From the NCBI RefSeq assembly GCF_024700075.1, contig NZ_JAJONE010000001.1:4797001-4861000 (forward strand): a DNA stretch of 64,000 nt, in the 5' to 3' direction. This document shows, in pieces, positions 1-64,000 of this stretch. The stretch is from Hymenobacter sp. J193. GTDB lineage: Bacteria; Bacteroidota; Bacteroidia; Cytophagales; Hymenobacteraceae. The stretch's first letter is position 1; each line of letters opens with the position of its first letter. Both the position numbers and the translations under genes were made by a program. The notes under the pieces were generated by a model. The model was not told the origin of the DNA and searched no databases. It was given only the letters and a program-made list of their open reading frames with translations.

Positions 1-2449
1 GCCCTACTTCCGGGGCCGCGGTGGAGGTAGTGAGCATACTCTGCAGCACGTGCAGCAGGCCTTCGATGTTGGTGATGGGGGCTTTGAGGTCGTGGGAGGC
101 GGTGTAGATGAAGTTGTCCAGGTCGATGTTGGTGCGGGTTAGCTGCTGGTTGAGGGCGGCCAGCTCGTCGGCCAGGGTTTGCGCCTGCAGCTTGCTTTGC
201 TCGGCCGAACGCCGGGCGGCTACCTGCTCGGTTACCTCGGTAGCTACGACGGCAATGCTCGTAATAGTGCCTTGGGTATCACGCAGCGGCTGGTACACGA
301 AGTTCAGGTAGATGGTTTCCGGCTCGGGGCCGCGCGCCAGCATGGCCGACACTTCCTGGGCCACGAAGGCCTCACCACTAACGGCAATTTCGTCCAGCAG
401 CTCCTTAAAGCCCTGCTCCCGTACCTCGGGTAGGGCCTCCAGCAGGGGCCGGCCAATGACCTCCGACGGCGTGCGTCTCCACAGGCTGGCCACTGAAGGG
501 TTAGCAACCTCAATCACGTAATCTGCCCCCCGAAAGACGGCAATGGCTACCGGGGCCTGCTCAAACAGCACCTGCAACTGCTGCTGCTGGGCCTCGCGCT
601 GCTGGCGGGCCAGCACTTGGGCGGCCACATCGTAGGCAAAGGTAGAGATGCCCACAATTTCCCCGTTTTCACGGTACGCCTGGTAGGTGAAGGTAAAGTA
701 CATCTGCCGGGGCGGCTGCCCGTCGGGCTGGGCAATGAGCAGGGGGAGTTCCGTACCCGAGTAGGTTTCCCCCGTCTGGTAAACGGCATCAAGCAAGTCC
801 ACCACGCCGCTGTCCACGGTTTCGGGAAGAGCCTCGGCTACGGTACGGCCCAGCAGCTGCCGGCCCGGGAAAAACTGCTGATACGCCTCGTTTACGTATT
901 CGTAGCGGTGCTCCGGGCCACGCTGGATACAGATAGCGGCCGGCGTCTGGGCAAACACCTGGTAGAAGGTTTCGCGCTCCTGTACTTGCCGCTGCATGGC
1001 GGCCACTACCTCTTTCTGCAGCTTATCGGCGTGCTGGCGGGCCTCTACCTGCTGGGTTACTTCGAAGGCAAACACCAGCACCCCGTCGATGTGGCCGTGC
1101 TCGTTGAAGCGCGGCTGCTGGATATAGTTGAAGTACCGGTTTTCCAGCTGTCCGTCCTCGGGGCGGGCAAAGGGAATCAGCAAGCCCGGCTCCGTATGCG
1201 TAATGCCGGTTTCGTAGACCAAGCGAAACGTTCGATGTACCTCATGGCCGGCTATTTCGGGTAGGGCTTCCAGGATGGGCTTGCCCTGCAGCTGCCGGCC
1301 CGGAAACAGCTGCTGATAGCCGGGGTTCACCAGCTCATACACCAGCTCCGGGCCATCCAGAATACAGATGGCGGCCGGGGCCTGCATAAACAGGCGCTCC
1401 AGGCGGGCCCGGTTCCCCTCGGCGGTGGCGCGGGCCTGCCGGGCTTCGGCGGTACGGTCCTGCACGCGGGCTTCCAGCTCCTGGTTTAGCAGGCGCAGCT
1501 CCTGCTGGGCCAGAAACAGATCGGCATTGTTTTGCAGAAACTCCTCGTTGGCGGCGTGCAGCTCTTCGTTGGTGGCCGCCAGCTCTTCGTTCAGGTTCTG
1601 GGCCTCGTGGCGGCTGAGCACCTGCGCTGTCACGTCCACGGCAATATCGAGTACGCCCAGCAGCGCGCCGTCCGCGTCGTACAGGGGCTGATACACGAAG
1701 TTGAAGTAGTGGGTATCCAGGCGGCCTTCTTGCCGCAGCCGGGCGGCCACCTCGGTACCTACAAAGGGTACGCCCGTGCGGGCTACCTCCTCCATCAGCT
1801 CCGTGAAGCCTTGCCCTTGTAGTTCGGGCACGGCTTCCAGCAGGGGCCGGCCCAGCAGCTCAATGGCGCTATAGCCCCAGATGGCGCTCATCTGCTCATT
1901 TACGGCCACTATCTTCTGCTCATCTCCCTGCAACACGCCCATGGCCACGGGCGCCTGCGTGAGCAGGGCGTTCAGCAGGTTCCGTTCCCGCTCGGCGGTG
2001 GCGCGGGCGGCCTGCTCCCGGGCCTGGCTTTCGCGCAGGGCCTCCTCAGCGGCCGTGCGGTTCTGGTCGGCCGTATCGGTAAAGCTTACGACCAGCAGTT
2101 CCCCGCTGCGCTGGGCCGAGAGGTGAAAAAAGTTGTCCAGGCCGTCGTGCTGGTAGTTTACATCGTAGCGGCCGGCCTCTCCCGAGTTGTAAGTGTTGCG
2201 GTAGAAATCGAAGATGCCGGTAACGGTGGCGTTGGGATAGAGCGTGAGAAACGTTTCGGCGGGCTGCTCGGGCAGCTGCAGCATCCGCCGGGCCGAGGGG
2301 TTGAGAAACTCGTAGGCCAAGTCCACGATGTCGTGGGAGCCAGCCCCTGCCAGCACCGGCCGGAACAGGATTACGCCCGTCAACGACACGTTGAGCAGCG
2401 TCAGGGTCAGGTCGTCGGGCGGAGGCAGGGAGGCCGGGAAGGCGGGCAT
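1..2449 (-). CDS. multi-PAS sensor histidine kinase (3' end outside window)
   Basis: This reads from an ATG at 2449 off the left edge, about 816 codons without a stop. At least four PAS modules repeat the pattern 'QAPVA/QTPAA ... GRPLLEALPE', preceded by a shorter N-terminal PAS-like part. A coiled-coil stretch rich in E, L and N ('ATNEELHAANEEFLQ') joins two of them. Near residue 786 lies the HisKA phospho-acceptor box 'SHDLKAPITNIEGLL'. The HATPase domain must lie beyond the edge. No transmembrane segment is visible, so it is probably a cytoplasmic kinase signalling by His-Asp phosphorelay. Its ligand cannot be read from the sequence. Confidence 0.9.
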   Translation of the reverse strand, partial: MPAFPASLPPPDDLTLTLLNVSLTGVILFRPVLAGAGSHDIVDLAYEFLNPSARRMLQLPEQPAETFLTLYPNATVTGIFDFYRNTYNSGEAGRYDVNYQHDGLDNFFHLSAQRSGELLVVSFTDTADQNRTAAEEALRESQAREQAARATAERERNLLNALLTQAPVAMGVLQGDEQKIVAVNEQMSAIWGYSAIELLGRPLLEAVPELQGQGFTELMEEVARTGVPFVGTEVAARLRQEGRLDTHYFNFVYQPLYDADGALLGVLDIAVDVTAQVLSRHEAQNLNEELAATNEELHAANEEFLQNNADLFLAQQELRLLNQELEARVQDRTAEARQARATAEGNRARLERLFMQAPAAICILDGPELVYELVNPGYQQLFPGRQLQGKPILEALPEIAGHEVHRTFRLVYETGITHTEPGLLIPFARPEDGQLENRYFNYIQQPRFNEHGHIDGVLVFAFEVTQQVEARQHADKLQKEVVAAMQRQVQERETFYQVFAQTPAAICIQRGPEHRYEYVNEAYQQFFPGRQLLGRTVAEALPETVDSGVVDLLDAVYQTGETYSGTELPLLIAQPDGQPPRQMYFTFTYQAYRENGEIVGISTFAYDVAAQVLARQQREAQQQQLQVLFEQAPVAIAVFRGADYVIEVANPSVASLWRRTPSEVIGRPLLEALPEVREQGFKELLDEIAVSGEAFVAQEVSAMLARGPEPETIYLNFVYQPLRDTQGTITSIAVVATEVTEQVAARRSAEQSKLQAQTLADELAALNQQLTRTNIDLDNFIYTASHDLKAPITNIEGLLHVLQSMLTTSTAAPEVG

Positions 2450-2620
2450 ACGGGCACGGTTGGGTTCGGAAATATACGACGGGCAGCCGCACTTAGGCCG
2501 GCGGACTTGCCGGATTCGGCATAATCATGCCCTTTTAAGGTTGTCCGTTGCTGCATCGTATCTACCCCTAGTTATGCCTCAAACGCTGTTGGCCCCAATC
2601 GGCTTGTACTCCTACCCGCG

Positions 2621-3172
2621 CTACGGGTGCGCACCCGGCAGGTGCATTACCTCGGCTACAAAGTCGGCCAGGTCGCGGTAGGCAATGGGCTGGGCACGCT
2701 GAATGTCGCGTAGCAGCCGCTGCATCTGCGGGTTTTCTTCCACGTTTTCCTGCTTACAGAAGTCAATGAAAGCCGGCAGCGCGGTGGGCAAACCCAGCGC
2801 GGGCAGGTTGACGCTGGCTGCCTCGGCGGCCCGGTACAGCCAGGAGTCACAGGCCGGGTTCAGCACGATAAGGTACTGGTTGGGCACCTCGGGGTGCTTC
2901 AGAATCTCGTGAAACTGCTCCTGCCCGCGCCGGGGCCGGGTCAGGGGCCGGAACTTCGCCAGCTCGGGGGCCTCGGCAAACTTCTTGTCGCGGTCTACCA
3001 TGCCCACTACCACGCGCCCGGCCCGGCAGGCAGCCTGCTGCTGCACCAGCACGCGGGCCACCTGCCCAATGCCCTGCCGGTGGCTGACAAACGGGTAACG
3101 ATAGGCTACCAACGACAAGGTGAGGGAGGTATCTACGTTGCACTCGGGCACGAACAGCGCGTACTCAGCCAT
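2621..3172 (-). CDS. small acidic-motif protein, possible TOPRIM-like partner of the adjacent ATPase
   Basis: The protein has 183 aa. The start is taken at ATG 3172 (MAEYALFVPE), which overlaps the last 8 nt of the upstream ATPase gene and implies translational coupling. No family is recognised with certainty. Visible features are an N-terminal strand followed by Glu ('LFVPECNVD'), a hydrophobic strand ending in DxD ('VVVGMVDRDKKF', about residues 68-79), and a further strand 'QYLIVLNPACDSWL'. The order Glu, then a central Gly region, then hhhDxD resembles the TOPRIM fold or DUF4276-type partners of AAA_21/OLD-like ATPases. This is inference from pattern only. GC content is host-like, unlike the core of its partner. 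Confidence 0.65.
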   Translation of the reverse strand: MAEYALFVPECNVDTSLTLSLVAYRYPFVSHRQGIGQVARVLVQQQAACRAGRVVVGMVDRDKKFAEAPELAKFRPLTRPRRGQEQFHEILKHPEVPNQYLIVLNPACDSWLYRAAEAASVNLPALGLPTALPAFIDFCKQENVEENPQMQRLLRDIQRAQPIAYRDLADFVAEVMHLPGAHP

Positions 3173-4334
3173 TGGCGGGGCGCGGAATGTAGCGGGCCAT
3201 GTTGTAGAACACATCCACCGAGTCGCCCCGGATGGCGCGCACTTCCTCGTCGCTGAGCTGTTTTACCTTGGTTTGGTAGTCCTCGTAGTACGCCACGAAA
3301 ATAGCCAGCTCCCGGGCCTGCTCCTCATCGGGCAGCATCTGTTCCAGAATTTCCGTCAGCAGGTACGGGCTGTGTGTTGCCACGAAGAACTGGTTGTTAC
3401 GGCTCTGGGCAATGCGTTTGCCGAGCATCGACACGTATTGCGGGTACGAATGCGCCTCCGGCTCCTCAAACAGGATTACTGAGTCTTTGTTACTTTCGAT
3501 AGCAGCGAGGTAAAAAATGATACGTTGTAGGGTATCGGCAATGCTGGAGTAAGGGTAAGAATAGATAATACCTTCAAGATCTTTAACTACTTCAAGACGA
3601 CGTTCGTCTACACGTAACAAGAGTTTCAATCCATATACATCAAACATCTTCGATATTTCTCTTCTTAAAATATGATTGACTCTTATTATTTGCGCAAGAT
3701 TATCACCGGTAGACGGATAGAGATAATCATCAAAGTGTTCCTTCATAATTTGTGCATTCTTTGCAAAAACATAGCTCCTGATGATTACATCATCTTCGTC
3801 ATAATGTCCTGTAGATATTTTTTTATCACCAGCAGAAAATCCCCCTCTAATATCTATATCAGTATATAAAGCATTTATTCTCGAACTAGACATATTTTGA
3901 TTTTCTTTTATAAAACCATATATATCACGAATTATTTTATTTTTAATGGAATTTCTAAAATTTTTCTGATATGGCTTTTTATATTTTTCAAATATTACTT
4001 TTTCAAAAATATCTTTATCCATAAAAACATAACCTAATTTATCATCACTGGATTTTCCTATTATGCATAAATCTTTTTCTGTCTCCACTGAAATAGTACT
4101 TGAAACAAGATTATCATAAAATAGTTGTCGCGGCTCCTCATACCGAATAAAGCTCCCCATGAACTTTTCTGTTTGTTCATAGACGATACTTCCCAACAAA
4201 CTCATAGCCTCCAGAATATTCGACTTGCCTACGTTGGGCGGACCGATGATGAGGTTGACGCGGCGGGGCGTCATCGTCACGTCCTTGATGGACTTGAAAT
4301 TCTGAATGCGCAGGGTCTTGATGTCGTTTTGCAT
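3165..4334 (-). CDS. AAA_21 / OLD-like ATP-binding protein
   Basis: The protein has 389 aa and opens with the SMC/RecF/OLD-type start 'LRIQNFKSI'. Walker A is GPPNVGKSN (31-39). Walker B is 'VILFEEPEAH' with the catalytic Glu pair near 290-291, and the switch His is in 'VATHSPYLL' near 321. These mark an AAA_21 family ATPase of the kind found in OLD, Gabija-like and other anti-phage or toxin systems. The ends of the gene (codons 1-45 and about 285-389) are GC-rich like the host. The middle (roughly 3480-4200) is strongly AT-rich with quite different codon use. It is translationally coupled to the small downstream gene. A role in defence is inferred from architecture and composition. Confidence 0.85.
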   Translation of the reverse strand: MQNDIKTLRIQNFKSIKDVTMTPRRVNLIIGPPNVGKSNILEAMSLLGSIVYEQTEKFMGSFIRYEEPRQLFYDNLVSSTISVETEKDLCIIGKSSDDKLGYVFMDKDIFEKVIFEKYKKPYQKNFRNSIKNKIIRDIYGFIKENQNMSSSRINALYTDIDIRGGFSAGDKKISTGHYDEDDVIIRSYVFAKNAQIMKEHFDDYLYPSTGDNLAQIIRVNHILRREISKMFDVYGLKLLLRVDERRLEVVKDLEGIIYSYPYSSIADTLQRIIFYLAAIESNKDSVILFEEPEAHSYPQYVSMLGKRIAQSRNNQFFVATHSPYLLTEILEQMLPDEEQARELAIFVAYYEDYQTKVKQLSDEEVRAIRGDSVDVFYNMARYIPRPANG

Positions 4335-4459
4335 GGCGGAGGCGTGTGCCCAAAGATAGGGGTTCAGCGCAAGTGCCCGGAAAGCGGGCGGGCTTCCCTC
4401 CTGTTTTCGCCTAATCCCCTCCTACGCCTTCCAAACGGCCTTTTGGGCACCTGCCATTG

Positions 4460-4543
4460 CTCGCGCTGACGTCTAGGACGCTCGCGCTGAGGTGTAGGAC
4501 GCCCGCGTCGGCGTATCGAAAGCAGCGGCGGTAGCTCAGGACG
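4460..4543. repeat. degenerate 21-bp tandem repeat, four copies
   Basis: Four consecutive 21-nt units lie here. The first two (4460-4480 and 4481-4501) differ only at three positions, and units 1, 2 and 4 all end in AGGACG. The third (4502-4522) is more diverged. They sit in the 409-nt stretch 4335-4743 between the ATPase gene and the next gene, in which I see no convincing coding sequence. The period matches the larger array at 53579-53830, although the unit sequence differs. Confidence 0.6.
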
Positions 4544-4743
4544 AGTGCGGCAAGCCCCGGGAGGCGCGCGCCCACTTCCTGGGTGAGCGGCCACACCCAT
4601 AGGAGGCCCGCGCAGAAGTTCCTGACCGGCCGCCGGCCGCAGAGGTAGCAGGCTTGCAAAAGCCATTGAAATTGTGCAGCTTATCGAGCCGCTGGCGGAG
4701 CGCACCGGGCTGGCAGCTATTCCAATACTTCCTTCCTCTATCT

Positions 4744-5433
4744 ATGAAAAAGAAACCCGAAATCCCCCAGTACAGCATGTCCCAGGCCGCTCTGGTGACC
4801 ACCACCACCGAGAAGCTTGGCTACCTGCGCCGCGACCAGGCGGCCCTGGCCGGGTACGGCGTCACGTCGGCCCGCATCACCGAGTTGCAAGCCCTGCTCA
4901 CCGCCTTCGTGGCCCTGCCCACCGAGGGCGAGGGCGTGCAGGCCGCCGCTACTGCCACCCAGGCCAAAGAAGCCGCCCGCACCGCCGCCCTGGGCACTAT
5001 GCAGCGCGTGATGGGTATGGTGGGCCTGGTGCACGACAACCGTACCCCGCAGTACAAGGCCTTTGGCACCAGCGGCCTGAACTCGGCTTCCGAAGGTGAC
5101 CTGTACCTGGGGTTGGTACGCGCCGTGCGCGTGGGCCGCGCCAACCTGGCGGCCTACGCGTCCAAAGGTCTGAAAGCCGCCGACCTCACCCTGCTCGAAA
5201 CCCAGAACGCGGCCCTGCTGGCCGCCATAGGCGAGCAGCACGACGCGGAATCGGGGGCAGCGGCGGCTACCCAGCAGCGCCTGACGGCCGGTAATGCCCT
5301 CTACGAGGAGCTGGTAGAGCTGTGTGAGGCCGGCAAAGCCGCCTTCGTGCAGACCGATGTGAGCAAGCACGAAGACTACGTGATTTACGACGCGCCGGCG
5401 CCCGCGCCCACCACGCCCGCAGCTTCGGCCTGA
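4744..5433 (+). CDS. hypothetical all-helical protein
   Basis: The protein has 229 aa. The ATG at 4744 (MKKKPEIPQY) is preferred to upstream in-frame starts because the upstream residues look untranslated. No signal peptide or membrane segment is seen. The sequence is Ala-, Leu- and Thr-rich with predicted long helices, several containing 'AALLAAI'-type repeats. It ends in a charged 'DVSKHEDYVIYD' stretch followed by a disordered Pro/Ala tail. No domain is recognised. Its high-GC codon use matches the genome, so it is likely a genuine resident gene. The gene is monocistronic and ends just before a strong bidirectional hairpin. Confidence 0.7.
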   Translation: MKKKPEIPQYSMSQAALVTTTTEKLGYLRRDQAALAGYGVTSARITELQALLTAFVALPTEGEGVQAAATATQAKEAARTAALGTMQRVMGMVGLVHDNRTPQYKAFGTSGLNSASEGDLYLGLVRAVRVGRANLAAYASKGLKAADLTLLETQNAALLAAIGEQHDAESGAAAATQQRLTAGNALYEELVELCEAGKAAFVQTDVSKHEDYVIYDAPAPAPTTPAASA

Positions 5434-5459
5434 CGCTTCTGTCCCGGTGCGCTGACCAA

Positions 5460-5499
5460 CCCAACGCCCCACCTGGCTCCGGCCAGGTGGGGCGTTGGG
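5460..5499. terminator. bidirectional terminator hairpin
   Basis: A perfect 18-bp stem (5460-5477 with 5482-5499) has a TCCG loop. It lies between the convergent ends of the helical protein gene and the PAS kinase gene. There is no T-tract, but position and stability fit a shared terminator. Confidence 0.75.
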
Positions 5500-5521
5500 C
5501 CACGTGAGGCTCCGTGGGACG

Positions 5522-7393
5522 TTAGCTGCTACTGCTGGGCGTGTTCCAGTGGATGGTGAAGGTGGTTCCCTCTCCGATAATGCTGGTGACGGCCAGGTGC
5601 CCGCCCTGGCTGCTCACGATGCGCTGCACCAGGTACAAGCCCACGCCCGTGCCATCTACGTGGGTGTGCTGGCGGGCGAAAAGCTGGAATATCGGGTGGG
5701 CCGGATCGTCGATGTGCATGCCCAGGCCGTTGTCGCGCACTTCCAGCACGGGCTGCCCATCCGGGGTGAGGTAGCTGCGCAAGACGATGAGCGGCGGGCG
5801 GTTGGGGTGGCTGAACTTCAGCGCGTTGCTCACCAGGTTATGCACCACGGAGCGCAGGTTGGCCCGGCTGTAGCGCAGGCCCGGGGCCTCGCCTACCTGC
5901 ACGTCGATGCGCGCCCCGCGCTGCATAATCTCGGGGCGCAAACCCAGCAGGATTTCTTCCAGCACCAGGCTCATATCCAGCACCTCCACGGGCTCCTGCT
6001 GCTGCCGCTGCGTGCGCACGGTGGTGGCCAGGTCGATGAGGGTGCTATCCAGCTCCGCCAGGGCGGTATCCACCATGCCCAGCATCACGGCCTGCTCGGG
6101 GTCGGCAAAAGAAGCGGAGCGGCGCAGCTCCTCGAACAGGCCGCGCAGGTTGTTGGTGGGCTGCCGCAGGTCGTGCGAGGCCGCGTACACGAACGTATCC
6201 AGGTTGTGGTGAGCCCGGGAAAGCTCATCGTACTGCGTTTGCAGCACCTGCCGCAGCCGGTACTGCTCTTCGATATCGGAGCAGGTGCCAAACCAGCGTG
6301 GGCCGCTTTCGTCGCTTAGCTGCCGGGCCCGGATGGTGTGCCAGCGGTACACCCCATCGTGGCGCCGCAGCCGGTATTCGCCCTCAAACGCCTCCCCACT
6401 GGCTACGCTCTGCACCCAGCGGCGGGCGGCAGCCGCCTGCTCCTGCAGGTACAGCAGGCCCACCCAGCCCGTGGGCCCCAGCTCTTCCTTGGTCAGGCCG
6501 GTATACTCCATGGTGAACCGGTTGTAGTAGTCCACCAAGCCTTCGGCAGAGGCGGTCCACACCAGCTCGGGAATGCTGTCGGCCAGGAACCGCAGCTCGG
6601 CTTCTCCCCGACGGCGGGCCTCGCTCAGCTCCCGCTCCAGGTGTACCTCCGTTAGCGCCCCGTGCCAGAAAAAAGGCGCTTCGGGCGGATGCACTTCGGG
6701 CAGGGCACGGCTCAGCATCCAGCGGTACACGCCATCGTAGCGGCGCAAACGATACTCGAAGTTCCAACCCGTGCCCGTGCGACGACCGGCTGCGGATTCG
6801 TAGAGCACCCGCAGCCGGTCGTCGGGGTGCACCAGCAGAGGCCAGATGGCGGTCAGGTCGGCCGTGGGCGGCTGGCCGGTAAAGCGGTACCACTGCGGAC
6901 TCACGTAGGTAACGGCCCCGGCCGCGTCCACGGTGTAAGTCATCAGCGGCGCGGTTTCGGTGAGCACCCGCAGGCGGGCATCGAGGTGGCGCGTGGTGAG
7001 GGCCAGCTCGTGGGCCCGCTGCCGGGCCGCTTCCTGCTCGCTAACATCTACCGCCAGCAAAAGCAAGCCGGATACCTGCCCTTGCTCGTCGTGGTAAGGC
7101 TGCACCGAGAGGTCGTAGCAGTGGCGGGGGCCGCAGGCGCAGGCCTTGGCCGTATGGTCGCTGCCGTCGGCGTAGATGCGCGGCAGCATCTCCAGGAAAA
7201 CTGAGGGCAGGTTTCCCGGAAACTCAGTTACCCGCTGACCCGGCTGCCCTTCGCCCACCAGCTCGCGCATCCGGTCGTTGATGAAGCCATAGCGCAGGTC
7301 GGGGCCTTCCAGGGTGGCCACGCCGGCCTGCAGCTGGCGCAGCATCTGCTCAAAAGGAGAAGAAGGTTTCACGGACTGGTAGTAAATGCCCAC
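5522..7393 (-). CDS. multi-PAS sensor histidine kinase downstream of BLUF gene
   Basis: The protein has 623 aa and is complete. The N-terminal part holds about three to four PAS/PAC modules; two clear PAC motifs are 'WNFEYRLRRYDGVYRWML' and 'FEGEYRLRRHDGVYRW'. The HisKA box is 'YAASHDLRQPTNNLRG' with the phospho-acceptor at H407. The HATPase domain shows an N box ('NLVSNALKFS'), G1 ('VRDNGLGM') and G2 ('GTGVGLYLVQRI'). No transmembrane helix or receiver domain is seen. It starts 80 nt after the stop of a BLUF photoreceptor gene on the same strand, so the kinase may relay a light or redox cue. That link is inferred from position. Confidence 0.92.
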   Translation of the reverse strand: MGIYYQSVKPSSPFEQMLRQLQAGVATLEGPDLRYGFINDRMRELVGEGQPGQRVTEFPGNLPSVFLEMLPRIYADGSDHTAKACACGPRHCYDLSVQPYHDEQGQVSGLLLLAVDVSEQEAARQRAHELALTTRHLDARLRVLTETAPLMTYTVDAAGAVTYVSPQWYRFTGQPPTADLTAIWPLLVHPDDRLRVLYESAAGRRTGTGWNFEYRLRRYDGVYRWMLSRALPEVHPPEAPFFWHGALTEVHLERELSEARRRGEAELRFLADSIPELVWTASAEGLVDYYNRFTMEYTGLTKEELGPTGWVGLLYLQEQAAAARRWVQSVASGEAFEGEYRLRRHDGVYRWHTIRARQLSDESGPRWFGTCSDIEEQYRLRQVLQTQYDELSRAHHNLDTFVYAASHDLRQPTNNLRGLFEELRRSASFADPEQAVMLGMVDTALAELDSTLIDLATTVRTQRQQQEPVEVLDMSLVLEEILLGLRPEIMQRGARIDVQVGEAPGLRYSRANLRSVVHNLVSNALKFSHPNRPPLIVLRSYLTPDGQPVLEVRDNGLGMHIDDPAHPIFQLFARQHTHVDGTGVGLYLVQRIVSSQGGHLAVTSIIGEGTTFTIHWNTPSSSS

Positions 7394-7473
7394 GACAGCG
7401 CCCGGGCTGGTGCAGACTCATAAGAAATAAAGCGGGGCGGTCCGGCAACAGCCGCTAAAACGGCTGCCGCCTG

Positions 7474-7932
7474 TCAGGGTGCCAGGGGCAACACGTGGTG
7501 GTAAGGCTGCGAGGGGTCGGAACCAAAGACGGCCAGCCGTACCAGCTCGACTACCAGGGCATCGGCAATGGGCAGTGAATCCGGGGCGGGCGGTATATGA
7601 TGCGGGAGCAGAAACCCCTGCAAGGCCTCGAAGCCCTCCGCTACCAGCGGGTGGAAGGCCATGGACCAGTCGGAAAAGCTGCGGGCCGCAATGGGTTTGT
7701 CTACGAGCTTGCGCACGTGGGAGTGCCGGCCGTCCTGGGCAATGCGCGCAAACAAGGCGTCGGCCGTTGCGTCCTCTCCCTCAAACAGCTGGGCAATGTT
7801 GCCGTGACTGTAAAATAACACCCCGGTAATACCATGCTGCTCATTATTGTGGCGGCTCTGGTCGAGCAGGTGCTGCAGGTCGTGGTCGGTCAACGCATGT
7901 ACAGCCCGACTTAGATACACTATATGCTTCAT
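7474..7932 (-). CDS. BLUF-domain blue-light photoreceptor
   Basis: The start is placed at MKHIVYLSRA (7932), giving 152 aa; an ATG five codons upstream is possible. The flavin-binding residues of BLUF proteins are present with canonical spacing: Y6 (VYLS), N30 (SRHNNEQHGITG), Q48 (NIAQLFEGE), W89 and M91 (DWSMAF). The Tyr-Asn, Tyr-Gln and Tyr-Trp distances (24, 42 and 83) equal those of AppA (Y21, N45, Q63, W104). The protein is a stand-alone BLUF with a C-terminal extension of about 55 residues, so its output must be through a partner. The PAS kinase gene 80 nt downstream is the obvious candidate. It is expected to bind FAD and respond to blue light. Confidence 0.93.
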   Translation of the reverse strand: MKHIVYLSRAVHALTDHDLQHLLDQSRHNNEQHGITGVLFYSHGNIAQLFEGEDATADALFARIAQDGRHSHVRKLVDKPIAARSFSDWSMAFHPLVAEGFEALQGFLLPHHIPPAPDSLPIADALVVELVRLAVFGSDPSQPYHHVLPLAP

Positions 7933-8022
7933 GCTGCCAAAATACAACGCATTTGCTAACTAGGCCCCGCTGCTGCGCCTCCCGTTCCGGGCTTTCCGGG
8001 TATTTATGCGCCTGTTGCCACT

Positions 8023-8072
8023 AAAATCAAAAAGCCCCACCGGGCCGGAGCCAGGTGAGGCTTTTTGATTTT
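8023..8072 (-). terminator. terminator after parE
   Basis: A 19-bp stem with one mismatch (8023-8041 with 8054-8072) has A-runs on one side and T-runs on the other, so it works in both directions. It follows parE and separates it from the BLUF gene. Confidence 0.8.
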
Positions 8073-8089
8073 ATGGCTCGGTAGTATGG

Positions 8090-10009
8090 TTACGCAAAGG
8101 CCATATCTTCCTCGGCCACTTCGCTCACGGGCAGCACGTCGGAGGTGATGAGGTCTTTTTCCTGGCGCAGGTTGTCGATGATGAATTCCTGGCGGGCGGG
8201 CGTATTCTTGCCCATGTAGTACGTGAGCACCTGCTGAATGCTGCGGTCCGACTGCAGGATAACGGGCTCCAGCTTGATGTTGTCGCCGATGAACTTGCCG
8301 AACTCGTCGGGGCTGATTTCGCCCAGGCCCTTGAAGCGGGTCACCTCGGGATTGCGGCCCAGCTGGCGCATGGCGGCCTGCTTTTCCTGCTCGTTGTAGC
8401 AGTAGATGGTCGTTTTCTTGTTGCGGACGCGGAACAGCGGGGTTTCCAGAATGAACACGTGGCCGTTGCGCACCAAATCGGGGAAGAACTGCAGGAAGAA
8501 GGTCAGCAGCAGCAGGCGGATGTGCATGCCGTCCACATCGGCGTCGGTGGCAATAACCACGCGGTTGTAGCGCAGGTGCTCAATACCTTCCTCAATGTTG
8601 AGGGCGTGCTGCAGCAGGTTCAGCTCCTCATTTTCGTACACTATCTTCTTCTTGAGCCCGAAGCAGTTGAGAGGCTTGCCGCGCAAACTGAACACAGCTT
8701 CCGTTTCCACGTTGCGGCTCTTGGTGATGGAGCCGGAAGCCGAGTCCCCCTCCGTGATGAACAGGGTGGTGAGCAGGGCCTTTTCGGGCTCTTTGGTTTC
8801 GCCCAGGTGGAAGCGGCAGTCCCGCAGCTTGCGGTTGTGCAGGTTGGCTTTCTTGGCGCGCTGGTTGGCCAGTTTTTTCACCCCGGCCATGTCCTTCCGC
8901 TCCCGCTCGCTCTGCTCGATGCGCTTTTTGAGGGCCTCGGCTACGGCGGGGTTCTTGTGCAGGTAGTTATCGAGGTGCTCCTTAAGGAAATCCAGGATGA
9001 ACCCGCGCACGGTAGGGCCGTCCTCCCCCATGTTGATAGAGCCGAGCTTGGTTTTGGTTTGCGACTCAAACACCGGCTCCTGCACCCGCACCGAAATGGC
9101 GGCAATGATAGAGCCGCGGATATCGGCCGCATCGTACTCTTTTTTATAGAACTCGCGTACGGTTTTCACTACGGCCTCGCGGAAAGCGGCCAGGTGGGTA
9201 CCGCCCTGGGTGGTGTACTGCCCGTTCACGAAGGAGTAGTATTCCTCGCCGTACTCGTTGCCGTGGGTGAGGGCCAGCTCAATATCCGGGGCCTTGAGGT
9301 GAATGATGTCGTAGCGCAGGCTCTCGGGGTCGGCTTTGCGGGCCAGCAGATCCTTCAGCCCGTTTTCGGAAAAGTACTTCTGTCCGTTGAAGTTGATGGT
9401 CAGGCCCGCGTTCAGGTACACGTAGTTCCAGACCTGGTTTTCGAGGTACTCCGGAATGAAGCGGTAGTTTTTAAAGATGGTGTCGTCGGGCTGGAACACC
9501 ATCAGCGTGCCGTTGCGCTGGGAAGTAGGCTGGGGCTTGGCGTCGGTTTTGAGCACGCCCTGCTCAAACTCGGCGGCCTTCATTTGCCCGTCGCGCACGC
9601 TCTGCACCAGAAAATAATTGCTGAGGGCATTAACCGCCTTGGTGCCCACGCCGTTCAAGCCCACAGATTTCTGAAAGACCTTGCTGTCGTACTTGCCGCC
9701 CGTATTGATTTTGCTGACGACCTCCACCACCTTGCCCAGCGGAATGCCGCGGCCGTAGTCGCGCACCTGCACGCGCTGGTCGGAGATTTTGATGTCGATG
9801 GTGCGGCCGTGGCCCATCACGTGCTCATCAATGGAGTTGTCGATAACCTCCTTCACCAGCACGTAGATGCCGTCGTCGTAGCTGGAGCCGTCGCCGAGCT
9901 TGCCGATGTACATGCCGGGGCGCAGCCGGATATGCTCGCGCCAGTCGAGGGAGCGGATGCTGTCTTCGGTGTATGCGTGTTGGGCGGGGAGTACTTGTGG
10001 TTCAGCCAT
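8090..10009 (-). CDS. parE: DNA topoisomerase IV subunit B (type IIA topoisomerase ATPase subunit)
   Basis: The protein has 639 aa, the usual length of Bacteroidota ParE. The GHKL ATPase domain shows 'EVIDNSIDE', 'VRDYGRGIP' and '[11 protein letters not shown]'. A transducer domain follows, then a TOPRIM domain with 'ITEGDSASG' and '[11 protein letters not shown]', whose acidic residues bind Mg2+. The C-terminus has '[13 protein letters not shown]'. It would decatenate or relax DNA together with ParC, whose gene is not in this window; this is unlike genomes where parE and parC are adjacent. The distinction from GyrB rests on length and lineage pattern. It is divergent from the PerM-family permease gene. 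Confidence 0.9.
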
Positions 10010-10202
10010 CGGGAATCCGGTAAACGTATGCGAGGTAAAATAACGCAGAAAATTGACCTTTTCCGCGTCGGGCTTGCGCTAGTAAAATTAGCAAAAACTC
10101 CTCTCCCAACCGGCACGACAGTGAAAATAGTTTCACGTTTTTCTTTTGCCGCTTCACCAACAGCTCTTTCCCTCTCCCCTATTTCCTAATCGTATTAGCC
10201 AA

Positions 10203-11390
10203 ATGTTTCCTCCCTCTACCCAACATCATTTGCCCCCCTCGGGCCACAAGCCCAACGCTGAGGTGCGCCAGACGCCCGTCATCCAGTTTGCGTTCCTGCT
10301 GTTGTCGGGCGTACTGCTGGTATACTCGCTCAAAGTTCTCGACGACGTGCTGCTGCCGCTGCTGTTCTCGGCGCTTTTTGCCTTGCTGCTGCTGCCCATC
10401 AGCCGCTGGCTGGAGCTGAAAGGCGTGCCCCGGGTGCTGGCCATCATCCTGTGTCTGCTGCTGATGGTGGTGGTGTTTGCGGGTATCGTTTTCGGGTTTG
10501 GCTCCCAGCTGGGCCAGTTCAAGAATGAGCTGCCCAAGCTGCAGGACAAGCTGCTGCAGTTTTTCCACGACATTCAGGCCTGGGCGGCCAACCGCTTCGG
10601 TATCGAGCCTATTTCGGATGAAGAGCTCAAGAAATCCACGCTGGACTCCCTGAAGAAGAGCAGCGGCGGCTACCTCAACTCCACACTCAACATGACCTCG
10701 GCTGTAGTCGGCAACCTGCTGCAGGTGCCCATCTACATCTTCTGCTTTCTGTACTACCGCGACCATCTGCGCCAGTTTCTGTTCCGCTTCGTGAGCCCCG
10801 ACAAGCGCACGGCCGCCCTCAACACCCTCGACAACATCCAGACCGTGGTGCAAGCCTATATTTCGGGCTTGTTCAAGGTCATTGTGATTGTGGCCGTGCT
10901 CAACGCCATCGGGCTGCTGGCCCTGCAGGTGAAGTTTGCCATCTTCTTTGCCATTTTTGCCTCCGTGCTGGCCGTCATCCCCTACATCGGCATTATGCTG
11001 GGAGCCAGCATCCCGGCCATTATTACCTTGGTGGAAACCGGCTCCCCCCTGCATGCAGCGGGCGTTATCGGGGTGTTTGCTTTCGTGCAGTTTCTGGAAG
11101 GCAACTTCATTACGCCCATGATTACCGGCTCGCAGGTGAGCATCAACCCCATGGCGGCCATTGTGGCGCTGGTGCTGGGCGCCGAGCTCTGGGGCACCCC
11201 CGGCATGATTCTGAGCATTCCGCTGATTGCGGTGATTAAGGTGGTGCTGGATGCCAGCAAAGCCACCGAGCCCTGGGGCTTTCTGCTGGGCGATACGGCC
11301 GAGGGAGAAGACACTATCCAAAGCGTGGCGGGCGGCGAGCCGGGCTTTTTCAAGCGGCTCTGGGGGCGCATCATGGGCCAGGGCTCGTAA
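10203..11390 (+). CDS. AI-2E family transporter (PerM/UPF0118)
   Basis: From the ATG at 10203 (MFPPSTQHHL) the protein has 395 aa; an in-frame upstream ATG at 10146 would add 19 residues. Hydrophobic segments follow the family pattern: two to three N-terminal helices, a long soluble insertion with 'ELPKLQDKLLQFF', then five helices. The family-typical stretch 'VIPYIGIMLGASIPAI' and 'QFLEGNFITPMITGSQV' are clear. Members export small molecules or ions; AI-2 transport is only one reported function, so the substrate here is unknown. The gene is divergent from parE with about 190 nt between them. Confidence 0.9.
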   Translation: MFPPSTQHHLPPSGHKPNAEVRQTPVIQFAFLLLSGVLLVYSLKVLDDVLLPLLFSALFALLLLPISRWLELKGVPRVLAIILCLLLMVVVFAGIVFGFGSQLGQFKNELPKLQDKLLQFFHDIQAWAANRFGIEPISDEELKKSTLDSLKKSSGGYLNSTLNMTSAVVGNLLQVPIYIFCFLYYRDHLRQFLFRFVSPDKRTAALNTLDNIQTVVQAYISGLFKVIVIVAVLNAIGLLALQVKFAIFFAIFASVLAVIPYIGIMLGASIPAIITLVETGSPLHAAGVIGVFAFVQFLEGNFITPMITGSQVSINPMAAIVALVLGAELWGTPGMILSIPLIAVIKVVLDASKATEPWGFLLGDTAEGEDTIQSVAGGEPGFFKRLWGRIMGQGS

Positions 11391-11489
11391 CCCCGACCAT
11401 ACATGCACAGTATACACGGGCAGAATCGGCTGTATATCCGGCTTCGATTCGCCTGAATTCCTTTCCAACCACCTTAACATACTTTACCG

Positions 11490-11966
11490 ATGGCTGCCAT
11501 CACCGATAATACCGCCCGCGCATTCAACGACCTCGTCGAAATCAATAAAACCGCCACCAAAGGCTACCAGCAGGCCGCTGAGGGTGTAACCAGCCCCGAT
11601 TTGCGCGCAGAGCTAAGCAAGTTCAGCCAGCAGCGCGCCCAGTTTGCCGCCGACCTGGAGCAGGCTGCCCGCCGCAGTGGCGTGGAAGCCCCTAGCCAGG
11701 AAAGCACCGTAGAAGGTGCCCTTACCGACGCCGCTGCCGCCCTGCACCGCGGCTGGATCAACATCAAATCGGCCATTACGGGCCAAGACGACTCGGCCAT
11801 CCTGGGCGAGTGCGAAACCGGCGACGCCGTGGCTCTGCAGGCCTATGAAACGGCCCTGCGCTCCAGTGAGCTGCCCGTAGAAGCCCGCAACGTGATTCAG
11901 CAGCAGCACGGCGACATTCTGTCGGCTAAAAACTGGGTTACCCAGCAGAAAGGCCGCGTAAGCTAA
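11490..11966 (+). CDS. PA2169-family four-helix-bundle protein (DUF2383)
   Basis: The protein has 158 aa. The pattern 'LNDLVEINKTATKGYQQAAE' in variant form at the N-terminus, and spaced 'ELSKFSQQRAQFAADLEQ' and 'ECETGDAVALQAYETAL' motifs, match the ferritin-like DUF2383/PA2169 family. Members are small cytoplasmic helical bundles found near stress and envelope genes; their biochemical role is not established. The E/D/H residues that could bind metal lie in helices 2 and 4. It is monocistronic, with a clear intrinsic terminator directly after it. Confidence 0.88.
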   Translation: MAAITDNTARAFNDLVEINKTATKGYQQAAEGVTSPDLRAELSKFSQQRAQFAADLEQAARRSGVEAPSQESTVEGALTDAAAALHRGWINIKSAITGQDDSAILGECETGDAVALQAYETALRSSELPVEARNVIQQQHGDILSAKNWVTQQKGRVS

Positions 11967-11985
11967 TCGCTTCGCCTGCTTTGAG

Positions 11986-12023
11986 AAAGCGCCCGTCAGC
12001 TTCCGCTGGCGGGCGCTTTTTAT
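11986..12023 (+). terminator. intrinsic terminator
   Basis: A 15-bp stem (11986-12000 with 12005-12019) with a TTCC loop is followed by T-rich sequence, directly after the PA2169-family gene. Confidence 0.88.
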
Positions 12024-12052
12024 TTGGGGCCTGAGGCGGGCGGGCAGGGCGG

Positions 12053-12079
12053 TTGCAACCTTATCAGTGGCTATCTTTG
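12053..12079 (+). promoter_or_regulatory. Bacteroidota-type promoter
   Basis: TTG at 12053-12055, 16 nt, then TATCTTTG at 12072-12079 (an exact TAnnTTTG -7 box). The predicted start of transcription is about 40 nt before the nuclease gene. Confidence 0.6.
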
Positions 12080-12123
12080 TTACCAAGCACGTTAGCAAGT
12101 TTCCGCTTCAGAATCCGCCGCAT

Positions 12124-13601
12124 TTGTACGCCATTATCGACCTTGAAACCACCGGGGGCAGCCCGCCCAGGACCGCATCACCGAAATTGCCATTTTCATT
12201 CACGATGGCGAAAAGGTGGTGGACCAGTACGACACCCTGCTGAACCCCGGCCGGCCCATCCCCTTCTTCATCACCCAACTCACCGGCATCACCGATGACA
12301 TGGTACGCGACGCGCCCAAGTTCCACGAGGTAGCGCGCAAAGTGGTGGAAATGACGGAAGGCTGCGTGTTTGTGGCCCACAACGTGCGCTTCGACTACTC
12401 CTTTCTGAAAAAGGAATTTGCGGACCTGGGCTATAACTACTCGCGCAAAACACTGTGCACCGTGCGCCTGAGCCGCTCCCTGATGCCGGGGCAGCCGAGC
12501 TACAGCCTGGGCAAGCTGTGCCAGAACATCGGGATTCCGCTGAATGGCCGCCACCGCGCCGCTGGCGACGCTGGCGCCACCGCCATCCTGTTCGACCGGC
12601 TCCTGAAAATCAGCCAGCAGGACGAGGCCCTGCGCAACCCCACCGTGAGCCCGGCCGATACCCTGGCGGCCGTAGATGCGCTGGCGCCGGGCGGGAAGAA
12701 GCCAGCCAAGCAGCCTTCCGCCCGCAAGGTGGAGGCCGTGCGCGAGGCCATCCGCACGGCGCTGCTGCCCCCCAACATCACGCCCGAGAAAGTGAGCAGC
12801 CTGCCCCAGGAAGCCGGCGTGTACTACTTCCACAACGAGGCCGGCGAGGTTATCTACGTGGGCAAGAGCATTAATATCTACAAGCGCATTCAGCAGCACT
12901 TCGCCGTCGATTACAAGTCGCGCAAGAGCATCGAGTTCAAGAACTCCATTTCCGACATTACCTGGGAGCTGACGGGCTCGGAGTTGGTGGCGCTGCTTTA
13001 TGAGTCGCACGAAATCAAGCGACTGAAACCGCTCTACAACCGCGCCCAGCGCCGCTCAGTGTTTCCGGCGGGTATTTTCCTGCGTACCGACGACCAAGGG
13101 TACAAGCATCTCTACTACGGCAAGGCCGACGACCATGCCCAGTCGCACCCGCTCATTGCGCTGGCCAACCAGTACAAAGCCAAGGCCTTCCTGTTCCACA
13201 AAGTCTCGAAGTTCAACCTTTGCCAGAAGCTCTGTGACCTGTACAAAACCCCGGGCTCCTGCTTCGACTACCAGGTGCACCGCTGCAAGGGTGCCTGCCT
13301 GGGCCTGGAGCCCGCCGAGGAATACAACAAGCGCGTGGAGGAAGCCGTGGAAAGCTTCACCTACGAGCACGGCTCCTTCGTGGTGCTGGGGCGAGGCCGG
13401 CGCGAAGATGAGAAGACGCTGGTGGTGGTAGAAAACGGCCGTTACCTGGGCTTCGGCTACGTGGATGAGTCGTTTTCCGCCCGCCGCTTCGTCGATTTCA
13501 AGGACGCCATCAAGCGCTACAACGACAACAAGGACGTGCAGCAGATCATCCGCCAGTACCTGCGCACCAAGCACAAGGACAAGGTGAAGATTTTTAAGTG
13601 A
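12124..13601 (+). CDS. DnaQ-like exonuclease / GIY-YIG nuclease fusion, apparent frameshift near 12168
   Basis: The N-terminal DEDDh exonuclease has 'YAIIDLETTGGS', 'HNVRFDYSFLKKEF' and 'HRAAGDAGAT'. After a linker comes a GIY-YIG domain ('GVYYFHNEAGEVIYVGKS') and a UvrC/Cho-like region with Cys-rich 'KFNLCQKLCDLY' and 'DYQVHRCKGACLG'. Such fusions are known and are thought to act in DNA repair, with the GIY-YIG domain incising and the exonuclease trimming. The first exonuclease motif is in a different frame from the rest. One base is missing within 12160-12172, a C/G-rich stretch. A TTG at 12124 is the likely start, as no in-frame ATG precedes 'YAIID'. I favour a sequencing error because the rest is intact. 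Without the first motif (start 12216) the exonuclease would be inactive. Confidence 0.85.
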
Positions 13602-13603
13602 AG

Positions 13604-13830
13604 GTGACAGGTACTGTCATTGCGAGCATGTGGCGCATCAAGCCAGTGTCGAAGCAATCCGTCCTTTTCAAAACCAGATACATCTTTTTACCAGAAAGCC
13701 ACTGACGTATGCTTACGCCAAGGGCTTTTTACATTTCAGGGGTTAGTGCGTTGCTCAGGACGGCTTGCTTCGACACTGGCTTGATGCGCCACATGCTCGC
13801 AATGACAGTATGTTACTTGTTACCTGTCAC
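13604..13830. repeat. long imperfect inverted repeat containing the 122-bp element, copy A
   Basis: The left arm (13604-13664) and right arm (13758-13830) are inverted copies containing 'GTCATTGCGAGC' and 'CGAAGCAATCCGTCC', with an extra 10 nt in the right arm. Between the GAAGCAA termini (13650-13772) lies a segment shared in opposite orientation with 17255-17376. It fills the gap between two convergent genes. It is REP-like and could also act as a terminator. Confidence 0.8.
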
Positions 13831-13855
13831 ATGTTACCTCATCACCTGCCCCAAC

Positions 13856-15475
13856 TTAATACAACCGGTGGCGCAGAAGCCAGCCGGCGGCGTCGAACTC
13901 TTCGGCTTTGGGCTGGTATGCTTCTACTTTGATGCTTTTGGGTAGGTTGATAACGTTGCCGTCGCCGCTGTTGTAGACCGTAACACCGGGGCGGGCCGGC
14001 AGCTTACCCACTACCCGTACACCATCCTGCCCGGCGCCGTCGTAGATGCTGATAGCGAGGTTGGTTTCGGGCAGGTCGCGCAGGTCGAACTGGTCGTTGC
14101 CACCCAGGCCGAAGAGCTTGAGGGTTCTGGTTTCGGTCGTGAGAAACGTGCGCTGCCCGATAAGGCTGTCGGCTAGGGCAGTGCCGCGCCGGTACACACT
14201 CAGGCGCACCTGCGCGGGGCCAGCGTTTTCCAGCACAAACCGCTCGGCCTGGTCGGTCCCGGGCACTTCCACGTCGCGGGCCAGCAGCGCGTAGAACTTG
14301 TCGGCCACGGCAGGCAGCTGGTTGCGGCGGCTGCGCAGCTTGCGCCGGAACTCCGCCCCCGACAGCTCCCGGATTTCGGGGGGCCAGGCAGCCAGGGCTT
14401 CGTCAATGACCTTGTCCGATAAGCGTTTTTTCAGCGAATCGGCCACCTGTTGTACCTCGGCACGGGAAAGGTACACCAGCAACGACTTATCCATGGGCCG
14501 GGCGGCGCGGTTGAGGCCTTCCACGTCGGCCAGCCGGATTTCCTCGTGGAAACTCTGGTAGTTGCTTTTCACCCAGCCAATGATGTGGGTCAGCAGCCCG
14601 TCGTCGAACTTGAAAAAGGCGTGGTCCCGGTCGCGCGGAATAGCCTCGTAGCGCACCCCGCCGGCGGGTGTGGCAAAGGAAGCCCAGCGCCACTGGTCTT
14701 CGCGCCGGCTCCAGTCGCCCAGAAACATGTCAAACAGCCGAGCCCGCAGGTACTGCGGAGCATTTACCTGGAAATCAGATTTGAACAACAAATTGGTAAA
14801 CACTTTGCGCGAGCTTTCAACCCGGGTCGAGCGGCCGAAGCTGGCCACCGTGCGCTGGTCGCCCTCGGGCCGCTCTTCCAGCAGGTACAGGGCATTGGCA
14901 TAGTCTTTCCGAAACTCGCCCAGCGCCGCGTCGTCGCCGATGTACACCAGGCGCGGATTGGTATGATACACGCCCGCGGCCTGGGCCAGCGGGGGCACAA
15001 TGTAGGCGCCGTAGGGTTGAATTACGCTGGTCTGGTCCTGCATCAGGCGGCCAATCATGCCTTCCCGCAGGTTTTCGGGCAATGCTTTAGTGGGGTCTTT
15101 GTCCACGCTGCGCAGCACAAACTCCCGGCCGTCCTTATCTACCAGGCGCAGGTTTTTGGTTTGGAAGCTGCCGCCGGCCTCGGTGGGGCGCAGGCCGCCG
15201 GGCACGAGCTTACGCAGGCTCACTACCGGCACACGCACGGGCTGGTGCCAGACGGTGCGGTAGTGCTTGCCCCAGAAAAACCGGTGCACAGCCCCGCGCA
15301 TGTACTGCGGCCCGGCAGCCACCGTCACCACCGAATCGGGCGGGATTATGGGGCGGGGTGGAAAGGCCGGGGCTGGCTCGGTGCAGGAACACAGCAGCCC
15401 GCCCACCAGCAACACCACCGAAGGCCGAAGCCGTGAAAAGGAAGGAAAATGCACGGAGTAGAAAAGATAAAGCAA
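13856..15475 (-). CDS. lipoprotein paralog A with kinase-like motifs, one degenerate
   Basis: The protein has 539 aa. A signal sequence 'VVLLVGGLLCSC' suggests lipidation at C31 and placement in the outer membrane or periplasm. Conserved blocks shared with the divergent neighbour (15610-17187) are 'RSVDKDPTKALP' (122-133), 'PPLAQAAGVYHTNPRL', 'LGDWSRREDQWRW' (252-264) and 'PRDRDHAFFKFDDG' (280-293). From memory, the same blocks occur in large Bacteroidota metallophosphoesterase/outer-membrane proteins. The GDWDRH block of the neighbour is GDWSRR here, so a presumed active-site Asp and His are lost. Function is unknown; the D..DRH and DRD motifs recall atypical (FAM20C/HipA-like) kinases, which is inference. 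Confidence 0.75.
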   Translation of the reverse strand: MLYLFYSVHFPSFSRLRPSVVLLVGGLLCSCTEPAPAFPPRPIIPPDSVVTVAAGPQYMRGAVHRFFWGKHYRTVWHQPVRVPVVSLRKLVPGGLRPTEAGGSFQTKNLRLVDKDGREFVLRSVDKDPTKALPENLREGMIGRLMQDQTSVIQPYGAYIVPPLAQAAGVYHTNPRLVYIGDDAALGEFRKDYANALYLLEERPEGDQRTVASFGRSTRVESSRKVFTNLLFKSDFQVNAPQYLRARLFDMFLGDWSRREDQWRWASFATPAGGVRYEAIPRDRDHAFFKFDDGLLTHIIGWVKSNYQSFHEEIRLADVEGLNRAARPMDKSLLVYLSRAEVQQVADSLKKRLSDKVIDEALAAWPPEIRELSGAEFRRKLRSRRNQLPAVADKFYALLARDVEVPGTDQAERFVLENAGPAQVRLSVYRRGTALADSLIGQRTFLTTETRTLKLFGLGGNDQFDLRDLPETNLAISIYDGAGQDGVRVVGKLPARPGVTVYNSGDGNVINLPKSIKVEAYQPKAEEFDAAGWLLRHRLY

Positions 15476-15609
15476 GCCCGCAGAAGAAGCTGAGCAATAG
15501 CTACGGCCCCTTATAGCGCAATCCGGGCACAGGCGGTTGTTGCGGCCCGCGTTTACTTTTTGGGCGCGGCTGCGTTGAAGGACGCACCGGCCGAAAGCCG
15601 GCTTTGTGC

Positions 15610-17187
15610 ATGCGTCTACCTCTCCCCTGTTTTTTCCCGCTTTTGCTGACGGCTACCAGCTGCGCCAGCTCCCATTTTTTTCAGCCCGATGCCCGGGTCA
15701 GCGGCCGTACCGCGGCTCCCGACAGCGCCGTAGTGACGGCCGGGCGGCACTACCAGCGCGGGCCCATTGGGCGGTTTCTGCTGGGCCAGCACTACCGCCA
15801 CGCCTGGGCCGAGCCCGTCACGCTGCCCGTGCTTAACCTGGCTACGGCCGTACCCGGCGGGCTGAAGCCCGGCAAAGTAGGCGGCGGCTTTCAGACAACC
15901 AGCATGACGGTGCTGGGGGCCGACGGCCGCGCCTACGCCCTGCGCAGCGTGGATAAAGACCCCACCAAAGCCCTACCCAAATTTCTGCGCCCCACGCTCA
16001 TTCTCACTATTGTGCGCGACGCCACCTCAGCCGGCATGCCCTACGGCTCCCTAGTGGTGCCCCCGCTGGCCCAGGCTGCCGGCGTGTATCATACCAATCC
16101 GCGCCTGTATTACGTGTCGGCCACCGAAAACGGGCTGGGCCCCACCTCGGAGCGGCTGCGCGGCCGGGTGGTGCTGCTGGAAGAAAAGTGGGAAGGCAAG
16201 GAAAACATCTACGGTCCCCTAGCCGGCGCACTCGATCTGGAAGAATCGGAAGATGTGCTGGCGGAGCGCTACGCCTCGCCGAAAGCGGCCCTGGATGAAG
16301 CGGCTTTCCTGCGCGCCCGCCTGCTGGATTTGTGGCTGGGCGACTGGGACCGGCACGAGGGGCAGTGGAGCTGGGCCGCCTTCAAGCAGCCGGATGGTCG
16401 CACCCTCTGGCGGCCGGTGCCCCAGGACCGCGACCAGGTGTTTTTCCGGTTTGATGACGGCCTGATGTCCTGGCTGGTGAGCAAAGCCGTGGCTAAGTTC
16501 CGCACGTTCGGGCCGAAGTTCGAAAGCGTGGAGGGCTACACCCGCAACGCCCAGTACATCGATGAGCGCGCCCTGAGCGAGCAGCCACGCCCCCGCTACC
16601 TGGCCGCGGCCGCCGAGCTGCAGCGTCGCCTCACCGACGCCGTTATCGACTCGGCCGTGCGCCGCCTACCACCCGCTATCTACCGGCACGAGGGTGCCCG
16701 CCTGGCCGCCGGACTGCGCGCCCGCCGGGCCGCTCTGCCCCAGGCTGCCGCCGAGTTTTACCGCCTTAAGGCTCACCGCGTGGTGGTAGCCGGCACCGAC
16801 GAAGACGAGCGGTTTGTGGTGGAGCGCCGCACCGATAGCACCACAGTGGTATCAGTTTACTCAATGGGAGGCAAGAAAACAGCCCAGCCCCTCTACCAGC
16901 GCACGTTTCACCCGCGCGAGACGCACACCATCGTCCTGCACGGCCTGGAAGGCAAAGACCGGTTCGAAATAAGCGGCAAGGTGCGCGCCTCACCTTTCGT
17001 GGACATCTATGGCGGCCCCGGCGAGGATACCGTGCAGGATAGCTCCCGCGTGGCCGGCCTGCGCCGCAAAACCCGCTTTTTCGACACGCGCCGCAACAAC
17101 ACCCTCACCAGCACGGGCGAAACCAAGAACCAAACTACCCGCGGCGTTGCCACTCACGCCTTCGACCGGGACGGCTCGGGGCGGTAG
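15610..17187 (+). CDS. lipoprotein paralog B with intact kinase-like motifs
   Basis: The protein has 525 aa from ATG 15610; a TTG two codons upstream is less likely. The signal peptide 'FFPLLLTATSCAS' gives a probable lipidated C18. It is a paralog of the divergent gene 13856-15475, sharing 'RSVDKDPTKALP' (112-123), 'VPPLAQAAGVYHTNPRL', 'LGDWDRHEGQWSW' (243-255) and 'VPQDRDQVFFRFDDG' (270-284). The C-terminal part contains a repeated beta-type pattern 'FHPRETHTIVLHGLEGKDRFEI' in broken form, seen in the other copy as 'TRTLKLFGLGGNDQF'. The tail is disordered and polar. The two genes are head to head, 134 nt apart. A surface or periplasmic modifying role is possible but unproven. Confidence 0.78.
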   Translation: MRLPLPCFFPLLLTATSCASSHFFQPDARVSGRTAAPDSAVVTAGRHYQRGPIGRFLLGQHYRHAWAEPVTLPVLNLATAVPGGLKPGKVGGGFQTTSMTVLGADGRAYALRSVDKDPTKALPKFLRPTLILTIVRDATSAGMPYGSLVVPPLAQAAGVYHTNPRLYYVSATENGLGPTSERLRGRVVLLEEKWEGKENIYGPLAGALDLEESEDVLAERYASPKAALDEAAFLRARLLDLWLGDWDRHEGQWSWAAFKQPDGRTLWRPVPQDRDQVFFRFDDGLMSWLVSKAVAKFRTFGPKFESVEGYTRNAQYIDERALSEQPRPRYLAAAAELQRRLTDAVIDSAVRRLPPAIYRHEGARLAAGLRARRAALPQAAAEFYRLKAHRVVVAGTDEDERFVVERRTDSTTVVSVYSMGGKKTAQPLYQRTFHPRETHTIVLHGLEGKDRFEISGKVRASPFVDIYGGPGEDTVQDSSRVAGLRRKTRFFDTRRNNTLTSTGETKNQTTRGVATHAFDRDGSGR

Positions 17188-17188
17188 T

Positions 17189-17438
17189 GGTTAATGTGCT
17201 AATGTGGTTGAATGTGGAAAATGTGCTAATGTTTTAATCTGATAGCGAACAGCGCGAAGCAATCCGTCCTGAACAACGCCCAAAGACCTGAAATGTGAAA
17301 AAGCGCCTGACGTGCCGAGGCCAGGCGCTTTTTGGCAGAAGAATGCATCTGGTGCTGTTTGGCACGGTTTGCTTCGGCGGCGAAAGGACAGCCAAAGCAT
17401 CAGCACATTTCCCACATTCAACCACATTAGCACATCAA
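17189..17438. repeat. nested inverted repeat containing the 122-bp element, copy B
   Basis: The outer arms 17189-17237 and 17399-17438 are inverted copies built of 'ATGTGCTAATGTGG' blocks. Inside, 17255-17376 is the 122-bp element in inverse orientation to copy A at 13650-13772. Within it a 12-bp stem (17298-17309 with 17322-17333) with A and T runs looks like a bidirectional terminator between two convergent genes. Confidence 0.8.
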
Positions 17439-18550
17439 CAAGCCGCCAGCATATCCAGCACCATGTGTTCGGTGGGTGTTAGCTGGTCGTTTTCAGCGGG
17501 GTCGGCGTCGTGGCGGCGCAGGTAGTCGATGAGCTTATCTGATTCGAATAATTGGGCCACCTGGGGGTGAATGTAGTATTTGCTGCACACGGTGGGCGTG
17601 TTGCCGAGGCCTTTGGCTACATCCTTCACGGCCAGCTTCAGCACTTTTTCCTTGGGCAGTTCCGGGTTTTCGGCCAGCACGCTTTCCAGGCACTCTACCA
17701 TTTTCACGGTGCCGCCCCAGGTGCGGAAGTCCTTGGCCGAAAGGCTGATGCCCGTGACGCGGTGCAGGTAGTCGTTTACGTCGCCCGATTCGAGTTCCTG
17801 GCGGTGGCCGTCGGCATCGTAGTACTGAAACAGGTGCTGACCGGGAATTTCCTTGCACTTCTGCACCAGGCGGGCCAGCTTCCGGTCGTGCAAAGTCACA
17901 TCGTGGGCTACACCTTTCTTGCCCACGAAGCTCAGGCGCACATCGGCTCCGGCCACCTGCACATGCTTGTCGCGCAGGGTGGTGAGGCCGTAGCTCTTGT
18001 TCTTTTTGGCGTATTCCTTGTTGCCGACGCGGATAAACGACTGGTCCATGAGCGTGAGCACCAGGGCTACCACTTTTGGCTTATCCAGTTGGGGGCGCTT
18101 TAGGTCTTTTTGCAGCTGCAGGCGCAGCTCGGCCAGCTTTTCGCCGAAGGCCCGCAGGCGGCTGAACTTGGTGAGGCTGCGCACCTCACCCCAGGCCGCG
18201 TGGTAGAGGTACTGCTTGCGCCCCTTGGCGTCGCGGCCCGTTACCTGCAGGTGGGCCGTGGTCGTGGGCGCAATCCACACGTCCGTCCAGGCCGGCGGAA
18301 TCACGAAGCTGTTGATGCGGGCCAGGGTCTTTTCGTCGGTCACGGGCTGACCTTTAGCATCGAGGTAGCGGAACGTGCCGTCGGGGCCGGGCTGGCGCGT
18401 GAGGCCGGGGCGGGTATCGGAGTAGTAGCGCAGGCCCGCCAGCTCGGCCTGGCGGGCGGGGTCCTTATACAACTCGTGGGCTTCTTCCTGGGGCGCCAGG
18501 TGTTTTTTCTTGACTTTGGGCCGGGGGGTGGCCGGGGCAGCAGTAGCCAT
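17435..18550 (-). CDS. DNA topoisomerase IB (poxvirus-type)
   Basis: The protein has 371 aa, typical for bacterial TopIB. The N-terminal domain is followed by the catalytic core with 'LTLMDQSFIRVGN' (R174), the 'FVGKKGVAHDV' beta-hairpin Lys (near 211), 'SAKDFRTWGGTV' (R276) and the nucleophile in 'TVCSKYYIHPQV' (Tyr 325 or 326). This set defines the Arg-Lys-Arg-Tyr active site that nicks one strand through a 3'-phosphotyrosine and relaxes supercoils. A basic N-terminus (PRPKVKKKH) may help DNA binding. It is monocistronic and convergent with paralog B. Confidence 0.93.
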   Translation of the reverse strand: MATAAPATPRPKVKKKHLAPQEEAHELYKDPARQAELAGLRYYSDTRPGLTRQPGPDGTFRYLDAKGQPVTDEKTLARINSFVIPPAWTDVWIAPTTTAHLQVTGRDAKGRKQYLYHAAWGEVRSLTKFSRLRAFGEKLAELRLQLQKDLKRPQLDKPKVVALVLTLMDQSFIRVGNKEYAKKNKSYGLTTLRDKHVQVAGADVRLSFVGKKGVAHDVTLHDRKLARLVQKCKEIPGQHLFQYYDADGHRQELESGDVNDYLHRVTGISLSAKDFRTWGGTVKMVECLESVLAENPELPKEKVLKLAVKDVAKGLGNTPTVCSKYYIHPQVAQLFESDKLIDYLRRHDADPAENDQLTPTEHMVLDMLAAC

Positions 18551-18691
18551 AAGCGGGGAGAACAGTACGCGGCCTTCGGCAGTGAAAGCACGGCCCTGCT
18601 GTACGCAGAAACCAGCGGAAAGTAGCAGTTTGGGTTCGTGCGAGGCTTTATCCGGCGGCAGCCTTTCGCCAGGCTGGTATCGAATGATTTT

Positions 18692-18722
18692 TTTGCCGCT
18701 AATTTCCTGCCCTCTACCTTAA
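18692..18722 (+). promoter_or_regulatory. candidate promoter of the M48 lipoprotein gene
   Basis: TTTG at 18692-18695, 19 nt, then TACCTTAA at 18715-18722. The spacing is ideal, but the last bases of the -7 box do not match TTTG. Confidence 0.45.
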
Positions 18723-18832
18723 ATCTGCGGGAGCAGGCAACACCGGCCGCAAACCAGTCGTATCGGCCTCCGGAGCATTCTGGCACACTTTTTCTCTTGC
18801 CGGCTCCGTTGTTCACTTATCCGCTTCTGCCC

Positions 18833-19648
18833 ATGCTCCGCCTGTTGTTCAAACCCTCCCTCCTGCTGGCCCTGGCCGTTACGCTCGGAGCCTCTTCCTG
18901 CGCCAAAGATGAAAACGGCGACCGGCTGCTGTTTTCCGTGGACGATGACAAAGCCCTGGGCGAAAAAGTAGCCCACGAAACCGACTCCCTCTACCGCCAA
19001 AAAGGCCAGCTGCTGGAGCGCACTGATAGCAAAAACACCCGCGCCTACCAGTTGCTTGATGGGGTAGTAAACAAAGTCCTGAACTCGGGCCAGCTCACGT
19101 ACCGCAACGAGTTTCCCTGGGACGTAAAAATTATCAAGGACGACAACGTGCAAAACGCCTTTGCCACGCCCGGCGGCCACATCTATGTGTTTACCGGCCT
19201 CATCAAGTTCCTCGACGATGAAAGCCAGCTGGCCGGCGTGCTGGGCCACGAAATTGCCCACGCCGACCGCCGCCACACGTCCAAAGCTTTGCAGCAGCAG
19301 TATGGCATTTCGGTGCTGCTGAGTCTGGTGCTGGGCGAAAACCCCAACCAGCTGGCGGTGGTGGCCGCCAACCTGGGCCAGCTCAAGTTCAGCCGCGAGT
19401 ACGAAAAAGAGGCCGACGATTTTTCGGTGGTGTACCTCAACCCCACGCAGTATTCCTGCGACGGCGCCGCTGGCTTCTTCATCAAAGCCCAGGCGCAGGC
19501 CGAAGGCGGCGCCGACCCCGAGTTCCTGAGCACCCATCCCGACCCCGGCAGCCGCGTGGAGGCCATTCAAACGAAGGCGGCGGAGCTGAAATGCGCGGGT
19601 CGCACCGTCACCAACACCAGCTTCGAGGAGCTGAAGCGCATTTTGTAA
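18833..19648 (+). CDS. M48-family zinc metalloprotease lipoprotein
   Basis: The protein has 271 aa from ATG 18833, chosen because it opens a lipoprotein signal peptide (LALAVTLGASSC, lipidated C23). The zinc site is HEIAH at H139, with the downstream 'EYEKEADDFSVVYL' Glu as the third ligand; 'NAFATPGGHIYVFTGL' precedes it as in BepA/LoiP-like proteases. It probably works at the periplasmic face of the outer membrane in protein quality control. The C-terminus has the family 'STHPDPGSRVEAI' motif. A second M48 gene lies at 25847-26659. Confidence 0.92.
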   Translation: MLRLLFKPSLLLALAVTLGASSCAKDENGDRLLFSVDDDKALGEKVAHETDSLYRQKGQLLERTDSKNTRAYQLLDGVVNKVLNSGQLTYRNEFPWDVKIIKDDNVQNAFATPGGHIYVFTGLIKFLDDESQLAGVLGHEIAHADRRHTSKALQQQYGISVLLSLVLGENPNQLAVVAANLGQLKFSREYEKEADDFSVVYLNPTQYSCDGAAGFFIKAQAQAEGGADPEFLSTHPDPGSRVEAIQTKAAELKCAGRTVTNTSFEELKRIL

Positions 19649-19783
19649 GCGGGCTATACCCTGCGGTTTGCGGCCCGGTTGGCAATTTCCTTGCCGGCCG
19701 GGCCGCGGTGTTTTCGGGCCGGGCGTAACATTGGGGCCGCAGTAGCCCGTACTCCTACTGTTCCTTTCTCCGCATTTCCACTT

Positions 19784-21016
19784 ATGGCTTCTTTCTCACA
19801 ACGACTCAGCGACTGGGGCGAAAACCTGGATGATCTGGCTTTGCGCGCCCGCCTTCGACTGGGGCTGCTGCACCCGCTGCAGCTGGTCCCCTACCGCAGC
19901 TACGGCACGCCCGAGCGGCTTTACGTGAAGGGCCGCCTGCTCACCGACCGGGGCATTGGCGAGCCTGCCGACGAAGACTCGGTATTACGCAACATGCTGA
20001 ACATGTACCGCCGCTTCGAGAGCACCGAAATTCCGGGGGCCCGGCTTAGCATCGAGCCCGGCGACGGCAGCCAGCACCCCATCACCACCGACGAGGAAGG
20101 CTACTTCACCCTGAACCTGGCTCCGCAGCAGCTGCCGACACCGGAAAACTTTATGTGGTACCCGGTGGATGTTCGCCTGGTAGCACCGCCCCAGCGTGTG
20201 CCCGCTCCAGAGGCTCCGCTCCTGGCTACGGCCCGTGTGCTCATCCCGCCTGCCGATGCGGAGTACGGCATCATCAGCGACCTGGACGATACCGTTATTC
20301 AGACCTCGGCTACGGATATTCTGCGCATGGCGCGCATCGTGCTGCTGCGCAATGCCCGCTCCCGCCTACCCTTCGAGGGTGTGGCCGAGTTCTACCGGCA
20401 GCTGCAGCTGGGCCGCAACGGCAAGCGCAACAACCCCTTCTTCTACGTGAGCAGCTCGCCCTGGAATCTTTTTGACTTGCTGGAGGACTTCCTGCATTTG
20501 AATGACATTCCGGCCGGCCCCATCCTGCTGCGCGACATGGCCCTCAAAGGCAAATCCTCGGGCGAGGCCTCGGCCCACCACGGCCACAAGCTCAAGGAAA
20601 TCGACAACGTCCTGCTCACCTACCCCACGCTGCCGTTCGTGCTCATCGGGGACAGCGGGCAGGAAGACGCCAACATCTACCGCGAGGTGGTGCGCCGCCA
20701 CCCCGGCCGCATCCTGGCCATTTACATCCGCGACGTGAACCTGCCCGCCCGCTCGGCTATGGTGGAGAAGGTTTCCGAAGAATTGCGGGGGGACAAGGTG
20801 GAAATGCTGCTGGTGAAGGACACCGTGCAGGCCGCCAAGCACGCCGCCGAGCGCGGTCTTGTGTTCACGGAAGCCGTGCCGGCCGTAGAGCAGGAAAAAG
20901 CCAAAGACCAGGCTACGTCCGATGACCCCACCACCGCCCGCGACCAGGGCGGTACCCACGCGCTGCCGCCTACTGCTAGCTCGAGTGGTCTGCCACAATC
21001 ACCCAGCGGCCGTTAA
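19784..21016 (+). CDS. App1-family phosphatidate phosphatase-like protein (DUF2183)
   Basis: From ATG 19784 (MASFSQRLSD) the protein has 410 aa. The N-terminal half has 'GRLLTDRGIGEP' and a beta domain. The C-terminal half holds the HAD-like catalytic motif 'GIISDLDDTVIQTS', 'FFYVSSSPWNLFDLL' and 'PFVLIGDSGQEDANIY'. This matches the App1/DUF2183 family, Mg2+-dependent phosphatidate phosphatases in yeast; the bacterial substrate is not established. About 50 C-terminal residues are low complexity and probably disordered. The 3' end overlaps that of the convergent lipoprotein gene by 41 nt. Confidence 0.88.
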   Translation: MASFSQRLSDWGENLDDLALRARLRLGLLHPLQLVPYRSYGTPERLYVKGRLLTDRGIGEPADEDSVLRNMLNMYRRFESTEIPGARLSIEPGDGSQHPITTDEEGYFTLNLAPQQLPTPENFMWYPVDVRLVAPPQRVPAPEAPLLATARVLIPPADAEYGIISDLDDTVIQTSATDILRMARIVLLRNARSRLPFEGVAEFYRQLQLGRNGKRNNPFFYVSSSPWNLFDLLEDFLHLNDIPAGPILLRDMALKGKSSGEASAHHGHKLKEIDNVLLTYPTLPFVLIGDSGQEDANIYREVVRRHPGRILAIYIRDVNLPARSAMVEKVSEELRGDKVEMLLVKDTVQAAKHAAERGLVFTEAVPAVEQEKAKDQATSDDPTTARDQGGTHALPPTASSSGLPQSPSGR

Positions 21017-21413
21017 GCTTGCAAAATACTAATAGGAAATATCCGCCTACATCGCCCACGGCGGGGCGGGCCAGGTGCCAGCGCCCCACCACGTGCGCGG
21101 CCGTCGCACTGAGTGGCTCCACCCGCAGGTTAGTAAACGTGAGCAGGCCCATGGCCTCAGCATTGGGGTAGCTGCGGCGGTAGTTGTCGAGCGTGGACTG
21201 CCAGCCGTAAGTCAGGCCTTTCTGGCCGATGAACACCAGCGAGTCGGAAGGCCAGTAGCCCTGCATGAACCCAGCCACATCACCCCGGTTCCAGGCAGCG
21301 GTTTGGGTAGTGAGCACCTGCAGAATATCCCGCCGGGCTGCCGTAGGGCGCGTGGTAGCGCAGCCGGAGGTGAGGAAAAGCAAGGGCACCAGGGCCCGGT
21401 AAAAAGTGCGCAT
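20976..21413 (-). CDS. NTF2-like (DUF4440-type) lipoprotein
   Basis: The protein has 145 aa from the ATG at 21413 (MRTFYRALVP). The signal peptide 'LLFLTSGCATT' places a lipidated Cys at 18. The mature part follows the SnoaL/NTF2-like pattern: 'ILQVLTTQTAAWNRGDVAGF', 'SLVFIGQKGLTYGW', and strands ending 'GGYFLLVFCKLNGRW' and 'IVADHSS'. Such cone-shaped domains bind small molecules or act as binding modules; no catalytic residues can be assigned. Its last 41 nt overlap antisense with the App1 gene. Confidence 0.85.
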   Translation of the reverse strand: MRTFYRALVPLLFLTSGCATTRPTAARRDILQVLTTQTAAWNRGDVAGFMQGYWPSDSLVFIGQKGLTYGWQSTLDNYRRSYPNAEAMGLLTFTNLRVEPLSATAAHVVGRWHLARPAVGDVGGYFLLVFCKLNGRWVIVADHSS

Positions 21414-21488
21414 ACGAAAGGAAAGAGTAGGCCAGCAATATAACTGCCGGGCTGCCGGTACCGGCGGGCATATACCCGTCACAAAGTA

Positions 21489-21570
21489 AGGTGCGGGGCT
21501 TGTCCCCGCCCACCGTTGAACGATTACTCCCCAGCGGCGCGTACAGCGGGCGGGGACAAGCCCCGCACCT
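21489..21570. repeat. REP-like inverted repeat (23-bp perfect arms)
   Basis: Arms 21489-21511 and 21548-21570 are perfect inverted copies with a core GGGGCTTGTCCCCGCCC, separated by 36 nt. It lies in the 331-nt gap 21414-21744 between two genes on the minus strand. No coding sequence is apparent there. Confidence 0.85.
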
Positions 21571-21649
21571 ACCGGCTTTTCGCACTGCACTTCGCGGCCA
21601 GTATAAGTCCCCCAGCTCTCCCACCATTGTTGAAAGGCCGGGGGGCGGC

Positions 21650-21731
21650 ATACCAGTGCTCCGACAATTGTTGGAGGGGCGGGGAAGTCACACCAGTGCT
21701 CCGACGATTGTCGGAGCACTGGTGTGACTTC
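21650..21731. repeat. direct repeat plus perfect 22-bp hairpin
   Basis: 'CCAGTGCTCCGAC' occurs at about 21653 and again at about 21693. The second copy forms the left arm of a perfect 22-bp hairpin (21684-21705 with 21710-21731, loop GATT). It probably doubles as a terminator downstream of mtgA. Confidence 0.85.
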
Positions 21732-21744
21732 GCTTCGGAAGGCC

Positions 21745-22485
21745 TTATTCCGCCGTCAGTACCTGCTGCACGAAGCGGGTACCGCCCAGGCGGCGCATGT
21801 TGCGCAGTACCCGGCGCTGCTTGGCGCGGGTTTGGGGGCCAGGGCTGGCCGCCCGAAATTTGAGCGGGTTGGGTAGAATGGCCGCCAGCAACGCCGCGTC
21901 GGAGGCGGTGAGCTTGGCGGCCGGTTTGTGGAAGTAGCGCTGGGCAGCGGCCTCGGCCCCGAAGGTACAGTCGCCCATTTCGGCCACGTTCAGGTACATT
22001 TCCAGGATGCGCTGTTTGTCCCAGAGCAGTTCGATGAGCACCGTAAAGTACGCTTCGGCGGCCTTGCGCAGGTAGCTGCGGCCGTTCCAGAGAAACACGT
22101 TTTTGGCTACCTGCTGGCTGATGGTGCTGCCGCCCACCAGCTGCTTGCCGTGCCCGGCACGGTTGCGCTGCGCGGCTTTCTTGAGGGCATCCACGTCGAA
22201 GCCGTGGTGCATGAGAAAGCGCTGGTCCTCGGCTGCCACCAGCGCCAGCGGCAGCTGCGCCGACACCTCCTCCAGTCCTACAAAGCTGTAGTGAATCTGC
22301 CGCTCACTTTCGAGGTGCTCGTAGCCGGCGGGGCGGTGCGAGCGGCGCTCCAGCATCAGCCAGGTAGCCGGCGGTGACACCCAGCGGTACAGCAGCACCC
22401 ACACAATGGTGGTGAGTAGCAGGGAAGCGCCTACCTGCAGCAGCAGCTGCCAGCCGCGCCGCCAGTACAGTTTAAAATCAGTCAC
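21745..22485 (-). CDS. mtgA: monofunctional biosynthetic peptidoglycan transglycosylase
   Basis: The protein has 246 aa. One N-terminal membrane anchor (about residues 13-33) is followed by a GT51 domain. Family motifs are 'ALVAAEDQRFLMHHGFD' (catalytic Glu 86), 'GGSTISQQVAKNVFLW' (118-133), 'RKAAEAYFTVLIEL' and 'EMYLNVAEMGDCTFGAEAAA'. It polymerises lipid II into glycan strands at the outer face of the inner membrane. There is no transpeptidase domain, and the length fits MtgA. It is monocistronic. Confidence 0.96.
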   Translation of the reverse strand: MTDFKLYWRRGWQLLLQVGASLLLTTIVWVLLYRWVSPPATWLMLERRSHRPAGYEHLESERQIHYSFVGLEEVSAQLPLALVAAEDQRFLMHHGFDVDALKKAAQRNRAGHGKQLVGGSTISQQVAKNVFLWNGRSYLRKAAEAYFTVLIELLWDKQRILEMYLNVAEMGDCTFGAEAAAQRYFHKPAAKLTASDAALLAAILPNPLKFRAASPGPQTRAKQRRVLRNMRRLGGTRFVQQVLTAE

Positions 22486-22544
22486 GGGGAAAGTGAATGG
22501 GTGAATGGGTGAATGAGTGAAGTGTGCAGTCCTGACCTATAGAA

Positions 22545-22653
22545 GAACGTCATACTGAGCGAAGCCGAAGCATCACTACCGCTGAATAATCAATCAGTAG
22601 TACAACAAAGCGGTAAAGATGCTTCGACTGCGTGGACGCCAGATGAAACATGA
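22545..22653. repeat. REP-like imperfect inverted repeat
   Basis: Left arm 22545-22583 and right arm 22609-22653 share 'GTCAT', 'CGAAGCATC' and 'TACCGCT' blocks in inverse orientation. It is preceded at 22494-22520 by a short direct repeat of GAATGGGT. It lies between the divergent mtgA and Lon-N-domain genes. Confidence 0.6.
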
Positions 22654-22772
22654 CAGCCGTAGGATACTGTAGGTGCAAGCAAATTCGGCAAGCGGGCGAA
22701 ATTACGGGTTTTGTGGGCCTGCGCCGGGGATTTGCTTACTTTTCCGCCGTCTGCGCCTTCTCCTGTTGCTTT

Positions 22773-23405
22773 ATGCCGCGTTTGCTTCCGCTGTTTCCGC
22801 TTAATCTGGTCGTATTTCCGGGCGAAAAGCTCAACCTGCACATCTTCGAGCCCCGCTACCGCCAGCTGGTACACGACTGCCTGGGAGAAAGCCTGACCTT
22901 CGGCATTCCGCTGTATACCGACCAAGTGCGGGAGCTGGGCACAGAAATGCGCCTGCTGAGCATCGAGAAAACCTACCCCACCGGCGAAATGGACATCCGC
23001 ACCGAGGCACTGGGCGTGTTCCGCATCCGGGAGTTTTTCCGGCAGGCCCCGGGCAAGCTCTATGCCGCCGGCACCATCGAACCCATTATCGACGACCCCG
23101 CCCCCGATGCCGACCTGCACCGCCGCATCCAGGGCTACCTCCGGCAGCTCTACGACGTGCTGGGTTTGCGCCAGTTGCTGCAAAAGCTCCCCATCGACTA
23201 CCGCACCTACGACCTGGGCCACCACCTGGGTCTGAGCACCGAGCAGGAATATCAGCTGCTAAGTGCCACCAGTGAGCTGGAGCGCCAGGAGCTCATTGCC
23301 GAACACCTGGAACAGGTGCTCCCGATGCTGCTGGAAACCGAGCGGCTCAAGGACCGCTCCCGCCTCAACGGCCATTTCAAAAACCTCACGCCTCCGAATT
23401 TTTGA
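22773..23405 (+). CDS. LON peptidase N-terminal (substrate-binding) domain protein
   Basis: The protein has 210 aa from ATG 22773. 'LPLFPLNLVVFPGEKLNLHIFEPRYRQLV' (written here as a pattern across residues 4-32) is the signature start of the Lon N-domain, followed by 'TFGIPLYTDQ' and 'EALGVFRIREFF'. It lacks the AAA+ and protease domains of Lon. Stand-alone members are widespread in Bacteroidota; they are presumed protein-binding adaptors, with no proven function. The C-terminal part is helical (QLLSATSELERQELIAEHL). Confidence 0.9.
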   Translation: MPRLLPLFPLNLVVFPGEKLNLHIFEPRYRQLVHDCLGESLTFGIPLYTDQVRELGTEMRLLSIEKTYPTGEMDIRTEALGVFRIREFFRQAPGKLYAAGTIEPIIDDPAPDADLHRRIQGYLRQLYDVLGLRQLLQKLPIDYRTYDLGHHLGLSTEQEYQLLSATSELERQELIAEHLEQVLPMLLETERLKDRSRLNGHFKNLTPPNF

Positions 23406-23669
23406 GCGGCGCAGCCATCCTCGACGACATTGCCAGTTTCGCCTACGGAAAATTCGTCTATATCCTGCCCCTCAAAGCAACAAGATTGGGCTTTGGGAAC
23501 CCACCTGACAACACAGCCCGAGTTAGGCGGTGAGTAACTAAAGATTCAGCTCAAGCTGCGTCGGCTAAAAACAATGTGCCGGCCGAGGGTTGTACTAACT
23601 AATGATGAGCCAATAGCTATCAGCCATAGAAGCCCGTATAAACGCCGGTATACATAGCTGGTTCTGCAC

Positions 23670-24908
23670 GTGACTTCGGGGCTTTTGATTATCGGGTATG
23701 TGGCAGCGGCTATGGTGGCGCTGCTTAGCGTGTGGCTTCTGGTGCGGCACACGCAGGAACGGCGCTGGCGGAGGCGCGTGTGGGTGGCTCCCGCCTATGG
23801 CCGCTGGCCCGACGCTACGCCCCCGCCAGCTGCTACCCGCCGCTACCAGCTGGCCCTCATCGGCGACACCGGTGCCGTGGCTACCACCGGCCCCGACCCG
23901 GTGCTGACGCTGCTGCAGGATTGGCAGCAGGCTGCCGGAGAAGCCAGTGCCACCGTGTTGCTTGGTGATAATGTGTACCCTACCGGTATTCCGCCGCAGG
24001 GCGCTGCCGGCCGCCCGGCTGCCGAGCGGCGCCTGCTCACGCAGCTGCAGTCTTTTGAGAGCTATGCCGGCCAGGTTATCTACCTCAGTGGCAACCACGA
24101 CTGGAATAAGGGGCGCCCCAACGGGCTGGAATACGTGTTGCGGCAACAGCAATTGGTACAAGAGCATCTGCCCGCCGCCCACTTCCTGCCCGCCGACGGC
24201 CTTCCCGGCCCCGTGACGCTGCAGCTGGCGCCCGGCATTCTGCTGGTGGTCCTGAATACCCAGTGGTGGGTGCAGCAGGGACAGCGCCCCTCGGCTACGG
24301 CCGGCAGCACGCCTTTTCAGGACTTGCTGCAGGTTTTGCGGGCCAACCAGCACCAGCAGATCATTGTGGCCGGGCATCATCCTCTGTATTCCAATGCCAT
24401 CCACGGTGGCAAGTTCACGGCCCGGCAGCACATGTTTCCGCTCACCACGGTGCATAAGAAAGCGTACCTGCCGCTACCCGTTATTGGCTCCCTGCTGCCC
24501 GTGTACCGCAAGCTGGTGGGAGCCGCCGAGGACATGGCCCACCCCCGCTACCGCCACCTGCGGCGCCGCCTGCTGCGCGTACTGCACCAGTTCCCCAACC
24601 TTATCTACGCCGCCGGCCACGACCACAACCTGCAGTATTTTCAGCAGCAGGGCAGCCATTATCTGGTTAGCGGGGCGGGCAGCAAAACGGCTTTTGTGCA
24701 GCACGGCGGGCGCGCCGCTTTCGTACACGAGCACAAGGGCTTTTTCGTGCTCGATTTTTACCCGAACGACGAGGTATGGCTGCGCACGTTGGAACCCGGC
24801 AACCCGCTTGGCACCGACGTATTCCGCTGGCAACTTAGCCAGCCGGTGCGGGTAGCGGCACCAGCACCCGCAGGCTCGCAGGCAGCATCTGAATATCGAG
24901 GGGCATAG
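23670..24908 (+). CDS. calcineurin-like metallophosphoesterase with N-terminal membrane anchor
   Basis: The protein has 412 aa with one N-terminal hydrophobic helix (about residues 4-26). The dimetal site motifs are all present: 'LIGDTGAV', 'LLGDNVYPTG', 'LSGNHDWNKG', 'VAGHHPLYSN' and 'AAGHDHNLQYF'. From memory, this version resembles the N-terminal half of large Bacteroidota phosphoesterase/outer-membrane fusion proteins. The middle part of those fusions resembles the lipoprotein pair at 13856-17187. The substrate is unknown. The last 74 nt overlap the convergent lipid kinase gene. The 264 nt before it (23406-23669) contain nothing I can identify. Confidence 0.88.
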   Translation: MTSGLLIIGYVAAAMVALLSVWLLVRHTQERRWRRRVWVAPAYGRWPDATPPPAATRRYQLALIGDTGAVATTGPDPVLTLLQDWQQAAGEASATVLLGDNVYPTGIPPQGAAGRPAAERRLLTQLQSFESYAGQVIYLSGNHDWNKGRPNGLEYVLRQQQLVQEHLPAAHFLPADGLPGPVTLQLAPGILLVVLNTQWWVQQGQRPSATAGSTPFQDLLQVLRANQHQQIIVAGHHPLYSNAIHGGKFTARQHMFPLTTVHKKAYLPLPVIGSLLPVYRKLVGAAEDMAHPRYRHLRRRLLRVLHQFPNLIYAAGHDHNLQYFQQQGSHYLVSGAGSKTAFVQHGGRAAFVHEHKGFFVLDFYPNDEVWLRTLEPGNPLGTDVFRWQLSQPVRVAAPAPAGSQAASEYRGA

Positions 24909-25755
24909 GCAGCTCCAGCGGCTCCCCGTCCACCTGCACCAACGCTTGCTCTTGGCCCACAATATGAATGCGGGCGTGCCGGCAGCACAGGCGGCGGGTA
25001 TAGAGGGATTCGTCGAACCCTTCGGTGTAGAGGCGGTACAATATGCCGGGGGCAGCCGTGCCCGGAAATGGTTCGATCAGACACAGCTCAAACTCCCCGT
25101 CATCCAGCTGGCCGGCAGGGTTGATGACTACGTTGCTGCCAAAGGTGTTGGCGTTGGCCACGGTGAGCATAAAGGCTGCCCCTTCGAAGGTTTCCCGGTC
25201 GGTTTCGATGCGGTACACGGCGGGCTCGTAGTCCAGGTATTCCTGCATGGCAATGCGTACATAGGCCCCCGGCCCCCGCGTGTCCCCCGCAGCAAAGCGT
25301 TCCACAATCAGGGCGTTGAAGCCCAGATCGGCCAGGTGCGCCGAAAAGTGTCCGCCCACCCGCAACGTGTCGATGGTGCGCACAGTGTGCTGCCAGATAA
25401 GCGGCAGCGCCTCCTCCAGGTTCTGCCCGATGCCCAGATCTTTCGACAAGCCATTGCCCGAGCCCAGCGGCAGAATGCCCAGCGGCGTTTCGGTGCCTGT
25501 CAATGCTTCCCCTACAAGGTTCACGGTGCCGTCGCCGCCCGCCGCAAATACCGCCTCGGCGGGCTCTTGCCGCAGGTGCTGGCGCAGCCGGGCCAGGTCG
25601 TCGCTGCCGGAAGTATGGAAAAACGTGGCGGTGCGGCCGTGCTCCCGGCAATAGTCCTGAATACGTTCTTCCAGCCCTTCCTTGTCGATGTCGCCCGAAA
25701 TAGGGTTTAGCACGAAGAGCAGATTACGCAGCAAAAGCGACTTGGAAAAAGGCAT
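24835..25755 (-). CDS. diacylglycerol/sphingosine kinase-like lipid kinase (YegS/DagK family)
   Basis: The protein has 306 aa. The NAD/DAGK fold nucleotide motif GGDGT lies at 73-77, preceded by 'FVLNPISGDIDKEG' and followed by 'LGILPLGSGNGLSKDLGI'. The C-terminal beta domain has 'NANTFGSNVVINP' and 'DDGEFELCLIEP', ending in 'VQVDGEPLELP'. It phosphorylates a lipid (diacylglycerol, sphingoid or related) with ATP at the inner membrane; the exact substrate is unknown. Its 3' end overlaps the convergent phosphoesterase gene by 74 nt. Confidence 0.93.
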   Translation of the reverse strand: MPFSKSLLLRNLLFVLNPISGDIDKEGLEERIQDYCREHGRTATFFHTSGSDDLARLRQHLRQEPAEAVFAAGGDGTVNLVGEALTGTETPLGILPLGSGNGLSKDLGIGQNLEEALPLIWQHTVRTIDTLRVGGHFSAHLADLGFNALIVERFAAGDTRGPGAYVRIAMQEYLDYEPAVYRIETDRETFEGAAFMLTVANANTFGSNVVINPAGQLDDGEFELCLIEPFPGTAAPGILYRLYTEGFDESLYTRRLCCRHARIHIVGQEQALVQVDGEPLELPMPLDIQMLPASLRVLVPLPAPAG

Positions 25756-25846
25756 GCGGGAGATTAAAGTGACGAAAGTTGAGGATACAAAAACTGCTGG
25801 CCGGCAGCGAGCCAGCCAGCAGTGATACCAGCGCTTGGGCGAATAG

Positions 25847-26659
25847 TTAGGGCTTCAGGCCGGCCGGAATGCCATTGGGAAAGCGCGTCTGGATTTCCTG
25901 CTGAATTTCCTGGGTACGGTTGCCGGGGTTCGGGTGCGTCTGCAGAAACTCCGGGCCGCTGCCTTTGCCGCCGCTTTGCTCCAGCACCTGCATCACCTGT
26001 AGCAGGGCCCGGGGGTCGTACCCGGCATCGGATACATAGTCGACGCCCACGCGGTCGGCTTCCAGCTCGTCTTCGCGGCTGAAGCGCAACGACACCACTT
26101 TGGCCACGGCAGCAGCTATAGCGGCATTGGCAATGGAGCCGCCGGGACGTTCGGAGTCGTAAGCGGCAATACCAGCGGCACCAGCCAGGCCCTGCGTGAG
26201 CTGCGACTTGGCCAGCTGCTCGGCTGAGTGCCGCTGAATCACGTGTCCGATTTCGTGGGCCAGTACGCCGGCCACCTGGCCTTCGGATTTAAGCTGCTTC
26301 ACCAGCCCCGCTGTCACGAACACCTGCCCGCCGGGCAGCGCAAACGCATTGATGGTCTGGTCATCAGCCAGCAAATGAAAGTCGAACTTGTAGGGGGAAC
26401 GAACGGCCGGGGAACCCTGGATAATGGCATTGCCAATCCGGTCGATGGTGTTTTGGGCTTCCTGGTCGGGGTACAAACCGCCGTACTGCTGGGCCATTTC
26501 GGGGGCCGCCTGCAAACCCAGGGCAATTTCCTGGTCGGTGGTCATATTCACGTGCTGCGTTTCACCGGTGACGGGGTTCGTCTGGCGGTTGCAGTAGTAG
26601 GTAATCAGTGAAAAGCCCCCGACAATCAGGGCGATGAGGTAGCGTAGGTTGCCGCGCAT
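25847..26659 (-). CDS. M48-family zinc metalloprotease
   Basis: The protein has 270 aa. An N-terminal hydrophobic segment (ALIVGGFSLITYYC) may be a signal anchor or a lipoprotein signal ending at Cys23. 'NAFALPGGQVFVTAGL' and the zinc motif HEIGH (H135) are followed by 'FSREDELEADRVGVDYV', supplying the third ligand, and 'LQTHPNPGNRTQEI' at the C-terminus. It is similar in layout to the M48 protein at 18833-19648, so the window holds two such proteases. It likely takes part in envelope protein quality control. Confidence 0.93.
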   Translation of the reverse strand: MRGNLRYLIALIVGGFSLITYYCNRQTNPVTGETQHVNMTTDQEIALGLQAAPEMAQQYGGLYPDQEAQNTIDRIGNAIIQGSPAVRSPYKFDFHLLADDQTINAFALPGGQVFVTAGLVKQLKSEGQVAGVLAHEIGHVIQRHSAEQLAKSQLTQGLAGAAGIAAYDSERPGGSIANAAIAAAVAKVVSLRFSREDELEADRVGVDYVSDAGYDPRALLQVMQVLEQSGGKGSGPEFLQTHPNPGNRTQEIQQEIQTRFPNGIPAGLKP

Positions 26660-26875
26660 TATGGAGGGAGAATAGGGGCGTGGGAGAGAGAAGCGCCGCT
26701 GGCCCGCAGGCCAGGGTTTGCAGTGTAACGCGTAGGCGTAAGCAGGGTTGCAGTGGCTGTGGGCCGGCCGCTTGTCACCTTACGGCCGCGTTTTGCGTAG
26801 AGGGCGCGGGACGCCCCTGGGGGCAAACCACATTATACTCCTCTCCTCTTTTCTTCCCTGTCTTCTTCCGAACAC

Positions 26876-27070
26876 ATGAATCAGAAACGCACTTTTGGCG
26901 CCATCCTCACTATTCTTGGCATTGTAGGCATCATCTACGGGGCGCTGGGCTTCATGCAGGTTGCCGGGGTGACGCTGGGCAAAATGAACTCCATCGTACC
27001 CTTCGTAGTCGGACTGATTTTCTTCTTTGCCGGCATCAACCTGGTAAAAGCGACCGGCGACCGGTCCTGA
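26876..27070 (+). CDS. small two-helix membrane protein
   Basis: The protein has 64 aa. Two hydrophobic helices (about residues 8-27 and 40-59, the second 'IVPFVVGLIFFFAGINLV') are joined by a short loop. There is no recognised domain. Small proteins of this type are common in Bacteroidota but uncharacterised. It is followed 32 nt later by a perfect 17-bp terminator hairpin, which supports it as a real transcription unit. Confidence 0.75.
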   Translation: MNQKRTFGAILTILGIVGIIYGALGFMQVAGVTLGKMNSIVPFVVGLIFFFAGINLVKATGDRS

Positions 27071-27101
27071 TGAAGTAACCGGCTGCGTACTTACTCATAC
27101 C

Positions 27102-27140
27102 ACAAAGGCCCTTCGGATACTGAATCCGAAGGGCCTTTGT
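27102..27140. terminator. bidirectional terminator
   Basis: A perfect 17-bp stem (27102-27118 with 27124-27140) has an ACTGA loop and A/T-rich outer bases. It separates the convergent small membrane protein and L,D-transpeptidase genes. Confidence 0.88.
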
Positions 27141-27171
27141 TATGCTTCTGCACTTGGTTTTGGCACATACA

Positions 27172-27984
27172 TCAGCCCACTACCTGCAGGCCTTTGGCCC
27201 GCGCAAAGCCGTACAGAGCCGAGTCCAGGGTCAGCCAGGCCGAAGCATAAGAAACGTTTTGCGGAGCGTGCGCAAACACCACTGAGCCCGCCTGAATGGC
27301 ACGAATAATCCGCGGCGCCTCAGTTACGGGCAGGGCCGGGCAGCCCTGGCTGCGTCCCAGCCGACCGTGCTGACGCACAAAGGCCTCACTCACGTAATCG
27401 GCGCCGTGGACCACTACGGCCCGGTCGGCGGCGTGGGAGTTGTAGTCGTCGTCCATCCCGTGCAGCTTTAGCGACAGGCCGTGCTTGCCAGTGTATGGCT
27501 GGCCCGTTACGTAAAAGCCCAGGCTGCTCATCTCGGAGCCGTTGCGGTTAGAAAATGTCCGGGCAAGATCTTCACCGGTGTTTTTGCCGTGCGCTACCAG
27601 CGTGTGGTGCAACAGCCGGTTCTGGCGCACGTCAATTACCCACAGACGCTTCTGGCGGCTGGGCAGGTTGAAATCGATGATGGTGAGGGGCGCGCCGGCA
27701 GCAGCGGAGCCGTGCTGCTGCAGATTGTAGTAGCCCAGCAGCGCCTTGCGGTATACATCAGGCCGCAGACCGGTAAGGGAAAGGCGGGCGGCCGTGTAGG
27801 TGCGCAATACTTCCTGCTCAAACGCCGTCTGGTAGAATGCGCGCTGCACTTCACTAAGCTGTACGCTGCGTGGATTGCCGCCCGCCCGAGGCGGGGCGGC
27901 CACAGCGGCTTCTGCTCCCAGCACACTTATCACTCCCAGCATCAGCCCACTAACCCTGCGCAACAGTCCTTTCATACGCTTCAT
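27172..27984 (-). CDS. murein L,D-transpeptidase catalytic-domain protein (YkuD_2 type)
   Basis: The protein has 270 aa. A signal peptide (about 1-30, cut near 'AVAAPP') sends it to the periplasm. The catalytic region has 'IIDFNLPSRQKRLWVID', 'VVVHGADYVSE' (H193) and 'GRSQGCPALP' with nucleophile C215, the HG..S.GC signature of YkuD-like enzymes. It may form 3-3 crosslinks or attach proteins to peptidoglycan. It is monocistronic and divergent from a small lipoprotein gene. Confidence 0.9.
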   Translation of the reverse strand: MKRMKGLLRRVSGLMLGVISVLGAEAAVAAPPRAGGNPRSVQLSEVQRAFYQTAFEQEVLRTYTAARLSLTGLRPDVYRKALLGYYNLQQHGSAAAGAPLTIIDFNLPSRQKRLWVIDVRQNRLLHHTLVAHGKNTGEDLARTFSNRNGSEMSSLGFYVTGQPYTGKHGLSLKLHGMDDDYNSHAADRAVVVHGADYVSEAFVRQHGRLGRSQGCPALPVTEAPRIIRAIQAGSVVFAHAPQNVSYASAWLTLDSALYGFARAKGLQVVG

Positions 27985-28100
27985 TCTGGTTGCTCCTAAA
28001 CTACTGCCACCGGCCCTGCAAGGCTGGTACTACTGCCAAATTAGTAGTTTTACGGCGTGCTCCCAACGCCCTGCCCTTCGCCCTGGTTCCGTATGCAAGT

Positions 28101-28478
28101 TTGTCGCGCCGTTTTTTTGCTTCGGCTTTGCTGCTAGCTGGCTGCAGCCACCAAGCGGCCTCCCTGCCGGGCTTCGAGGCAGCTACCTGGCGCTCAGACC
28201 CGTACGCCTGCAACGACACGCGCGCCAGCCAGTTGACGGTGCTCCAGAAAAACCGCGAAGCGCTGTACGGCGTCCACACCGATGCCATTGACAAGCTCCT
28301 GGGTCGGCCCGATGAAGTAGAGCTTTCGGCCCAGACTGAGAAGGTGTACATCTATTATCTGCGGCCGGGCGCGCAGTGTGAGGCTGGACACCCCCGGTCA
28401 CAGGCAGCCAAACTAAGCTTGCGTTTCGACCCGCTGGGGTTAGTTTCGGAAGTGCTACTGCCGGTAGCGCACCAGTAA
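28101..28478 (+). CDS. small lipoprotein, start uncertain
   Basis: The chosen start is TTG 28101 (125 aa), which gives an ideal lipoprotein signal 'RRFFASALLLAGCSHQ'. No in-frame ATG exists. An ATG at 28093 is out of frame by one base across the T7 run at 28112-28118; with eight Ts it would read MQVCRAVFFASALLLAGC. So the true start may be that ATG with an indel. The mature part contains 'LLGRPDEVELSAQTEKVYIYYLRPG', written here as residues spanning the BamE/SmpA-like 'LGRPDE...YYL' pattern, suggesting a small beta-rich domain. Function is unknown. Confidence 0.6.
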   Translation: MSRRFFASALLLAGCSHQAASLPGFEAATWRSDPYACNDTRASQLTVLQKNREALYGVHTDAIDKLLGRPDEVELSAQTEKVYIYYLRPGAQCEAGHPRSQAAKLSLRFDPLGLVSEVLLPVAHQ

Positions 28479-28489
28479 GTTCGCGGAGA

Positions 28490-28897
28490 CTAGCCTCGGG
28501 TGTCTTCGCTGATAGTAGCTGGCTCTCCGGAAGCCGGATAACTGGCCTGCAGCAGCTGCTCTACCTGGGCGGGCCGCAGAATCTTGCGGCATTCCTGCTC
28601 ATAGTACGTGTCCAAGGCCTGGCTTTGGAGACGCAGCTGCTCCGGGTCGCCCCCGTAGTGCCATTGCAGCTCATCCTGGCGGGCTACCATGGTGAGGTAA
28701 AGCACATGCATGCGCACCTGCTGGGCTTGCGTGAGATGGAGGCTCTGGCTTAGGTCGCGGGTGATGACGCGGCTGCGTACGGCCGTGCGCACGGATGCCA
28801 GCGGGCAAGGTAGTTCCACCACCTGGTCGCCGGCCTGGGCCGCTGCGGGAGCCAGTGAAACAAAGCTCAACAGAAGCGTTAGTAAAGTGCGTGTCAT
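28490..28897 (-). CDS. small exported helical protein (Spy/CpxP-like pattern)
   Basis: The protein has 135 aa. A signal peptide (LLTLLLSFVSLAPAAAQA) is followed by helices with 'SLHLTQAQQVRMHVLYLTM' and 'YYEQECRKILRPAQVEQLLQ'. The order 'L(T/N)x(A/G)Q...I...PxQ...' recalls Spy/CpxP-like periplasmic proteins. It has the same layout as the genes at 43743 and 44336 in this window. The 251 nt upstream (28898-29148) are AT-rich and contain no gene that I can see. Confidence 0.7.
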   Translation of the reverse strand: MTRTLLTLLLSFVSLAPAAAQAGDQVVELPCPLASVRTAVRSRVITRDLSQSLHLTQAQQVRMHVLYLTMVARQDELQWHYGGDPEQLRLQSQALDTYYEQECRKILRPAQVEQLLQASYPASGEPATISEDTRG

Positions 28898-29148
28898 AGC
28901 CGGGTAGTGTATACAAAGAAGCTGCAGGATGCGCAGACTGGTTTATGAATACCGTAGAAACCGGCCGTTACACGGGTTTCGTTCCTTCAAGTTATAACTT
29001 ATTTTCAATAAATAGAAGATAAAATACTATTAAAATATATAGCCGTTACGTTCGCCTGTGCCTTATCCTATAAAACGGTAGTCGTACAAAAGCCCGCTCC
29101 ATACGCCACTGGCTTTTGAAACAGGCTTTCCTGCTGTTTTTTTGCCAT

Positions 29149-29619
29149 CTACTCCACTCCCTGCATGGGCATGTGGTCGGGGCTTTTGAAGTATTGCATT
29201 GCTACCAGAGAGATGATAACGCCCGACATAGCGCCCTGCAGCAGAATGGCCAGAAAGCAGATGGTTATCGACAGATCTGCCCCGAATAGGTCGGTGGTGC
29301 GTAGCTGCTCTACCAGGCCGGGGTTGAGAACAGCATAGGCCAGGAAAAAGAACCCAAATGCCACCGAAGCCACAATGGCCGTGATGATGCCTGTGCCGAA
29401 TCCGTGCAGGTAGGGCATCCGGTCGTGGCGGTAGCGCCGGTAGCGGGCAATGGCCAGGCAGATGCCTACGGCCAGTATTACCACGTTGAGGTAGCTCAGC
29501 TCCACGCGGCCAGTGAGGCCCAGCAGGCCAGCTACCAGAAAATAGAGAACCATGCCAGCGGCCGTCAGCAAGCCATAGCGGACGCCGTTGTTTTCGGGGG
29601 TGATGCGTAAATCAGCCAT
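29149..29619 (-). CDS. DUF4199-family membrane protein
   Basis: From ATG 29619 (MADLRITPEN) the protein has 156 aa. Four hydrophobic segments are visible: 'GLLTAAGMVLYFLVAGLLG', 'YLNVVILAVGICLAI', 'IITAIVASVAFGFFFLAY' and 'ITICFLAILLQGAMSGV'. The central 'GFGTGIITA' and pattern of helices fit DUF4199, a Bacteroidota inner-membrane family without assigned function. It is monocistronic. Confidence 0.85.
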   Translation of the reverse strand: MADLRITPENNGVRYGLLTAAGMVLYFLVAGLLGLTGRVELSYLNVVILAVGICLAIARYRRYRHDRMPYLHGFGTGIITAIVASVAFGFFFLAYAVLNPGLVEQLRTTDLFGADLSITICFLAILLQGAMSGVIISLVAMQYFKSPDHMPMQGVE

Positions 29620-29837
29620 AACAAAAAGAGCAGTGAAAAGTGAAAATGGGCCCATCGGAACTCCCGCAGACCGCTGTCTTGTTCAGTACCAGCTGGTTGC
29701 CGGCCTGTTCAACGTCTATACGCAGCCCGCCGCCTGGGTAGTTGTGCCGGCCGGTAGTTTTCTGTGGGCTACCCCGCCGAGGCGCTTTCCGGCCGGCTAA
29801 ATGCCCCCTAGCGCACGGAGGCCCAGGCATTTTTCCT

Positions 29838-29845
29838 TACTTTTG
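29838..29845 (+). promoter_or_regulatory. -7 box TACTTTTG upstream of the ABC-F gene
   Basis: An exact TAnnTTTG element lies 52 nt before the start codon. No clear -33 TTTG is seen. Confidence 0.5.
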
Positions 29846-29897
29846 CGCGCCGCTGGGCCGGTAGGCTTTCCTGCGCATTCGACCTTCTTGCCTTTTT

Positions 29898-31520
29898 ATG
29901 ATCAGCACCACCAACGTTAGCTTGCGCTACGGCAAGCGCATCCTGTTCGAAGACGTCACCATCAAGTTTATGCCCGGCAACGTGTACGGCCTCATCGGGG
30001 CCAACGGCGCCGGGAAGTCCACGTTCCTGAAGATTCTCTCGGGCGAGATTGAGCCCAATACCGGCGCGGTGGATATGCCCAAGGGTGCCCGCCTCTCGGT
30101 GCTCAAGCAGAACCAGTTTGCCTACGACGCCTACCCCGTGCTCCAGACCGTGATTATGGGTCACACGCGCCTTTGGAAGGTGATGGAGGAAAAAGACGCC
30201 ATCTACGCCAAGGCTGATTTTACGGACGCCGACGGGGAGCGGGCCGCCGAGCTGGAAGGCGAGTTTGCCGACCTCGAAGGCTGGAACGCCGAGTACGAAG
30301 CCGCCGAGCTGCTGTCCGGCCTGGGCATTGGCGAAGACAAGCATCACACCCTGATGAGCGACCTGGGCACCTCCGACAAAGTGCGGGTGCTGCTGGCCCA
30401 GGCCCTGTTTGGCAACCCCGACGTGCTGCTGCTGGACGAACCCACCAACGGCCTCGACGCCGAAACCGTGCTGTGGCTGGAGAACTTCCTCGACTCGTTC
30501 CAGAACACGGTGATTGTGGTTAGCCACGACCGTCACTTCCTGGATGCCGTGTGTAACTACATGGCCGACCTGGACTTCTCCAAAATCACGATGTACCCCG
30601 GCAACTACTCGTTTTGGTACGAGAGCAGCCAGCTGGTTTTGCGCCAGCGTCAGGAAGTAAACAAGAAAACTGAAGACAAGCGCAAGGAGCTGGAAGAGTT
30701 TGTGCGCCGCTTCTCGGCCAACGCCTCCAAATCCAAGCAGGCTACCTCGCGCCAGAAGCTGCTGCAGAAGCTCACCCTGGAGGAAATCAAGCCCAGCTCG
30801 CGCAAGTACCCCTACATTGCCTTCAAGCCCGAGCGCGAAGCCGGCAACCAGCTGCTGGCGGTAGACAACCTGAGCGCCTCGGTGGATGGGCAGGTGATTT
30901 TCAAGAACGTGTCGTTTGCGCTTGATAAGAAGGACAAGGTGGCCATCATCAGCCGCGACGACCGGGCCGCTTCCCTCCTGTTCGACATCCTGTTTGAGCA
31001 GGCCAAGCCCGAGTCCGGCTCGTTTAAGTGGGGCACCACCATCACGCCCAGCTACTTTCCCAAGGAAAACGAGGCGTTCTTCGATACTGATCTGAACCTG
31101 GTGGACTGGCTGCGGCAGTATAGCACCGAGAAGGACGAGTCGTTTATCCGGGGCTTCCTGGGCCGCATGCTGTTCTCAGGCGAGGAGTCGCAGAAGAAAA
31201 GCAACGTGCTGAGCGGGGGCGAAAAGGTGCGCTGCATGCTTTCCAAGATTATGATGGAAAGCGGCAACGTGCTGGTGCTCGACGACCCCACGAACCACCT
31301 CGACCTGGAAAGCATTACGGCCCTCAACAACTCCCTGCAGGAGTTCAACGGCACGCTCATCTTCGCCTCCCACGACTTGCAGGTAGTGGAAACCGTGGCC
31401 AACCGCATCATTGAACTCACGCCCACCGGCATCATCGACCGGCGCATGCATTACGAGGAGTACCTGGCCGACGAGAACATCAAAACTCAGCGCCAGCGCA
31501 TGTACCAACTTGTATCGTAG
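29898..31520 (+). CDS. ABC-F family ATPase (YbiT-like), second nucleotide site degenerate
   Basis: The protein has 540 aa: two ABC domains joined by a basic helical linker, no membrane helices. Domain 1 has Walker A 'GANGAGKST' (34-42) and Walker B 'LLLDEPTNGLD', but its signature is 'LGTSDKVRVLL' rather than LSGGxK. Domain 2 has a good signature 'LSGGEKVRCML' and Walker B 'LVLDDPTNHLDLES', but its Walker A is replaced by 'IISRDDRAASLLF' (about 350-362) without the Lys. So one composite site is likely inactive, a pattern I recall in YbiT-like ABC-F proteins of Bacteroidota. ABC-F proteins act on the ribosome during translation. Confidence 0.9.
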   Translation: MISTTNVSLRYGKRILFEDVTIKFMPGNVYGLIGANGAGKSTFLKILSGEIEPNTGAVDMPKGARLSVLKQNQFAYDAYPVLQTVIMGHTRLWKVMEEKDAIYAKADFTDADGERAAELEGEFADLEGWNAEYEAAELLSGLGIGEDKHHTLMSDLGTSDKVRVLLAQALFGNPDVLLLDEPTNGLDAETVLWLENFLDSFQNTVIVVSHDRHFLDAVCNYMADLDFSKITMYPGNYSFWYESSQLVLRQRQEVNKKTEDKRKELEEFVRRFSANASKSKQATSRQKLLQKLTLEEIKPSSRKYPYIAFKPEREAGNQLLAVDNLSASVDGQVIFKNVSFALDKKDKVAIISRDDRAASLLFDILFEQAKPESGSFKWGTTITPSYFPKENEAFFDTDLNLVDWLRQYSTEKDESFIRGFLGRMLFSGEESQKKSNVLSGGEKVRCMLSKIMMESGNVLVLDDPTNHLDLESITALNNSLQEFNGTLIFASHDLQVVETVANRIIELTPTGIIDRRMHYEEYLADENIKTQRQRMYQLVS

Positions 31521-31538
31521 GCGCGTTGTAGCCCCGCT

Positions 31539-32287
31539 ATGAAACAACTCCTGCTTTTGCTTTCCCTCGGGGGGCCAGCCTGTGGCTGGCCCCGGCCGTG
31601 CGCGCCCAAACCACCGACAGCACCCAGACGGCCAAGCCCGAGCTGAACACGGCCCCACCGGCCCCGACCCGGCAGCCTGCTACACCCGCCCCGGTGTATA
31701 CGCCCGCTGAGCCCACGCCGCGTGCCTCCGAGGACATACCGGCTCCGCAGCCTGGCACCCGGCCCGAGGTACAGGCTCCGCAGGTACCCCGTAAGTTTTT
31801 TCTGTACTCCAACTTCGGGCTGGGCTATAGTAACTCTGGCGGCTTCGGCAGCCAGTTTAACTTCAGCCTGTCGCCGGCCATTGGCTACCGGGTTTCCGAT
31901 AGATTTTCCATTGGCCCCGGGGTTAGCTATGCTTACAATAACTACGGCTTGGAGCGTGGCTATGTACAGCAAGGCTTCCCGAAAAACATCAGCACCAACA
32001 GCTACGGCGTGAAAGTCTTCGCGCAATATCGGGTCATTGACCAGTTTTTTGCGCACGGCGAGTATGAGGTCACATTTGCCGAAACTACTCCTGAGACTAT
32101 CTATCTGGGTGGTCCCTACACAGAGAAACACACAGTTTCCACCCCGTTGCTGGGCGCTGGCTACCGCCAGCAGTTTGGTGATAGGGCCGCCGGTGATATT
32201 CTACTGCTCTATAACTTCAACGATGGGCTATACAAAGTTTACGGCCAGCCTGTCATTCGTTTCTGCTTTCTGTTCGACCTGAAATAG
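31539..32287 (+). CDS. outer-membrane beta-barrel protein, frameshift in G6 run of signal peptide
   Basis: ATG 31539 starts a good signal peptide 'MKQLLLLLSLGG'. The mature frame resumes as 'SLWLAPAVRAQTTDST' only if one G is added to the G6 run at 31569-31574. The mature protein has a Pro/Thr/Ala-rich spacer (about 50 residues), then 'KFFLYSNFGLGYSNSGGFG' and alternating strands ending in 'RFCFLFDLK', an aromatic end typical of outer-membrane barrels. It is likely an 8-strand OmpA/OmpW-like barrel; the family is unassigned. It lies 18 nt after the ABC-F gene. The break could be sequencing error or an on/off switch. Confidence 0.75.
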
Positions 32288-32300
32288 CACTCTTTAGCCT

Positions 32301-32345
32301 ATAACAAAAAGGGCTGCTCCGGTATGGAGCAGCCCTTTTTGTTAT
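32301..32345. terminator. bidirectional terminator
   Basis: A 20-bp stem (32301-32320 with 32326-32345) has a GGTAT loop, with A5 and T5 runs in the outer part. It lies between convergent genes. Confidence 0.9.
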
Positions 32346-32360
32346 GAGAAGCCTGAGTAT

Positions 32361-32528
32361 CTACACCCGGCCACCGCGGATTAGGCGCAGCACTACGGCG
32401 ATGATGGCAATAACCAGCAGGATGTGAATCAGGTTGTTGCCCTGAATGCCCGTGCCCAGAATGCCGAAGAAGCCGAGGGCCCAGATGATGATCAGGATGA
32501 CGGCAATGATATACAGCAGATTACCCAT
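32361..32528 (-). CDS. lmo0937-family small membrane protein
   Basis: The protein has 55 aa from ATG 32528 (MGNLLYIIAV). Two hydrophobic segments flank 'ALGFFGILGTGIQGNNLIHIL', here described as residues 18-38, ending in a basic tail 'RLIRGGRV'. This is the lmo0937/DUF5670 pattern. Function is unknown; relatives are often stress-induced. Upstream, the 342-nt gap 32529-32870 holds a palindrome at 32592 and the promoter of the next gene, and nothing else that I can identify. Confidence 0.85.
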   Translation of the reverse strand: MGNLLYIIAVILIIIWALGFFGILGTGIQGNNLIHILLVIAIIAVVLRLIRGGRV

Positions 32529-32591
32529 GGTGGTGAAGGTGAAATGTGGTTGGAAATTGGAGAGGAGAGAAACCACCACCCTACTGCCAGA

Positions 32592-32607
32592 TTTTGTTTA
32601 AACAAAA
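32592..32607. promoter_or_regulatory. 16-bp perfect palindrome, possible operator
   Basis: TTTTGTTTAAACAAAA lies 64 nt upstream of the small membrane protein gene. It could be a regulator site, but no cognate regulator can be named. Confidence 0.35.
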
Positions 32608-32790
32608 ACGCTGGTAAGGTGATTTGCGGTTTTGTACGGGGGTATTTGGAAAAGGATATAAATCGATAGGAAAATTCTTAGCCGGCCGGCTGCCGCACCT
32701 AGGGAAACTGATTGGCGTTGCCAGAGTTGACAGCAGTTTTTTCTTTCCCTTGGCTTGCCCACCAGGCGTGACCCGGGCGCAGGATGGTAG

Positions 32791-32820
32791 TTGACCCCGC
32801 CGGATTTCCGGCTAGCTTTG
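32791..32820 (+). promoter_or_regulatory. Bacteroidota-type promoter of the dehydrogenase gene
   Basis: TTG at 32791-32793, 19 nt, then TAGCTTTG at 32813-32820. Both the boxes and the spacing fit. The start codon lies 51 nt downstream. Confidence 0.7.
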
Positions 32821-32870
32821 CGGGCGTGGACCGTTAGTGGCCCGCGCTTCCCACCCAACCTGTTTTTCGT

Positions 32871-33761
32871 ATGCAACATGTAGCCGTTATTGGCTCGGGC
32901 ACCATGGGCAATGGCATTGCCCACGTTTTTGCCCAACACGGGTTTCCCGTGGCGCTTATCGACATCAATCAATCGGCGCTCGACCGGGCCCTGGCCACCA
33001 TTGGCAAAAACCTCGAGCGGCAGGTAGCTAAAGGCACCTTATCGGAAGCCGACAAGGGCGCCACGTTGGGCCGCATCACGACCTATACCAGCTTGGCTGA
33101 GGGCGTAGCCCAGGCCGATGTGGTGGTAGAAGCCGCCACCGAAAACGTGGAATTGAAGCTCAACATCTTCCGGGAGCTGGACCAGCACGCTCCGGCCGGC
33201 GCCATTCTGGCCTCTAATACGTCTTCTATTTCCATCACCAAAATTGCGGCCGTCACCAAGCGCCCCGCCCAGGTGATTGGCATGCACTTTATGAACCCCG
33301 TACCGGTGATGAAGCTGGTGGAGGTCATTCGCGGCTACGCTACGTCAGATGAAGTAACGACCCGGGTGATGGACCTCTCGCGGCAGCTGGGCAAAACGCC
33401 CACGGAGGTAAACGATTACCCCGGCTTCGTGGCCAACCGCATTCTGATGCCCATGATCAACGAGGCCATCATTACCTTGTTTGAGGGCGTGGCCGGCGTA
33501 GAGGAAATCGACACGGTCATGAAGCTGGGCATGGCCCACCCCATGGGCCCCCTGCAGTTGGCCGATTTCATTGGGCTGGACGTGTGCCTGGCTATTCTGC
33601 GGGTGCTGCACGAGGGCCTCGGCAACCCCAAGTACGCCCCCTGCCCCCTGTTGGTAAACATGGTAATGGCCGGCCGGCTAGGTGTGAAATCGGGTGAAGG
33701 CTTCTACGCCTGGACGCCGGGCTCCAAAGACCTGGTAGTAGCCGAACGGTTTCGCCGGTAA
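32871..33761 (+). CDS. 3-hydroxyacyl-CoA (3-hydroxybutyryl-CoA) dehydrogenase
   Basis: The protein has 296 aa. The NAD-binding Rossmann motif 'VIGSGTMGNGIAHVFAQHG' is at residues 5-23. 'ASNTSSISITKIA' and the catalytic 'GMHFMNPVPVMKLVEVI' follow, then the C-terminal domain 'VNDYPGFVANRILMPMINEA' and 'GMAHPMGPLQLADFIGLD'. It catalyses NAD-dependent interconversion of 3-hydroxyacyl-CoA and acetoacyl-CoA in fatty acid degradation or butyrate-type metabolism. Stand-alone Hbd/PaaH-like length. It has its own promoter and terminator. Confidence 0.95.
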   Translation: MQHVAVIGSGTMGNGIAHVFAQHGFPVALIDINQSALDRALATIGKNLERQVAKGTLSEADKGATLGRITTYTSLAEGVAQADVVVEAATENVELKLNIFRELDQHAPAGAILASNTSSISITKIAAVTKRPAQVIGMHFMNPVPVMKLVEVIRGYATSDEVTTRVMDLSRQLGKTPTEVNDYPGFVANRILMPMINEAIITLFEGVAGVEEIDTVMKLGMAHPMGPLQLADFIGLDVCLAILRVLHEGLGNPKYAPCPLLVNMVMAGRLGVKSGEGFYAWTPGSKDLVVAERFRR

Positions 33762-33818
33762 GCAGCTATCCGCCCACTGGCCCTCACGGCTATTAGGCGG
33801 GACTTGCAGCAAATCATG

Positions 33819-33850
33819 AAGTGCCTGTCGAGTTGTCGGCAGGCACTTTT
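33819..33850 (+). terminator. intrinsic terminator
   Basis: AAGTGCCTG (33819-33827) pairs with CAGGCACTT (33840-33848), followed by TT. It lies 58 nt after the dehydrogenase stop. Confidence 0.75.
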
Positions 33851-34007
33851 GCGTTCCTGGAAGCCGCTGGCTGATTAGCCGGCACGATCTGCCGCCGGTA
33901 TGTAAGCGTCGGCCGGCTGGCCAGTGGGTAGCTTTCCGGTGAAACCTTCGGAGGCTGAATACGCTTATAGTGTATCCTTTTTCAGTGTAATTCTCTTTCC
34001 TAGCTAC

Positions 34008-34544
34008 ATGGAACAAGCCACGTTTGGCGGCGGCTGCTTTTGGTGCACCGAAGCCGTATTTCAGAATCTCAAGGGTGTGCAGAAAGTTGTGTCGGGCTAC
34101 ACCGGCGGACGCATTGCTAACCCTACCTATAAGGAAGTGTGCAGCGGCCTCACGGGCCACAACGAGGTTATTCAAATCACCTTCGACCCGGCCGTTATCA
34201 GCTACGAGGAGCTGCTGGAAATCTTCTGGAAAACCCACGACCCTACCACCCTCAACCAGCAAGGCAACGACGTGGGCACCCAGTACCGCTCGGGCATCTA
34301 CACCCAAAACGAGGAGCAGCAGCACCTGGCCGAAGCCTACAAGCAGAAGCTCACCGCCGCCAACGCCTTCAACGGCCCCATCACCACCGAAATCCTGCCC
34401 CTGAAGGTGTTCTACCCCGCCGAGAACTACCACCAGAACTACTACAACCTGAACGGCTCCCAGCCCTACTGCCAGTTTGTGGTGAAAAGCAAAGTAGATA
34501 AAGTAAAGACCGTGTTCGGGGATAAATTACGCGAGGCGGTATAA
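34008..34544 (+). CDS. msrA: peptide methionine sulfoxide reductase A
   Basis: The protein has 178 aa from ATG 34008. The catalytic motif 'FGGGCFWCTEAVF' places the nucleophilic Cys at residue 10, so the start is well defined. 'GYTGG', 'TGHNEVIQITFDP', 'FWKTHDPTTLNQQGNDVGTQYRSGI' (broken across residues 76-100) and 'AENYHQNYY' are standard MsrA features. It reduces methionine-S-sulfoxide in damaged proteins, recycled by thioredoxin. There is no signal peptide, so it is cytoplasmic. Confidence 0.96.
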   Translation: MEQATFGGGCFWCTEAVFQNLKGVQKVVSGYTGGRIANPTYKEVCSGLTGHNEVIQITFDPAVISYEELLEIFWKTHDPTTLNQQGNDVGTQYRSGIYTQNEEQQHLAEAYKQKLTAANAFNGPITTEILPLKVFYPAENYHQNYYNLNGSQPYCQFVVKSKVDKVKTVFGDKLREAV

Positions 34545-34566
34545 GCCGGCCCTCTTTTTTACAACA

Positions 34567-34599
34567 AAAAAAAGCCCGCTTAATCAGCGGGCTTTTTTT
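34567..34599. terminator. bidirectional terminator
   Basis: A 14-bp stem (34567-34580 with 34586-34599) has a TAATC loop and A7/T7 ends. It terminates msrA and, in the other direction, the split gene below. Confidence 0.92.
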
Positions 34600-34835
34600 A
34601 TTCTGGTAGCACTGGTCTTAGCAACTGATGCATAGCGGCCAATTGAGCTTCTGACCATCCTGTCCAATCGTATTCAATAAAGAAATGCTCATCCCCATCG
34701 TATAGTAATGACCCTCGTGGCTGTTGCAGAACTCGTTTCGTTCGGCTCTTTTTCCAGCCCGTTACTGTGCGAGTTTCCATCTGTGCGTCAAGGTCGGGCA
34801 GTTGAGCTATACTAGCGCCTGGCAGCGGCCAGTAA
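34598..34835 (-). pseudogene. C-terminal part of a gene split by the IS1182-family element
   Basis: In the frame ending at 34598 the sequence reads 'YWPLPGASIAQLPDLDAQ' and then 'METRTVTGWKKSRTKRVLQQ', ending 'AAMHQLLRPVLPE'. It is open from the edge of the insertion. The N-terminal part is at 36310-36648 on the same strand, on the other side of the element. A 60-aa reading frame from the internal ATG at 34780 exists but is better explained as this remnant. The C-terminal pattern (DGDEHFFIEYDWTGWSEAQL) fits YcxB-like membrane proteins, which I infer only weakly. Confidence 0.65.
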
Positions 34836-36275
34836 TGGCTGTGGCAGGGCCATGGTCAGGCTCACTTGCCGGTTGGGCCGGTACTTAAGCAGCTTTTTCA
34901 GGTTGTAGGCTACGGCCGTGAGCAGCATCGTCTTGTGGGCTCCGGCCTGGCCGCGCACGTTCATCCGGCGTAGGCCGTAGTGATGGAGCAGATTCCCGAA
35001 GACGGGCTCCACCGTGCCCTGGCGCACCCGGCGCATGTGTTGGCCCCGGCGGCTTTGCTGGCGCTGCCAGGCCCGGCGGTACGGCTCGTCGTAGAGCGTG
35101 CGGGTGAGCTGCTTGCGCTTGGCCCCGGGCACGCAGGTGGGCTTGAGCGGGCACTGCTGGCAGTCCGAGCAGGTGGCCCAGTAGATCTTCAGCCCGGTGC
35201 CGTCAGCCGAGGTGTCGTACTTACGAAACGAGAGGACCTTGCCGGCGGCACAGGTGTAGTCATCGGTTGAGGCCCGGTAGGTAAAGCCCTCGATAGCGGC
35301 CTTATAGCGGCCAAAAACCGGGATCCAGGCCGTCACCTGCTGGGCTTCGAGCAGGGCGTAGTTGGTGCCGTTGGCGTAGCCCGCATCGGCCAGCAGCTCC
35401 TGCATGCGCAGCTGCTGGGACCGTAACCGTTGCTGCAGGCCGGTGAGTAAGCGGGGTAGGTGCAGGCTGTCGCGACTATCGGCGAAATCGGCCTGCACGT
35501 GGCTGATCACGCCCTTAGCCGTGTCCACGGCCAGGCTGCAGAGGTAGTTCAGGGCCCGGGCTTTGCCGGGCTTGATGGAGATGCGCGCGTCGGGGTCGGT
35601 GGGGCTGTAGTGGGTCTTGTTGCTGAGCAAGCGGGCTTTTTCGTGCTGCGCGCCGGGTACGCTGGAGTGGGTGGCGAGCCGGGCCTGGTGAGCGGCCAGG
35701 TTGCGCAGCTGGTGGGCCGGAGCCGTCACCACGGACGCAGCCGGCGCGGTAGCCGCCTCGTCCGTGGCCAGAAAGGGACTTTTGACACCCGTTGTCCTCT
35801 TTTCCAGCACCGTTTCCAAGGAAGCATTGGCCTTGACGGGCGCCGAGTCGACGGCCTGCGTGTCGCCGGCGACCAGGCCCCGGGCCACGCACTGGGCAAA
35901 GACGTGGTCGAACAGGCGCTCGAAGACCGCGGCCGGAAAGAGCTGCCGCGTGCGGCTCACCGTGGAATGCCAGGGCAATTCCTCGTCCACCTCGTAGCCC
36001 AGAAACAACAAGATGTCGAGCCGCAGGGCGCAGTGTTCGACCAGGCGGCGGTCGCTGACCAGGTTTTCCAGCCGGCCCACCAGCACGAGCTTGAAGAACA
36101 CGACCGGGTCCAAAGAGGGCTGGCCTGTGTGGCTGTACAGCGTCCGGGTCTCGTCGTAGAGAAACGACCAGTCGACGAGCTCGGCCAGCCGGCGGTACAG
36201 ATTATGGCGCGGCACCCGCTCACTGAGCCGAAAGTGGGTCACCTCTTTGTCGAGAAACGGCTTCTTGCCTTGCAT
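34812..36275 (-). CDS. IS1182-family DDE transposase
   Basis: The protein has 487 aa from ATG 36275 (MQGKKPFLDK). The N-terminal region 'VPRHNLYRRLAELVDWSFLY' is the family's DUF772 domain; 'DPVVFFKLVLVGRLENLVSDR' follows. Catalytic acidic residues lie in 'AVDSAPVKANAS', 'VQADFADSRDS' and further on near 'EPVFGNLLHHYGLRRM'. A Cys cluster 'CSDCQQCPLKPTC' precedes the end. It appears intact, so the element may be active. The last eight codons lie outside the terminal repeat. Confidence 0.93.
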   Translation of the reverse strand: MQGKKPFLDKEVTHFRLSERVPRHNLYRRLAELVDWSFLYDETRTLYSHTGQPSLDPVVFFKLVLVGRLENLVSDRRLVEHCALRLDILLFLGYEVDEELPWHSTVSRTRQLFPAAVFERLFDHVFAQCVARGLVAGDTQAVDSAPVKANASLETVLEKRTTGVKSPFLATDEAATAPAASVVTAPAHQLRNLAAHQARLATHSSVPGAQHEKARLLSNKTHYSPTDPDARISIKPGKARALNYLCSLAVDTAKGVISHVQADFADSRDSLHLPRLLTGLQQRLRSQQLRMQELLADAGYANGTNYALLEAQQVTAWIPVFGRYKAAIEGFTYRASTDDYTCAAGKVLSFRKYDTSADGTGLKIYWATCSDCQQCPLKPTCVPGAKRKQLTRTLYDEPYRRAWQRQQSRRGQHMRRVRQGTVEPVFGNLLHHYGLRRMNVRGQAGAHKTMLLTAVAYNLKKLLKYRPNRQVSLTMALPQPLLAAARR

Positions 36276-36309
36276 CTTCCCTGTACGAACCCGGGTTCTG
36301 CAACAGCCA
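34836..36309 (-). mobile_element. IS1182-family insertion sequence, about 1.47 kb
   Basis: The ends carry imperfect inverted repeats: TGGCTGTGGCAGGGCC at 34836-34851 and TGGCTGTTGCAG (read inward on the minus strand) at 36298-36309. One transposase gene occupies the element. No clear target duplication is seen. The transposase frame runs 24 nt past the left repeat into flanking DNA, so the exact boundaries remain uncertain by some tens of bases. Confidence 0.75.
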
Positions 36310-36648
36310 CCCTCCTTTAACCAAACTGCCATGATTCCCACGCTTCATGGTATATGCGCCACGTACCCGTTGATATTCCAGAGTTACTGGCTTACTGCGA
36401 AAAAAACTATAATACTGCACAGTACCCGCCGCTCTATTAATCTGGATAACAATTGGTGGGGCCTGTAGCATAAACCGCGCTATATAGCCTGTGTTTATTA
36501 TTATCAACAGGCTCAGCCAGTTGCTGAGCGGCAAATTCTCTGCGTAACGAATTACGAAAGGCACCGCCGCCAGAATACAGGCCACAACCAAGTTTAGCAG
36601 CAGCCAGTTACGAAGTATAGGTTGATAGCGCAGGCGAAATTCCACCAT
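36310..36648 (-). pseudogene. N-terminal part of the split membrane-protein gene
   Basis: ATG 36648 opens a reading frame with two hydrophobic helices ('NWLLLNLVVACILAAVPFVI' and 'WLSLLIIINTGYIARFML') and then 'VIQINRAAGTVQYYSFF' and 'EYQRVRGAYTMKRG'. It runs into the insertion sequence at about 36310. Two membrane helices followed by a beta-type domain fit YcxB-like proteins. The missing C-terminal part is at 34598-34835. Intact, the protein would be about 190 aa. Confidence 0.7.
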
Positions 36649-36663
36649 TCTGGCTAGCTAAAG

Positions 36664-37479
36664 CTAAACACTTACCCCGAAGTCTCTGAGCGCGTCATTC
36701 AGGCTGGTTTTCAAATCCGTGCTGGGCTTGCGCTGGCCGATGATGAGGGCGCAGGGCACGTGGTACTCGCCGGCCGCAAACTGCTTGGCGTAGGAGCCCG
36801 GAATGACCACGGAGCGGGCCGGCACGTAGCCTTTGTACTCCTTAGGCTCTGCACCCGTCACGTCGATAATTTTGGTACTGCCCGTGATGGTTACGCCCGC
36901 CCCGATAACGGCCTCACGGCCCACGCGGCAGCCCTCTACCAGAATGCTGCGCGAACCGATAAAAGCTCCATCCTCAATGATAACCGGCGCGGCCTGCACC
37001 GGCTCCAGCACGCCCCCGATGCCTACGCCCCCGCTTAGGTGCACACCGGCCCCAATTTGAGCGCAGGAGCCCACGGTGGCCCAGGTGTCCACCATCGTGC
37101 CCTCGCCTACCCAGGCGCCAATGTTCACGTAGCTGGGCATCAGAATGACGCCGGAGGCCAGGTAGGCCCCGTAGCGGGCCACAGCGGGCGGCACCACGCG
37201 CACTCCCTGACCGGCGTAGTCGGTCTTGAGCAGCATTTTGTCGCGGAACTCGAAGGGGCCTACTTCCAGGGTTTCCATCTGGCGGATGGGAAAGTAAAGG
37301 ATGACGGCTTTCTTTACCCAGTCGTTTACCTGCCAGTCATCGCCGCGGGGCTCGGCTACGCGCAGGCGGCCCTTGTCCAGCTCCTCGATGGTGGTGTTGA
37401 TGGCCTCAACGGTAGCGGATTGCTGGAGCAGGCTCCGGTCGTTCCAGGCAGCTTCTATGGTGGCTTGCAGGTTGGTCAT
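36664..37479 (-). CDS. dapD: 2,3,4,5-tetrahydropyridine-2,6-dicarboxylate N-succinyltransferase
   Basis: The protein has 271 aa. The N-terminal helical domain (residues 1-100) carries 'VNDWVKKAVILYFP'. The left-handed beta-helix is built of hexapeptide repeats such as 'VNIGAWVGEGTMVDTWATVG' and 'GGVGIGGVLEP'. The C-terminus ends 'LIIGQRKPSTDLKTSLNDAL'. It uses succinyl-CoA in the lysine/diaminopimelate pathway, so it supplies peptidoglycan precursor. It is monocistronic and lies 15 nt from the interrupted gene. Confidence 0.96.
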   Translation of the reverse strand: MTNLQATIEAAWNDRSLLQQSATVEAINTTIEELDKGRLRVAEPRGDDWQVNDWVKKAVILYFPIRQMETLEVGPFEFRDKMLLKTDYAGQGVRVVPPAVARYGAYLASGVILMPSYVNIGAWVGEGTMVDTWATVGSCAQIGAGVHLSGGVGIGGVLEPVQAAPVIIEDGAFIGSRSILVEGCRVGREAVIGAGVTITGSTKIIDVTGAEPKEYKGYVPARSVVIPGSYAKQFAAGEYHVPCALIIGQRKPSTDLKTSLNDALRDFGVSV

Positions 37480-37492
37480 GGTTGGTTTGAAT

Positions 37493-37579
37493 GGTTATCT
37501 GGCTGGATGGTTGAATGGCGCTTGGTTGGCAGATTGCGTGGTTATCTGTCTGGATGCTTACAGTGCTGTAAGCATCCAG
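37493..37579. repeat. direct repeat ending in a 14-bp hairpin
   Basis: 'GGTTATCTGGCTGGATG' (about 37493) recurs as 'GGTTATCTGTCTGGATG' (about 37540). The second copy forms a perfect 14-bp hairpin (37550-37563 with 37566-37579, TG loop). It lies between divergent dapD and glycosyltransferase genes. Confidence 0.6.
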
Positions 37580-37647
37580 CAAGTCAACTCTTCTGACAGG
37601 TAACTATTCCGTCATTTCGCCCCAAACTTACCATCTTCGTGGTCACT

Positions 37648-38796
37648 ATGCAGCCACCCCGCACGATTTTGCTGGCCTCCGTGCTCAAGCCGCTGGACGA
37701 TACGCGCATGTACGAGAAGTTTGGTCGCACCCTGGCCCGGCTTCCCCAGGTGCAGGTGCACGTAGCCGGCCGTCAGGCTCCGGCACCGCAACCCAAGCCA
37801 GCCAATCTACATACGCACAGTCTGCTGGCCGGCTCCCGTCTGAGTTGGGCGCGGCTGCGGGCGCAGGGGCGCTACTGGCAGCTGCTGCGGCGCCTGCGGC
37901 CGGGGCTGGTGGTAGTGCACGCGCCGGAGCTGCTGCCGCTCACGCTGCTGTGGCACTGGCTGGGCAAGGAGCGGCGCTTTGTGTATGATGTGCAGGAGAA
38001 TTTTGCCCTCAACATCCGCACCCAGCACGTGTACCCAGCCGCGGTACGCGGGCTACTGGCCACCGCCGTGCGGGGGCTGGAAACCCTGGCCGCCACTGCT
38101 GCCGAAAAGGTGATTCTGGCGGAGGAAAGCTACGCCGAAGAGCTGCCTTTCGCTACCCCGGCCCGTACCCTCATTCTGGAAAACAAGTACCAGCCCCCCG
38201 GCCCCGAGTTGCTGCGCTCTACGCCTGTACATCTGGCGCCGAACCAGCCGCTGGAGCTGCTGTACTCCGGCACTATCTCGGAGCTGAACGGGGTGCTGGC
38301 AGCCGTGGAATTTGCGCGGGCCCTGCGGCTGGTTTGGCCGGGCACCCGGCTCACCATCATCGGGTTTTGCCAGCACCCGGCCTTGCTGACCCAGCTGCAG
38401 GCGCTGGCCGCCGAATCGGGCGGGGCGGTGGAGCTGGTGGGCGGAGCCGAGCCGGTGCCGCACGGGCGCATTATCCAGGCCATCCGGCGCAGCCATTTGG
38501 GCCTGTTGCCCTACCGGGAGCATCCCAGTTTCTGGCGCTGCGTACCCACCAAGCTGTTTGAATACCTGGCCCACGCCCTGCCAGTACTCATCCCTCGTAA
38601 TCCGCTCTGGCAGCAGTTCATTGCGCAGCATCAAGCCGGACTGGCAGTAGATTTCGCTGACACTTCATCGGCTACTATTGAGCAGGTGAAAAATGACCTG
38701 CTGCGGCACGCTTTCTATTCCCAGGGTGTTCCGGCGGAAGTTTTTTGGCACAGCGAAGAGCAAAAGCTTTTGGCGCTACTGGATTCTATCCGGTAA
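37648..38796 (+). CDS. GT-B fold glycosyltransferase (GT4-like)
   Basis: The protein has 382 aa from ATG 37648; a GTG three codons upstream is possible. The N-terminal Rossmann half contains 'LVVVHAPELLPLTLLW' and 'RFVYDVQENF'. The C-terminal half has 'ELLYSGTISELNGVLAAVEF', 'IGFCQHPALLTQLQAL' and 'LGLLPYREHPSFWRCVPTKLFEYLAHALPVL' (described by position 285-315) with the family PTKxFEY nucleotide-sugar binding pattern. Donor and acceptor are unknown. There is no signal peptide. It likely acts in cell-surface glycan synthesis but has no glycan genes around it. Confidence 0.87.
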   Translation: MQPPRTILLASVLKPLDDTRMYEKFGRTLARLPQVQVHVAGRQAPAPQPKPANLHTHSLLAGSRLSWARLRAQGRYWQLLRRLRPGLVVVHAPELLPLTLLWHWLGKERRFVYDVQENFALNIRTQHVYPAAVRGLLATAVRGLETLAATAAEKVILAEESYAEELPFATPARTLILENKYQPPGPELLRSTPVHLAPNQPLELLYSGTISELNGVLAAVEFARALRLVWPGTRLTIIGFCQHPALLTQLQALAAESGGAVELVGGAEPVPHGRIIQAIRRSHLGLLPYREHPSFWRCVPTKLFEYLAHALPVLIPRNPLWQQFIAQHQAGLAVDFADTSSATIEQVKNDLLRHAFYSQGVPAEVFWHSEEQKLLALLDSIR

Positions 38797-38894
38797 CTGC
38801 CGACCTTTGCGGCCCGTTTATGCGCCAAGGCAGAAAGTTTTCTAACTTCCGCCCTTTCGCGCTCTTTTTCCCGCTAAATCCCCCCTCTCCTTTT

Positions 38895-39905
38895 ATGTCT
38901 ACTCTTCACCGCAGCGAAATTGCCGGCGTCGGCCATTATGTGCCCGACCGCGTAGTGCCCAACGCCGACCTCGAACAGCTCATGGAAACCACCGACGCGT
39001 GGATTCAGGAACGCACCGGCATCCGGGAGCGGCGCTGGTTTGAGGAAGGCAAGGACACCACGGCCAATATGGGCGCCAACGCGGCCCGCAAGGCTCTGGA
39101 AATGGCCGGCCTGCAGCCCGACGATGTTCAGCTTATCGTTTTCGCCACGCTCTCCCCCGATTACCTGTTCCCCGGCTCCGGGGTTCTGCTGCAGCGCGAG
39201 TTGGGCATCAAGGCGCATATTCCGGCCTTCGACGTGCGTAACCAGTGCTCGGGCTTTATCTACGCGCTGAGCATGGCCGATCAGTTCATCAAAACCGGCA
39301 TGTACGAAACGGCGCTGGTGGTGGGCTCCGAAATTCACTCCTCGGGGCTCGATAAAAGCACCCGTGGCCGGGCCGTATCGGTTATTTTCGGGGATGGCGC
39401 CGGGGCCGTGCTTTTGCGCCGCAGCACCGACGAAAACCGCGGTATCCTGAGCACGCACCTGCACTCCCAGGGCGAGTTTGCCGAGGAGCTGATTACCCGG
39501 GAGCCGGGCTCCAACCGCGACAACCGCGTGCAGGTTGTGCTCGACAAGCCCGAGGACATGTACCCGTACATGAACGGCCAGCAGGTGTTCAAGCACGCCG
39601 TTACGCGCTTTCCCGAGGTTATCAAGGAAGCCCTCGACCAGAACGGCTACCAGGCCCAGGACATCGACATGCTGATTCCGCACCAAGCCAACCTGCGCAT
39701 CACCCAGTACGTGGGCCAGAAGCTGGGCTTGAGCGAAGACAAGGTGTTCAGCAACATTCAGCGCTACGGCAACACCACGGCCGCCTCCGTTCCCATTGCC
39801 TTGAGCGAAGCCGTGCAGGAAGGCCGCATCAAGCGCGGCGACCTGGTGTGCCTGGCCGCCTTCGGCTCCGGCTTCACATGGGCTTCGGCGCTGGTGAAGT
39901 GGTAG
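38895..39905 (+). CDS. fabH: beta-ketoacyl-ACP synthase III
   Basis: The protein has 336 aa from ATG 38895 (MSTLHRSEIA). The thiolase-fold catalytic triad is visible: Cys in 'FDVRNQCSGFIYAL', His in 'MLIPHQANLRI' and Asn in 'QRYGNTTAASVPIAL'. 'TDAWIQERTGIRERR' is standard. It condenses acetyl- or branched-chain acyl-CoA with malonyl-ACP to start fatty acid synthesis. The gene stands alone, away from the plsX/acpP/fab cluster usual for fabH, so it may be one of several FabH-like enzymes in the genome. Confidence 0.93.
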   Translation: MSTLHRSEIAGVGHYVPDRVVPNADLEQLMETTDAWIQERTGIRERRWFEEGKDTTANMGANAARKALEMAGLQPDDVQLIVFATLSPDYLFPGSGVLLQRELGIKAHIPAFDVRNQCSGFIYALSMADQFIKTGMYETALVVGSEIHSSGLDKSTRGRAVSVIFGDGAGAVLLRRSTDENRGILSTHLHSQGEFAEELITREPGSNRDNRVQVVLDKPEDMYPYMNGQQVFKHAVTRFPEVIKEALDQNGYQAQDIDMLIPHQANLRITQYVGQKLGLSEDKVFSNIQRYGNTTAASVPIALSEAVQEGRIKRGDLVCLAAFGSGFTWASALVKW

Positions 39906-40020
39906 ATTTTTAATTAAGAATTAAGAATTAGTAAGTAAGAATGTGCCTTCGAGGCTCATTCTGCAGGTAAAAGCACACCGCCACCTGCAATTATTAATTC
40001 TTAATTATTAATTCCCATAC

Positions 40021-40680
40021 ATGCCCAGCTACACCGAGGAGAACTACCTGAAAGCCATTTACAAGCTGGCGGAAACCACGCCGGGCGCCGACGTGACGAC
40101 CAACAGCATCTCGGAGGTGCTGCAGACACGGCCTGCCTCGGTGACGGATATGTTGCGGCGGCTAAGTGAGAAAGGCCTGCTCAACTACCAGCGCTACCGG
40201 GGCGTGTCGCTCACGCCGGAGGGCCGGCGGGTGGCCTTGCTCACTATCCGCAAGCATAGGCTCTGGGAAGTGTTTCTGGTGCAGCAGCTGGGCTTCACCT
40301 GGGACGAGGTGCATGAGGTGGCCGAGGAGCTGGAGCACATCCAGTCGCCGCTCCTGGTGCAGCGCCTCGATGAGTTTCTGGGCTTTCCGCAGACCGACCC
40401 CCACGGAGACCCTATCCCGGCCGCCGACGGCTCCGTTCACCGCACCCGCCACCGCCTCGTGGCCGACCTTGCCCTGGGCGAAGCCGGCACCGTGGTGGCC
40501 GTGCGCAACACCGCCGTACCCTTCCTGCAGTACCTCGACAAGGTAGGATTACGGCTGGGCTCCCGACTTGAAGTACTGGATAAGACCGAGTTTGATAACT
40601 CTCTGGAAGTCAACATCGACAACTCCCGCCGCCAGCATATTTCTGCCGAGGTTTCCCGCAACCTGTTCGTCTCGCTTTAA
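40021..40680 (+). CDS. DtxR/MntR-family metal-dependent regulator
   Basis: The protein has 219 aa. The N-terminal winged helix is 'YTEENYLKAIYKLAE ... LQTRPASVTDMLRRLSEKGL'. The dimerisation/metal domain has 'RKHRLWEVFLVQQLGF', 'EVHEVAEELEHI' and 'DEFLGFPQTDPHGDPIP', supplying the usual His/Glu/Asp ligands. A C-terminal FeoA-like SH3 domain follows (about 140-219). It likely represses metal uptake genes in response to Fe2+ or Mn2+. No transporter is adjacent. The 115-nt upstream region has AT-rich inverted repeats (TTAAGAATTAAG near 39913 and TTAATTCTTAA near 40000). Confidence 0.92.
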   Translation: MPSYTEENYLKAIYKLAETTPGADVTTNSISEVLQTRPASVTDMLRRLSEKGLLNYQRYRGVSLTPEGRRVALLTIRKHRLWEVFLVQQLGFTWDEVHEVAEELEHIQSPLLVQRLDEFLGFPQTDPHGDPIPAADGSVHRTRHRLVADLALGEAGTVVAVRNTAVPFLQYLDKVGLRLGSRLEVLDKTEFDNSLEVNIDNSRRQHISAEVSRNLFVSL

Positions 40681-40795
40681 ACGGTGAGCTGGTGGAATAG
40701 TGCGTTTGACGTTCTACTCGCGCAATTAGCGCAAGCGGCGCAGAAAGAACATCAAACGCAGCATTTTACCATTACACCATTTCACCATTTCACCG

Positions 40796-42175
40796 TTGCT
40801 GCCTCCCGCTCTTTCCGATACCATTGTGGCCTTGTCCACGCCGCCCGGCGCGGGCGCCATTGCGGTGCTGCGCCTCTCGGGTCCGCAGGCCATCCAGCTC
40901 ACCGACGGCCTTTTCGCGGGCAAGCGCCTGCACGAGCAACCGGGCCATACCCTGCACTACGGCACCCTGCGCGACGAGGGCCGCATTCTGGATGAGGTGG
41001 TGGTTTCCCTGTTTCGGGGGCCGCACTCCTACACTCGGGAGGATGTGGTGGAAATCAGCTGCCACGGCTCCGACTACATTGTGCAGCAGGTGCTGGCCGC
41101 GCTGGTGCGCCGTGGGGCCCGCCTAGCCGAGGCCGGGGAGTTTACCAAGCGTGCCTTCCTGCACGGTGCCTTCGACCTGGCCCAGGCCGAGGCCGTAGCT
41201 GACCTTATTGCCGCCGACTCGGCCCTCTCGCACCAGGTGGCCATGCAGCAGATGCGCGGCGGCTTTTCCCGGGAGCTGAAGGACCTGCGTGCCCGGCTGG
41301 TGCAGTTTGCGTCGTTGCTGGAGCTGGAGCTGGATTTTGGGGAAGAAGACGTAGAATTTGCCGACCGCACCGGCCTCACCCGCCTGCTGCAGGAGCTGCA
41401 AACCGTCATCCGGCAGCTGCTGCGCTCCTTTGAGCTGGGCAACGTCATCAAAAACGGCGTAACGACTGTTATTGCCGGCAAGCCCAACGCGGGTAAATCA
41501 ACCCTGCTGAACGCTTTGCTGAACGAGGAACGCGCCATCGTTTCGGCGGTGCCCGGCACAACCCGCGACTTTATCGAGGATGAAGTAAGCATCGAAGGCA
41601 TCCGGTTTCGGTTTGTGGACACGGCTGGCCTGCGCGAAACCACCGACGTGGTGGAGTCCATTGGCGTGGAGCGTACCCGGCAGCGGGTGCGGCAGGCGGC
41701 GCTGCTTTTGTATCTGTTCGACCTGACGGCCACAACGCCCGCCGAAGTAGCCGCCGAGCTGGCCGAGCTAAACCCCGAGGGCCGCATTCCCACGCTGGCC
41801 GTGGGTAACAAGTTCGACCAGATAAGTACGGCGGAAGCAGCCGCTTTTTCCCAACCCGACACCCTGCTGATTTCGGCTGCCACCGGCCAGGGGCTGCCCG
41901 AACTGCAGCAGGCGCTGCTACGGCACGTACGCGGCTCAGGCCTCGACCGCACCGGCTCGGCTACCATCGTAACGAACGTGCGCCACGCCCGCAGCCTGGA
42001 AGCGTCCCTTGAAGCCCTGGACGCCGTACTACTGGGCCTGAGCACGCACCACGGCACGGAGTTGCTGGCCGCCGACCTGCGTCGCGCATTGGCTTACCTG
42101 GGCGAAATCACCGGCGAAATATCCACCGACGACTTGCTGACCAGCATCTTCACCCAGTTCTGTATCGGGAAATAG
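40796..42175 (+). CDS. mnmE: tRNA modification GTPase
   Basis: The protein has 459 aa, with a TTG start at 40796 (LPPALSDTIVALSTPPGAGA). The N-terminal tetrahydrofolate-binding domain, a helical domain and the inserted G domain are all present: 'GKPNAGKSTLLNALL', 'PGTTRDFIEDE', 'DTAGLRET' and 'NKFD'. The C-terminal CIGK motif, whose Cys is needed for modification, ends the protein. With MnmG it modifies the wobble uridine of certain tRNAs. No other modification gene is adjacent. Confidence 0.96.
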   Translation: MLPPALSDTIVALSTPPGAGAIAVLRLSGPQAIQLTDGLFAGKRLHEQPGHTLHYGTLRDEGRILDEVVVSLFRGPHSYTREDVVEISCHGSDYIVQQVLAALVRRGARLAEAGEFTKRAFLHGAFDLAQAEAVADLIAADSALSHQVAMQQMRGGFSRELKDLRARLVQFASLLELELDFGEEDVEFADRTGLTRLLQELQTVIRQLLRSFELGNVIKNGVTTVIAGKPNAGKSTLLNALLNEERAIVSAVPGTTRDFIEDEVSIEGIRFRFVDTAGLRETTDVVESIGVERTRQRVRQAALLLYLFDLTATTPAEVAAELAELNPEGRIPTLAVGNKFDQISTAEAAAFSQPDTLLISAATGQGLPELQQALLRHVRGSGLDRTGSATIVTNVRHARSLEASLEALDAVLLGLSTHHGTELLAADLRRALAYLGEITGEISTDDLLTSIFTQFCIGK

Positions 42176-42344
42176 CCGGGTCCGCCAGCGTGAGCTATAG
42201 GTTTTTAGCAACAACTTTCGGGCGTTTCGCTTAATTATCGGCATAGCGAATAATTTTGCGCTTCGAGCCGAACTTCTACCCCCGGTTGGCGGTAGTATAA
42301 TGTCCGGCTTTCGGGTCGGGCTTTCCGGCCTGCCGGTAATTCTT

Positions 42345-42352
42345 TACTTTCG
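42345..42352 (+). promoter_or_regulatory. -7 box TACTTTCG upstream of citrate synthase
   Basis: It matches TAnnTTTG at all but one position and lies 27 nt before the start codon. The -33 region is weak. Confidence 0.45.
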
Positions 42353-42378
42353 CCCCGCATCCACCCTAATACACGCTT

Positions 42379-43665
<1,287 letters not shown>

Positions 43666-43681
43666 GCGTTGCTTAGGCAAT

Positions 43682-43712
43682 AAAAAGGCTACCCGGTACG
43701 GGTAGCCTTTTT
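43682..43712. terminator. bidirectional terminator
   Basis: A 13-bp stem (43682-43694 with 43700-43712) has a GGTAC loop and A5/T7 ends. It separates convergent gltA and the small lipoprotein gene. Confidence 0.92.
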
Positions 43713-43742
43713 TTATGGCTTATAACTTATGCTTGTTGAGTG

Positions 43743-44123
43743 CTAGCGGGCAGCTACGGTTTGGCTATTCAGTACGGCTAGTTGGGGCATCAGCGGCTGC
43801 ACGCGGGCCATTTGGTCAGGCATCAGGATGGATGCCAGCTGTGCTTCATAGCCAGCCTGAATCCGGGCCAGTTGATTTTCATTTTCCAGAGGAGAGCCAG
43901 CGTGCATCTGTACCCGCGCTACTTCCCGCATCATCCGAATGCTCAGGCTGCGCACACGCTTATACTGTCCCTCATTCAACTGGCCCTCATCCGCAAATGA
44001 GCGACTGATAGTAGTAGCCTGCCGACTGATGGGCGAGTCACCGGCCGTGTTCATGCAGCCTGACAAAAGACTGCCACCGCATAGCAGCAGCACGGCACAA
44101 GCGGAGTGAATAGAAGTACGCAT
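43743..44123 (-). CDS. small lipoprotein, Spy/CpxP-like helical pattern
   Basis: The protein has 126 aa. The signal 'VLLLCGGSLLSGCMNTAG' gives a lipobox LSGC with lipidation near C23. The mature part is helical: 'LNEGQYKRVRSLSIRMMREV', then 'IQAGYEAQLASILMPDQMARV'. The blocks 'L(N/D)EGQY' and 'PxQ' are shared with the next gene (44336-44719) and, more weakly, with 28490-28897. It is probably a periplasmic stress or chaperone-like protein by analogy, not shown. Confidence 0.75.
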   Translation of the reverse strand: MRTSIHSACAVLLLCGGSLLSGCMNTAGDSPISRQATTISRSFADEGQLNEGQYKRVRSLSIRMMREVARVQMHAGSPLENENQLARIQAGYEAQLASILMPDQMARVQPLMPQLAVLNSQTVAAR

Positions 44124-44282
44124 TGGCTGTAAGGGCTATAGGTGCAGACAAGTAAACAGAGGCAGGAAAAAATGAAGGAACGCATTATTTGAATTCCCCT
44201 ACTTAATCTTGACCAAAGATAATAATATCCAATCGTATTCCAGTGAATAGTGACAACTTATTTTGTTAATGTTATAAAAATA

Positions 44283-44312
44283 CAAAAGCACCTACTCGCG
44301 CAGGTGCTTTTG
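44283..44312 (-). terminator. terminator hairpin
   Basis: An 11-bp stem (44283-44293 with 44302-44312) has an 8-nt loop and A/T runs. It lies just downstream of the gene at 44336-44719. Confidence 0.75.
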
Positions 44313-44335
44313 ACAGTTGACTGGAGTGGCTTGTG

Positions 44336-44719
44336 TTAGTTGGCCATAATGCTCAGGGCAGTCATGTTCGTTTGGGCTTCCTGATACAAGGCCAACTGCC
44401 GGGGGCGCAACAAATCGGCTAGCGCCTGCTCATACTGCTGTTGGGCATCTGCCAACTGCTGGTCGAGTATCTCAGGGTCGGCGGCATAGCGCGACTTCAG
44501 GTCATCCACGGCAATGAGCATCCGGGTGTTGAGCTTTTTGATTTTGAGATACTGCCCTTCGTCCAACTGCATGGCACTGGCCATGGAGCGCGAAAGTTTG
44601 GTCGCGCGGGCTGCAATAGCCGCGCCGTGGTCGGTGGTGATGGTGGTGACACCGGAACCCGCTTGGCTGGCCGTGCCCAGCGCCAGCAGCATTCCAATGA
44701 GTAAGCAGAGCTTTTTCAT
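44336..44719 (-). CDS. small exported helical protein, paralog of 43743 gene
   Basis: The protein has 127 aa from ATG 44719 (MKKLCLLIGM). The signal peptide is cut near 'TASQAGSG'. The mature part has 'MQLDEGQYLKIKKLNTRMLI' and 'LADAQQQYEQALADLLRPRQ', the same two blocks as its neighbour. There is no lipobox, so it is likely soluble in the periplasm. The 310-nt gap 44720-45029 upstream is AT-rich with no gene that I can see apart from the terminator at 44972. Confidence 0.75.
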   Translation of the reverse strand: MKKLCLLIGMLLALGTASQAGSGVTTITTDHGAAIAARATKLSRSMASAMQLDEGQYLKIKKLNTRMLIAVDDLKSRYAADPEILDQQLADAQQQYEQALADLLRPRQLALYQEAQTNMTALSIMAN

Positions 44720-44971
44720 ACGTAAAAGAGGGTTAGGTAAGAGAGTGAGGAAAAGAAGAAAGAAAAGCGAAAACACAGCGTCTGGCTTCTAAGGAAAATA
44801 GAACCTGGCCCCTTGCTAGCAAAGATACAGGAAGTTTTGATTTAAAAAATAAAAATTATTACTATTCTAATTTAAAGCTTTTAGACCAAATAACTATAAT
44901 ATAGATTATCAGCTCATTAATTGGCTTATGAAAAACTTCAACTATAAGTAAACTCAGGGCCTTCAAAACAT

Positions 44972-45003
44972 AAAAAAAGCCCTGCTCGGTGAAGAACAGG
45001 GCT
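44972..45003 (-). terminator. terminator of the OmpA-family gene
   Basis: A 10-bp stem with one mismatch (44978-44987 with 44994-45003) is followed on the minus strand by T7 (A7 at 44972-44978). Confidence 0.85.
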
Positions 45004-45029
45004 GCTCAGCCTTTCAAAGTGCAAGTAGC

Positions 45030-46964
45030 TTACAGAATCCGAAACTCAATCCGACGATTTTGCTGCCGGTTGCTGTCTGTGTCATTTGGTACCAGCGGCT
45101 TGGTTTCGCCGTAGCCTCTGAACCGCAGCCGGTTTGCGGAAATGCCGTTCCCTGCCAGATAGTCGTACACGGAGCGGGCCCGGTTCAGGGAAAGTTTTTC
45201 GTTGTCGTTATCAGCCCCGATATCATCGGTATGGCCGGCTATTTCCACCTGCACATCCTTGTACTGGCGCATGAAAGCAATCAGCCGGTTAAGCTCCGTG
45301 CGCGAGGTAGGCTTAAGCTTGTACTCGTTGGTTTCGAAAAACAGGTTGTTAAGCACCATCGTGCGGCCGGCGCGCAGCGGATCCAGATACAAGTCCAGCG
45401 TGAGCGGGTCGAAGGCGTGTTTGTCGGTGTAGTCGAAGCTCATGCTTTTAAGCAGATAGCCATCGGCTGAAGCGTACATGGCATACTGCCGGCCTTCGTT
45501 GAGCACCACGGTATAGTCGCCATCCAGGGGGTCAGACGTCACGTACTGAACCAGCTCGTTGGTTTGCAGATCATAGAGCTGCACATCAGCTTTCAGCGGC
45601 TTTTTGGTAGTGGCGTCGAACACGCGGCCTTGGGTGTAGGTGCTGGTTTCGCGTGACCGAACGGCCTTGGGAACGTCGAACGAAAACAGCTCCACCGGCC
45701 GGTCCCGCTCCATAACGCCGGGCTCGTTGGGGCGGGTGCGCGAGCAGTAGCCCCGGCTGTTATCGGAGGCGATAAAGAGCGAGGCTTCGTTTTCGTGGGT
45801 GTTGAGTGGGTAGCCCAGGTTTTCGGGCAGCGACCAAGCAGTTCCGGTCAGATTACACTTATACACGTCGAGCCCGCCCATACCTACCAGCCCATCCGTG
45901 ACGTAGTACAGCGTGGTGCCGCTGGCATGGATGAAGGGCGCCATATCCTTGCCGGCGGTATTGACGGGTGTGCCCAGGTTGTGAGCAGGGCTCCAGGTAC
46001 CGTCTTCCTGCAGCGTCGTCACGTAAATATCTTCCAGGCCCTGCCCGCCGCGCCGGTCGGAGGTGAAGTACAGCGTACGGCCATCGGCCGACAACGACGG
46101 CTGCGAATCCCAGGCAACGGAGTTGACCAGCTTGCCCAGGTTGCGGGGCTTACTCCAGTTGTTGCCGGTGCGCCGCGAAATGTACAGGTCGCAGTTGCCT
46201 ACCGAGCCGGGCCGGTCGCAGGACGCAAACACCAGGGTTTTGCCGTCGCCGGAAATCGAGCCGGCGCCTTCATTCAGCTGCGTGTTGATAGCGGCCGAAA
46301 TGGGTTGCGGTGTACCCAGAGTGCCATCCTTGTTTTGCCGGCTTAGGTACAGGTCTTCGTCGCTCTGGGCCGTAGGCCGGGCCGTATACAGCAGGAAGCG
46401 GTTATCGGCGGTGATGGAAGGGAAGTACTGGTAGCGGAACGTATTGAGGGGCTCGGCCACGCGCTGGGGGGCCGGGCCGGTAGGCGCCGCTACGGCCTGC
46501 ACCGCAAACTCACAGTTTAGTAATTGCTGATGCGCCTTGGGAATGCTACGTTGGCCTTTGGGGGCCGATTTCAGGAAGCGGCTGTAGCTTTCCCCTGCCA
46601 CCGGGTATTCGCCGAAGCTCATAGCCAGTTCTCCCAGCGTAAAATAGTCCAGAAACCGGGCCGGGTCGAAAGGCAGCAGCTTCAGGCCCCGCTCGTACGC
46701 TTCGTAGGCTGCGCGGGTGTTGCCGGTAGCTTTCAGCAGGGAGCCTTTTACCAGGTACGGCTCGCCCAGCGAAGGAAACTTCGCGTTCAGCACCTGCAGC
46801 GTTTCAATAGCCTTGTCGAACTCCCGGTTTTTGGCCTGGCTCTGGGCTTTCTCAAACAGGTTACGCGCCTTGGTATTGTTGGTCGACAGCTTTTGCTGTG
46901 CGTATAGCGGCGGCCCGGCCAGCAAGGCCAGCGCGAATAAGGCAACAACGAAGAAACGACACAT
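45030..46964 (-). CDS. OmpA-family protein with TPR and PD40 repeats
   Basis: The protein has 644 aa with a signal peptide (VALFALALLAGPPLYAQ). The N-terminal third has TPR-like helices ('ARNLFEKAQSQAKNREFDKA'). The middle holds WD40-like PD40 repeats ('SISGDGKTLVFASCDRP', 'SLSADGRTLYFTSDRRGG'). A carboxypeptidase-regulatory-like beta domain follows ('GRVFDATTKKPLKADVQLYD'). The C-terminus is an OmpA peptidoglycan-binding domain ('VEIAGHTDDIGADNDNEKLS', 'SLNRARSVYDYL'). It is typical of Bacteroidota outer-membrane or gliding-related proteins. It starts 17 nt after queE on the same strand. Confidence 0.93.
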   Translation of the reverse strand: MCRFFVVALFALALLAGPPLYAQQKLSTNNTKARNLFEKAQSQAKNREFDKAIETLQVLNAKFPSLGEPYLVKGSLLKATGNTRAAYEAYERGLKLLPFDPARFLDYFTLGELAMSFGEYPVAGESYSRFLKSAPKGQRSIPKAHQQLLNCEFAVQAVAAPTGPAPQRVAEPLNTFRYQYFPSITADNRFLLYTARPTAQSDEDLYLSRQNKDGTLGTPQPISAAINTQLNEGAGSISGDGKTLVFASCDRPGSVGNCDLYISRRTGNNWSKPRNLGKLVNSVAWDSQPSLSADGRTLYFTSDRRGGQGLEDIYVTTLQEDGTWSPAHNLGTPVNTAGKDMAPFIHASGTTLYYVTDGLVGMGGLDVYKCNLTGTAWSLPENLGYPLNTHENEASLFIASDNSRGYCSRTRPNEPGVMERDRPVELFSFDVPKAVRSRETSTYTQGRVFDATTKKPLKADVQLYDLQTNELVQYVTSDPLDGDYTVVLNEGRQYAMYASADGYLLKSMSFDYTDKHAFDPLTLDLYLDPLRAGRTMVLNNLFFETNEYKLKPTSRTELNRLIAFMRQYKDVQVEIAGHTDDIGADNDNEKLSLNRARSVYDYLAGNGISANRLRFRGYGETKPLVPNDTDSNRQQNRRIEFRIL

Positions 46965-46980
46965 ACACGGTGGTGGGAGC

Positions 46981-47634
46981 TTAAGGAATATCGAGGTACT
47001 TATGCGTTTGTAGGGACACCTGCCACTGCGGGTGCTCCTTCACGTAGTCGATGAGCAGGGGGGTAATTGCGGCGGCTTTGCTCCACTCCGGCTGCAGATA
47101 AAGGCGCGTGTGCGGCCCGGCCAAAGCGGCGTGCTGTTCGGCCCAGGCAAAGTCGCTCTTGTTGAACACCACTACCTTCAGTTCGTGCGCCTGTGCTACC
47201 ACGTCGGGCCGCGGCGCCTTGAACTTCTTGGGCGACACGCACACCCAGTCCCAGACACCCGTGAGCGGATAGGCGCCCGAGGTTTCCAGCCAGGTTTGGC
47301 AGCCTGCTTCTTTCAGAGCCTTGGTGAGGCCTGTAAGATCGTACATCAGCGGCTCGCCCCCGGTGATGACCACGTTGCGGCCAGGATGCGCGGTGGCGGC
47401 CTGCACCATATCGGCCAGGAACACGCGCGGGTGCTGGCCGGCATCCCAAGATTCCTTTACGTCGCACCACACGCAGCCTACGTCGCATCCACCCAGACGC
47501 AGAAAATAGGCCGCGCGCCCGGCGTTATACCCCTCACCCTGAATAGTATAAAACTGTTCCATCAGCGGCAGGGCCGCCGTGGTATCCGGCGTGAGGGAGG
47601 AAAGGACGGGCAGAGAAGTCAGCAAGTCAGTCAA
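46981..47634 (-). CDS. queE: 7-carboxy-7-deazaguanine synthase
   Basis: The protein has 217 aa from ATG 47634; an internal ATG (MEQFYTIQGEG, 47562) would give 193 aa and a more usual N-terminus. The radical-SAM cluster motif C-x3-C-x2-C is 'CDVGCVWC', followed by 'ITGGEPLMYDLTGL' and 'LETSGAYPLTGVWDWVCVSPKKFKAP' (described by position 110-135). It makes the 7-deazaguanine ring precursor for queuosine. No other que gene is nearby. The 5' region carries a strong hairpin ending close to the upstream start codon. Confidence 0.93.
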   Translation of the reverse strand: MTDLLTSLPVLSSLTPDTTAALPLMEQFYTIQGEGYNAGRAAYFLRLGGCDVGCVWCDVKESWDAGQHPRVFLADMVQAATAHPGRNVVITGGEPLMYDLTGLTKALKEAGCQTWLETSGAYPLTGVWDWVCVSPKKFKAPRPDVVAQAHELKVVVFNKSDFAWAEQHAALAGPHTRLYLQPEWSKAAAITPLLIDYVKEHPQWQVSLQTHKYLDIP

Positions 47635-47643
47635 AGCGCAAGC

Positions 47644-47715
47644 AAAATCAAAAAGGCCGGTTTCCGGGGCGGAACCAGCTACCTCGCAGCATAGTTCCGT
47701 CCCGGACGTCCGACC
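47644..47715 (-). promoter_or_regulatory. hairpin with T-tract between folD and queE, terminator or attenuator
   Basis: On the minus strand, nested stems pair 47710-47715 with 47655-47660 and, inside, TCCGGG/CCCGGA and CGGAAC/GTTCCG, around an 18-nt loop. A T-rich tract (A-rich on the plus strand, 47644-47654) follows. It ends about 10 nt before the first queE start codon. Possible -7 boxes lie upstream on the minus strand at 47757-47750 (TATCTTTA) and 47724-47717 (TACTTTTC). It can end folD transcripts or attenuate queE. Confidence 0.7.
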
Positions 47716-47773
47716 TGAAAAGTAACAGAATCCGGCGGCAAATGAAAGCTAAAGATACCGGAAAAATAGGATT

Positions 47774-49216
47774 CTACCGGGCGTATACCTCGCCTTTGGC
47801 TGCCCGCAAGGTATTGAGCAGTAGCATGGCAATGGTCATAGGGCCCACGCCGCCGGGCACGGGCGTGATGTAGGAAGTGAGCGGAGCTACTTCATCGAAC
47901 TTCACGTCGCCCTTCAGCGCCCAACCGGCTTTCCGGCTGGCATCTTCCACCCGGGTAGTACCCACGTCAATAACCACGGCGCCGGGCTTCACCATATCGG
48001 CCGTCACGAACTCCGGGCGGCCCAGGGCAGCCACCAGGATATCGGCCGTGCGGGTAATTTCGGCCAGGTTCTGGGTGCGCGAGTGGCATAAAGTAACCGT
48101 GCAGTTGCCGGGCTCCAAGTTCTTAGCCAGCAGGATGCTAACCGGCGTACCCACGATGTTGCTTCGGCCGATAACCACGCAGTGCTTGCCATCGGTAGGC
48201 AGCTTATAGCGGCGCAGCAGTTCCACAATGCCCGAGGGCGTTGCGGGCAGCAGCGCGGGCAGCCCGGCCACCATCCGGCCGATGTTCATGGGGTGAAAAC
48301 CGTCCACGTCCTTTTCGGGGCGGATGGCCTCAATCACCTTTTCGGAGGAAATGTGGCGTGGCAAGGGCAGCTGCACGATGAAGCCGTCGATGTTGTCGTC
48401 TTCGTTCAGCTCCGCTACTTTGGCCAGCAGCTCGGCTTCCGTCATGGTGTCTTCGTAGCGGAGCAGGGTGCTTTCGAAGCCGACCCGCTCGCAGGCCAGC
48501 ACCTTGTTGCGCACGTAGGTTTCGGAGCCGCCATCGTGGCCCACCAGCACGGCGGCCAGGTGGGGCACTTTCTGACCAGCGGCGCGGCGCTGGGCTACTT
48601 CGGCGGCAATTTCTTCTTTAATGGCCTCGGCGGTCTGCTTGCCGTCGATAAGGCGGTAGGTGGGGGCGTCGGGGGCTGTGGTCATGGTTGTGAGGTATGA
48701 TGAAATGTCGGGGTCTGTATACCGGCTCACGTCTATTCGCCCGTCCGGCATCGAAGAGTAGGTAGTTTGCTCTAGTGGAAAAATAACTAGCCAGTCGCCA
48801 CAGGTAATAAGCTGCTGTCCATCTGTGAAGTCAAGAGTTAAAGTCCCATCTTTATCAAGAGAAACATCTAAAATCTGAGTATTACTCAGCGAGAAGATAT
48901 TAGGTGTGTAAAGCCATGCAAACCATCCATCGAATGACTTTTCATCACATTTACTTATCAGCTTTCCTTGCTTAACTATTTTCCAATGGCTGCCTAGCCA
49001 CAAGTCAATATCAGGCACTTCTTGCTCTCTAACTACCTCACTGTTGATTTCCGCTGCTAAGCTGTTTAGCTTGATAAGATGCTTTCGGCCTATATACAAC
49101 TGGTATGACTTCATCCATGTAGCCCAAACTTGCATTCCCACCATTTGCTTAGTGATGGGAAGAAATTCAGCGGAAGAAATAGTTTTCGCAGACTTTTCTG
49201 GGAAAAGGACAGCCAT
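47774..49216 (-). CDS. folD: FolD methylene-THF dehydrogenase/cyclohydrolase with an in-frame N-terminal extension
   Basis: The frame from ATG 49216 has 480 aa. From internal Met178 (48685) it is a complete FolD of 303 aa: '[20 protein letters not shown]', '[12 protein letters not shown]', '[12 protein letters not shown]', '[20 protein letters not shown]' and '[15 protein letters not shown]'. FolD interconverts methylene-, methenyl- and formyl-THF. Residues 1-177 are unrelated: AT-richer DNA (48690-49215), with '[18 protein letters not shown]', '[18 protein letters not shown]' and '[19 protein letters not shown]'. No stop separates the two parts. The extension could be a separate gene that lost its stop, with FolD translated from 48685, or a true fusion. 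Confidence 0.85.
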
Positions 49217-49230
49217 ACTATGCCTTTAGG

Positions 49231-49410
49231 TTACTCCTGCTCCGCCTTGGCTTTGCTTTCGTGGGCGGCAATGGCTTCGCGGCCGGCATCGAGGATGTTT
49301 TTTTCCATTACGGGCCAATCGTCGCGCCAGCGGAACTTGCGCTCCTGGCCGCGGCGGATTTTTTCCAGCTGTTCTTCGCTGGTACAGTTACTCGTGAGGT
49401 TGTTCGACAT
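49231..49410 (-). CDS. small hypothetical protein
   Basis: The protein has 59 aa, from ATG 49410 to TAA 49231. It reads MSNNLTSNCTSEEQLEKI and then a charged helical stretch rich in Arg, Lys and Glu, with 'FRWRDDWPVMEKNILDAGRE' in the middle. No signal peptide, membrane segment or known domain is seen. Its high-GC codon use is host-like, in contrast to the AT-rich segment that follows 14 nt later. It is probably cotranscribed with the folD-containing frame. Confidence 0.6.
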   Translation of the reverse strand: MSNNLTSNCTSEEQLEKIRRGQERKFRWRDDWPVMEKNILDAGREAIAAHESKAKAEQE

Positions 49411-49481
49411 GGGGTGAGGCAGTAATCATACCTCGCCGTGTCAGGGGAAGTGTATGAGGTGAAAATGAAGGTTACAACACA

Positions 49482-49509
49482 AAAAAACGCGCCCCGGCGG
49501 GACGCGTTT
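49482..49509 (-). terminator. terminator of lepA
   Basis: On the minus strand AAACGCG pairs with CGCGTTT across a GC-rich inner part, followed by a T7 tract (A7 at 49481-49487). It lies 8 nt after the lepA stop. Confidence 0.8.
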
Positions 49510-49516
49510 CACTTAC

Positions 49517-51304
49517 TTAGTCAATTTTCAGCACGGCCAGGAAGGCCTCCTGCGGAATCTCAACGGACCCTACCTGGCGCATCCGCTTCTTGCCTTCTTT
49601 CTGCTTTTCGAGCAGCTTGCGCTTGCGGCTGATGTCACCGCCGTAGCACTTGGCAATAACGTTTTTGCGCAGAGCCTTCACCGTTTCGCGGGCAATGATT
49701 TTCTGCCCGATGCTGGCCTGAATGGCAATTTCGAACTGCTGGCGGGGCAGCAGCTCGCGCAGCTTTTCGCAGAGGCGGCGGCCCCAGTCGTAGCTTTTGC
49801 TGCGGTGCACAATGGCCGACAGCGCGTCCACTTTCTCCCCGTTCAGCATCACGTCCAGCTTCACCATGTCCGACTCGCGGAAGCCGATCAGCTCGTAGTC
49901 GAGGGAAGCATAGCCGCGCGAAATGGTTTTGAGCTTGTCGAAGAAGTCGAACACGATTTCCGACAGCGGCAGCTCAAATGTCAGCTCCACCCGCTCGCTC
50001 GTCAGGTAGCTCTGACCCTTGATGATGCCGCGCTTTTCCATGCACAGGGTGATAATGGCCCCCACATAATCGGCCGCCGTGATGATCTGGGCCTTGATGA
50101 AAGGCTCTTCGATGAGCTTGATCATGTTCGGCTCCGGCATTTCGGAGGGCGCGTTGATGGTCAGCAGCTGGTCCTTGGTGCCGGTAGCATGAAACTGTAC
50201 CGAGGGCACGGTGGTAATCACCGTCATGTTGAACTCACGCTCCAGGCGCTCCTGCACAATCTCCATGTGGAGCATGCCCAGGAACCCGCAGCGGAACCCG
50301 AAGCCCAGGGCCACTGAGGTTTCGGGCTCCCACACCAGGGAGGCGTCGTTGAGCTGCAGCTTTTCCATGCAGGAGCGCAGCTCTTCGTATTCGGTGGTAT
50401 CCACGGGGTAAATGCCGGCAAATACCATGGGTTTCACGTCCTCAAAGCCCTGAATGGCCTCGGCCGTGGGGCGCGCTACGTGCGTGATGGTGTCGCCGAC
50501 CTTTACTTCGCGGGCTTCCTTGATGCCGGAAATCAGGTAGCCTACGTTGCCGGCGGCTACTTCCTGGCGGGGCTCCTGGTTGAGGCCCAGAATACCGATT
50601 TCGTCGGCGCCGTATTCCTTGCCGGTAGCCATGAAGCGGAGCTTGTCGCCCTTGCGCATGGTGCCGTTCTTGATGCGGAACAGGACTTCGATACCCCGGT
50701 AGGAGTTGAAAACCGAGTCGAAGATCAGGGCCTGCAGCGGAGCTTCCGGGTCGCCTTTCGGGGCCGGAATCCGCTCACAGATGGCGTTCAGAATAGCTTC
50801 AATGCCAATACCGGCCTTGCCCGAGGCCGGAATGATTTCGTCCCGGTCGCAGCCAATCAGATCCACAATTTCGTCCGACACTTCCTCCGGCATGGAGTGG
50901 GGCAGGTCAATTTTGTTGAGAACCGGAATGATGGTAAGGTCAGAGCCGATGGCCAGGTACAGGTTGGAAATTGTCTGCGCCTCAATCCCCTGCGAGGAGT
51001 CCACAATCAGCAGGGCCCCTTCGCAGGCAGCAATGGAGCGGGATACTTCGTAGCTGAAATCGACGTGACCGGGCGTATCAATCAGGTTGAGCGTGTACTG
51101 CTCGCCCTTGTACTGATACTGCATCTGGATGGCGTGGCTCTTGATGGTGATGCCCCGCTCCCGCTCCAGGTCCATGTTGTCAAGCAGCTGGGCTTGCATA
51201 TCGCGCTTGGCCACAGTACTGGTAAATTCCAGCAGGCGGTCGGCCAGCGTACTTTTGCCGTGGTCGATGTGGGCGATGATGCAGAAATTGCGGATGTTCT
51301 TCAC
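49517..51304 (-). CDS. lepA: elongation factor 4 (LepA)
   Basis: The protein has 595 aa, the standard LepA length. G-domain motifs are '[18 protein letters not shown]', '[15 protein letters not shown]' and 'NKIDLPHS'. The EF-G-like domains III and V follow, then the LepA-specific C-terminal domain with '[22 protein letters not shown]' (residues about 570-591). It is a ribosome-bound GTPase that back-translocates or rescues stalled ribosomes. It is monocistronic, with a Bacteroidota-type -7 box upstream. Confidence 0.97.
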
Positions 51305-51326
51305 TAGAGGCAGTTTTTTCTAGCTG

Positions 51327-51334
51327 CGAAGGTA
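51327..51334 (-). promoter_or_regulatory. -7 box TACCTTCG upstream of lepA
   Basis: On the minus strand TACCTTCG lies 23 nt before the lepA start. It differs from TAnnTTTG at one position. Confidence 0.45.
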
Positions 51335-51436
51335 CGCAAAACGGCCCGGAAAAGCTAGTTTACCCGAGTTGGCCGGTGCATATGGCCGCCTGCGGGGCAT
51401 TCAGTATCTTGGGCTGCGAACTGCTTTTTTCCTGCT

Positions 51437-52285
51437 ATGAATGTCGAGCTTACCCGTCCTGTTTCCCGCCTGGAGTCCAGCAAAGCCACCATTACGGCCC
51501 TCAACTCCACTGCTCTCTACGTGCTGGCCTACCTGCTGGCTTACGGGGTACACCAGCTGGCTACGGCGGCCATGGCTCACCGGCTGGGTATTCCACTCAC
51601 GGTGCACGTGAGCCACATTCAGTTTCTGATTTCCAACCAGCAGTGGTGGCGCATTGCCGTTATTGCGGTGTACGGGGCAGGTCCGCTGCTGTGCCTGCTG
51701 CTGGCCGTAGGGTTTGGGGTGCTGTTCTGGTTTCGGGGTCGGGGCCGCAAGGGCCGCCTCAAGCTGCTGTACTTCTGGCTGGCTCTCCACACTTTCAACC
51801 TGGTGGTGGGCGGGCTCATTGCCGGCTGCTTTACCCACAAAGGCTTCTGGTACGTGCCGCGCTGGCTGTTTATTTCGGGGGGCCAGACGCTGCCCATCGT
51901 GCTGGCCGTAGTAGGTGGCCTGATAGCCGTGCTGGTGGGCTACTTCTCGGCGGTGGCCTTTCTGCAAAGCCACGACTCGCGCACCATGATGCTCTACCAG
52001 AACCGGGGGCAGCTGATTTTTACCGGTCTGGTGGTGCCCTGGCTGGGGGGCAGCGCCTTTCTGGCTTTGCTGAAGTTACCCGACCTGACGCGTCACGAGG
52101 GCCTATTGTTTCTCACGATGGGTCTGCTCGTGTTGCCGCTCAGCGTTGCCAGTAGCAAGGAGCTGTTTGAGGAAACCGTGCCGGACCCCCAGAAAACGGC
52201 TATTGCCTCGGGCTTCGTGGTGCTTACGCTGCTGCTGGCCCTGCTCTGGCGGCTGGTATTCAGCACCGGCATCAACTGGCACTAA
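51437..52285 (+). CDS. hypothetical multi-spanning membrane protein
   Basis: The protein has 282 aa with about seven hydrophobic helices, for example 'ALYVLAYLLAYGVHQLATAA', 'IAVIAVYGAGPLLCLLLAVG', 'LPIVLAVVGGLIAVLVGYF' and 'FVVLTLLLALLWRLVF'. There is no HExxH or other catalytic motif, so I do not call it a protease. 'AGPLLCLLL' followed by 'LYFWLALHTFNLVVGGLIAG' resembles the helix pattern of membrane M50-like scaffolds, which is weak. It is followed by a perfect palindrome. Confidence 0.7.
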   Translation: MNVELTRPVSRLESSKATITALNSTALYVLAYLLAYGVHQLATAAMAHRLGIPLTVHVSHIQFLISNQQWWRIAVIAVYGAGPLLCLLLAVGFGVLFWFRGRGRKGRLKLLYFWLALHTFNLVVGGLIAGCFTHKGFWYVPRWLFISGGQTLPIVLAVVGGLIAVLVGYFSAVAFLQSHDSRTMMLYQNRGQLIFTGLVVPWLGGSAFLALLKLPDLTRHEGLLFLTMGLLVLPLSVASSKELFEETVPDPQKTAIASGFVVLTLLLALLWRLVFSTGINWH

Positions 52286-52289
52286 TCTG

Positions 52290-52317
52290 TGGCTTGTTGG
52301 CAGCTGCCAACAAGCCA
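52290..52317. terminator. 28-nt perfect palindrome
   Basis: The sequence TGGCTTGTTGGCAG is followed immediately by its reverse complement (centre 52303/52304). It lies 5 nt after the membrane protein stop and could serve as a terminator stem. No T-tract follows. Confidence 0.5.
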
Positions 52318-52410
52318 GCCGGGCATCAACGCCCTAGCCGACTCCTGCGTAAACCGTAGCGAGGCCAACCACCGGCGGCTGGCTTATCCTCTCACTCAAC
52401 CTCCCTTCCT

Positions 52411-52764
52411 ATGAGCCTCCACCTGAACCCCCAGGCGGTGAAGCTTGCCCAACAGCTCATTGCCGACGGCAAATTCAAGAACGATTCCGGACACTGGGGC
52501 GAGCACAACCCGGACGCCGGCGCCGAAAACAAGTTCCTCGATCAGCATGAAATGGCGGAGTATGCCAACTGGCACCTGGGCATCGACACAGATATGGGCG
52601 AGGACGCCAAAGGCCGCTATAAATTCCCCTTCGGCGACTTCAAAACCGTGCACCGCGACGGGCTTATTGCGGCCAAAGAGCGCGCCGCTCAGCAGGGCTA
52701 CCACGAAATTGAGACAGCCGCCGACGAGCTGCTCCAGACCCTGGAAAAGCAGGCCGCGAAGTAG
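52411..52764 (+). CDS. conserved hypothetical protein
   Basis: The protein has 117 aa. It is acidic, soluble and has no signal peptide. Notable stretches are 'AQQLIADGKFKNDSGHWGEH', 'FLDQHEMAEYANWHLGID' and 'GRYKFPFGDFKTVHRDGL', ending in a helix 'IETAADELLQTLEKQ'. I recall similar short proteins in many bacteria without assigned role. The next gene (GlcG/HbpS-like) is on the same strand 110 nt downstream, but there is no evidence of coupling. Confidence 0.75.
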   Translation: MSLHLNPQAVKLAQQLIADGKFKNDSGHWGEHNPDAGAENKFLDQHEMAEYANWHLGIDTDMGEDAKGRYKFPFGDFKTVHRDGLIAAKERAAQQGYHEIETAADELLQTLEKQAAK

Positions 52765-52874
52765 CGTTAAGCAGGTAGGCCGGCTTTATAGTGCCTGAAA
52801 TGCTGATTGCTCGAACATGACGGGCGGAATACCGTTGTTGTTCAGACACTTTCCTTGACCAACACCGAACTACC

Positions 52875-53282
52875 ATGGGCATTACCCTCAAACAAGCACA
52901 GCAGGCAGTACAGGCCGCGCACGAAAAAGCGCTGGAAATGGGCGTTAAAATGAACATAGCCGTGGTGGACTCCGGTGCCAACCTCGTAGCCTTTATCCGT
53001 ATGGACGACGCCTGGCTCGGTTCCCTCGATATTTCCATCAAAAAGGCCAAAACTGCCCGCTTCTTCGATATGCCCACCGGCGACCTGGGGCAGGCCTCGC
53101 AGCCCGGTGGCTCGCTCTATAACATCGAGCATTCCAATGGTGGCCTTATCACCTTCCCCGGCGGCATCCCGCTCAAAAACAAGGAAGGGCAGATTTTCGG
53201 TGCCATTGGCGTGTCGGGCAGCACTGTGGAAGACGACCACGCCGTAGCTCAGGCAGGCGTGCAGGCCCTGGCAAACGAATAG
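52875..53282 (+). CDS. GlcG/HbpS-family heme-binding-like protein (DUF336)
   Basis: The protein has 135 aa. It fits the family with '[20 protein letters not shown]', '[20 protein letters not shown]', '[20 protein letters not shown]' and '[18 protein letters not shown]'. Family members form small alpha/beta oligomers; HbpS degrades or binds heme, while others have unknown ligands. There is no signal peptide, so it is cytoplasmic. The 612-nt stretch after it (53283-53894) has no credible gene and contains two repeats listed separately. Confidence 0.92.
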
Positions 53283-53470
53283 TACTCCGGGCTAAGCTTT
53301 CAATATCCGCGCTGACTACTACCACCCCGGCCAGCCACCGTTAAAAATGATCCATGCCATCAGCCGTTAGCTTTTCGGTGAGATGTGGCTGCTGAGTTGT
53401 TAAAGGCGGCTGGCCGGGGTTTCGGCTGCGGTTGACGGAACTGTGGTAAATGACGCCGAAACAGCTCCGG

Positions 53471-53576
53471 TCCGGCGGGCGTAGCCCGTCGGGCCGGTTG
53501 AAGGTAGCTGACACCCGCCCGATGACGAAACAACAACGGCACGCAGAAACCGGCCCGACGGCTTGCAGCCGCCGGA
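53471..53576. repeat. REP-like imperfect inverted repeat
   Basis: Arms 53471-53499 and 53548-53576 are 29-nt inverted copies with a few mismatches, containing TCCGGCGG and CGTCGGGCCGGTT, separated by 48 nt. It abuts the 21-bp array. Confidence 0.75.
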
Positions 53577-53578
53577 CT

Positions 53579-53830
53579 GGAACGCCCCTTGTCAACCAGA
53601 TAGCAGCTGTTGTGAAGCGGTTAGCAGCCATTGTGAGCAGGGGTCGGAAGGCATTGTACAGGTTAACGCCTATTGTGAAGCGGTCAGATGCCATTGTGAG
53701 CAGGTCAGCACACATTGTCACCCCCGTCAAGGCGCAATGTCACCAAGACAGCGGGCTATGTGACTCGTTCATAACGCATTGCTACCCGGCCACCAGCCTT
53801 TGCCACCCCGGCAGCAGTCAATGACATAAC
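53579..53830. repeat. 12-copy degenerate 21-bp tandem array with phased ATTGTGA cores
   Basis: Twelve consecutive units of exactly 21 nt fill 53579-53830 with no indels. Each has a core near its centre of the form WTTGTSA: TTGTCA, GTTGTGA, ATTGTGA, ATTGTAC, ATTGTGA, ATTGTGA, ATTGTCA, AATGTCA, TATGTGA, then more diverged forms. Units 2 and 5 share 'GCCATTGTGAGCAGG' and units 1 and 4 share 'TTGTGAAGCGG'. Twenty-one nt is two DNA helical turns and seven codons. All three plus-strand frames are open for long stretches, but I see no sign of a real protein. Confidence 0.85.
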
Positions 53831-53894
53831 GTTAGCATTTACTGCTACTTTCAACGTGTAACTTGTCGCTTTGCTTCAAAACGCTTCCACCGCT

Positions 53895-54338
53895 ATGAAA
53901 TCATCATTAGTTCCCACCCCTGCCAAACGCGGCTGCCTATGGTATGCTGGCGCAGTTGCCGTTGGGGCATTTGGGTTAGTAGTACTGCTTGTAGTACTGT
54001 TTATTGTGGGGCTTATAAAAGCGTCTAACGATCTTGGTTCGCATTCCACCGTCGTTTCTATTCACGACCAAACTTATCTGGAAGCCGTGACCACAAATCA
54101 CGGCGAGGGGTTTCTAGACGGGTACAACTGGTTGGAAGTGTACTACGTTCGTGATGGCTGGTTTTGGAATGACAGAGTACGTGTGTATAATTTCCCTAAT
54201 GTCAGTGACTCTGAAATTGGGTTTAACCGCAGCATAGACCAGAACGGGCAGGTACAGATTCAAATAAAGCAGGGAGGAATCGGTGACAGCCTAGTGCTGG
54301 CCACCTTTGTACCACCTGCGTCTTTTCCTAAGGAGTAG
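53895..54338 (+). CDS. hypothetical single-pass membrane protein
   Basis: The protein has 147 aa from ATG 53895 (MKSSLVPTPAKRGCLWYAG). One strong membrane helix (about 20-42, 'GAFGLVVLLVVLFIVGLI') is followed by a beta-rich domain with 'VVSIHDQTYLEAVTTNHGEG' and 'VYYVRDGWFWNDRVRVYNFP'. Base composition is lower in GC than its neighbours. No family is recognised. It is probably an inner-membrane protein with its domain outside. Confidence 0.65.
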   Translation: MKSSLVPTPAKRGCLWYAGAVAVGAFGLVVLLVVLFIVGLIKASNDLGSHSTVVSIHDQTYLEAVTTNHGEGFLDGYNWLEVYYVRDGWFWNDRVRVYNFPNVSDSEIGFNRSIDQNGQVQIQIKQGGIGDSLVLATFVPPASFPKE

Positions 54339-54419
54339 CGACTCTCCGCAGTAACTTGAGTATCTACGCCTACCCTCACAACAATCCGCCCCACGCCCTA
54401 CCGCGCCGGGGCTTTTTCG

Positions 54420-54427
54420 TACCTTCG
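54420..54427 (+). promoter_or_regulatory. -7 box TACCTTCG upstream of icmF
   Basis: One mismatch to TAnnTTTG, 33 nt before the start codon. The -33 region is not clear. Confidence 0.45.
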
Positions 54428-54459
54428 CCTACCCAAATTCCACCCCATTCCCCCGCGCT

Positions 54460-57400
54460 ATGTCAGTAGCTCCCGCAGCTCCCTATAAGCCGAAAAACCA
54501 CATTCGCATCGTAACGGCCGCCGCTTTGTTCGACGGTCACGACGCGGCCATCAACATCATGCGCCGCATCATCCAGAGCAGCGGCGCCGAGGTCATCCAC
54601 CTGGGCCACAACCGCTCGGTGCAGGAAATTGTGGACTGCGCCATCCAGGAAGATGCCCAGGCCATTGCCATTACCTCCTACCAGGGCGGCCACAACGAGT
54701 ACTTCAAGTACATGTTCGACCTGCTCAAGGAGCGCGGGGCGGGCCACATCCGCCTCTTCGGCGGCGGCGGCGGCGTGATTCTGCCCACCGAAATCGAAGA
54801 CCTGCACTCCTACGGCATCGAGCAGATCTACTCGCCCGACGCCGGCCGCGCCATGGGCCTGCAGGGCATGATCAACGACTTGCTCCAGCGCTGCGACTTC
54901 CCCACGGGCCAGAACCTGAACGGCGAGGTCAACCACGTCAAAGAAAAAGACGCCCGCAGCATCGGCCGCCTCATCTCCGCCGCCGAAAACTTCCCCGACG
55001 AATTCGCCCGCGTAAAAGACCAGCTGATTTCCGACTTCCAGCAGGCCGAAGGCGGCAACGACCAGCGCCTCGACTCTCCCGCTACCTCGGCCACTAAAAC
55101 CCCCATCCTAGGCATCACCGGCACCGGCGGCGCCGGCAAGTCGAGCCTGGTGGATGAGCTGGTGCGCCGCTTCCTGATGGACTTTCCCGAGAAGACCATT
55201 GCCATCATCTCCGTCGACCCCAGCAAGCGGAAGACGGGCGGGGCCCTCCTGGGCGACCGGATCCGGATGAACTCCATCAACAGCCCCCGCGTGTACATGC
55301 GCAGCCTGGCTACCCGTCAGAGCAACCTGGCGTTGAGCAAGTACGTGCAGGACGCCGTCGACGTGGTCCGCGCCGCCGAGTTCGACCTGATCATCCTCGA
55401 AACCTCCGGCATCGGCCAGTCCGACACCGAAATCATCGAGCACTCCGACGCCAGCCTCTACGTGATGACGCCCGAGTACGGGGCGGCCACCCAGCTGGAG
55501 AAAATCGACATGCTCGACTTCGCCGACGTCATTGCCCTCAACAAGTTCGACAAGCGCGGCGCCCTCGACGCCCTGCGCGACGTGCGCAAGCAGTACCAGC
55601 GCAACCACGGCCACTGGGACCAGCCCCTGGACTCCATGCCCGTGTTCGGCACCATTGCCTCGCAGTTCAACGACCCCGGCATGAACCGCCTCTACCGCGC
55701 CGTGCTGGCCACGGTGGAAGCCAAAACCGGCGTGCCCTTCGCATCCCAGCTCGAAACCAGCCAGGAAAACTCGGAGAAGATTTACATCATTCCGCCCCAC
55801 CGCACCCGTTACCTTTCCGAAATAGCCGAAACCAACCGCCAATATGACCAGTGGGTTCAAAAACAAGCTGACGTTGCTCAGCAGCTTTATGGAATCAAGC
55901 AAGCCATCGGAGCCGTCCAAAGTGTCGGAAACGCCGCTGCAGGACCTGGCAGCGGGCACAGCGGCCACCAATCCGAATCCGGAAGTCTCGTGGCCGGCCT
56001 GGAGAGGACCTTCGAGGAGGTCAAACTCCGGCTGGACGGGCAGAACTGGAAACTCCTGGAAACCTGGCCGCAAAAAGTAGCTGCCTACAAGGCTCCGGAG
56101 TTCGTGTTCAAGGTGCGCGACAAGGAAATCCGCATCCAGACCCACACCACCAGCCTGAGTAACCAGCAGATTCCCAAAGTCAGCCTGCCGCGCTACACCG
56201 CCTGGGGTGACTTGCTGCGCTGGCAGCTCCAGGAAAACGTGCCCGGTGAGTTTCCCTACACCGCCGGCGTGTTCCCGTTCAAGCGCGAGGGCGAAGACCC
56301 GACCCGCATGTTTGCCGGCGAAGGCGGCCCCGAGCGCACCAACCGCCGCTTCCACTACGTGAGCATGGGCCTGCCCGCCAAACGCCTGAGCACGGCCTTC
56401 GACTCGGTGACGCTCTACGGCGAAGACCCTGACCACCGCCCCGACATCTACGGCAAGATCGGCAACGCTGGGGTGAGCATCTGCTGCCTCGACGACGCCA
56501 AGAAGCTCTACTCGGGCTTCAACCTGGCCAACCCCAGCACCTCGGTGTCGATGACCATCAACGGCCCCGCTGCTACTCTGGCCGCCTTCTTCATGAACGC
56601 CGCCATCGACCAGCAGTGTGAGCTGTATATAAAGGAGAACGGCCTGGAAGCTGAAGTCGAAGCTAAGATCAACCAGATCTACGCCGATAAGGGTCTCAAC
56701 CGCCCCCGTTACCAGGGCGAGCTGCCCCAGGGCAACGACGGCCTGGGTTTGATGCTGCTCGGCGTCACCGGCGACCAGGTGCTGCCCGCCGACGTGTACG
56801 AAACCATCAAAACCCGCACGCTCAGCCAGGTGCGCGGCACCGTGCAGGCCGATATTCTTAAGGAAGACCAGGCCCAGAACACCTGCATCTTCTCCACCGA
56901 ATTCGCCCTGCGCCTCATGGGCGATGTGCAGGAGTACTTTATCAAGGAGAAGGTCCGCAACTTCTACTCGGTGTCGATTTCCGGCTACCACATTGCCGAA
57001 GCAGGAGCTAACCCCCTCACCCAGCTGGCCCTCACGCTCTCCAACGGCTTCACCTTCGTGGAGTACTACGTGAGCCGGGGCATGAGCGTGAACGACTTCG
57101 CGCCCAACCTCTCCTTCTTCTTCTCCAACGGCATCGACCCCGAGTACGCCGTTATCGGCCGGGTGGCGCGCCGCATCTGGGCCAAGGCCATGAAGCTTAA
57201 GTACGGCGCCGACTCCCGGAGCCAGATGCTCAAGTACCACATCCAGACCAGCGGCCGGAGCCTGCACGCCCAGGAAATCGACTTCAACGATATCCGCACC
57301 ACGTTGCAGGCCCTCTACGCCATCTACGACAACTGCAACTCCCTGCACACCAACGCCTACGATGAGGCCATTACCACCCCCACCGAGGAATCGGTGCGCC

Positions 57401-57933
57401 GGGCCATGGCCATTCAGCTCATCATCAACCGGGAGCTGGGGCTGGCCAAAAATGAGAACCCACTGCAAGGCTCCTTTATCATCGAGGAGCTCACCGACCT
57501 GGTGGAAGAGGCGGTATTGCTGGAGTTTGACCGTATCACCGAGCGCGGCGGCGTGCTGGGCGCCATGGAAACCATGTACCAGCGCGGCAAGATTCAGGAG
57601 GAAAGCATGCACTACGAGATGCTCAAGCACACGGGCGAGTATCCCATCATCGGCGTGAATACCTTCCTCTCCTCCAAAGGCTCACCCACGGTGGTGCCCG
57701 CCGAGGTTATCCGCGCCACCGACGAGGAAAAGCAGTACCAGATTGAGATGCTCAACATCCTGCACACCCGCAACGCCGACCAGACCGCCAGCCGCCTCAA
57801 GCAGCTCCAGCAAGTCGCCATTGCCAACGGCAACCTCTTCGCCGAGCTGATGGAAACGGTGAAGTTCTGCTCCCTGGGGCAGATTACGAATGCGTTGTTC
57901 GAGGTTGGGGGGCAGTACCGCCGGAATATGTAG
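54460..57933 (+). CDS. icmF: fused isobutyryl-CoA mutase/GTPase (B12-dependent)
   Basis: The protein has 1157 aa in the IcmF order. An N-terminal B12-binding domain (about 14-145) has '[20 protein letters not shown]' and '[15 protein letters not shown]'. A MeaI-like G-protein chaperone domain (about 215-430) has Walker A 'GTGGAGKSS' (K227), '[20 protein letters not shown]' and NKFD. A linker follows with a low-complexity part '[19 protein letters not shown]'. The mutase barrel occupies the rest. Gln806 in '[11 protein letters not shown]' stands where methylmalonyl-CoA mutases have Arg, and Phe605/607 in 'GVFPFK' lies in the substrate-pocket region, which favours isobutyryl-type substrates. 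It isomerises branched acyl-CoA with adenosylcobalamin. Confidence 0.92.
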
Positions 57934-57950
57934 ACAATCTATTTGGTTGA

Positions 57951-57993
57951 ATATGAAAGGGTGTTACCTTGCTGAGGTAGCACCCTTTCATAT
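57951..57993. terminator. bidirectional terminator
   Basis: An 18-bp stem with one G-T pair (57951-57968 with 57976-57993) has a 7-nt loop, directly after icmF. Confidence 0.85.
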
Positions 57994-57998
57994 TTCTT

Positions 57999-58517
57999 AT
58001 GGAAACCATTGAAGTTCGTTTCGCCGATTTACGCCGGGCCGCAGAGCAGGTGCCTGCCTTCGTTGAGGATCGGTTAGGCGGCGAAGCTGAATATGGCTTG
58101 CGCACCGGCATAGAGGAAGACATGGGCAGTGCCGGGCTCGACACCGAAGAACTACTGCTTGAGTTCTCCAAGCAGTATTCAGTCGACCTTTCAAAATTTG
58201 ATTTTACTGGTATGATTAGCCCGGAGCTGGATAGTGATTCTAATCCTCTCTTCTCTCTCTTTTTCTTATTCTTTATAATTGTTTATGCAGTAGCCTGGTC
58301 CACTAAGTTCCTGGTTGGAACTGTCTACTGGCCTTTCAACCCTAAAGCGGCTACCCGGTTCATCAAAGAACCCATCGGTAACCCTTTCGCCTCGACGTCT
58401 GCACCGACATCTAAGCCCAGGCCTCTCTGTGACATTCTAACCATCGGTGACTTCGTAGCTTCCGCTGCCGCCGGGCGCTTCGTGAAGCGGGAGCGGGTAC
58501 GTTTCGTGCTGGTATAG
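57999..58517 (+). CDS. DUF1493-like protein with a hydrophobic insert
   Basis: The protein has 172 aa. The N-terminal part 'DMGSAGLDTEELLLEFSKQY' then 'SVDLSKFDFTGMISPE' is the acyl-carrier-like DUF1493 pattern, and the C-terminal 'CDILTIGDFVASAAAGRFV' matches its end. Between them is a very hydrophobic stretch (about 85-110, 'LFSLFFLFFIIVYAVAW') that looks like a membrane helix or a buried hairpin. Function is unknown. The gene lies against the left REP-like unit of the RAYT element, 19 nt away. Confidence 0.75.
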   Translation: METIEVRFADLRRAAEQVPAFVEDRLGGEAEYGLRTGIEEDMGSAGLDTEELLLEFSKQYSVDLSKFDFTGMISPELDSDSNPLFSLFFLFFIIVYAVAWSTKFLVGTVYWPFNPKAATRFIKEPIGNPFASTSAPTSKPRPLCDILTIGDFVASAAAGRFVKRERVRFVLV

Positions 58518-58536
58518 CTCAAAGCAGCTGCCCCAA

Positions 58537-58728
58537 ACTGGCGCGAGTTTAGGCGCAGCCGTAACTCGTGACCTGCCTTGATGTGGAGGTTGTACCTCCA
58601 TTGCCGCAACGCGGCACATCCGAACCGCGCCGCCTAGGCTCATCCAAGCGGCGTTGTCGTTCTACCGGGGAGGCACAGCCTCCCGGCATGGCTGGTCACG
58701 AGTTACGCTGCGCTAAACTCGCGCCAGT
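58537..58728. repeat. left palindromic REP-like unit
   Basis: Outer arms 58537-58573 and 58694-58728 are inverted copies with two single-base gaps. Inside are smaller hairpins (GGAGGT/ACCTCC near 58582-58599; GGGAGGC/GCCTCCC near 58668-58685). Confidence 0.85.
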
Positions 58729-58744
58729 CGTGCATCTTGAAGCT

Positions 58745-59293
58745 ATGAGCGAGAAATATAAGATCCGGGATTCGCAGCAGCTGTATTTTGTCAGCTTTGC
58801 TACCGTCAATTGGATAGACGTTTTCACGCGGCGGGTATACAACGATATTTTCGTGGATAGCCTGCGCTATTGCCAACAGCACAAAGGGCTGGAGATTTAC
58901 GCCTGGTGCCTGATGACCAACCACGCCCACCTCATTATCAGCAGTGAAACCGCCAACCTCTCGGCTACTCTGCGCGATTTGAAGCGTCACACGTCCAAAT
59001 CTATCCTCAAGGCTATTGAGGAAAATGGTCAGGAAAGCCGGCGGGAGTGGATGCTGTGGCTATTTGAGCGGGCCGGACAGCGCAATGCCCACAACGAGCA
59101 CTACCAGTTCTGGCAACAGGACAGCCACCCGATAGAACTGCACTCCAACGAACTACGCCGCCAGCGCCTTGACTACCTGCACCGCAACCCGGTGGTAGCT
59201 GGCTTCGTGGATGTGCCCGAAGATTTTCTGTATAGCAGTGCCCGCGACTATGCCGGCCAGCCCGGCATGATTGATATTCTATTGATAGAGTAG
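58745..59293 (+). CDS. REP-associated tyrosine transposase (RAYT, Y1_Tnp)
   Basis: The protein has 182 aa from ATG 58745 (MSEKYKIRDSQQLYF). The HUH motif is 'CLMTNHAHLIIS' (His-hydrophobic-His reading as HAH), and the catalytic Tyr is probably in 'RRQRLDYLHRNPVVAGFV'. 'YFVSFATVNWIDVFTR' at the N-terminus and 'PEDFLYSSARDYAG' at the C-terminus are standard. RAYTs nick and move REP palindromes. The inverted units on each side are the likely substrates in cis, and other palindromes in the window are possible ones in trans. Confidence 0.94.
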   Translation: MSEKYKIRDSQQLYFVSFATVNWIDVFTRRVYNDIFVDSLRYCQQHKGLEIYAWCLMTNHAHLIISSETANLSATLRDLKRHTSKSILKAIEENGQESRREWMLWLFERAGQRNAHNEHYQFWQQDSHPIELHSNELRRQRLDYLHRNPVVAGFVDVPEDFLYSSARDYAGQPGMIDILLIE

Positions 59294-59298
59294 TATGT

Positions 59299-59496
59299 AC
59301 TGGCGCGAGTTTAGGTGCCGCTGTAACTTGTGCCAGTTCATGCTGGGAGGATGTACTCACTCGCAAGAAAGACAACCGCGCCGCCCGGATTACTCCAGGC
59401 GGCGCGGTTCCGGTTTGCCGCTGGCGCGGCAGTGGAGGTACAACCTCTACCTCATGGCTGGTCACGAGTTACGGCTGCGCCTATACTCGCGCCAGT
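59299..59496. repeat. right palindromic REP-like unit (inverted copy of the left)
   Basis: Outer arms are 59299-59334 and 59457-59496. The inner ACCGCGCCGCC stem near 59369-59410 is perfect over about 12 bp with a 12-nt loop. Confidence 0.85.
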
Positions 59497-59504
59497 TTTC
59501 CAAT

Positions 59505-60101
59505 CTACTTCAACTCTTCACTGCCGCCTTTCCCACCCGTCGTCACCAGCTTGCGGGCTTGCGCATAGCCTTCGTACAGCGGGCGGTTGAGCAGCTTGAA
59601 GGCTTTCATGTCGGCATCGAGCTGGCGCACTTCGTCCATGAGGGCGGCGAGCAGGTCTTCGAGGGCGGCCCCGGCTACTACCCGCTCGTTGATGGTGTGG
59701 CGGGTGGCGGGCTGGGCTTGCTGGAAGGCCGTGAGGGCGTCGCGCAGGGGCTTGAGGGCCGTGGCAGTGAGGCCCTGCTTGGAAAGCAGGGGCGCTACGT
59801 CGGCGCGGGCGGCGCTGTCGAGGATGGCCTTCACTACCCCCGCAAAGGCCAGGGGGCGGAGCTTGCGCAGCTGCTTGCTGCTGAGCGTGGCCGAGGCCAG
59901 CAGGTCGTTGTCGGGCAGGCGGGTGGCAATGCGGCTGAGCGGGCCCAGCAGAGCCGGCAGCAGCTCCAGCAACTCATTTTTTGCCTTTTTGGCGGCGTCC
60001 GTCAGGTTTTGGGTGCGCTTGGCGGTGCCGCCCCGCGCCCCGGCCACCTGGGCGTAGCGGGTGGTAACTTCAGTGGCCTGGGCGGCGGCGGATTCGCTCA
60101 C
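59505..60101 (-). CDS. hypothetical helical protein
   Basis: The protein has 198 aa. It is predicted to be all helical, with basic N-terminal half ('ARGGTAKRTQNLTDAAKKAK'), 'ELLELLPALLGPLSRIATRL' and 'EDLLAALMDEVRQLDADMKAF', and a Gly/Lys tail. No signal peptide or membrane helix. A 50-nt part (59608-59657) is 84 per cent identical to a fragment at 61274-61323, so this family has been duplicated here. Function is unknown. Confidence 0.7.
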   Translation of the reverse strand: MSESAAAQATEVTTRYAQVAGARGGTAKRTQNLTDAAKKAKNELLELLPALLGPLSRIATRLPDNDLLASATLSSKQLRKLRPLAFAGVVKAILDSAARADVAPLLSKQGLTATALKPLRDALTAFQQAQPATRHTINERVVAGAALEDLLAALMDEVRQLDADMKAFKLLNRPLYEGYAQARKLVTTGGKGGSEELK

Positions 60102-60259
60102 GGCCAGGGCCGGGTTCTGCTACGCGCCCCTATACGTTTCGGCAACGGCGGCGGGACGCTGGAGCGCGGGCCTATAGGCTGGGAGCTAAGGCTTTTCTCC
60201 TACCTTGGGGAGCGTCATCCGGCGTCCGCCAGCCGGGCATCACCTTAGCTACCTACCCC

Positions 60260-61262
60260 ATGAAGGCATTTGTACTAACGCGTTACGGCAACAACCAGGA
60301 GATACAGGCGGCCGACATGCCGGAGCCGCTCGTCAACGCGGAGGATGTGCTGATTCAGGTCAAAGCAGCCAGCGTCAATCCGGTGGATTTCAAAATTCGG
60401 GACGGGCAGCTCAAACAAGTGCTGCCGCTGCGCTTCCCCCCACATTCTGGGCAACGACGTGGCCGGCGTAGTGACGCGGGTTGGGGCGAAGGTGACGCAG
60501 TTTAAGCCCGGCGACGAGGTATACGCCCGCGTCGACACAGACCGCATGGGCGCTTTTGCCGAATACGTGGCCGTAAAAGAGGCCGCCGTGGCCCCCAAAC
60601 CTGCCAGCCACACTATGGAAGAGGCTGCGTCCCTGCCGCTGGTGGCCCTCACGGCCTGGCAAACACTGCGCGACGTGGGCCAGCTGCAACCCGGGCAACG
60701 GGTGCTCATTCACGCCGGCTCGGGCGGCGTAGGCACGGTAGCCATTCAGCTGGCGAAGCACTGGGGGGCTTTCGTGGCTACCACCACGAGCACCGCCAAC
60801 GTGGAGTGGGTACAGCAGCTGGGCGCCGACCGGGTTATCGACTACAAAAAGGAGGCATTTGAAAATGTGCTGGAGGGCTACGACCTCGTGCTCGACACGC
60901 TGGGCGGGGAAGCCCTGGATAAGTCTTTCCAGGTGTTGAAAGCCGGCGGCAAAGTCGTGTCCGTGGCCGGGCCGCCCGACCCACAGTTTGCCAAAGACCA
61001 GGGCATGAACTGGCTGTTGCAGCAGGTGATGGGGGTGCTCAGCTTCCGCGTCCGTCGGCTCGCCAAAAAGCACCAGGCCAGCTATTCCTTCTTTCTTATG
61101 CACCCCAGCGGCGCGCAGCTGCGCGAGCTTGGTGCGCTGCTGGACGCCAGCATCATGCGCCCGGTGGTAGACCGCACATTCCCGTTTGAAGCTACTAAAG
61201 AGGCGCTGGACTACCTGGAAACCGGCCGAGCCAAGGGCAAAGTGGTGATTACGCTGAGCTGA
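60260..61262 (+). CDS. zinc-independent quinone/NADPH oxidoreductase (MDR), apparent frameshift at C6 run
   Basis: ATG 60260 starts 'MKAFVLTRYGNNQEIQAADM'. The frame changes at the C6 run 60436-60441, where five Cs would restore 'LPLRFPHILGNDVAGVVTRV'. The rest is intact: 'PGDEVYARVDTDRMGAFAEY', the nucleotide-binding 'HAGSGGVGTVAIQLAKHWGA', and the C-terminal 'LDYLETGRAKGKVVITLS'. The enzyme belongs to the quinone oxidoreductase branch of the MDR superfamily and likely reduces quinones or enones with NADPH. I favour a sequencing error over a pseudogene. Confidence 0.85.
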
Positions 61263-61273
61263 ATAGTCCGCCT

Positions 61274-61323
61274 ATGTCGGCATCAGGCTGGCGCATCTCA
61301 TCCATGAGAGCGAAGAGCAGGTC
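61274..61323 (-). pseudogene. fragment of a second copy of the 59505 gene
   Basis: The minus strand reads 'NDLLFALMDEMRQPDAD', close to 'EDLLAALMDEVRQLDAD' of the gene at 59505-60101; 42 of 50 nt agree. No further homology extends on either side, so it is a remnant. Confidence 0.65.
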
Positions 61324-61362
61324 ATTGCGGGCCTTGCCGCCCGAGTCGCGCCAGACACCGCT

Positions 61363-61398
61363 AACCAGAAGGAGACACATAACCGGAAGGAGACACAG
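61363..61398. repeat. 18-nt tandem repeat, two copies
   Basis: AACCAGAAGGAGACACAT (61363-61380) is followed directly by AACCGGAAGGAGACACAG (61381-61398). Short tandem ends like this occur at the termini of some insertion sequences; no transposase lies nearby. Confidence 0.65.
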
Positions 61399-61427
61399 GC
61401 TAGGGGATTATACCTTGATTTTATCTA

Positions 61428-61435
61428 TAGTTTTG
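61428..61435 (+). promoter_or_regulatory. -7 box TAGTTTTG
   Basis: An exact TAnnTTTG match lies 26 nt before the ATG at 61461. The -33 element is absent at the right distance. Confidence 0.35.
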
Positions 61436-61460
61436 GGGTATCAGAACCTATCATCTCCCC

Positions 61461-62413
61461 TATGCGCCTTACTCGCTCGTTTGCCTGGTCTCTTCTTCCG
61501 TTCACGGTGCTGCTGGCGGCCGCGGGCTACAGCTCGAACCTACTGCTCCCTCCGACCCGGTGCCTGCTTTCACCCAGGGCGTTATTACCACCCGGGTATC
61601 GTTGCCCGGCAACCCGTATGATAAGCTGCTCAGCCAAGTAGATCCGGCCAAGGGCAACATCCAGGCGCAGCTGCAGCAGCTGGCCGGGCGCCTCACGGCG
61701 GCGGAGCAACAGCAGCTGCTAGCCGCGGCGGCCAACCTCAGCCCGGCTATGACCATTGGAGCCATGCTGCTGCCGCGCAAGGGCACCATCTACTGCCGGG
61801 GCAAGGAAGCCCGCGCCACCACCGATGCTCTCACCTACCATCTCGAAAACTATTTCAACCTCGCCACCAACAAAGGCTTGCTGCGGATGGCTTCGCAGTC
61901 GACGCCCCAGAACGTAAACTACACCTACGATGCCGCCTCAGTGGAAAAAACCTGGCAGAGCATTGTCGTGACGGATGTGGACTACACCCTACGCACCACC
62001 CCCGAGACGGTGCTGGTAGCGGGCTACCCCAGCCAGAAAACAACGTACACGCTCAAGCCCGGCGCCGAAGGAGCCAAGCCGGATGGTCCCGGTCAGTTGG
62101 CGAGCAAGCCCGTAGCCCTGGATGTGTGGACTTCCCCCAGATTCCGCAGAGCCTGAATTTTGCCCACCCGGTGTACGTCAACCAGGCCCACGGCATCACC
62201 CGGCTGGTGGTGTACTTCGATAAGGAGCGCAAGCAGCAGCTGCGGTATGAGTTTGCCACGGTGCAGGTCCGGCCCGTCACCGACCAGGAGCTGAAAGTAG
62301 CTACCACGGCGCCCGTTCTCGATTATGCCAAAGACGCTATGCAGATTGGCGTGCAAGCCATGGCACTCATGTTCGGGGGCGGCCCCAAAGCACCGGCTGA
62401 TACCGAGGAGTAG
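61461..62413 (+). CDS. hypothetical exported protein with two apparent frameshifts
   Basis: ATG 61461 opens a signal peptide 'SLLPFTVLLAAAG'. The frame then breaks near 61520-61525, where one extra G would restore 'LQLEPTAPSDPVPAFTQG'. A second break near 62124 divides '...SKPVALDV' from 'VDFPQIPQSLNFAHPVYVNQ'. The joined protein would be about 317 aa with 'MTIGAMLLPRKGTIYCRGKE' and 'GITRLVVYFDKERKQQLRYE'. The layout (exported protein tracking a ligand-free beta domain) recalls DUF4412-like proteins, which I cannot confirm. Confidence 0.6.
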
Positions 62414-62432
62414 CCCAGTCTTTGCGCACGGC

Positions 62433-62462
62433 TTGAAACCGGTGGACGGATGCTTACTTTGC
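62433..62462 (+). promoter_or_regulatory. Bacteroidota-type promoter of the DUF3667 gene
   Basis: TTG at 62433-62435, 19 nt, then TACTTTGC at 62455-62462 (close to TAnnTTTG). The start codon lies 41 nt downstream. Confidence 0.6.
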
Positions 62463-62502
62463 GCCGCCCTACCGCACCGACTTCCTTACCTCTCTCTCTG
62501 CA

Positions 62503-63573
62503 ATGGCGCACTCCGCCCATAAGCTACCCTCCTGCGCCAATTGCGGCCACGATTTCAAGGCCGCCGAAAACTACTGCCCCGACTGCGGCCAGCAAAACCA
62601 TCCGCTCGACCTCTCCTTCGGGCACGTAGCCGAGGAAGTGCTCGAAGGTCTTTTCCACTTCGACGGCAAGGTATTTCGCACCCTGCGGCAGCTGCTGTTT
62701 AAGCCGGGCGCCCTCACGCGGCATTTCTGGGAAGGCAAGCGCGTGGCCTACGTGCCGCCCGTGCGGCTGTATGTGTTCATTAGCTTCGTGTTTTTCCTGC
62801 TGCTCTCGGTGGCCATGCACGCCCCGGAGCACGGCGAAGCGCGCACCATGGGCCAACGGATCCGGCAGGCCAGCATCCAGTTCCGGGCCGACTCTATCCG
62901 CCTGGCAGGCAAGCTGTCCACCGCCGATTCGGCCCAGGTGAAGCGGGTGCTGCGCAACAGTCAGCACGTGTCGGTGCTCAACGGTATTGTGAATACGGAT
63001 GTGAACAGCGACACCCTGGACTACCGCCGGTGGAACGGCGTGCTCTACACCCCGCAGGAGTGGCGGGAGCTACCGGAGTATTCGTCGGCCCAGCTGGACG
63101 CCCTGCTCCGCCGCCACGGCCAGGAACCTTCGGCCTGGGCACGTTTTGCGGCGCGGCAGGGCCGGCAGATTATGCAGTCGTCGGAGCAGGATATTTCCCA
63201 TCAGTTTGTACGCGGCATTTCCCTGATGATGTTCGTGCTCATGCCCGTGTTTGCCCTCCTGCTGAAGCTGCTGTACGTACGGCGGAAGCAGTACTACCTG
63301 GCTCACCTGATGTTTGCCATTCACGTGCACTGCTTTGCCTTCCTGCTCTTTTCACTGACCATGGCGCTCAGCTTGTTTGCGCACTTGCCTTCCGAGATTG
63401 TGCTGGTGGTGCTGCCCCTGCTAGCCCTGTACCTGGCCCTGGCCCTGCACCGAACCTACCAGCAGAACTGGCTGAAAACGGCGGTCAAATTCGTTTTCCT
63501 GCTCGGCCTCTACACCCTTATTATTGGCGCCGGGCTGGTGGGCGCGCTGGGGTTGAGCATGGTGCTGGTGTAG
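62503..63573 (+). CDS. DUF3667 membrane protein with N-terminal zinc ribbon
   Basis: The protein has 356 aa. A zinc-ribbon start 'CANCGHDFKAAENYCPDCGQ' (two CxxC pairs) is followed by the DUF3667 segment 'DGKVFRTLRQLLFKPGALTR' and 'RVAYVPPVRLYVFISFVFFL'. Five or so hydrophobic helices complete the protein, with a soluble stretch (about 100-235) between the first and second. The family is widespread in Bacteroidota and uncharacterised. It is monocistronic. Confidence 0.9.
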   Translation: MAHSAHKLPSCANCGHDFKAAENYCPDCGQQNHPLDLSFGHVAEEVLEGLFHFDGKVFRTLRQLLFKPGALTRHFWEGKRVAYVPPVRLYVFISFVFFLLLSVAMHAPEHGEARTMGQRIRQASIQFRADSIRLAGKLSTADSAQVKRVLRNSQHVSVLNGIVNTDVNSDTLDYRRWNGVLYTPQEWRELPEYSSAQLDALLRRHGQEPSAWARFAARQGRQIMQSSEQDISHQFVRGISLMMFVLMPVFALLLKLLYVRRKQYYLAHLMFAIHVHCFAFLLFSLTMALSLFAHLPSEIVLVVLPLLALYLALALHRTYQQNWLKTAVKFVFLLGLYTLIIGAGLVGALGLSMVLV

Positions 63574-63627
63574 CGCGGCTGACGGGGCTGTAACAGCCCC
63601 CGGTTACCAGCAACGCTGCCGCTGAAC

Positions 63628-63673
63628 ATGCGAACCGGGCCACCTCTCTCGCGGGAAGTGGCCCGGTTCGCAT
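63628..63673 (+). terminator. terminator hairpin
   Basis: A perfect 16-bp stem (63628-63643 with 63658-63673) has a 14-nt loop, downstream of the DUF3667 gene. It lacks a T-tract. Confidence 0.7.
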
Positions 63674-63730
63674 CTGCCAATTCTATCCGGCTTGTTATTT
63701 CATTGCTTCACTCCAGCCTTTCCTGACTGC

Positions 63731-64000
63731 ATGCTACCCGATACCCTCCGCCTGCTTTTCCGTCGCGACCTGAACCGGGTACTACAGGAACTCACCCAGT
63801 ACCGGGACGAAGAAACCATCTGGCACGTCGAAAAGGGTATTGCCAACTCGGCCGGAAACCTCAGCCTGCACCTCGTCGGCAACCTACGAACCTATATCGG
63901 GGCCGAATTGGGCGGCGTGGCGTACACCCGGCACCGGGGCTGGAATTCTCCCTTAAGAACGTACCTCGTCAGGAGCTGCTGGAGAAGGTGGCCGAAACGC
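63731..64000 (+). CDS. DinB/DUF1572-family protein, partial, apparent frameshift
   Basis: ATG 63731 gives 'MLPDTLRLLFRRDLNRVLQE' and 'KGIANSAGNLSLHLVGNLRT', the start and His-containing helix of DinB-like four-helix bundles. At the G4 run 63936-63939 the frame breaks; one more G would give 'GLEFSLKNVPRQELLEKVAE', a normal DinB continuation up to the window edge. The right edge cuts the gene. DinB proteins bind metal through three His and often act as thiol-dependent transferases; the function here is unknown. Confidence 0.75.
   Translation, partial: MLPDTLRLLFRRDLNRVLQELTQYRDEETIWHVEKGIANSAGNLSLHLVGNLRTYIGAELGGVAYTRHRGWNSPLRTYLVRSCWRRWPKR

Follow-up and report, generated by a model that had tools for sequence, protein, structure and literature searches.

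Arrays of 21-bp units in Hymenobacter and a helical protein family as their candidate binder

The array and its neighbourhood

The window, that is, the whole stretch of 64,000 nucleotides that was analysed, contains an array of short direct repeats located between an HbpS-like gene and a small gene, after which follows a conserved neighbour that we take from its sequence to be icmF-like. The features of this locus are collected in Table 1.

Table 1. Features at and near the array (positions in the window).
Feature	Position	Strand	Remark
HbpS-like gene, upstream neighbour of the array	52875..53282	+	
REP-like inverted repeat, abutting the array and overlapping its first bases	53466..53581	.	
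Solo array of 13 units of ~21 bp, no family gene adjoining	53579..53852	+	invariant TG core
Small gene, function unknown, in the variable slot that separates the array from icmF	53895..54338	+	no Pfam/NCBIfam match
Fused B12-dependent mutase with MeaB-type GTPase domain, icmF-like; conserved array neighbour	54460..57933	+	
Helical-protein family member, N-terminally shorter, without adjoining array	59505..60101	-	

The cores of the first twelve units start at 53589, 53610, 53631, 53653, 53673, 53694, 53715, 53737, 53758, 53779, 53800, and 53821, and the steps from core to core are 21, 21, 22, 20, 21, 21, 22, 21, 21, 21, and 21 bp. A thirteenth unit, which retains the TG, occupies 53832-53852. 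The family consensus of this type of unit is TCAGCAGCCATTGTCACCCGG. The initial annotation had described the phasing as exactly 21 nt with no indel; a period far above chance is indeed present, but the phasing is not exact, since two steps of 22 bp and one of 20 bp occur. In a consensus-free scan of 1518 stretches (mean 1.3, sd 1.1), the array is the lag-21 maximum of the window, with z 8.2, and when periods from 15 to 40 are compared in the array, 21 alone is prominent (z 7.5; runner-up 2.5).

Two other features recognized at the outset are confirmed. The abutting inverted repeat has arms at 53466-53499 and 53548-53581 that are 82% complementary, and the gene placed ~65 nt after the array starts with an ATG at 53895, at this distance from the array end then quoted. 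A REP-like inverted repeat also precedes the orthologous arrays of genomes G054 and G124, although not that of G136. Inspected by eye, array ends vary among loci, and the window array has the inverted repeat at one side. At 58568-59293, near the REP-like repeats of the window, there is a gene for a Y1 transposase (PF01797) of the REP-associated type. Unlike the family member at 59505-60101, the family copies that eight other genomes have at 4-8 kb from icmF do carry an array. As for the assembly, contig C1 of genome G000 has the same region at its start and its end (~49 kb and ~4850 kb; offset ~4801402); this is apparently an unresolved circular overlap, and it may be one cause of the raised contamination figure.

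Constraint on the units and linkage to a gene family

What is kept in these units, and what is free to vary? Over 561 units from 46 arrays, position 12 is T in 98% and position 13 is G in 99%. When 12 orthologous pairs are compared, this TG is changed in 3 of 246 cases, compared to 425 of 2227 at the other positions, which agrees with the constrained core at helical spacing proposed initially. The TG step (positions 12-13) is kept in 97% of the units and a CA step (positions 2-3) in 73%, the two being 10 and 11 bp apart, a spacing observed post hoc. With regard to the period, the count of 879 steps of 21 bp among 900 (both strands counted) is biased, because the chain parser penalizes any other step; the floating-period test of 86 genes described below is unbiased.

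The arrays look non-coding. An open frame is absent in 8 of 46 arrays, including that of the window, and taking the best frame, 32 of 46 are open; for the gene-linked arrays, 22 of 67 have no open frame, and 17 of 67 are open in frame with the gene. Stops in some frames are slightly fewer than in shuffled columns (19 vs 25.7 and 14 vs 22.7), and the substitutions in the 12 orthologous pairs have no codon rhythm. The repeat peptide, suggested at the outset as the alternative, therefore finds no support: no single frame stays open, the substitutions lack this rhythm, and the 22- and 20-bp steps of the array break the reading frame.

Arrays with the same period stand upstream of most tested genes of one protein family. 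The subfamily to which the window array relates, cD3, is a ~230-aa all-helical protein (model pLDDT 86, pTM 0.51), and the median net charge of the family is +4. The cD3 protein has no Pfam match above cut-off and no PDB match at E<=0.001, and Pfam and PDB comparison recognized no DNA-binding fold in the family protein. Relatives of cD3, close and distant, occur in 28 of 120 Hymenobacter genomes, 21 of which also have arrays found by model, while a wider profile search gives family matches in 52 of the 120, with up to nine per genome. Among the 120 of 131 family members listed, those with a named organism are from Hymenobacter.

The linkage was assessed by floating the period from 12 to 40 upstream of 86 family genes, partly orthologs, consisting of 30 loci from a first search and 56 hand-picked from a longer list. 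The best period is 21, with z of at least 6, in 81 of 86; none of the 86 attains z 6 at any other period, and five have no clear array. Looking at the individual sets, the consensus-free test finds an upstream 21-bp array at 29 of the first 30 loci; z is at least 8.4 in 37 of 40 further genes and 6.0 in one more, and at least 10.0 in 15 of 16 others. The maximum in 442 control stretches is z 5.3, and none of the regions downstream of the 56 genes has an array (0/56, none above 4.6). The unit sequence varies thoroughly between subfamilies, whereas the 21-bp period is constant. Two family copies in G000 (C1:1348187-1348877 and C1:4274896-4275558) look broken, with a frame change and an internal stop, and retain strong upstream arrays, z 17.9 each.

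Distribution, types and placement of the arrays

BLAST found related arrays in four other genomes of the same genus among 99 searched (best E 7.7e-26), and a sequence model spanning four units found them in 23 of 120 Hymenobacter genomes, so that the search of related genomes advised initially did return similar arrays. With the model built on 46 arrays, 29 of 204 genomes of the bacterial family are positive, namely, 27 Hymenobacter and two in one sister genus; in a sample of the order, arrays occur in 12 of 390 genomes and are confined to Hymenobacter and this sister genus, and in a sample of the phylum they occur in 4 of 395, two of these being weak. Most arrays come from models of the cD3 type, so that solo arrays of other types would escape these searches. 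The bearers include Hymenobacter pini, lucidus, rigui, psychrotolerans, perfusus, aerophilus, duratus, swuensis, and chitinivorans.

G000 contains a second solo array at C1:4287957-4288109 (L030); its type is a different one (GCAATAGGCATTGTCAGAGGC-like), it is located between the 3' ends of genes that we take to be GH15-like and OtsAB-like, and it has an ortholog in G114. ATTGTCA-like 21-bp arrays were also noted outside Hymenobacter, at L150 (a Chitinophagaceae MAG), L160, L167, L183 (an Odoribacteraceae MAG from termite gut), and L187 (an Ignavibacteria MAG). Their likeness may be due to chance, perhaps with the exception of L150, because the search pattern fixes the core.

Judged by sequence similarity, the window array belongs with those of the cD3 subfamily, and it stands alone upstream of icmF. 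Its consensus resembles the cD3 arrays of other species at 0.82 to 0.76 (best eight), while the best value with 53 other family arrays is 0.49, for a null maximum of 0.54. Within its own genome, the similarity is 0.46 to the cD3 array, which is within the null, and 0.21-0.33 to three other family arrays. The closest type is the cD3 array for all 39 solo arrays tested, most of which were found with models trained on cD3. The cD3 array of the same genome is closer to the solo arrays than expected, with a mean rank of 5.4 out of 24 (34 arrays; 0/2000 permutations), although it is 12th or worse for six of the 34: the icmF arrays of G000, G005, and G015, together with the arrays G122, G106a, and G106b. 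The consensus of icmF arrays and that of cD3 arrays covary in 17 genomes (partial Mantel r 0.59, 0/2000), with a correction for kinship through IcmF identity that is weak, as this identity and the similarity of the arrays are hardly correlated (-0.21, 0.12). In 4 of 22 arrays, the strand with the best score is flipped with respect to cD3, and therefore DNA is favoured over RNA. At the icmF and cD3 loci of G114 and G034, the arrays occupy the positions seen in relatives, but their consensus is a different one and their best score is on the other strand, as may result from replacement, inversion, or drift.

Gene context was counted for 40 of the 46 arrays, leaving out five that overlap a called gene and one at a contig end. 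Codirectional, convergent, and divergent gaps hold 24, 15, and 1 arrays, compared to 47, 12, and 28 of 87 background gaps at the same loci, and the upstream neighbour reads toward the array, in the TTGTCA sense, in 34 of 40. Because divergent gaps are so seldom used, a promoter-proximal regulator fits poorly for arrays away from their gene.

Three array loci border variable gene slots. At a locus that we name mfd-like, the array is ~60-90 bp ahead of cD3 and borders AT-rich genes that vary by species: the adjacent 1 kb is at most 16% shared in 65 of 66 species pairs (53% in the remaining one), whereas on the other side coverage is 88-100% in the 45 pairs formed by the ten species with cD3 retained at this locus. 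At icmF, the next 0.5 kb shares nothing in 38 of 45 pairs, and the stretch beyond it is shared in 44 of 45. The GC content of the stretches bordering the array is below that of the locus in 12/12 species (mfd-like) and 10/10 (icmF). In five species, parA and parB, of which ParB is confirmed by NCBIfam and ParA through hits below cut-off only, are split by an island of ~7-15 kb, with an array on the parA side in 5/5 and on the parB side in 2/5. Variable cargo is not universal, since both flanks are conserved at four other array loci.

The parA-parB regions are L291, L292, L293, L294, and L295-L296, from G044, G100, G113, G122, and G106, respectively, and the island genes are presumably glycoside hydrolases and a LacI-type regulator; the names mfd, GH43, LacI, and immunity-like are likewise our assumptions from the sequence. 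In G006, the cargo that separates the mfd-like gene from the array includes an ATPase gene whose OLD-like TOPRIM match is weak (L034 6002-7693). The mfd-like slot may hold defence-type genes.

Interpretation and comparison with known systems

The fixed period, the free sequence, the constrained core, the orientation flips, and the linkage to one gene point to phased protein-binding DNA. The helical protein is our candidate for the binder, given that the arrays are linked to its gene and the consensus follows between loci. The reading that we prefer, with about an even chance of being right, is that the array is a non-coding platform of sites on one face of the DNA, bound cooperatively by the family protein, with or without a partner, as a filament or wrap. 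The window array is a member of a Hymenobacter class with a fixed 21-bp period. Its phased sites would be occupied cooperatively by the protein of the family (for the window, the cD3 type), alone or with the partner, and the bound protein would form a nucleoprotein filament or wrap. When the array is linked to a gene, the bound protein would regulate the gene that encodes it, and solo arrays, as in the window, would be extra binding sites at gene 3' ends and at the borders of variable slots. Several observations count against this reading: the net charge of the family is low, no DNA-binding fold was recognized, the dyad symmetry of the units is non-significant, the window array is unlike the family arrays of its own genome, six of 34 solo arrays rank the cD3 array of their genome low, and neither five of the 86 family genes nor the shortened copy in the window has a clear array. 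A bolder version, which is less likely than not, is a new class of two-part chromosomal element with a constant period and a free sequence: the protein would polymerize on the array, protein specificity and array sequence would co-evolve rapidly, each genome would contain several private pairs, and solo arrays would anchor or bridge beside mobile slots.

Other explanations deserve attention. The arrays could be neutral minisatellites for the most part, descended from an ancestral 21-bp repeat that spread with the gene family, with unequal exchange among units and a period that is inherited and not selected. Whole units are gained or lost (among 76 array gaps, 12 have a length that is a multiple of 21), some arrays, such as G100a, have near-identical adjacent units, and the arrays are lineage-restricted. 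Such an origin is hard to reconcile with the rarity of changes in the TG core and with the lack of any alternative period upstream of the 86 genes. Gaps are also not those of a neutral repeat: the closest trio has 0 in 756 array columns vs 23 in 1372 flank columns, and those that are not multiples of 21 are fewer per substitution in arrays than in flanks (0.082 vs 0.235, from 18 pairs that draw on some genomes repeatedly). Moreover, units can be aligned one-to-one across species, which argues against fast homogenization and against the recent slippage that the initial annotation had named as fatal to its reading. Neutral minisatellites are, on the whole, an unlikely explanation, if one to be reckoned with. 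A bendable platform for a general factor (gyrase, or an HU/IHF-like protein), as a functional counterpart of REP/BIME whose flexible CA/TG steps, spaced by roughly half a unit, favour wrapping at places of transcription end, is fairly improbable. The CA and TG steps, the preference for convergent over divergent gaps, and the REP-like inverted repeat beside the window array are in its favour, but the CA/TG spacing was spotted after the fact, the consensus is quite different in the arrays of other subfamilies, and a general factor leaves both the linkage to one family and the consensus following between loci unexplained.

Might the arrays instead be hot spots of recombination or insertion, serving the uptake and exchange of accessory genes? 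The abrupt loss of sharing on the array side at the mfd-like and icmF loci, the lower GC of the cargo, and the island between parA and parB suggest so. Nevertheless, we regard a hot spot as distinctly improbable: the flanks of four other loci are conserved on both sides, no integrase or direct-repeat target signature was noticed in passing, and long intergenic gaps draw repeats and insertions alike. Least probable, and very much so, is an element that acts as RNA or peptide, be it a transcript (leader, decoy, or Rho site) or a heptad-repeat peptide. It would account for a unit of seven codons, for the neighbours transcribed toward the array, and for the slight shortage of stops; it is at odds with the closed frames, the missing codon rhythm, the orientation flips, and folding z-scores that range from -2.8 to +2.5 in 20 tests with no consistent sign, and a flexible RNA is not expected to keep a strict phase.

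If the phased platform is real, dozens of very different unit sequences with one constant period, each next to a copy of the same protein family, would amount to a natural collection of protein-DNA pairs, in which the evolution of binding specificity could be observed and helical phasing alone could be tested as a selected trait. It would also open a way into a multi-copy Hymenobacter family that is currently annotated as hypothetical and, should the arrays mark or drive the turnover of their neighbours, help to explain where small accessory genes settle.

How do the arrays compare with elements already described? REP/BIME are extragenic palindromic hairpins that occur at the 3' ends of genes and seldom between divergent promoters. 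The Hymenobacter arrays share the extragenic location, the 3' ends, and the near absence from divergent gaps, but they consist of direct phased units whose dyad symmetry is non-significant (p 0.15), and their RNA folding is inconsistent. Plasmid iterons are phased direct repeats of ~20 bp beside the gene of the binding protein, as are these arrays with respect to the gene of their candidate binder; against this assignment, the family protein has no Rep-type domain, blastn of the window array against plasmid and phage collections gave no match, and two family proteins had no plasmid match. A CRISPR array was rejected, as the 21-bp units abut directly without spacers and no cas gene was seen by eye beside the window array. 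So was a chromosomal parS/ParB site: the arrays are devoid of the canonical palindromic parS, and the exact TGTTTCACGTGGAACA site occurs once per genome, away from the arrays, in 5/5 genomes.

Among Bacteroidota, BrickBuilt of Porphyromonas gingivalis is a minisatellite/MITE with 23-nt spacer-less tandem units in intergenic regions (PMC4596501). Both elements are intergenic and species-limited, have many copies, and use units of about two helical turns. BrickBuilt has a leader and a tail with inverted-repeat ends, and its abstract mentions no linked protein family (PMC4596501), whereas the Hymenobacter arrays have diverged units of 21 bp and are linked to a gene family; a MITE with a 23-nt unit was discarded in view of the period upstream of the family genes. 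The TAACTGA direct repeats of Beggiatoaceae and some Bacteroidetes, as far as the cited account goes, are also intergenic, patchily distributed, and thought to be regulatory, yet they repeat one heptamer, mostly just upstream of start codons, and not diverged 21-bp units (PMC4679880).

The plasmid centromeres parC/ParR and tubC/TubR come closer. In the part of the account used here, a repeat array stands upstream of the operon encoding its binding protein, which covers the repeats by wrapping or coating and acts as a repressor at its own promoter; parC repeats are ~10 bp, the binder is of the RHH or winged-helix type, the ParM or TubZ motor is in the operon, and the system is plasmid-borne (PMC5016525). 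The Hymenobacter direct repeats, placed upstream of 81 of 86 family genes, would match this arrangement if the family protein is the binder. The Hymenobacter arrays differ in having 21-bp units, a chromosomal location, many copies, and solo arrays, including that of the window with no family gene adjoining, and their protein is modelled as all-helical, with a fold that was not recognized. In an unsystematic reading of the flanks, no ParM/TubZ-type motor gene was seen beside the arrays. The arrays are not filed under parC/tubC because unit length and location differ. The 21-bp array element is apparently previously undescribed, and its nearest working analogy would be a centromere-like array next to the gene for the protein that binds it (PMC5016525).
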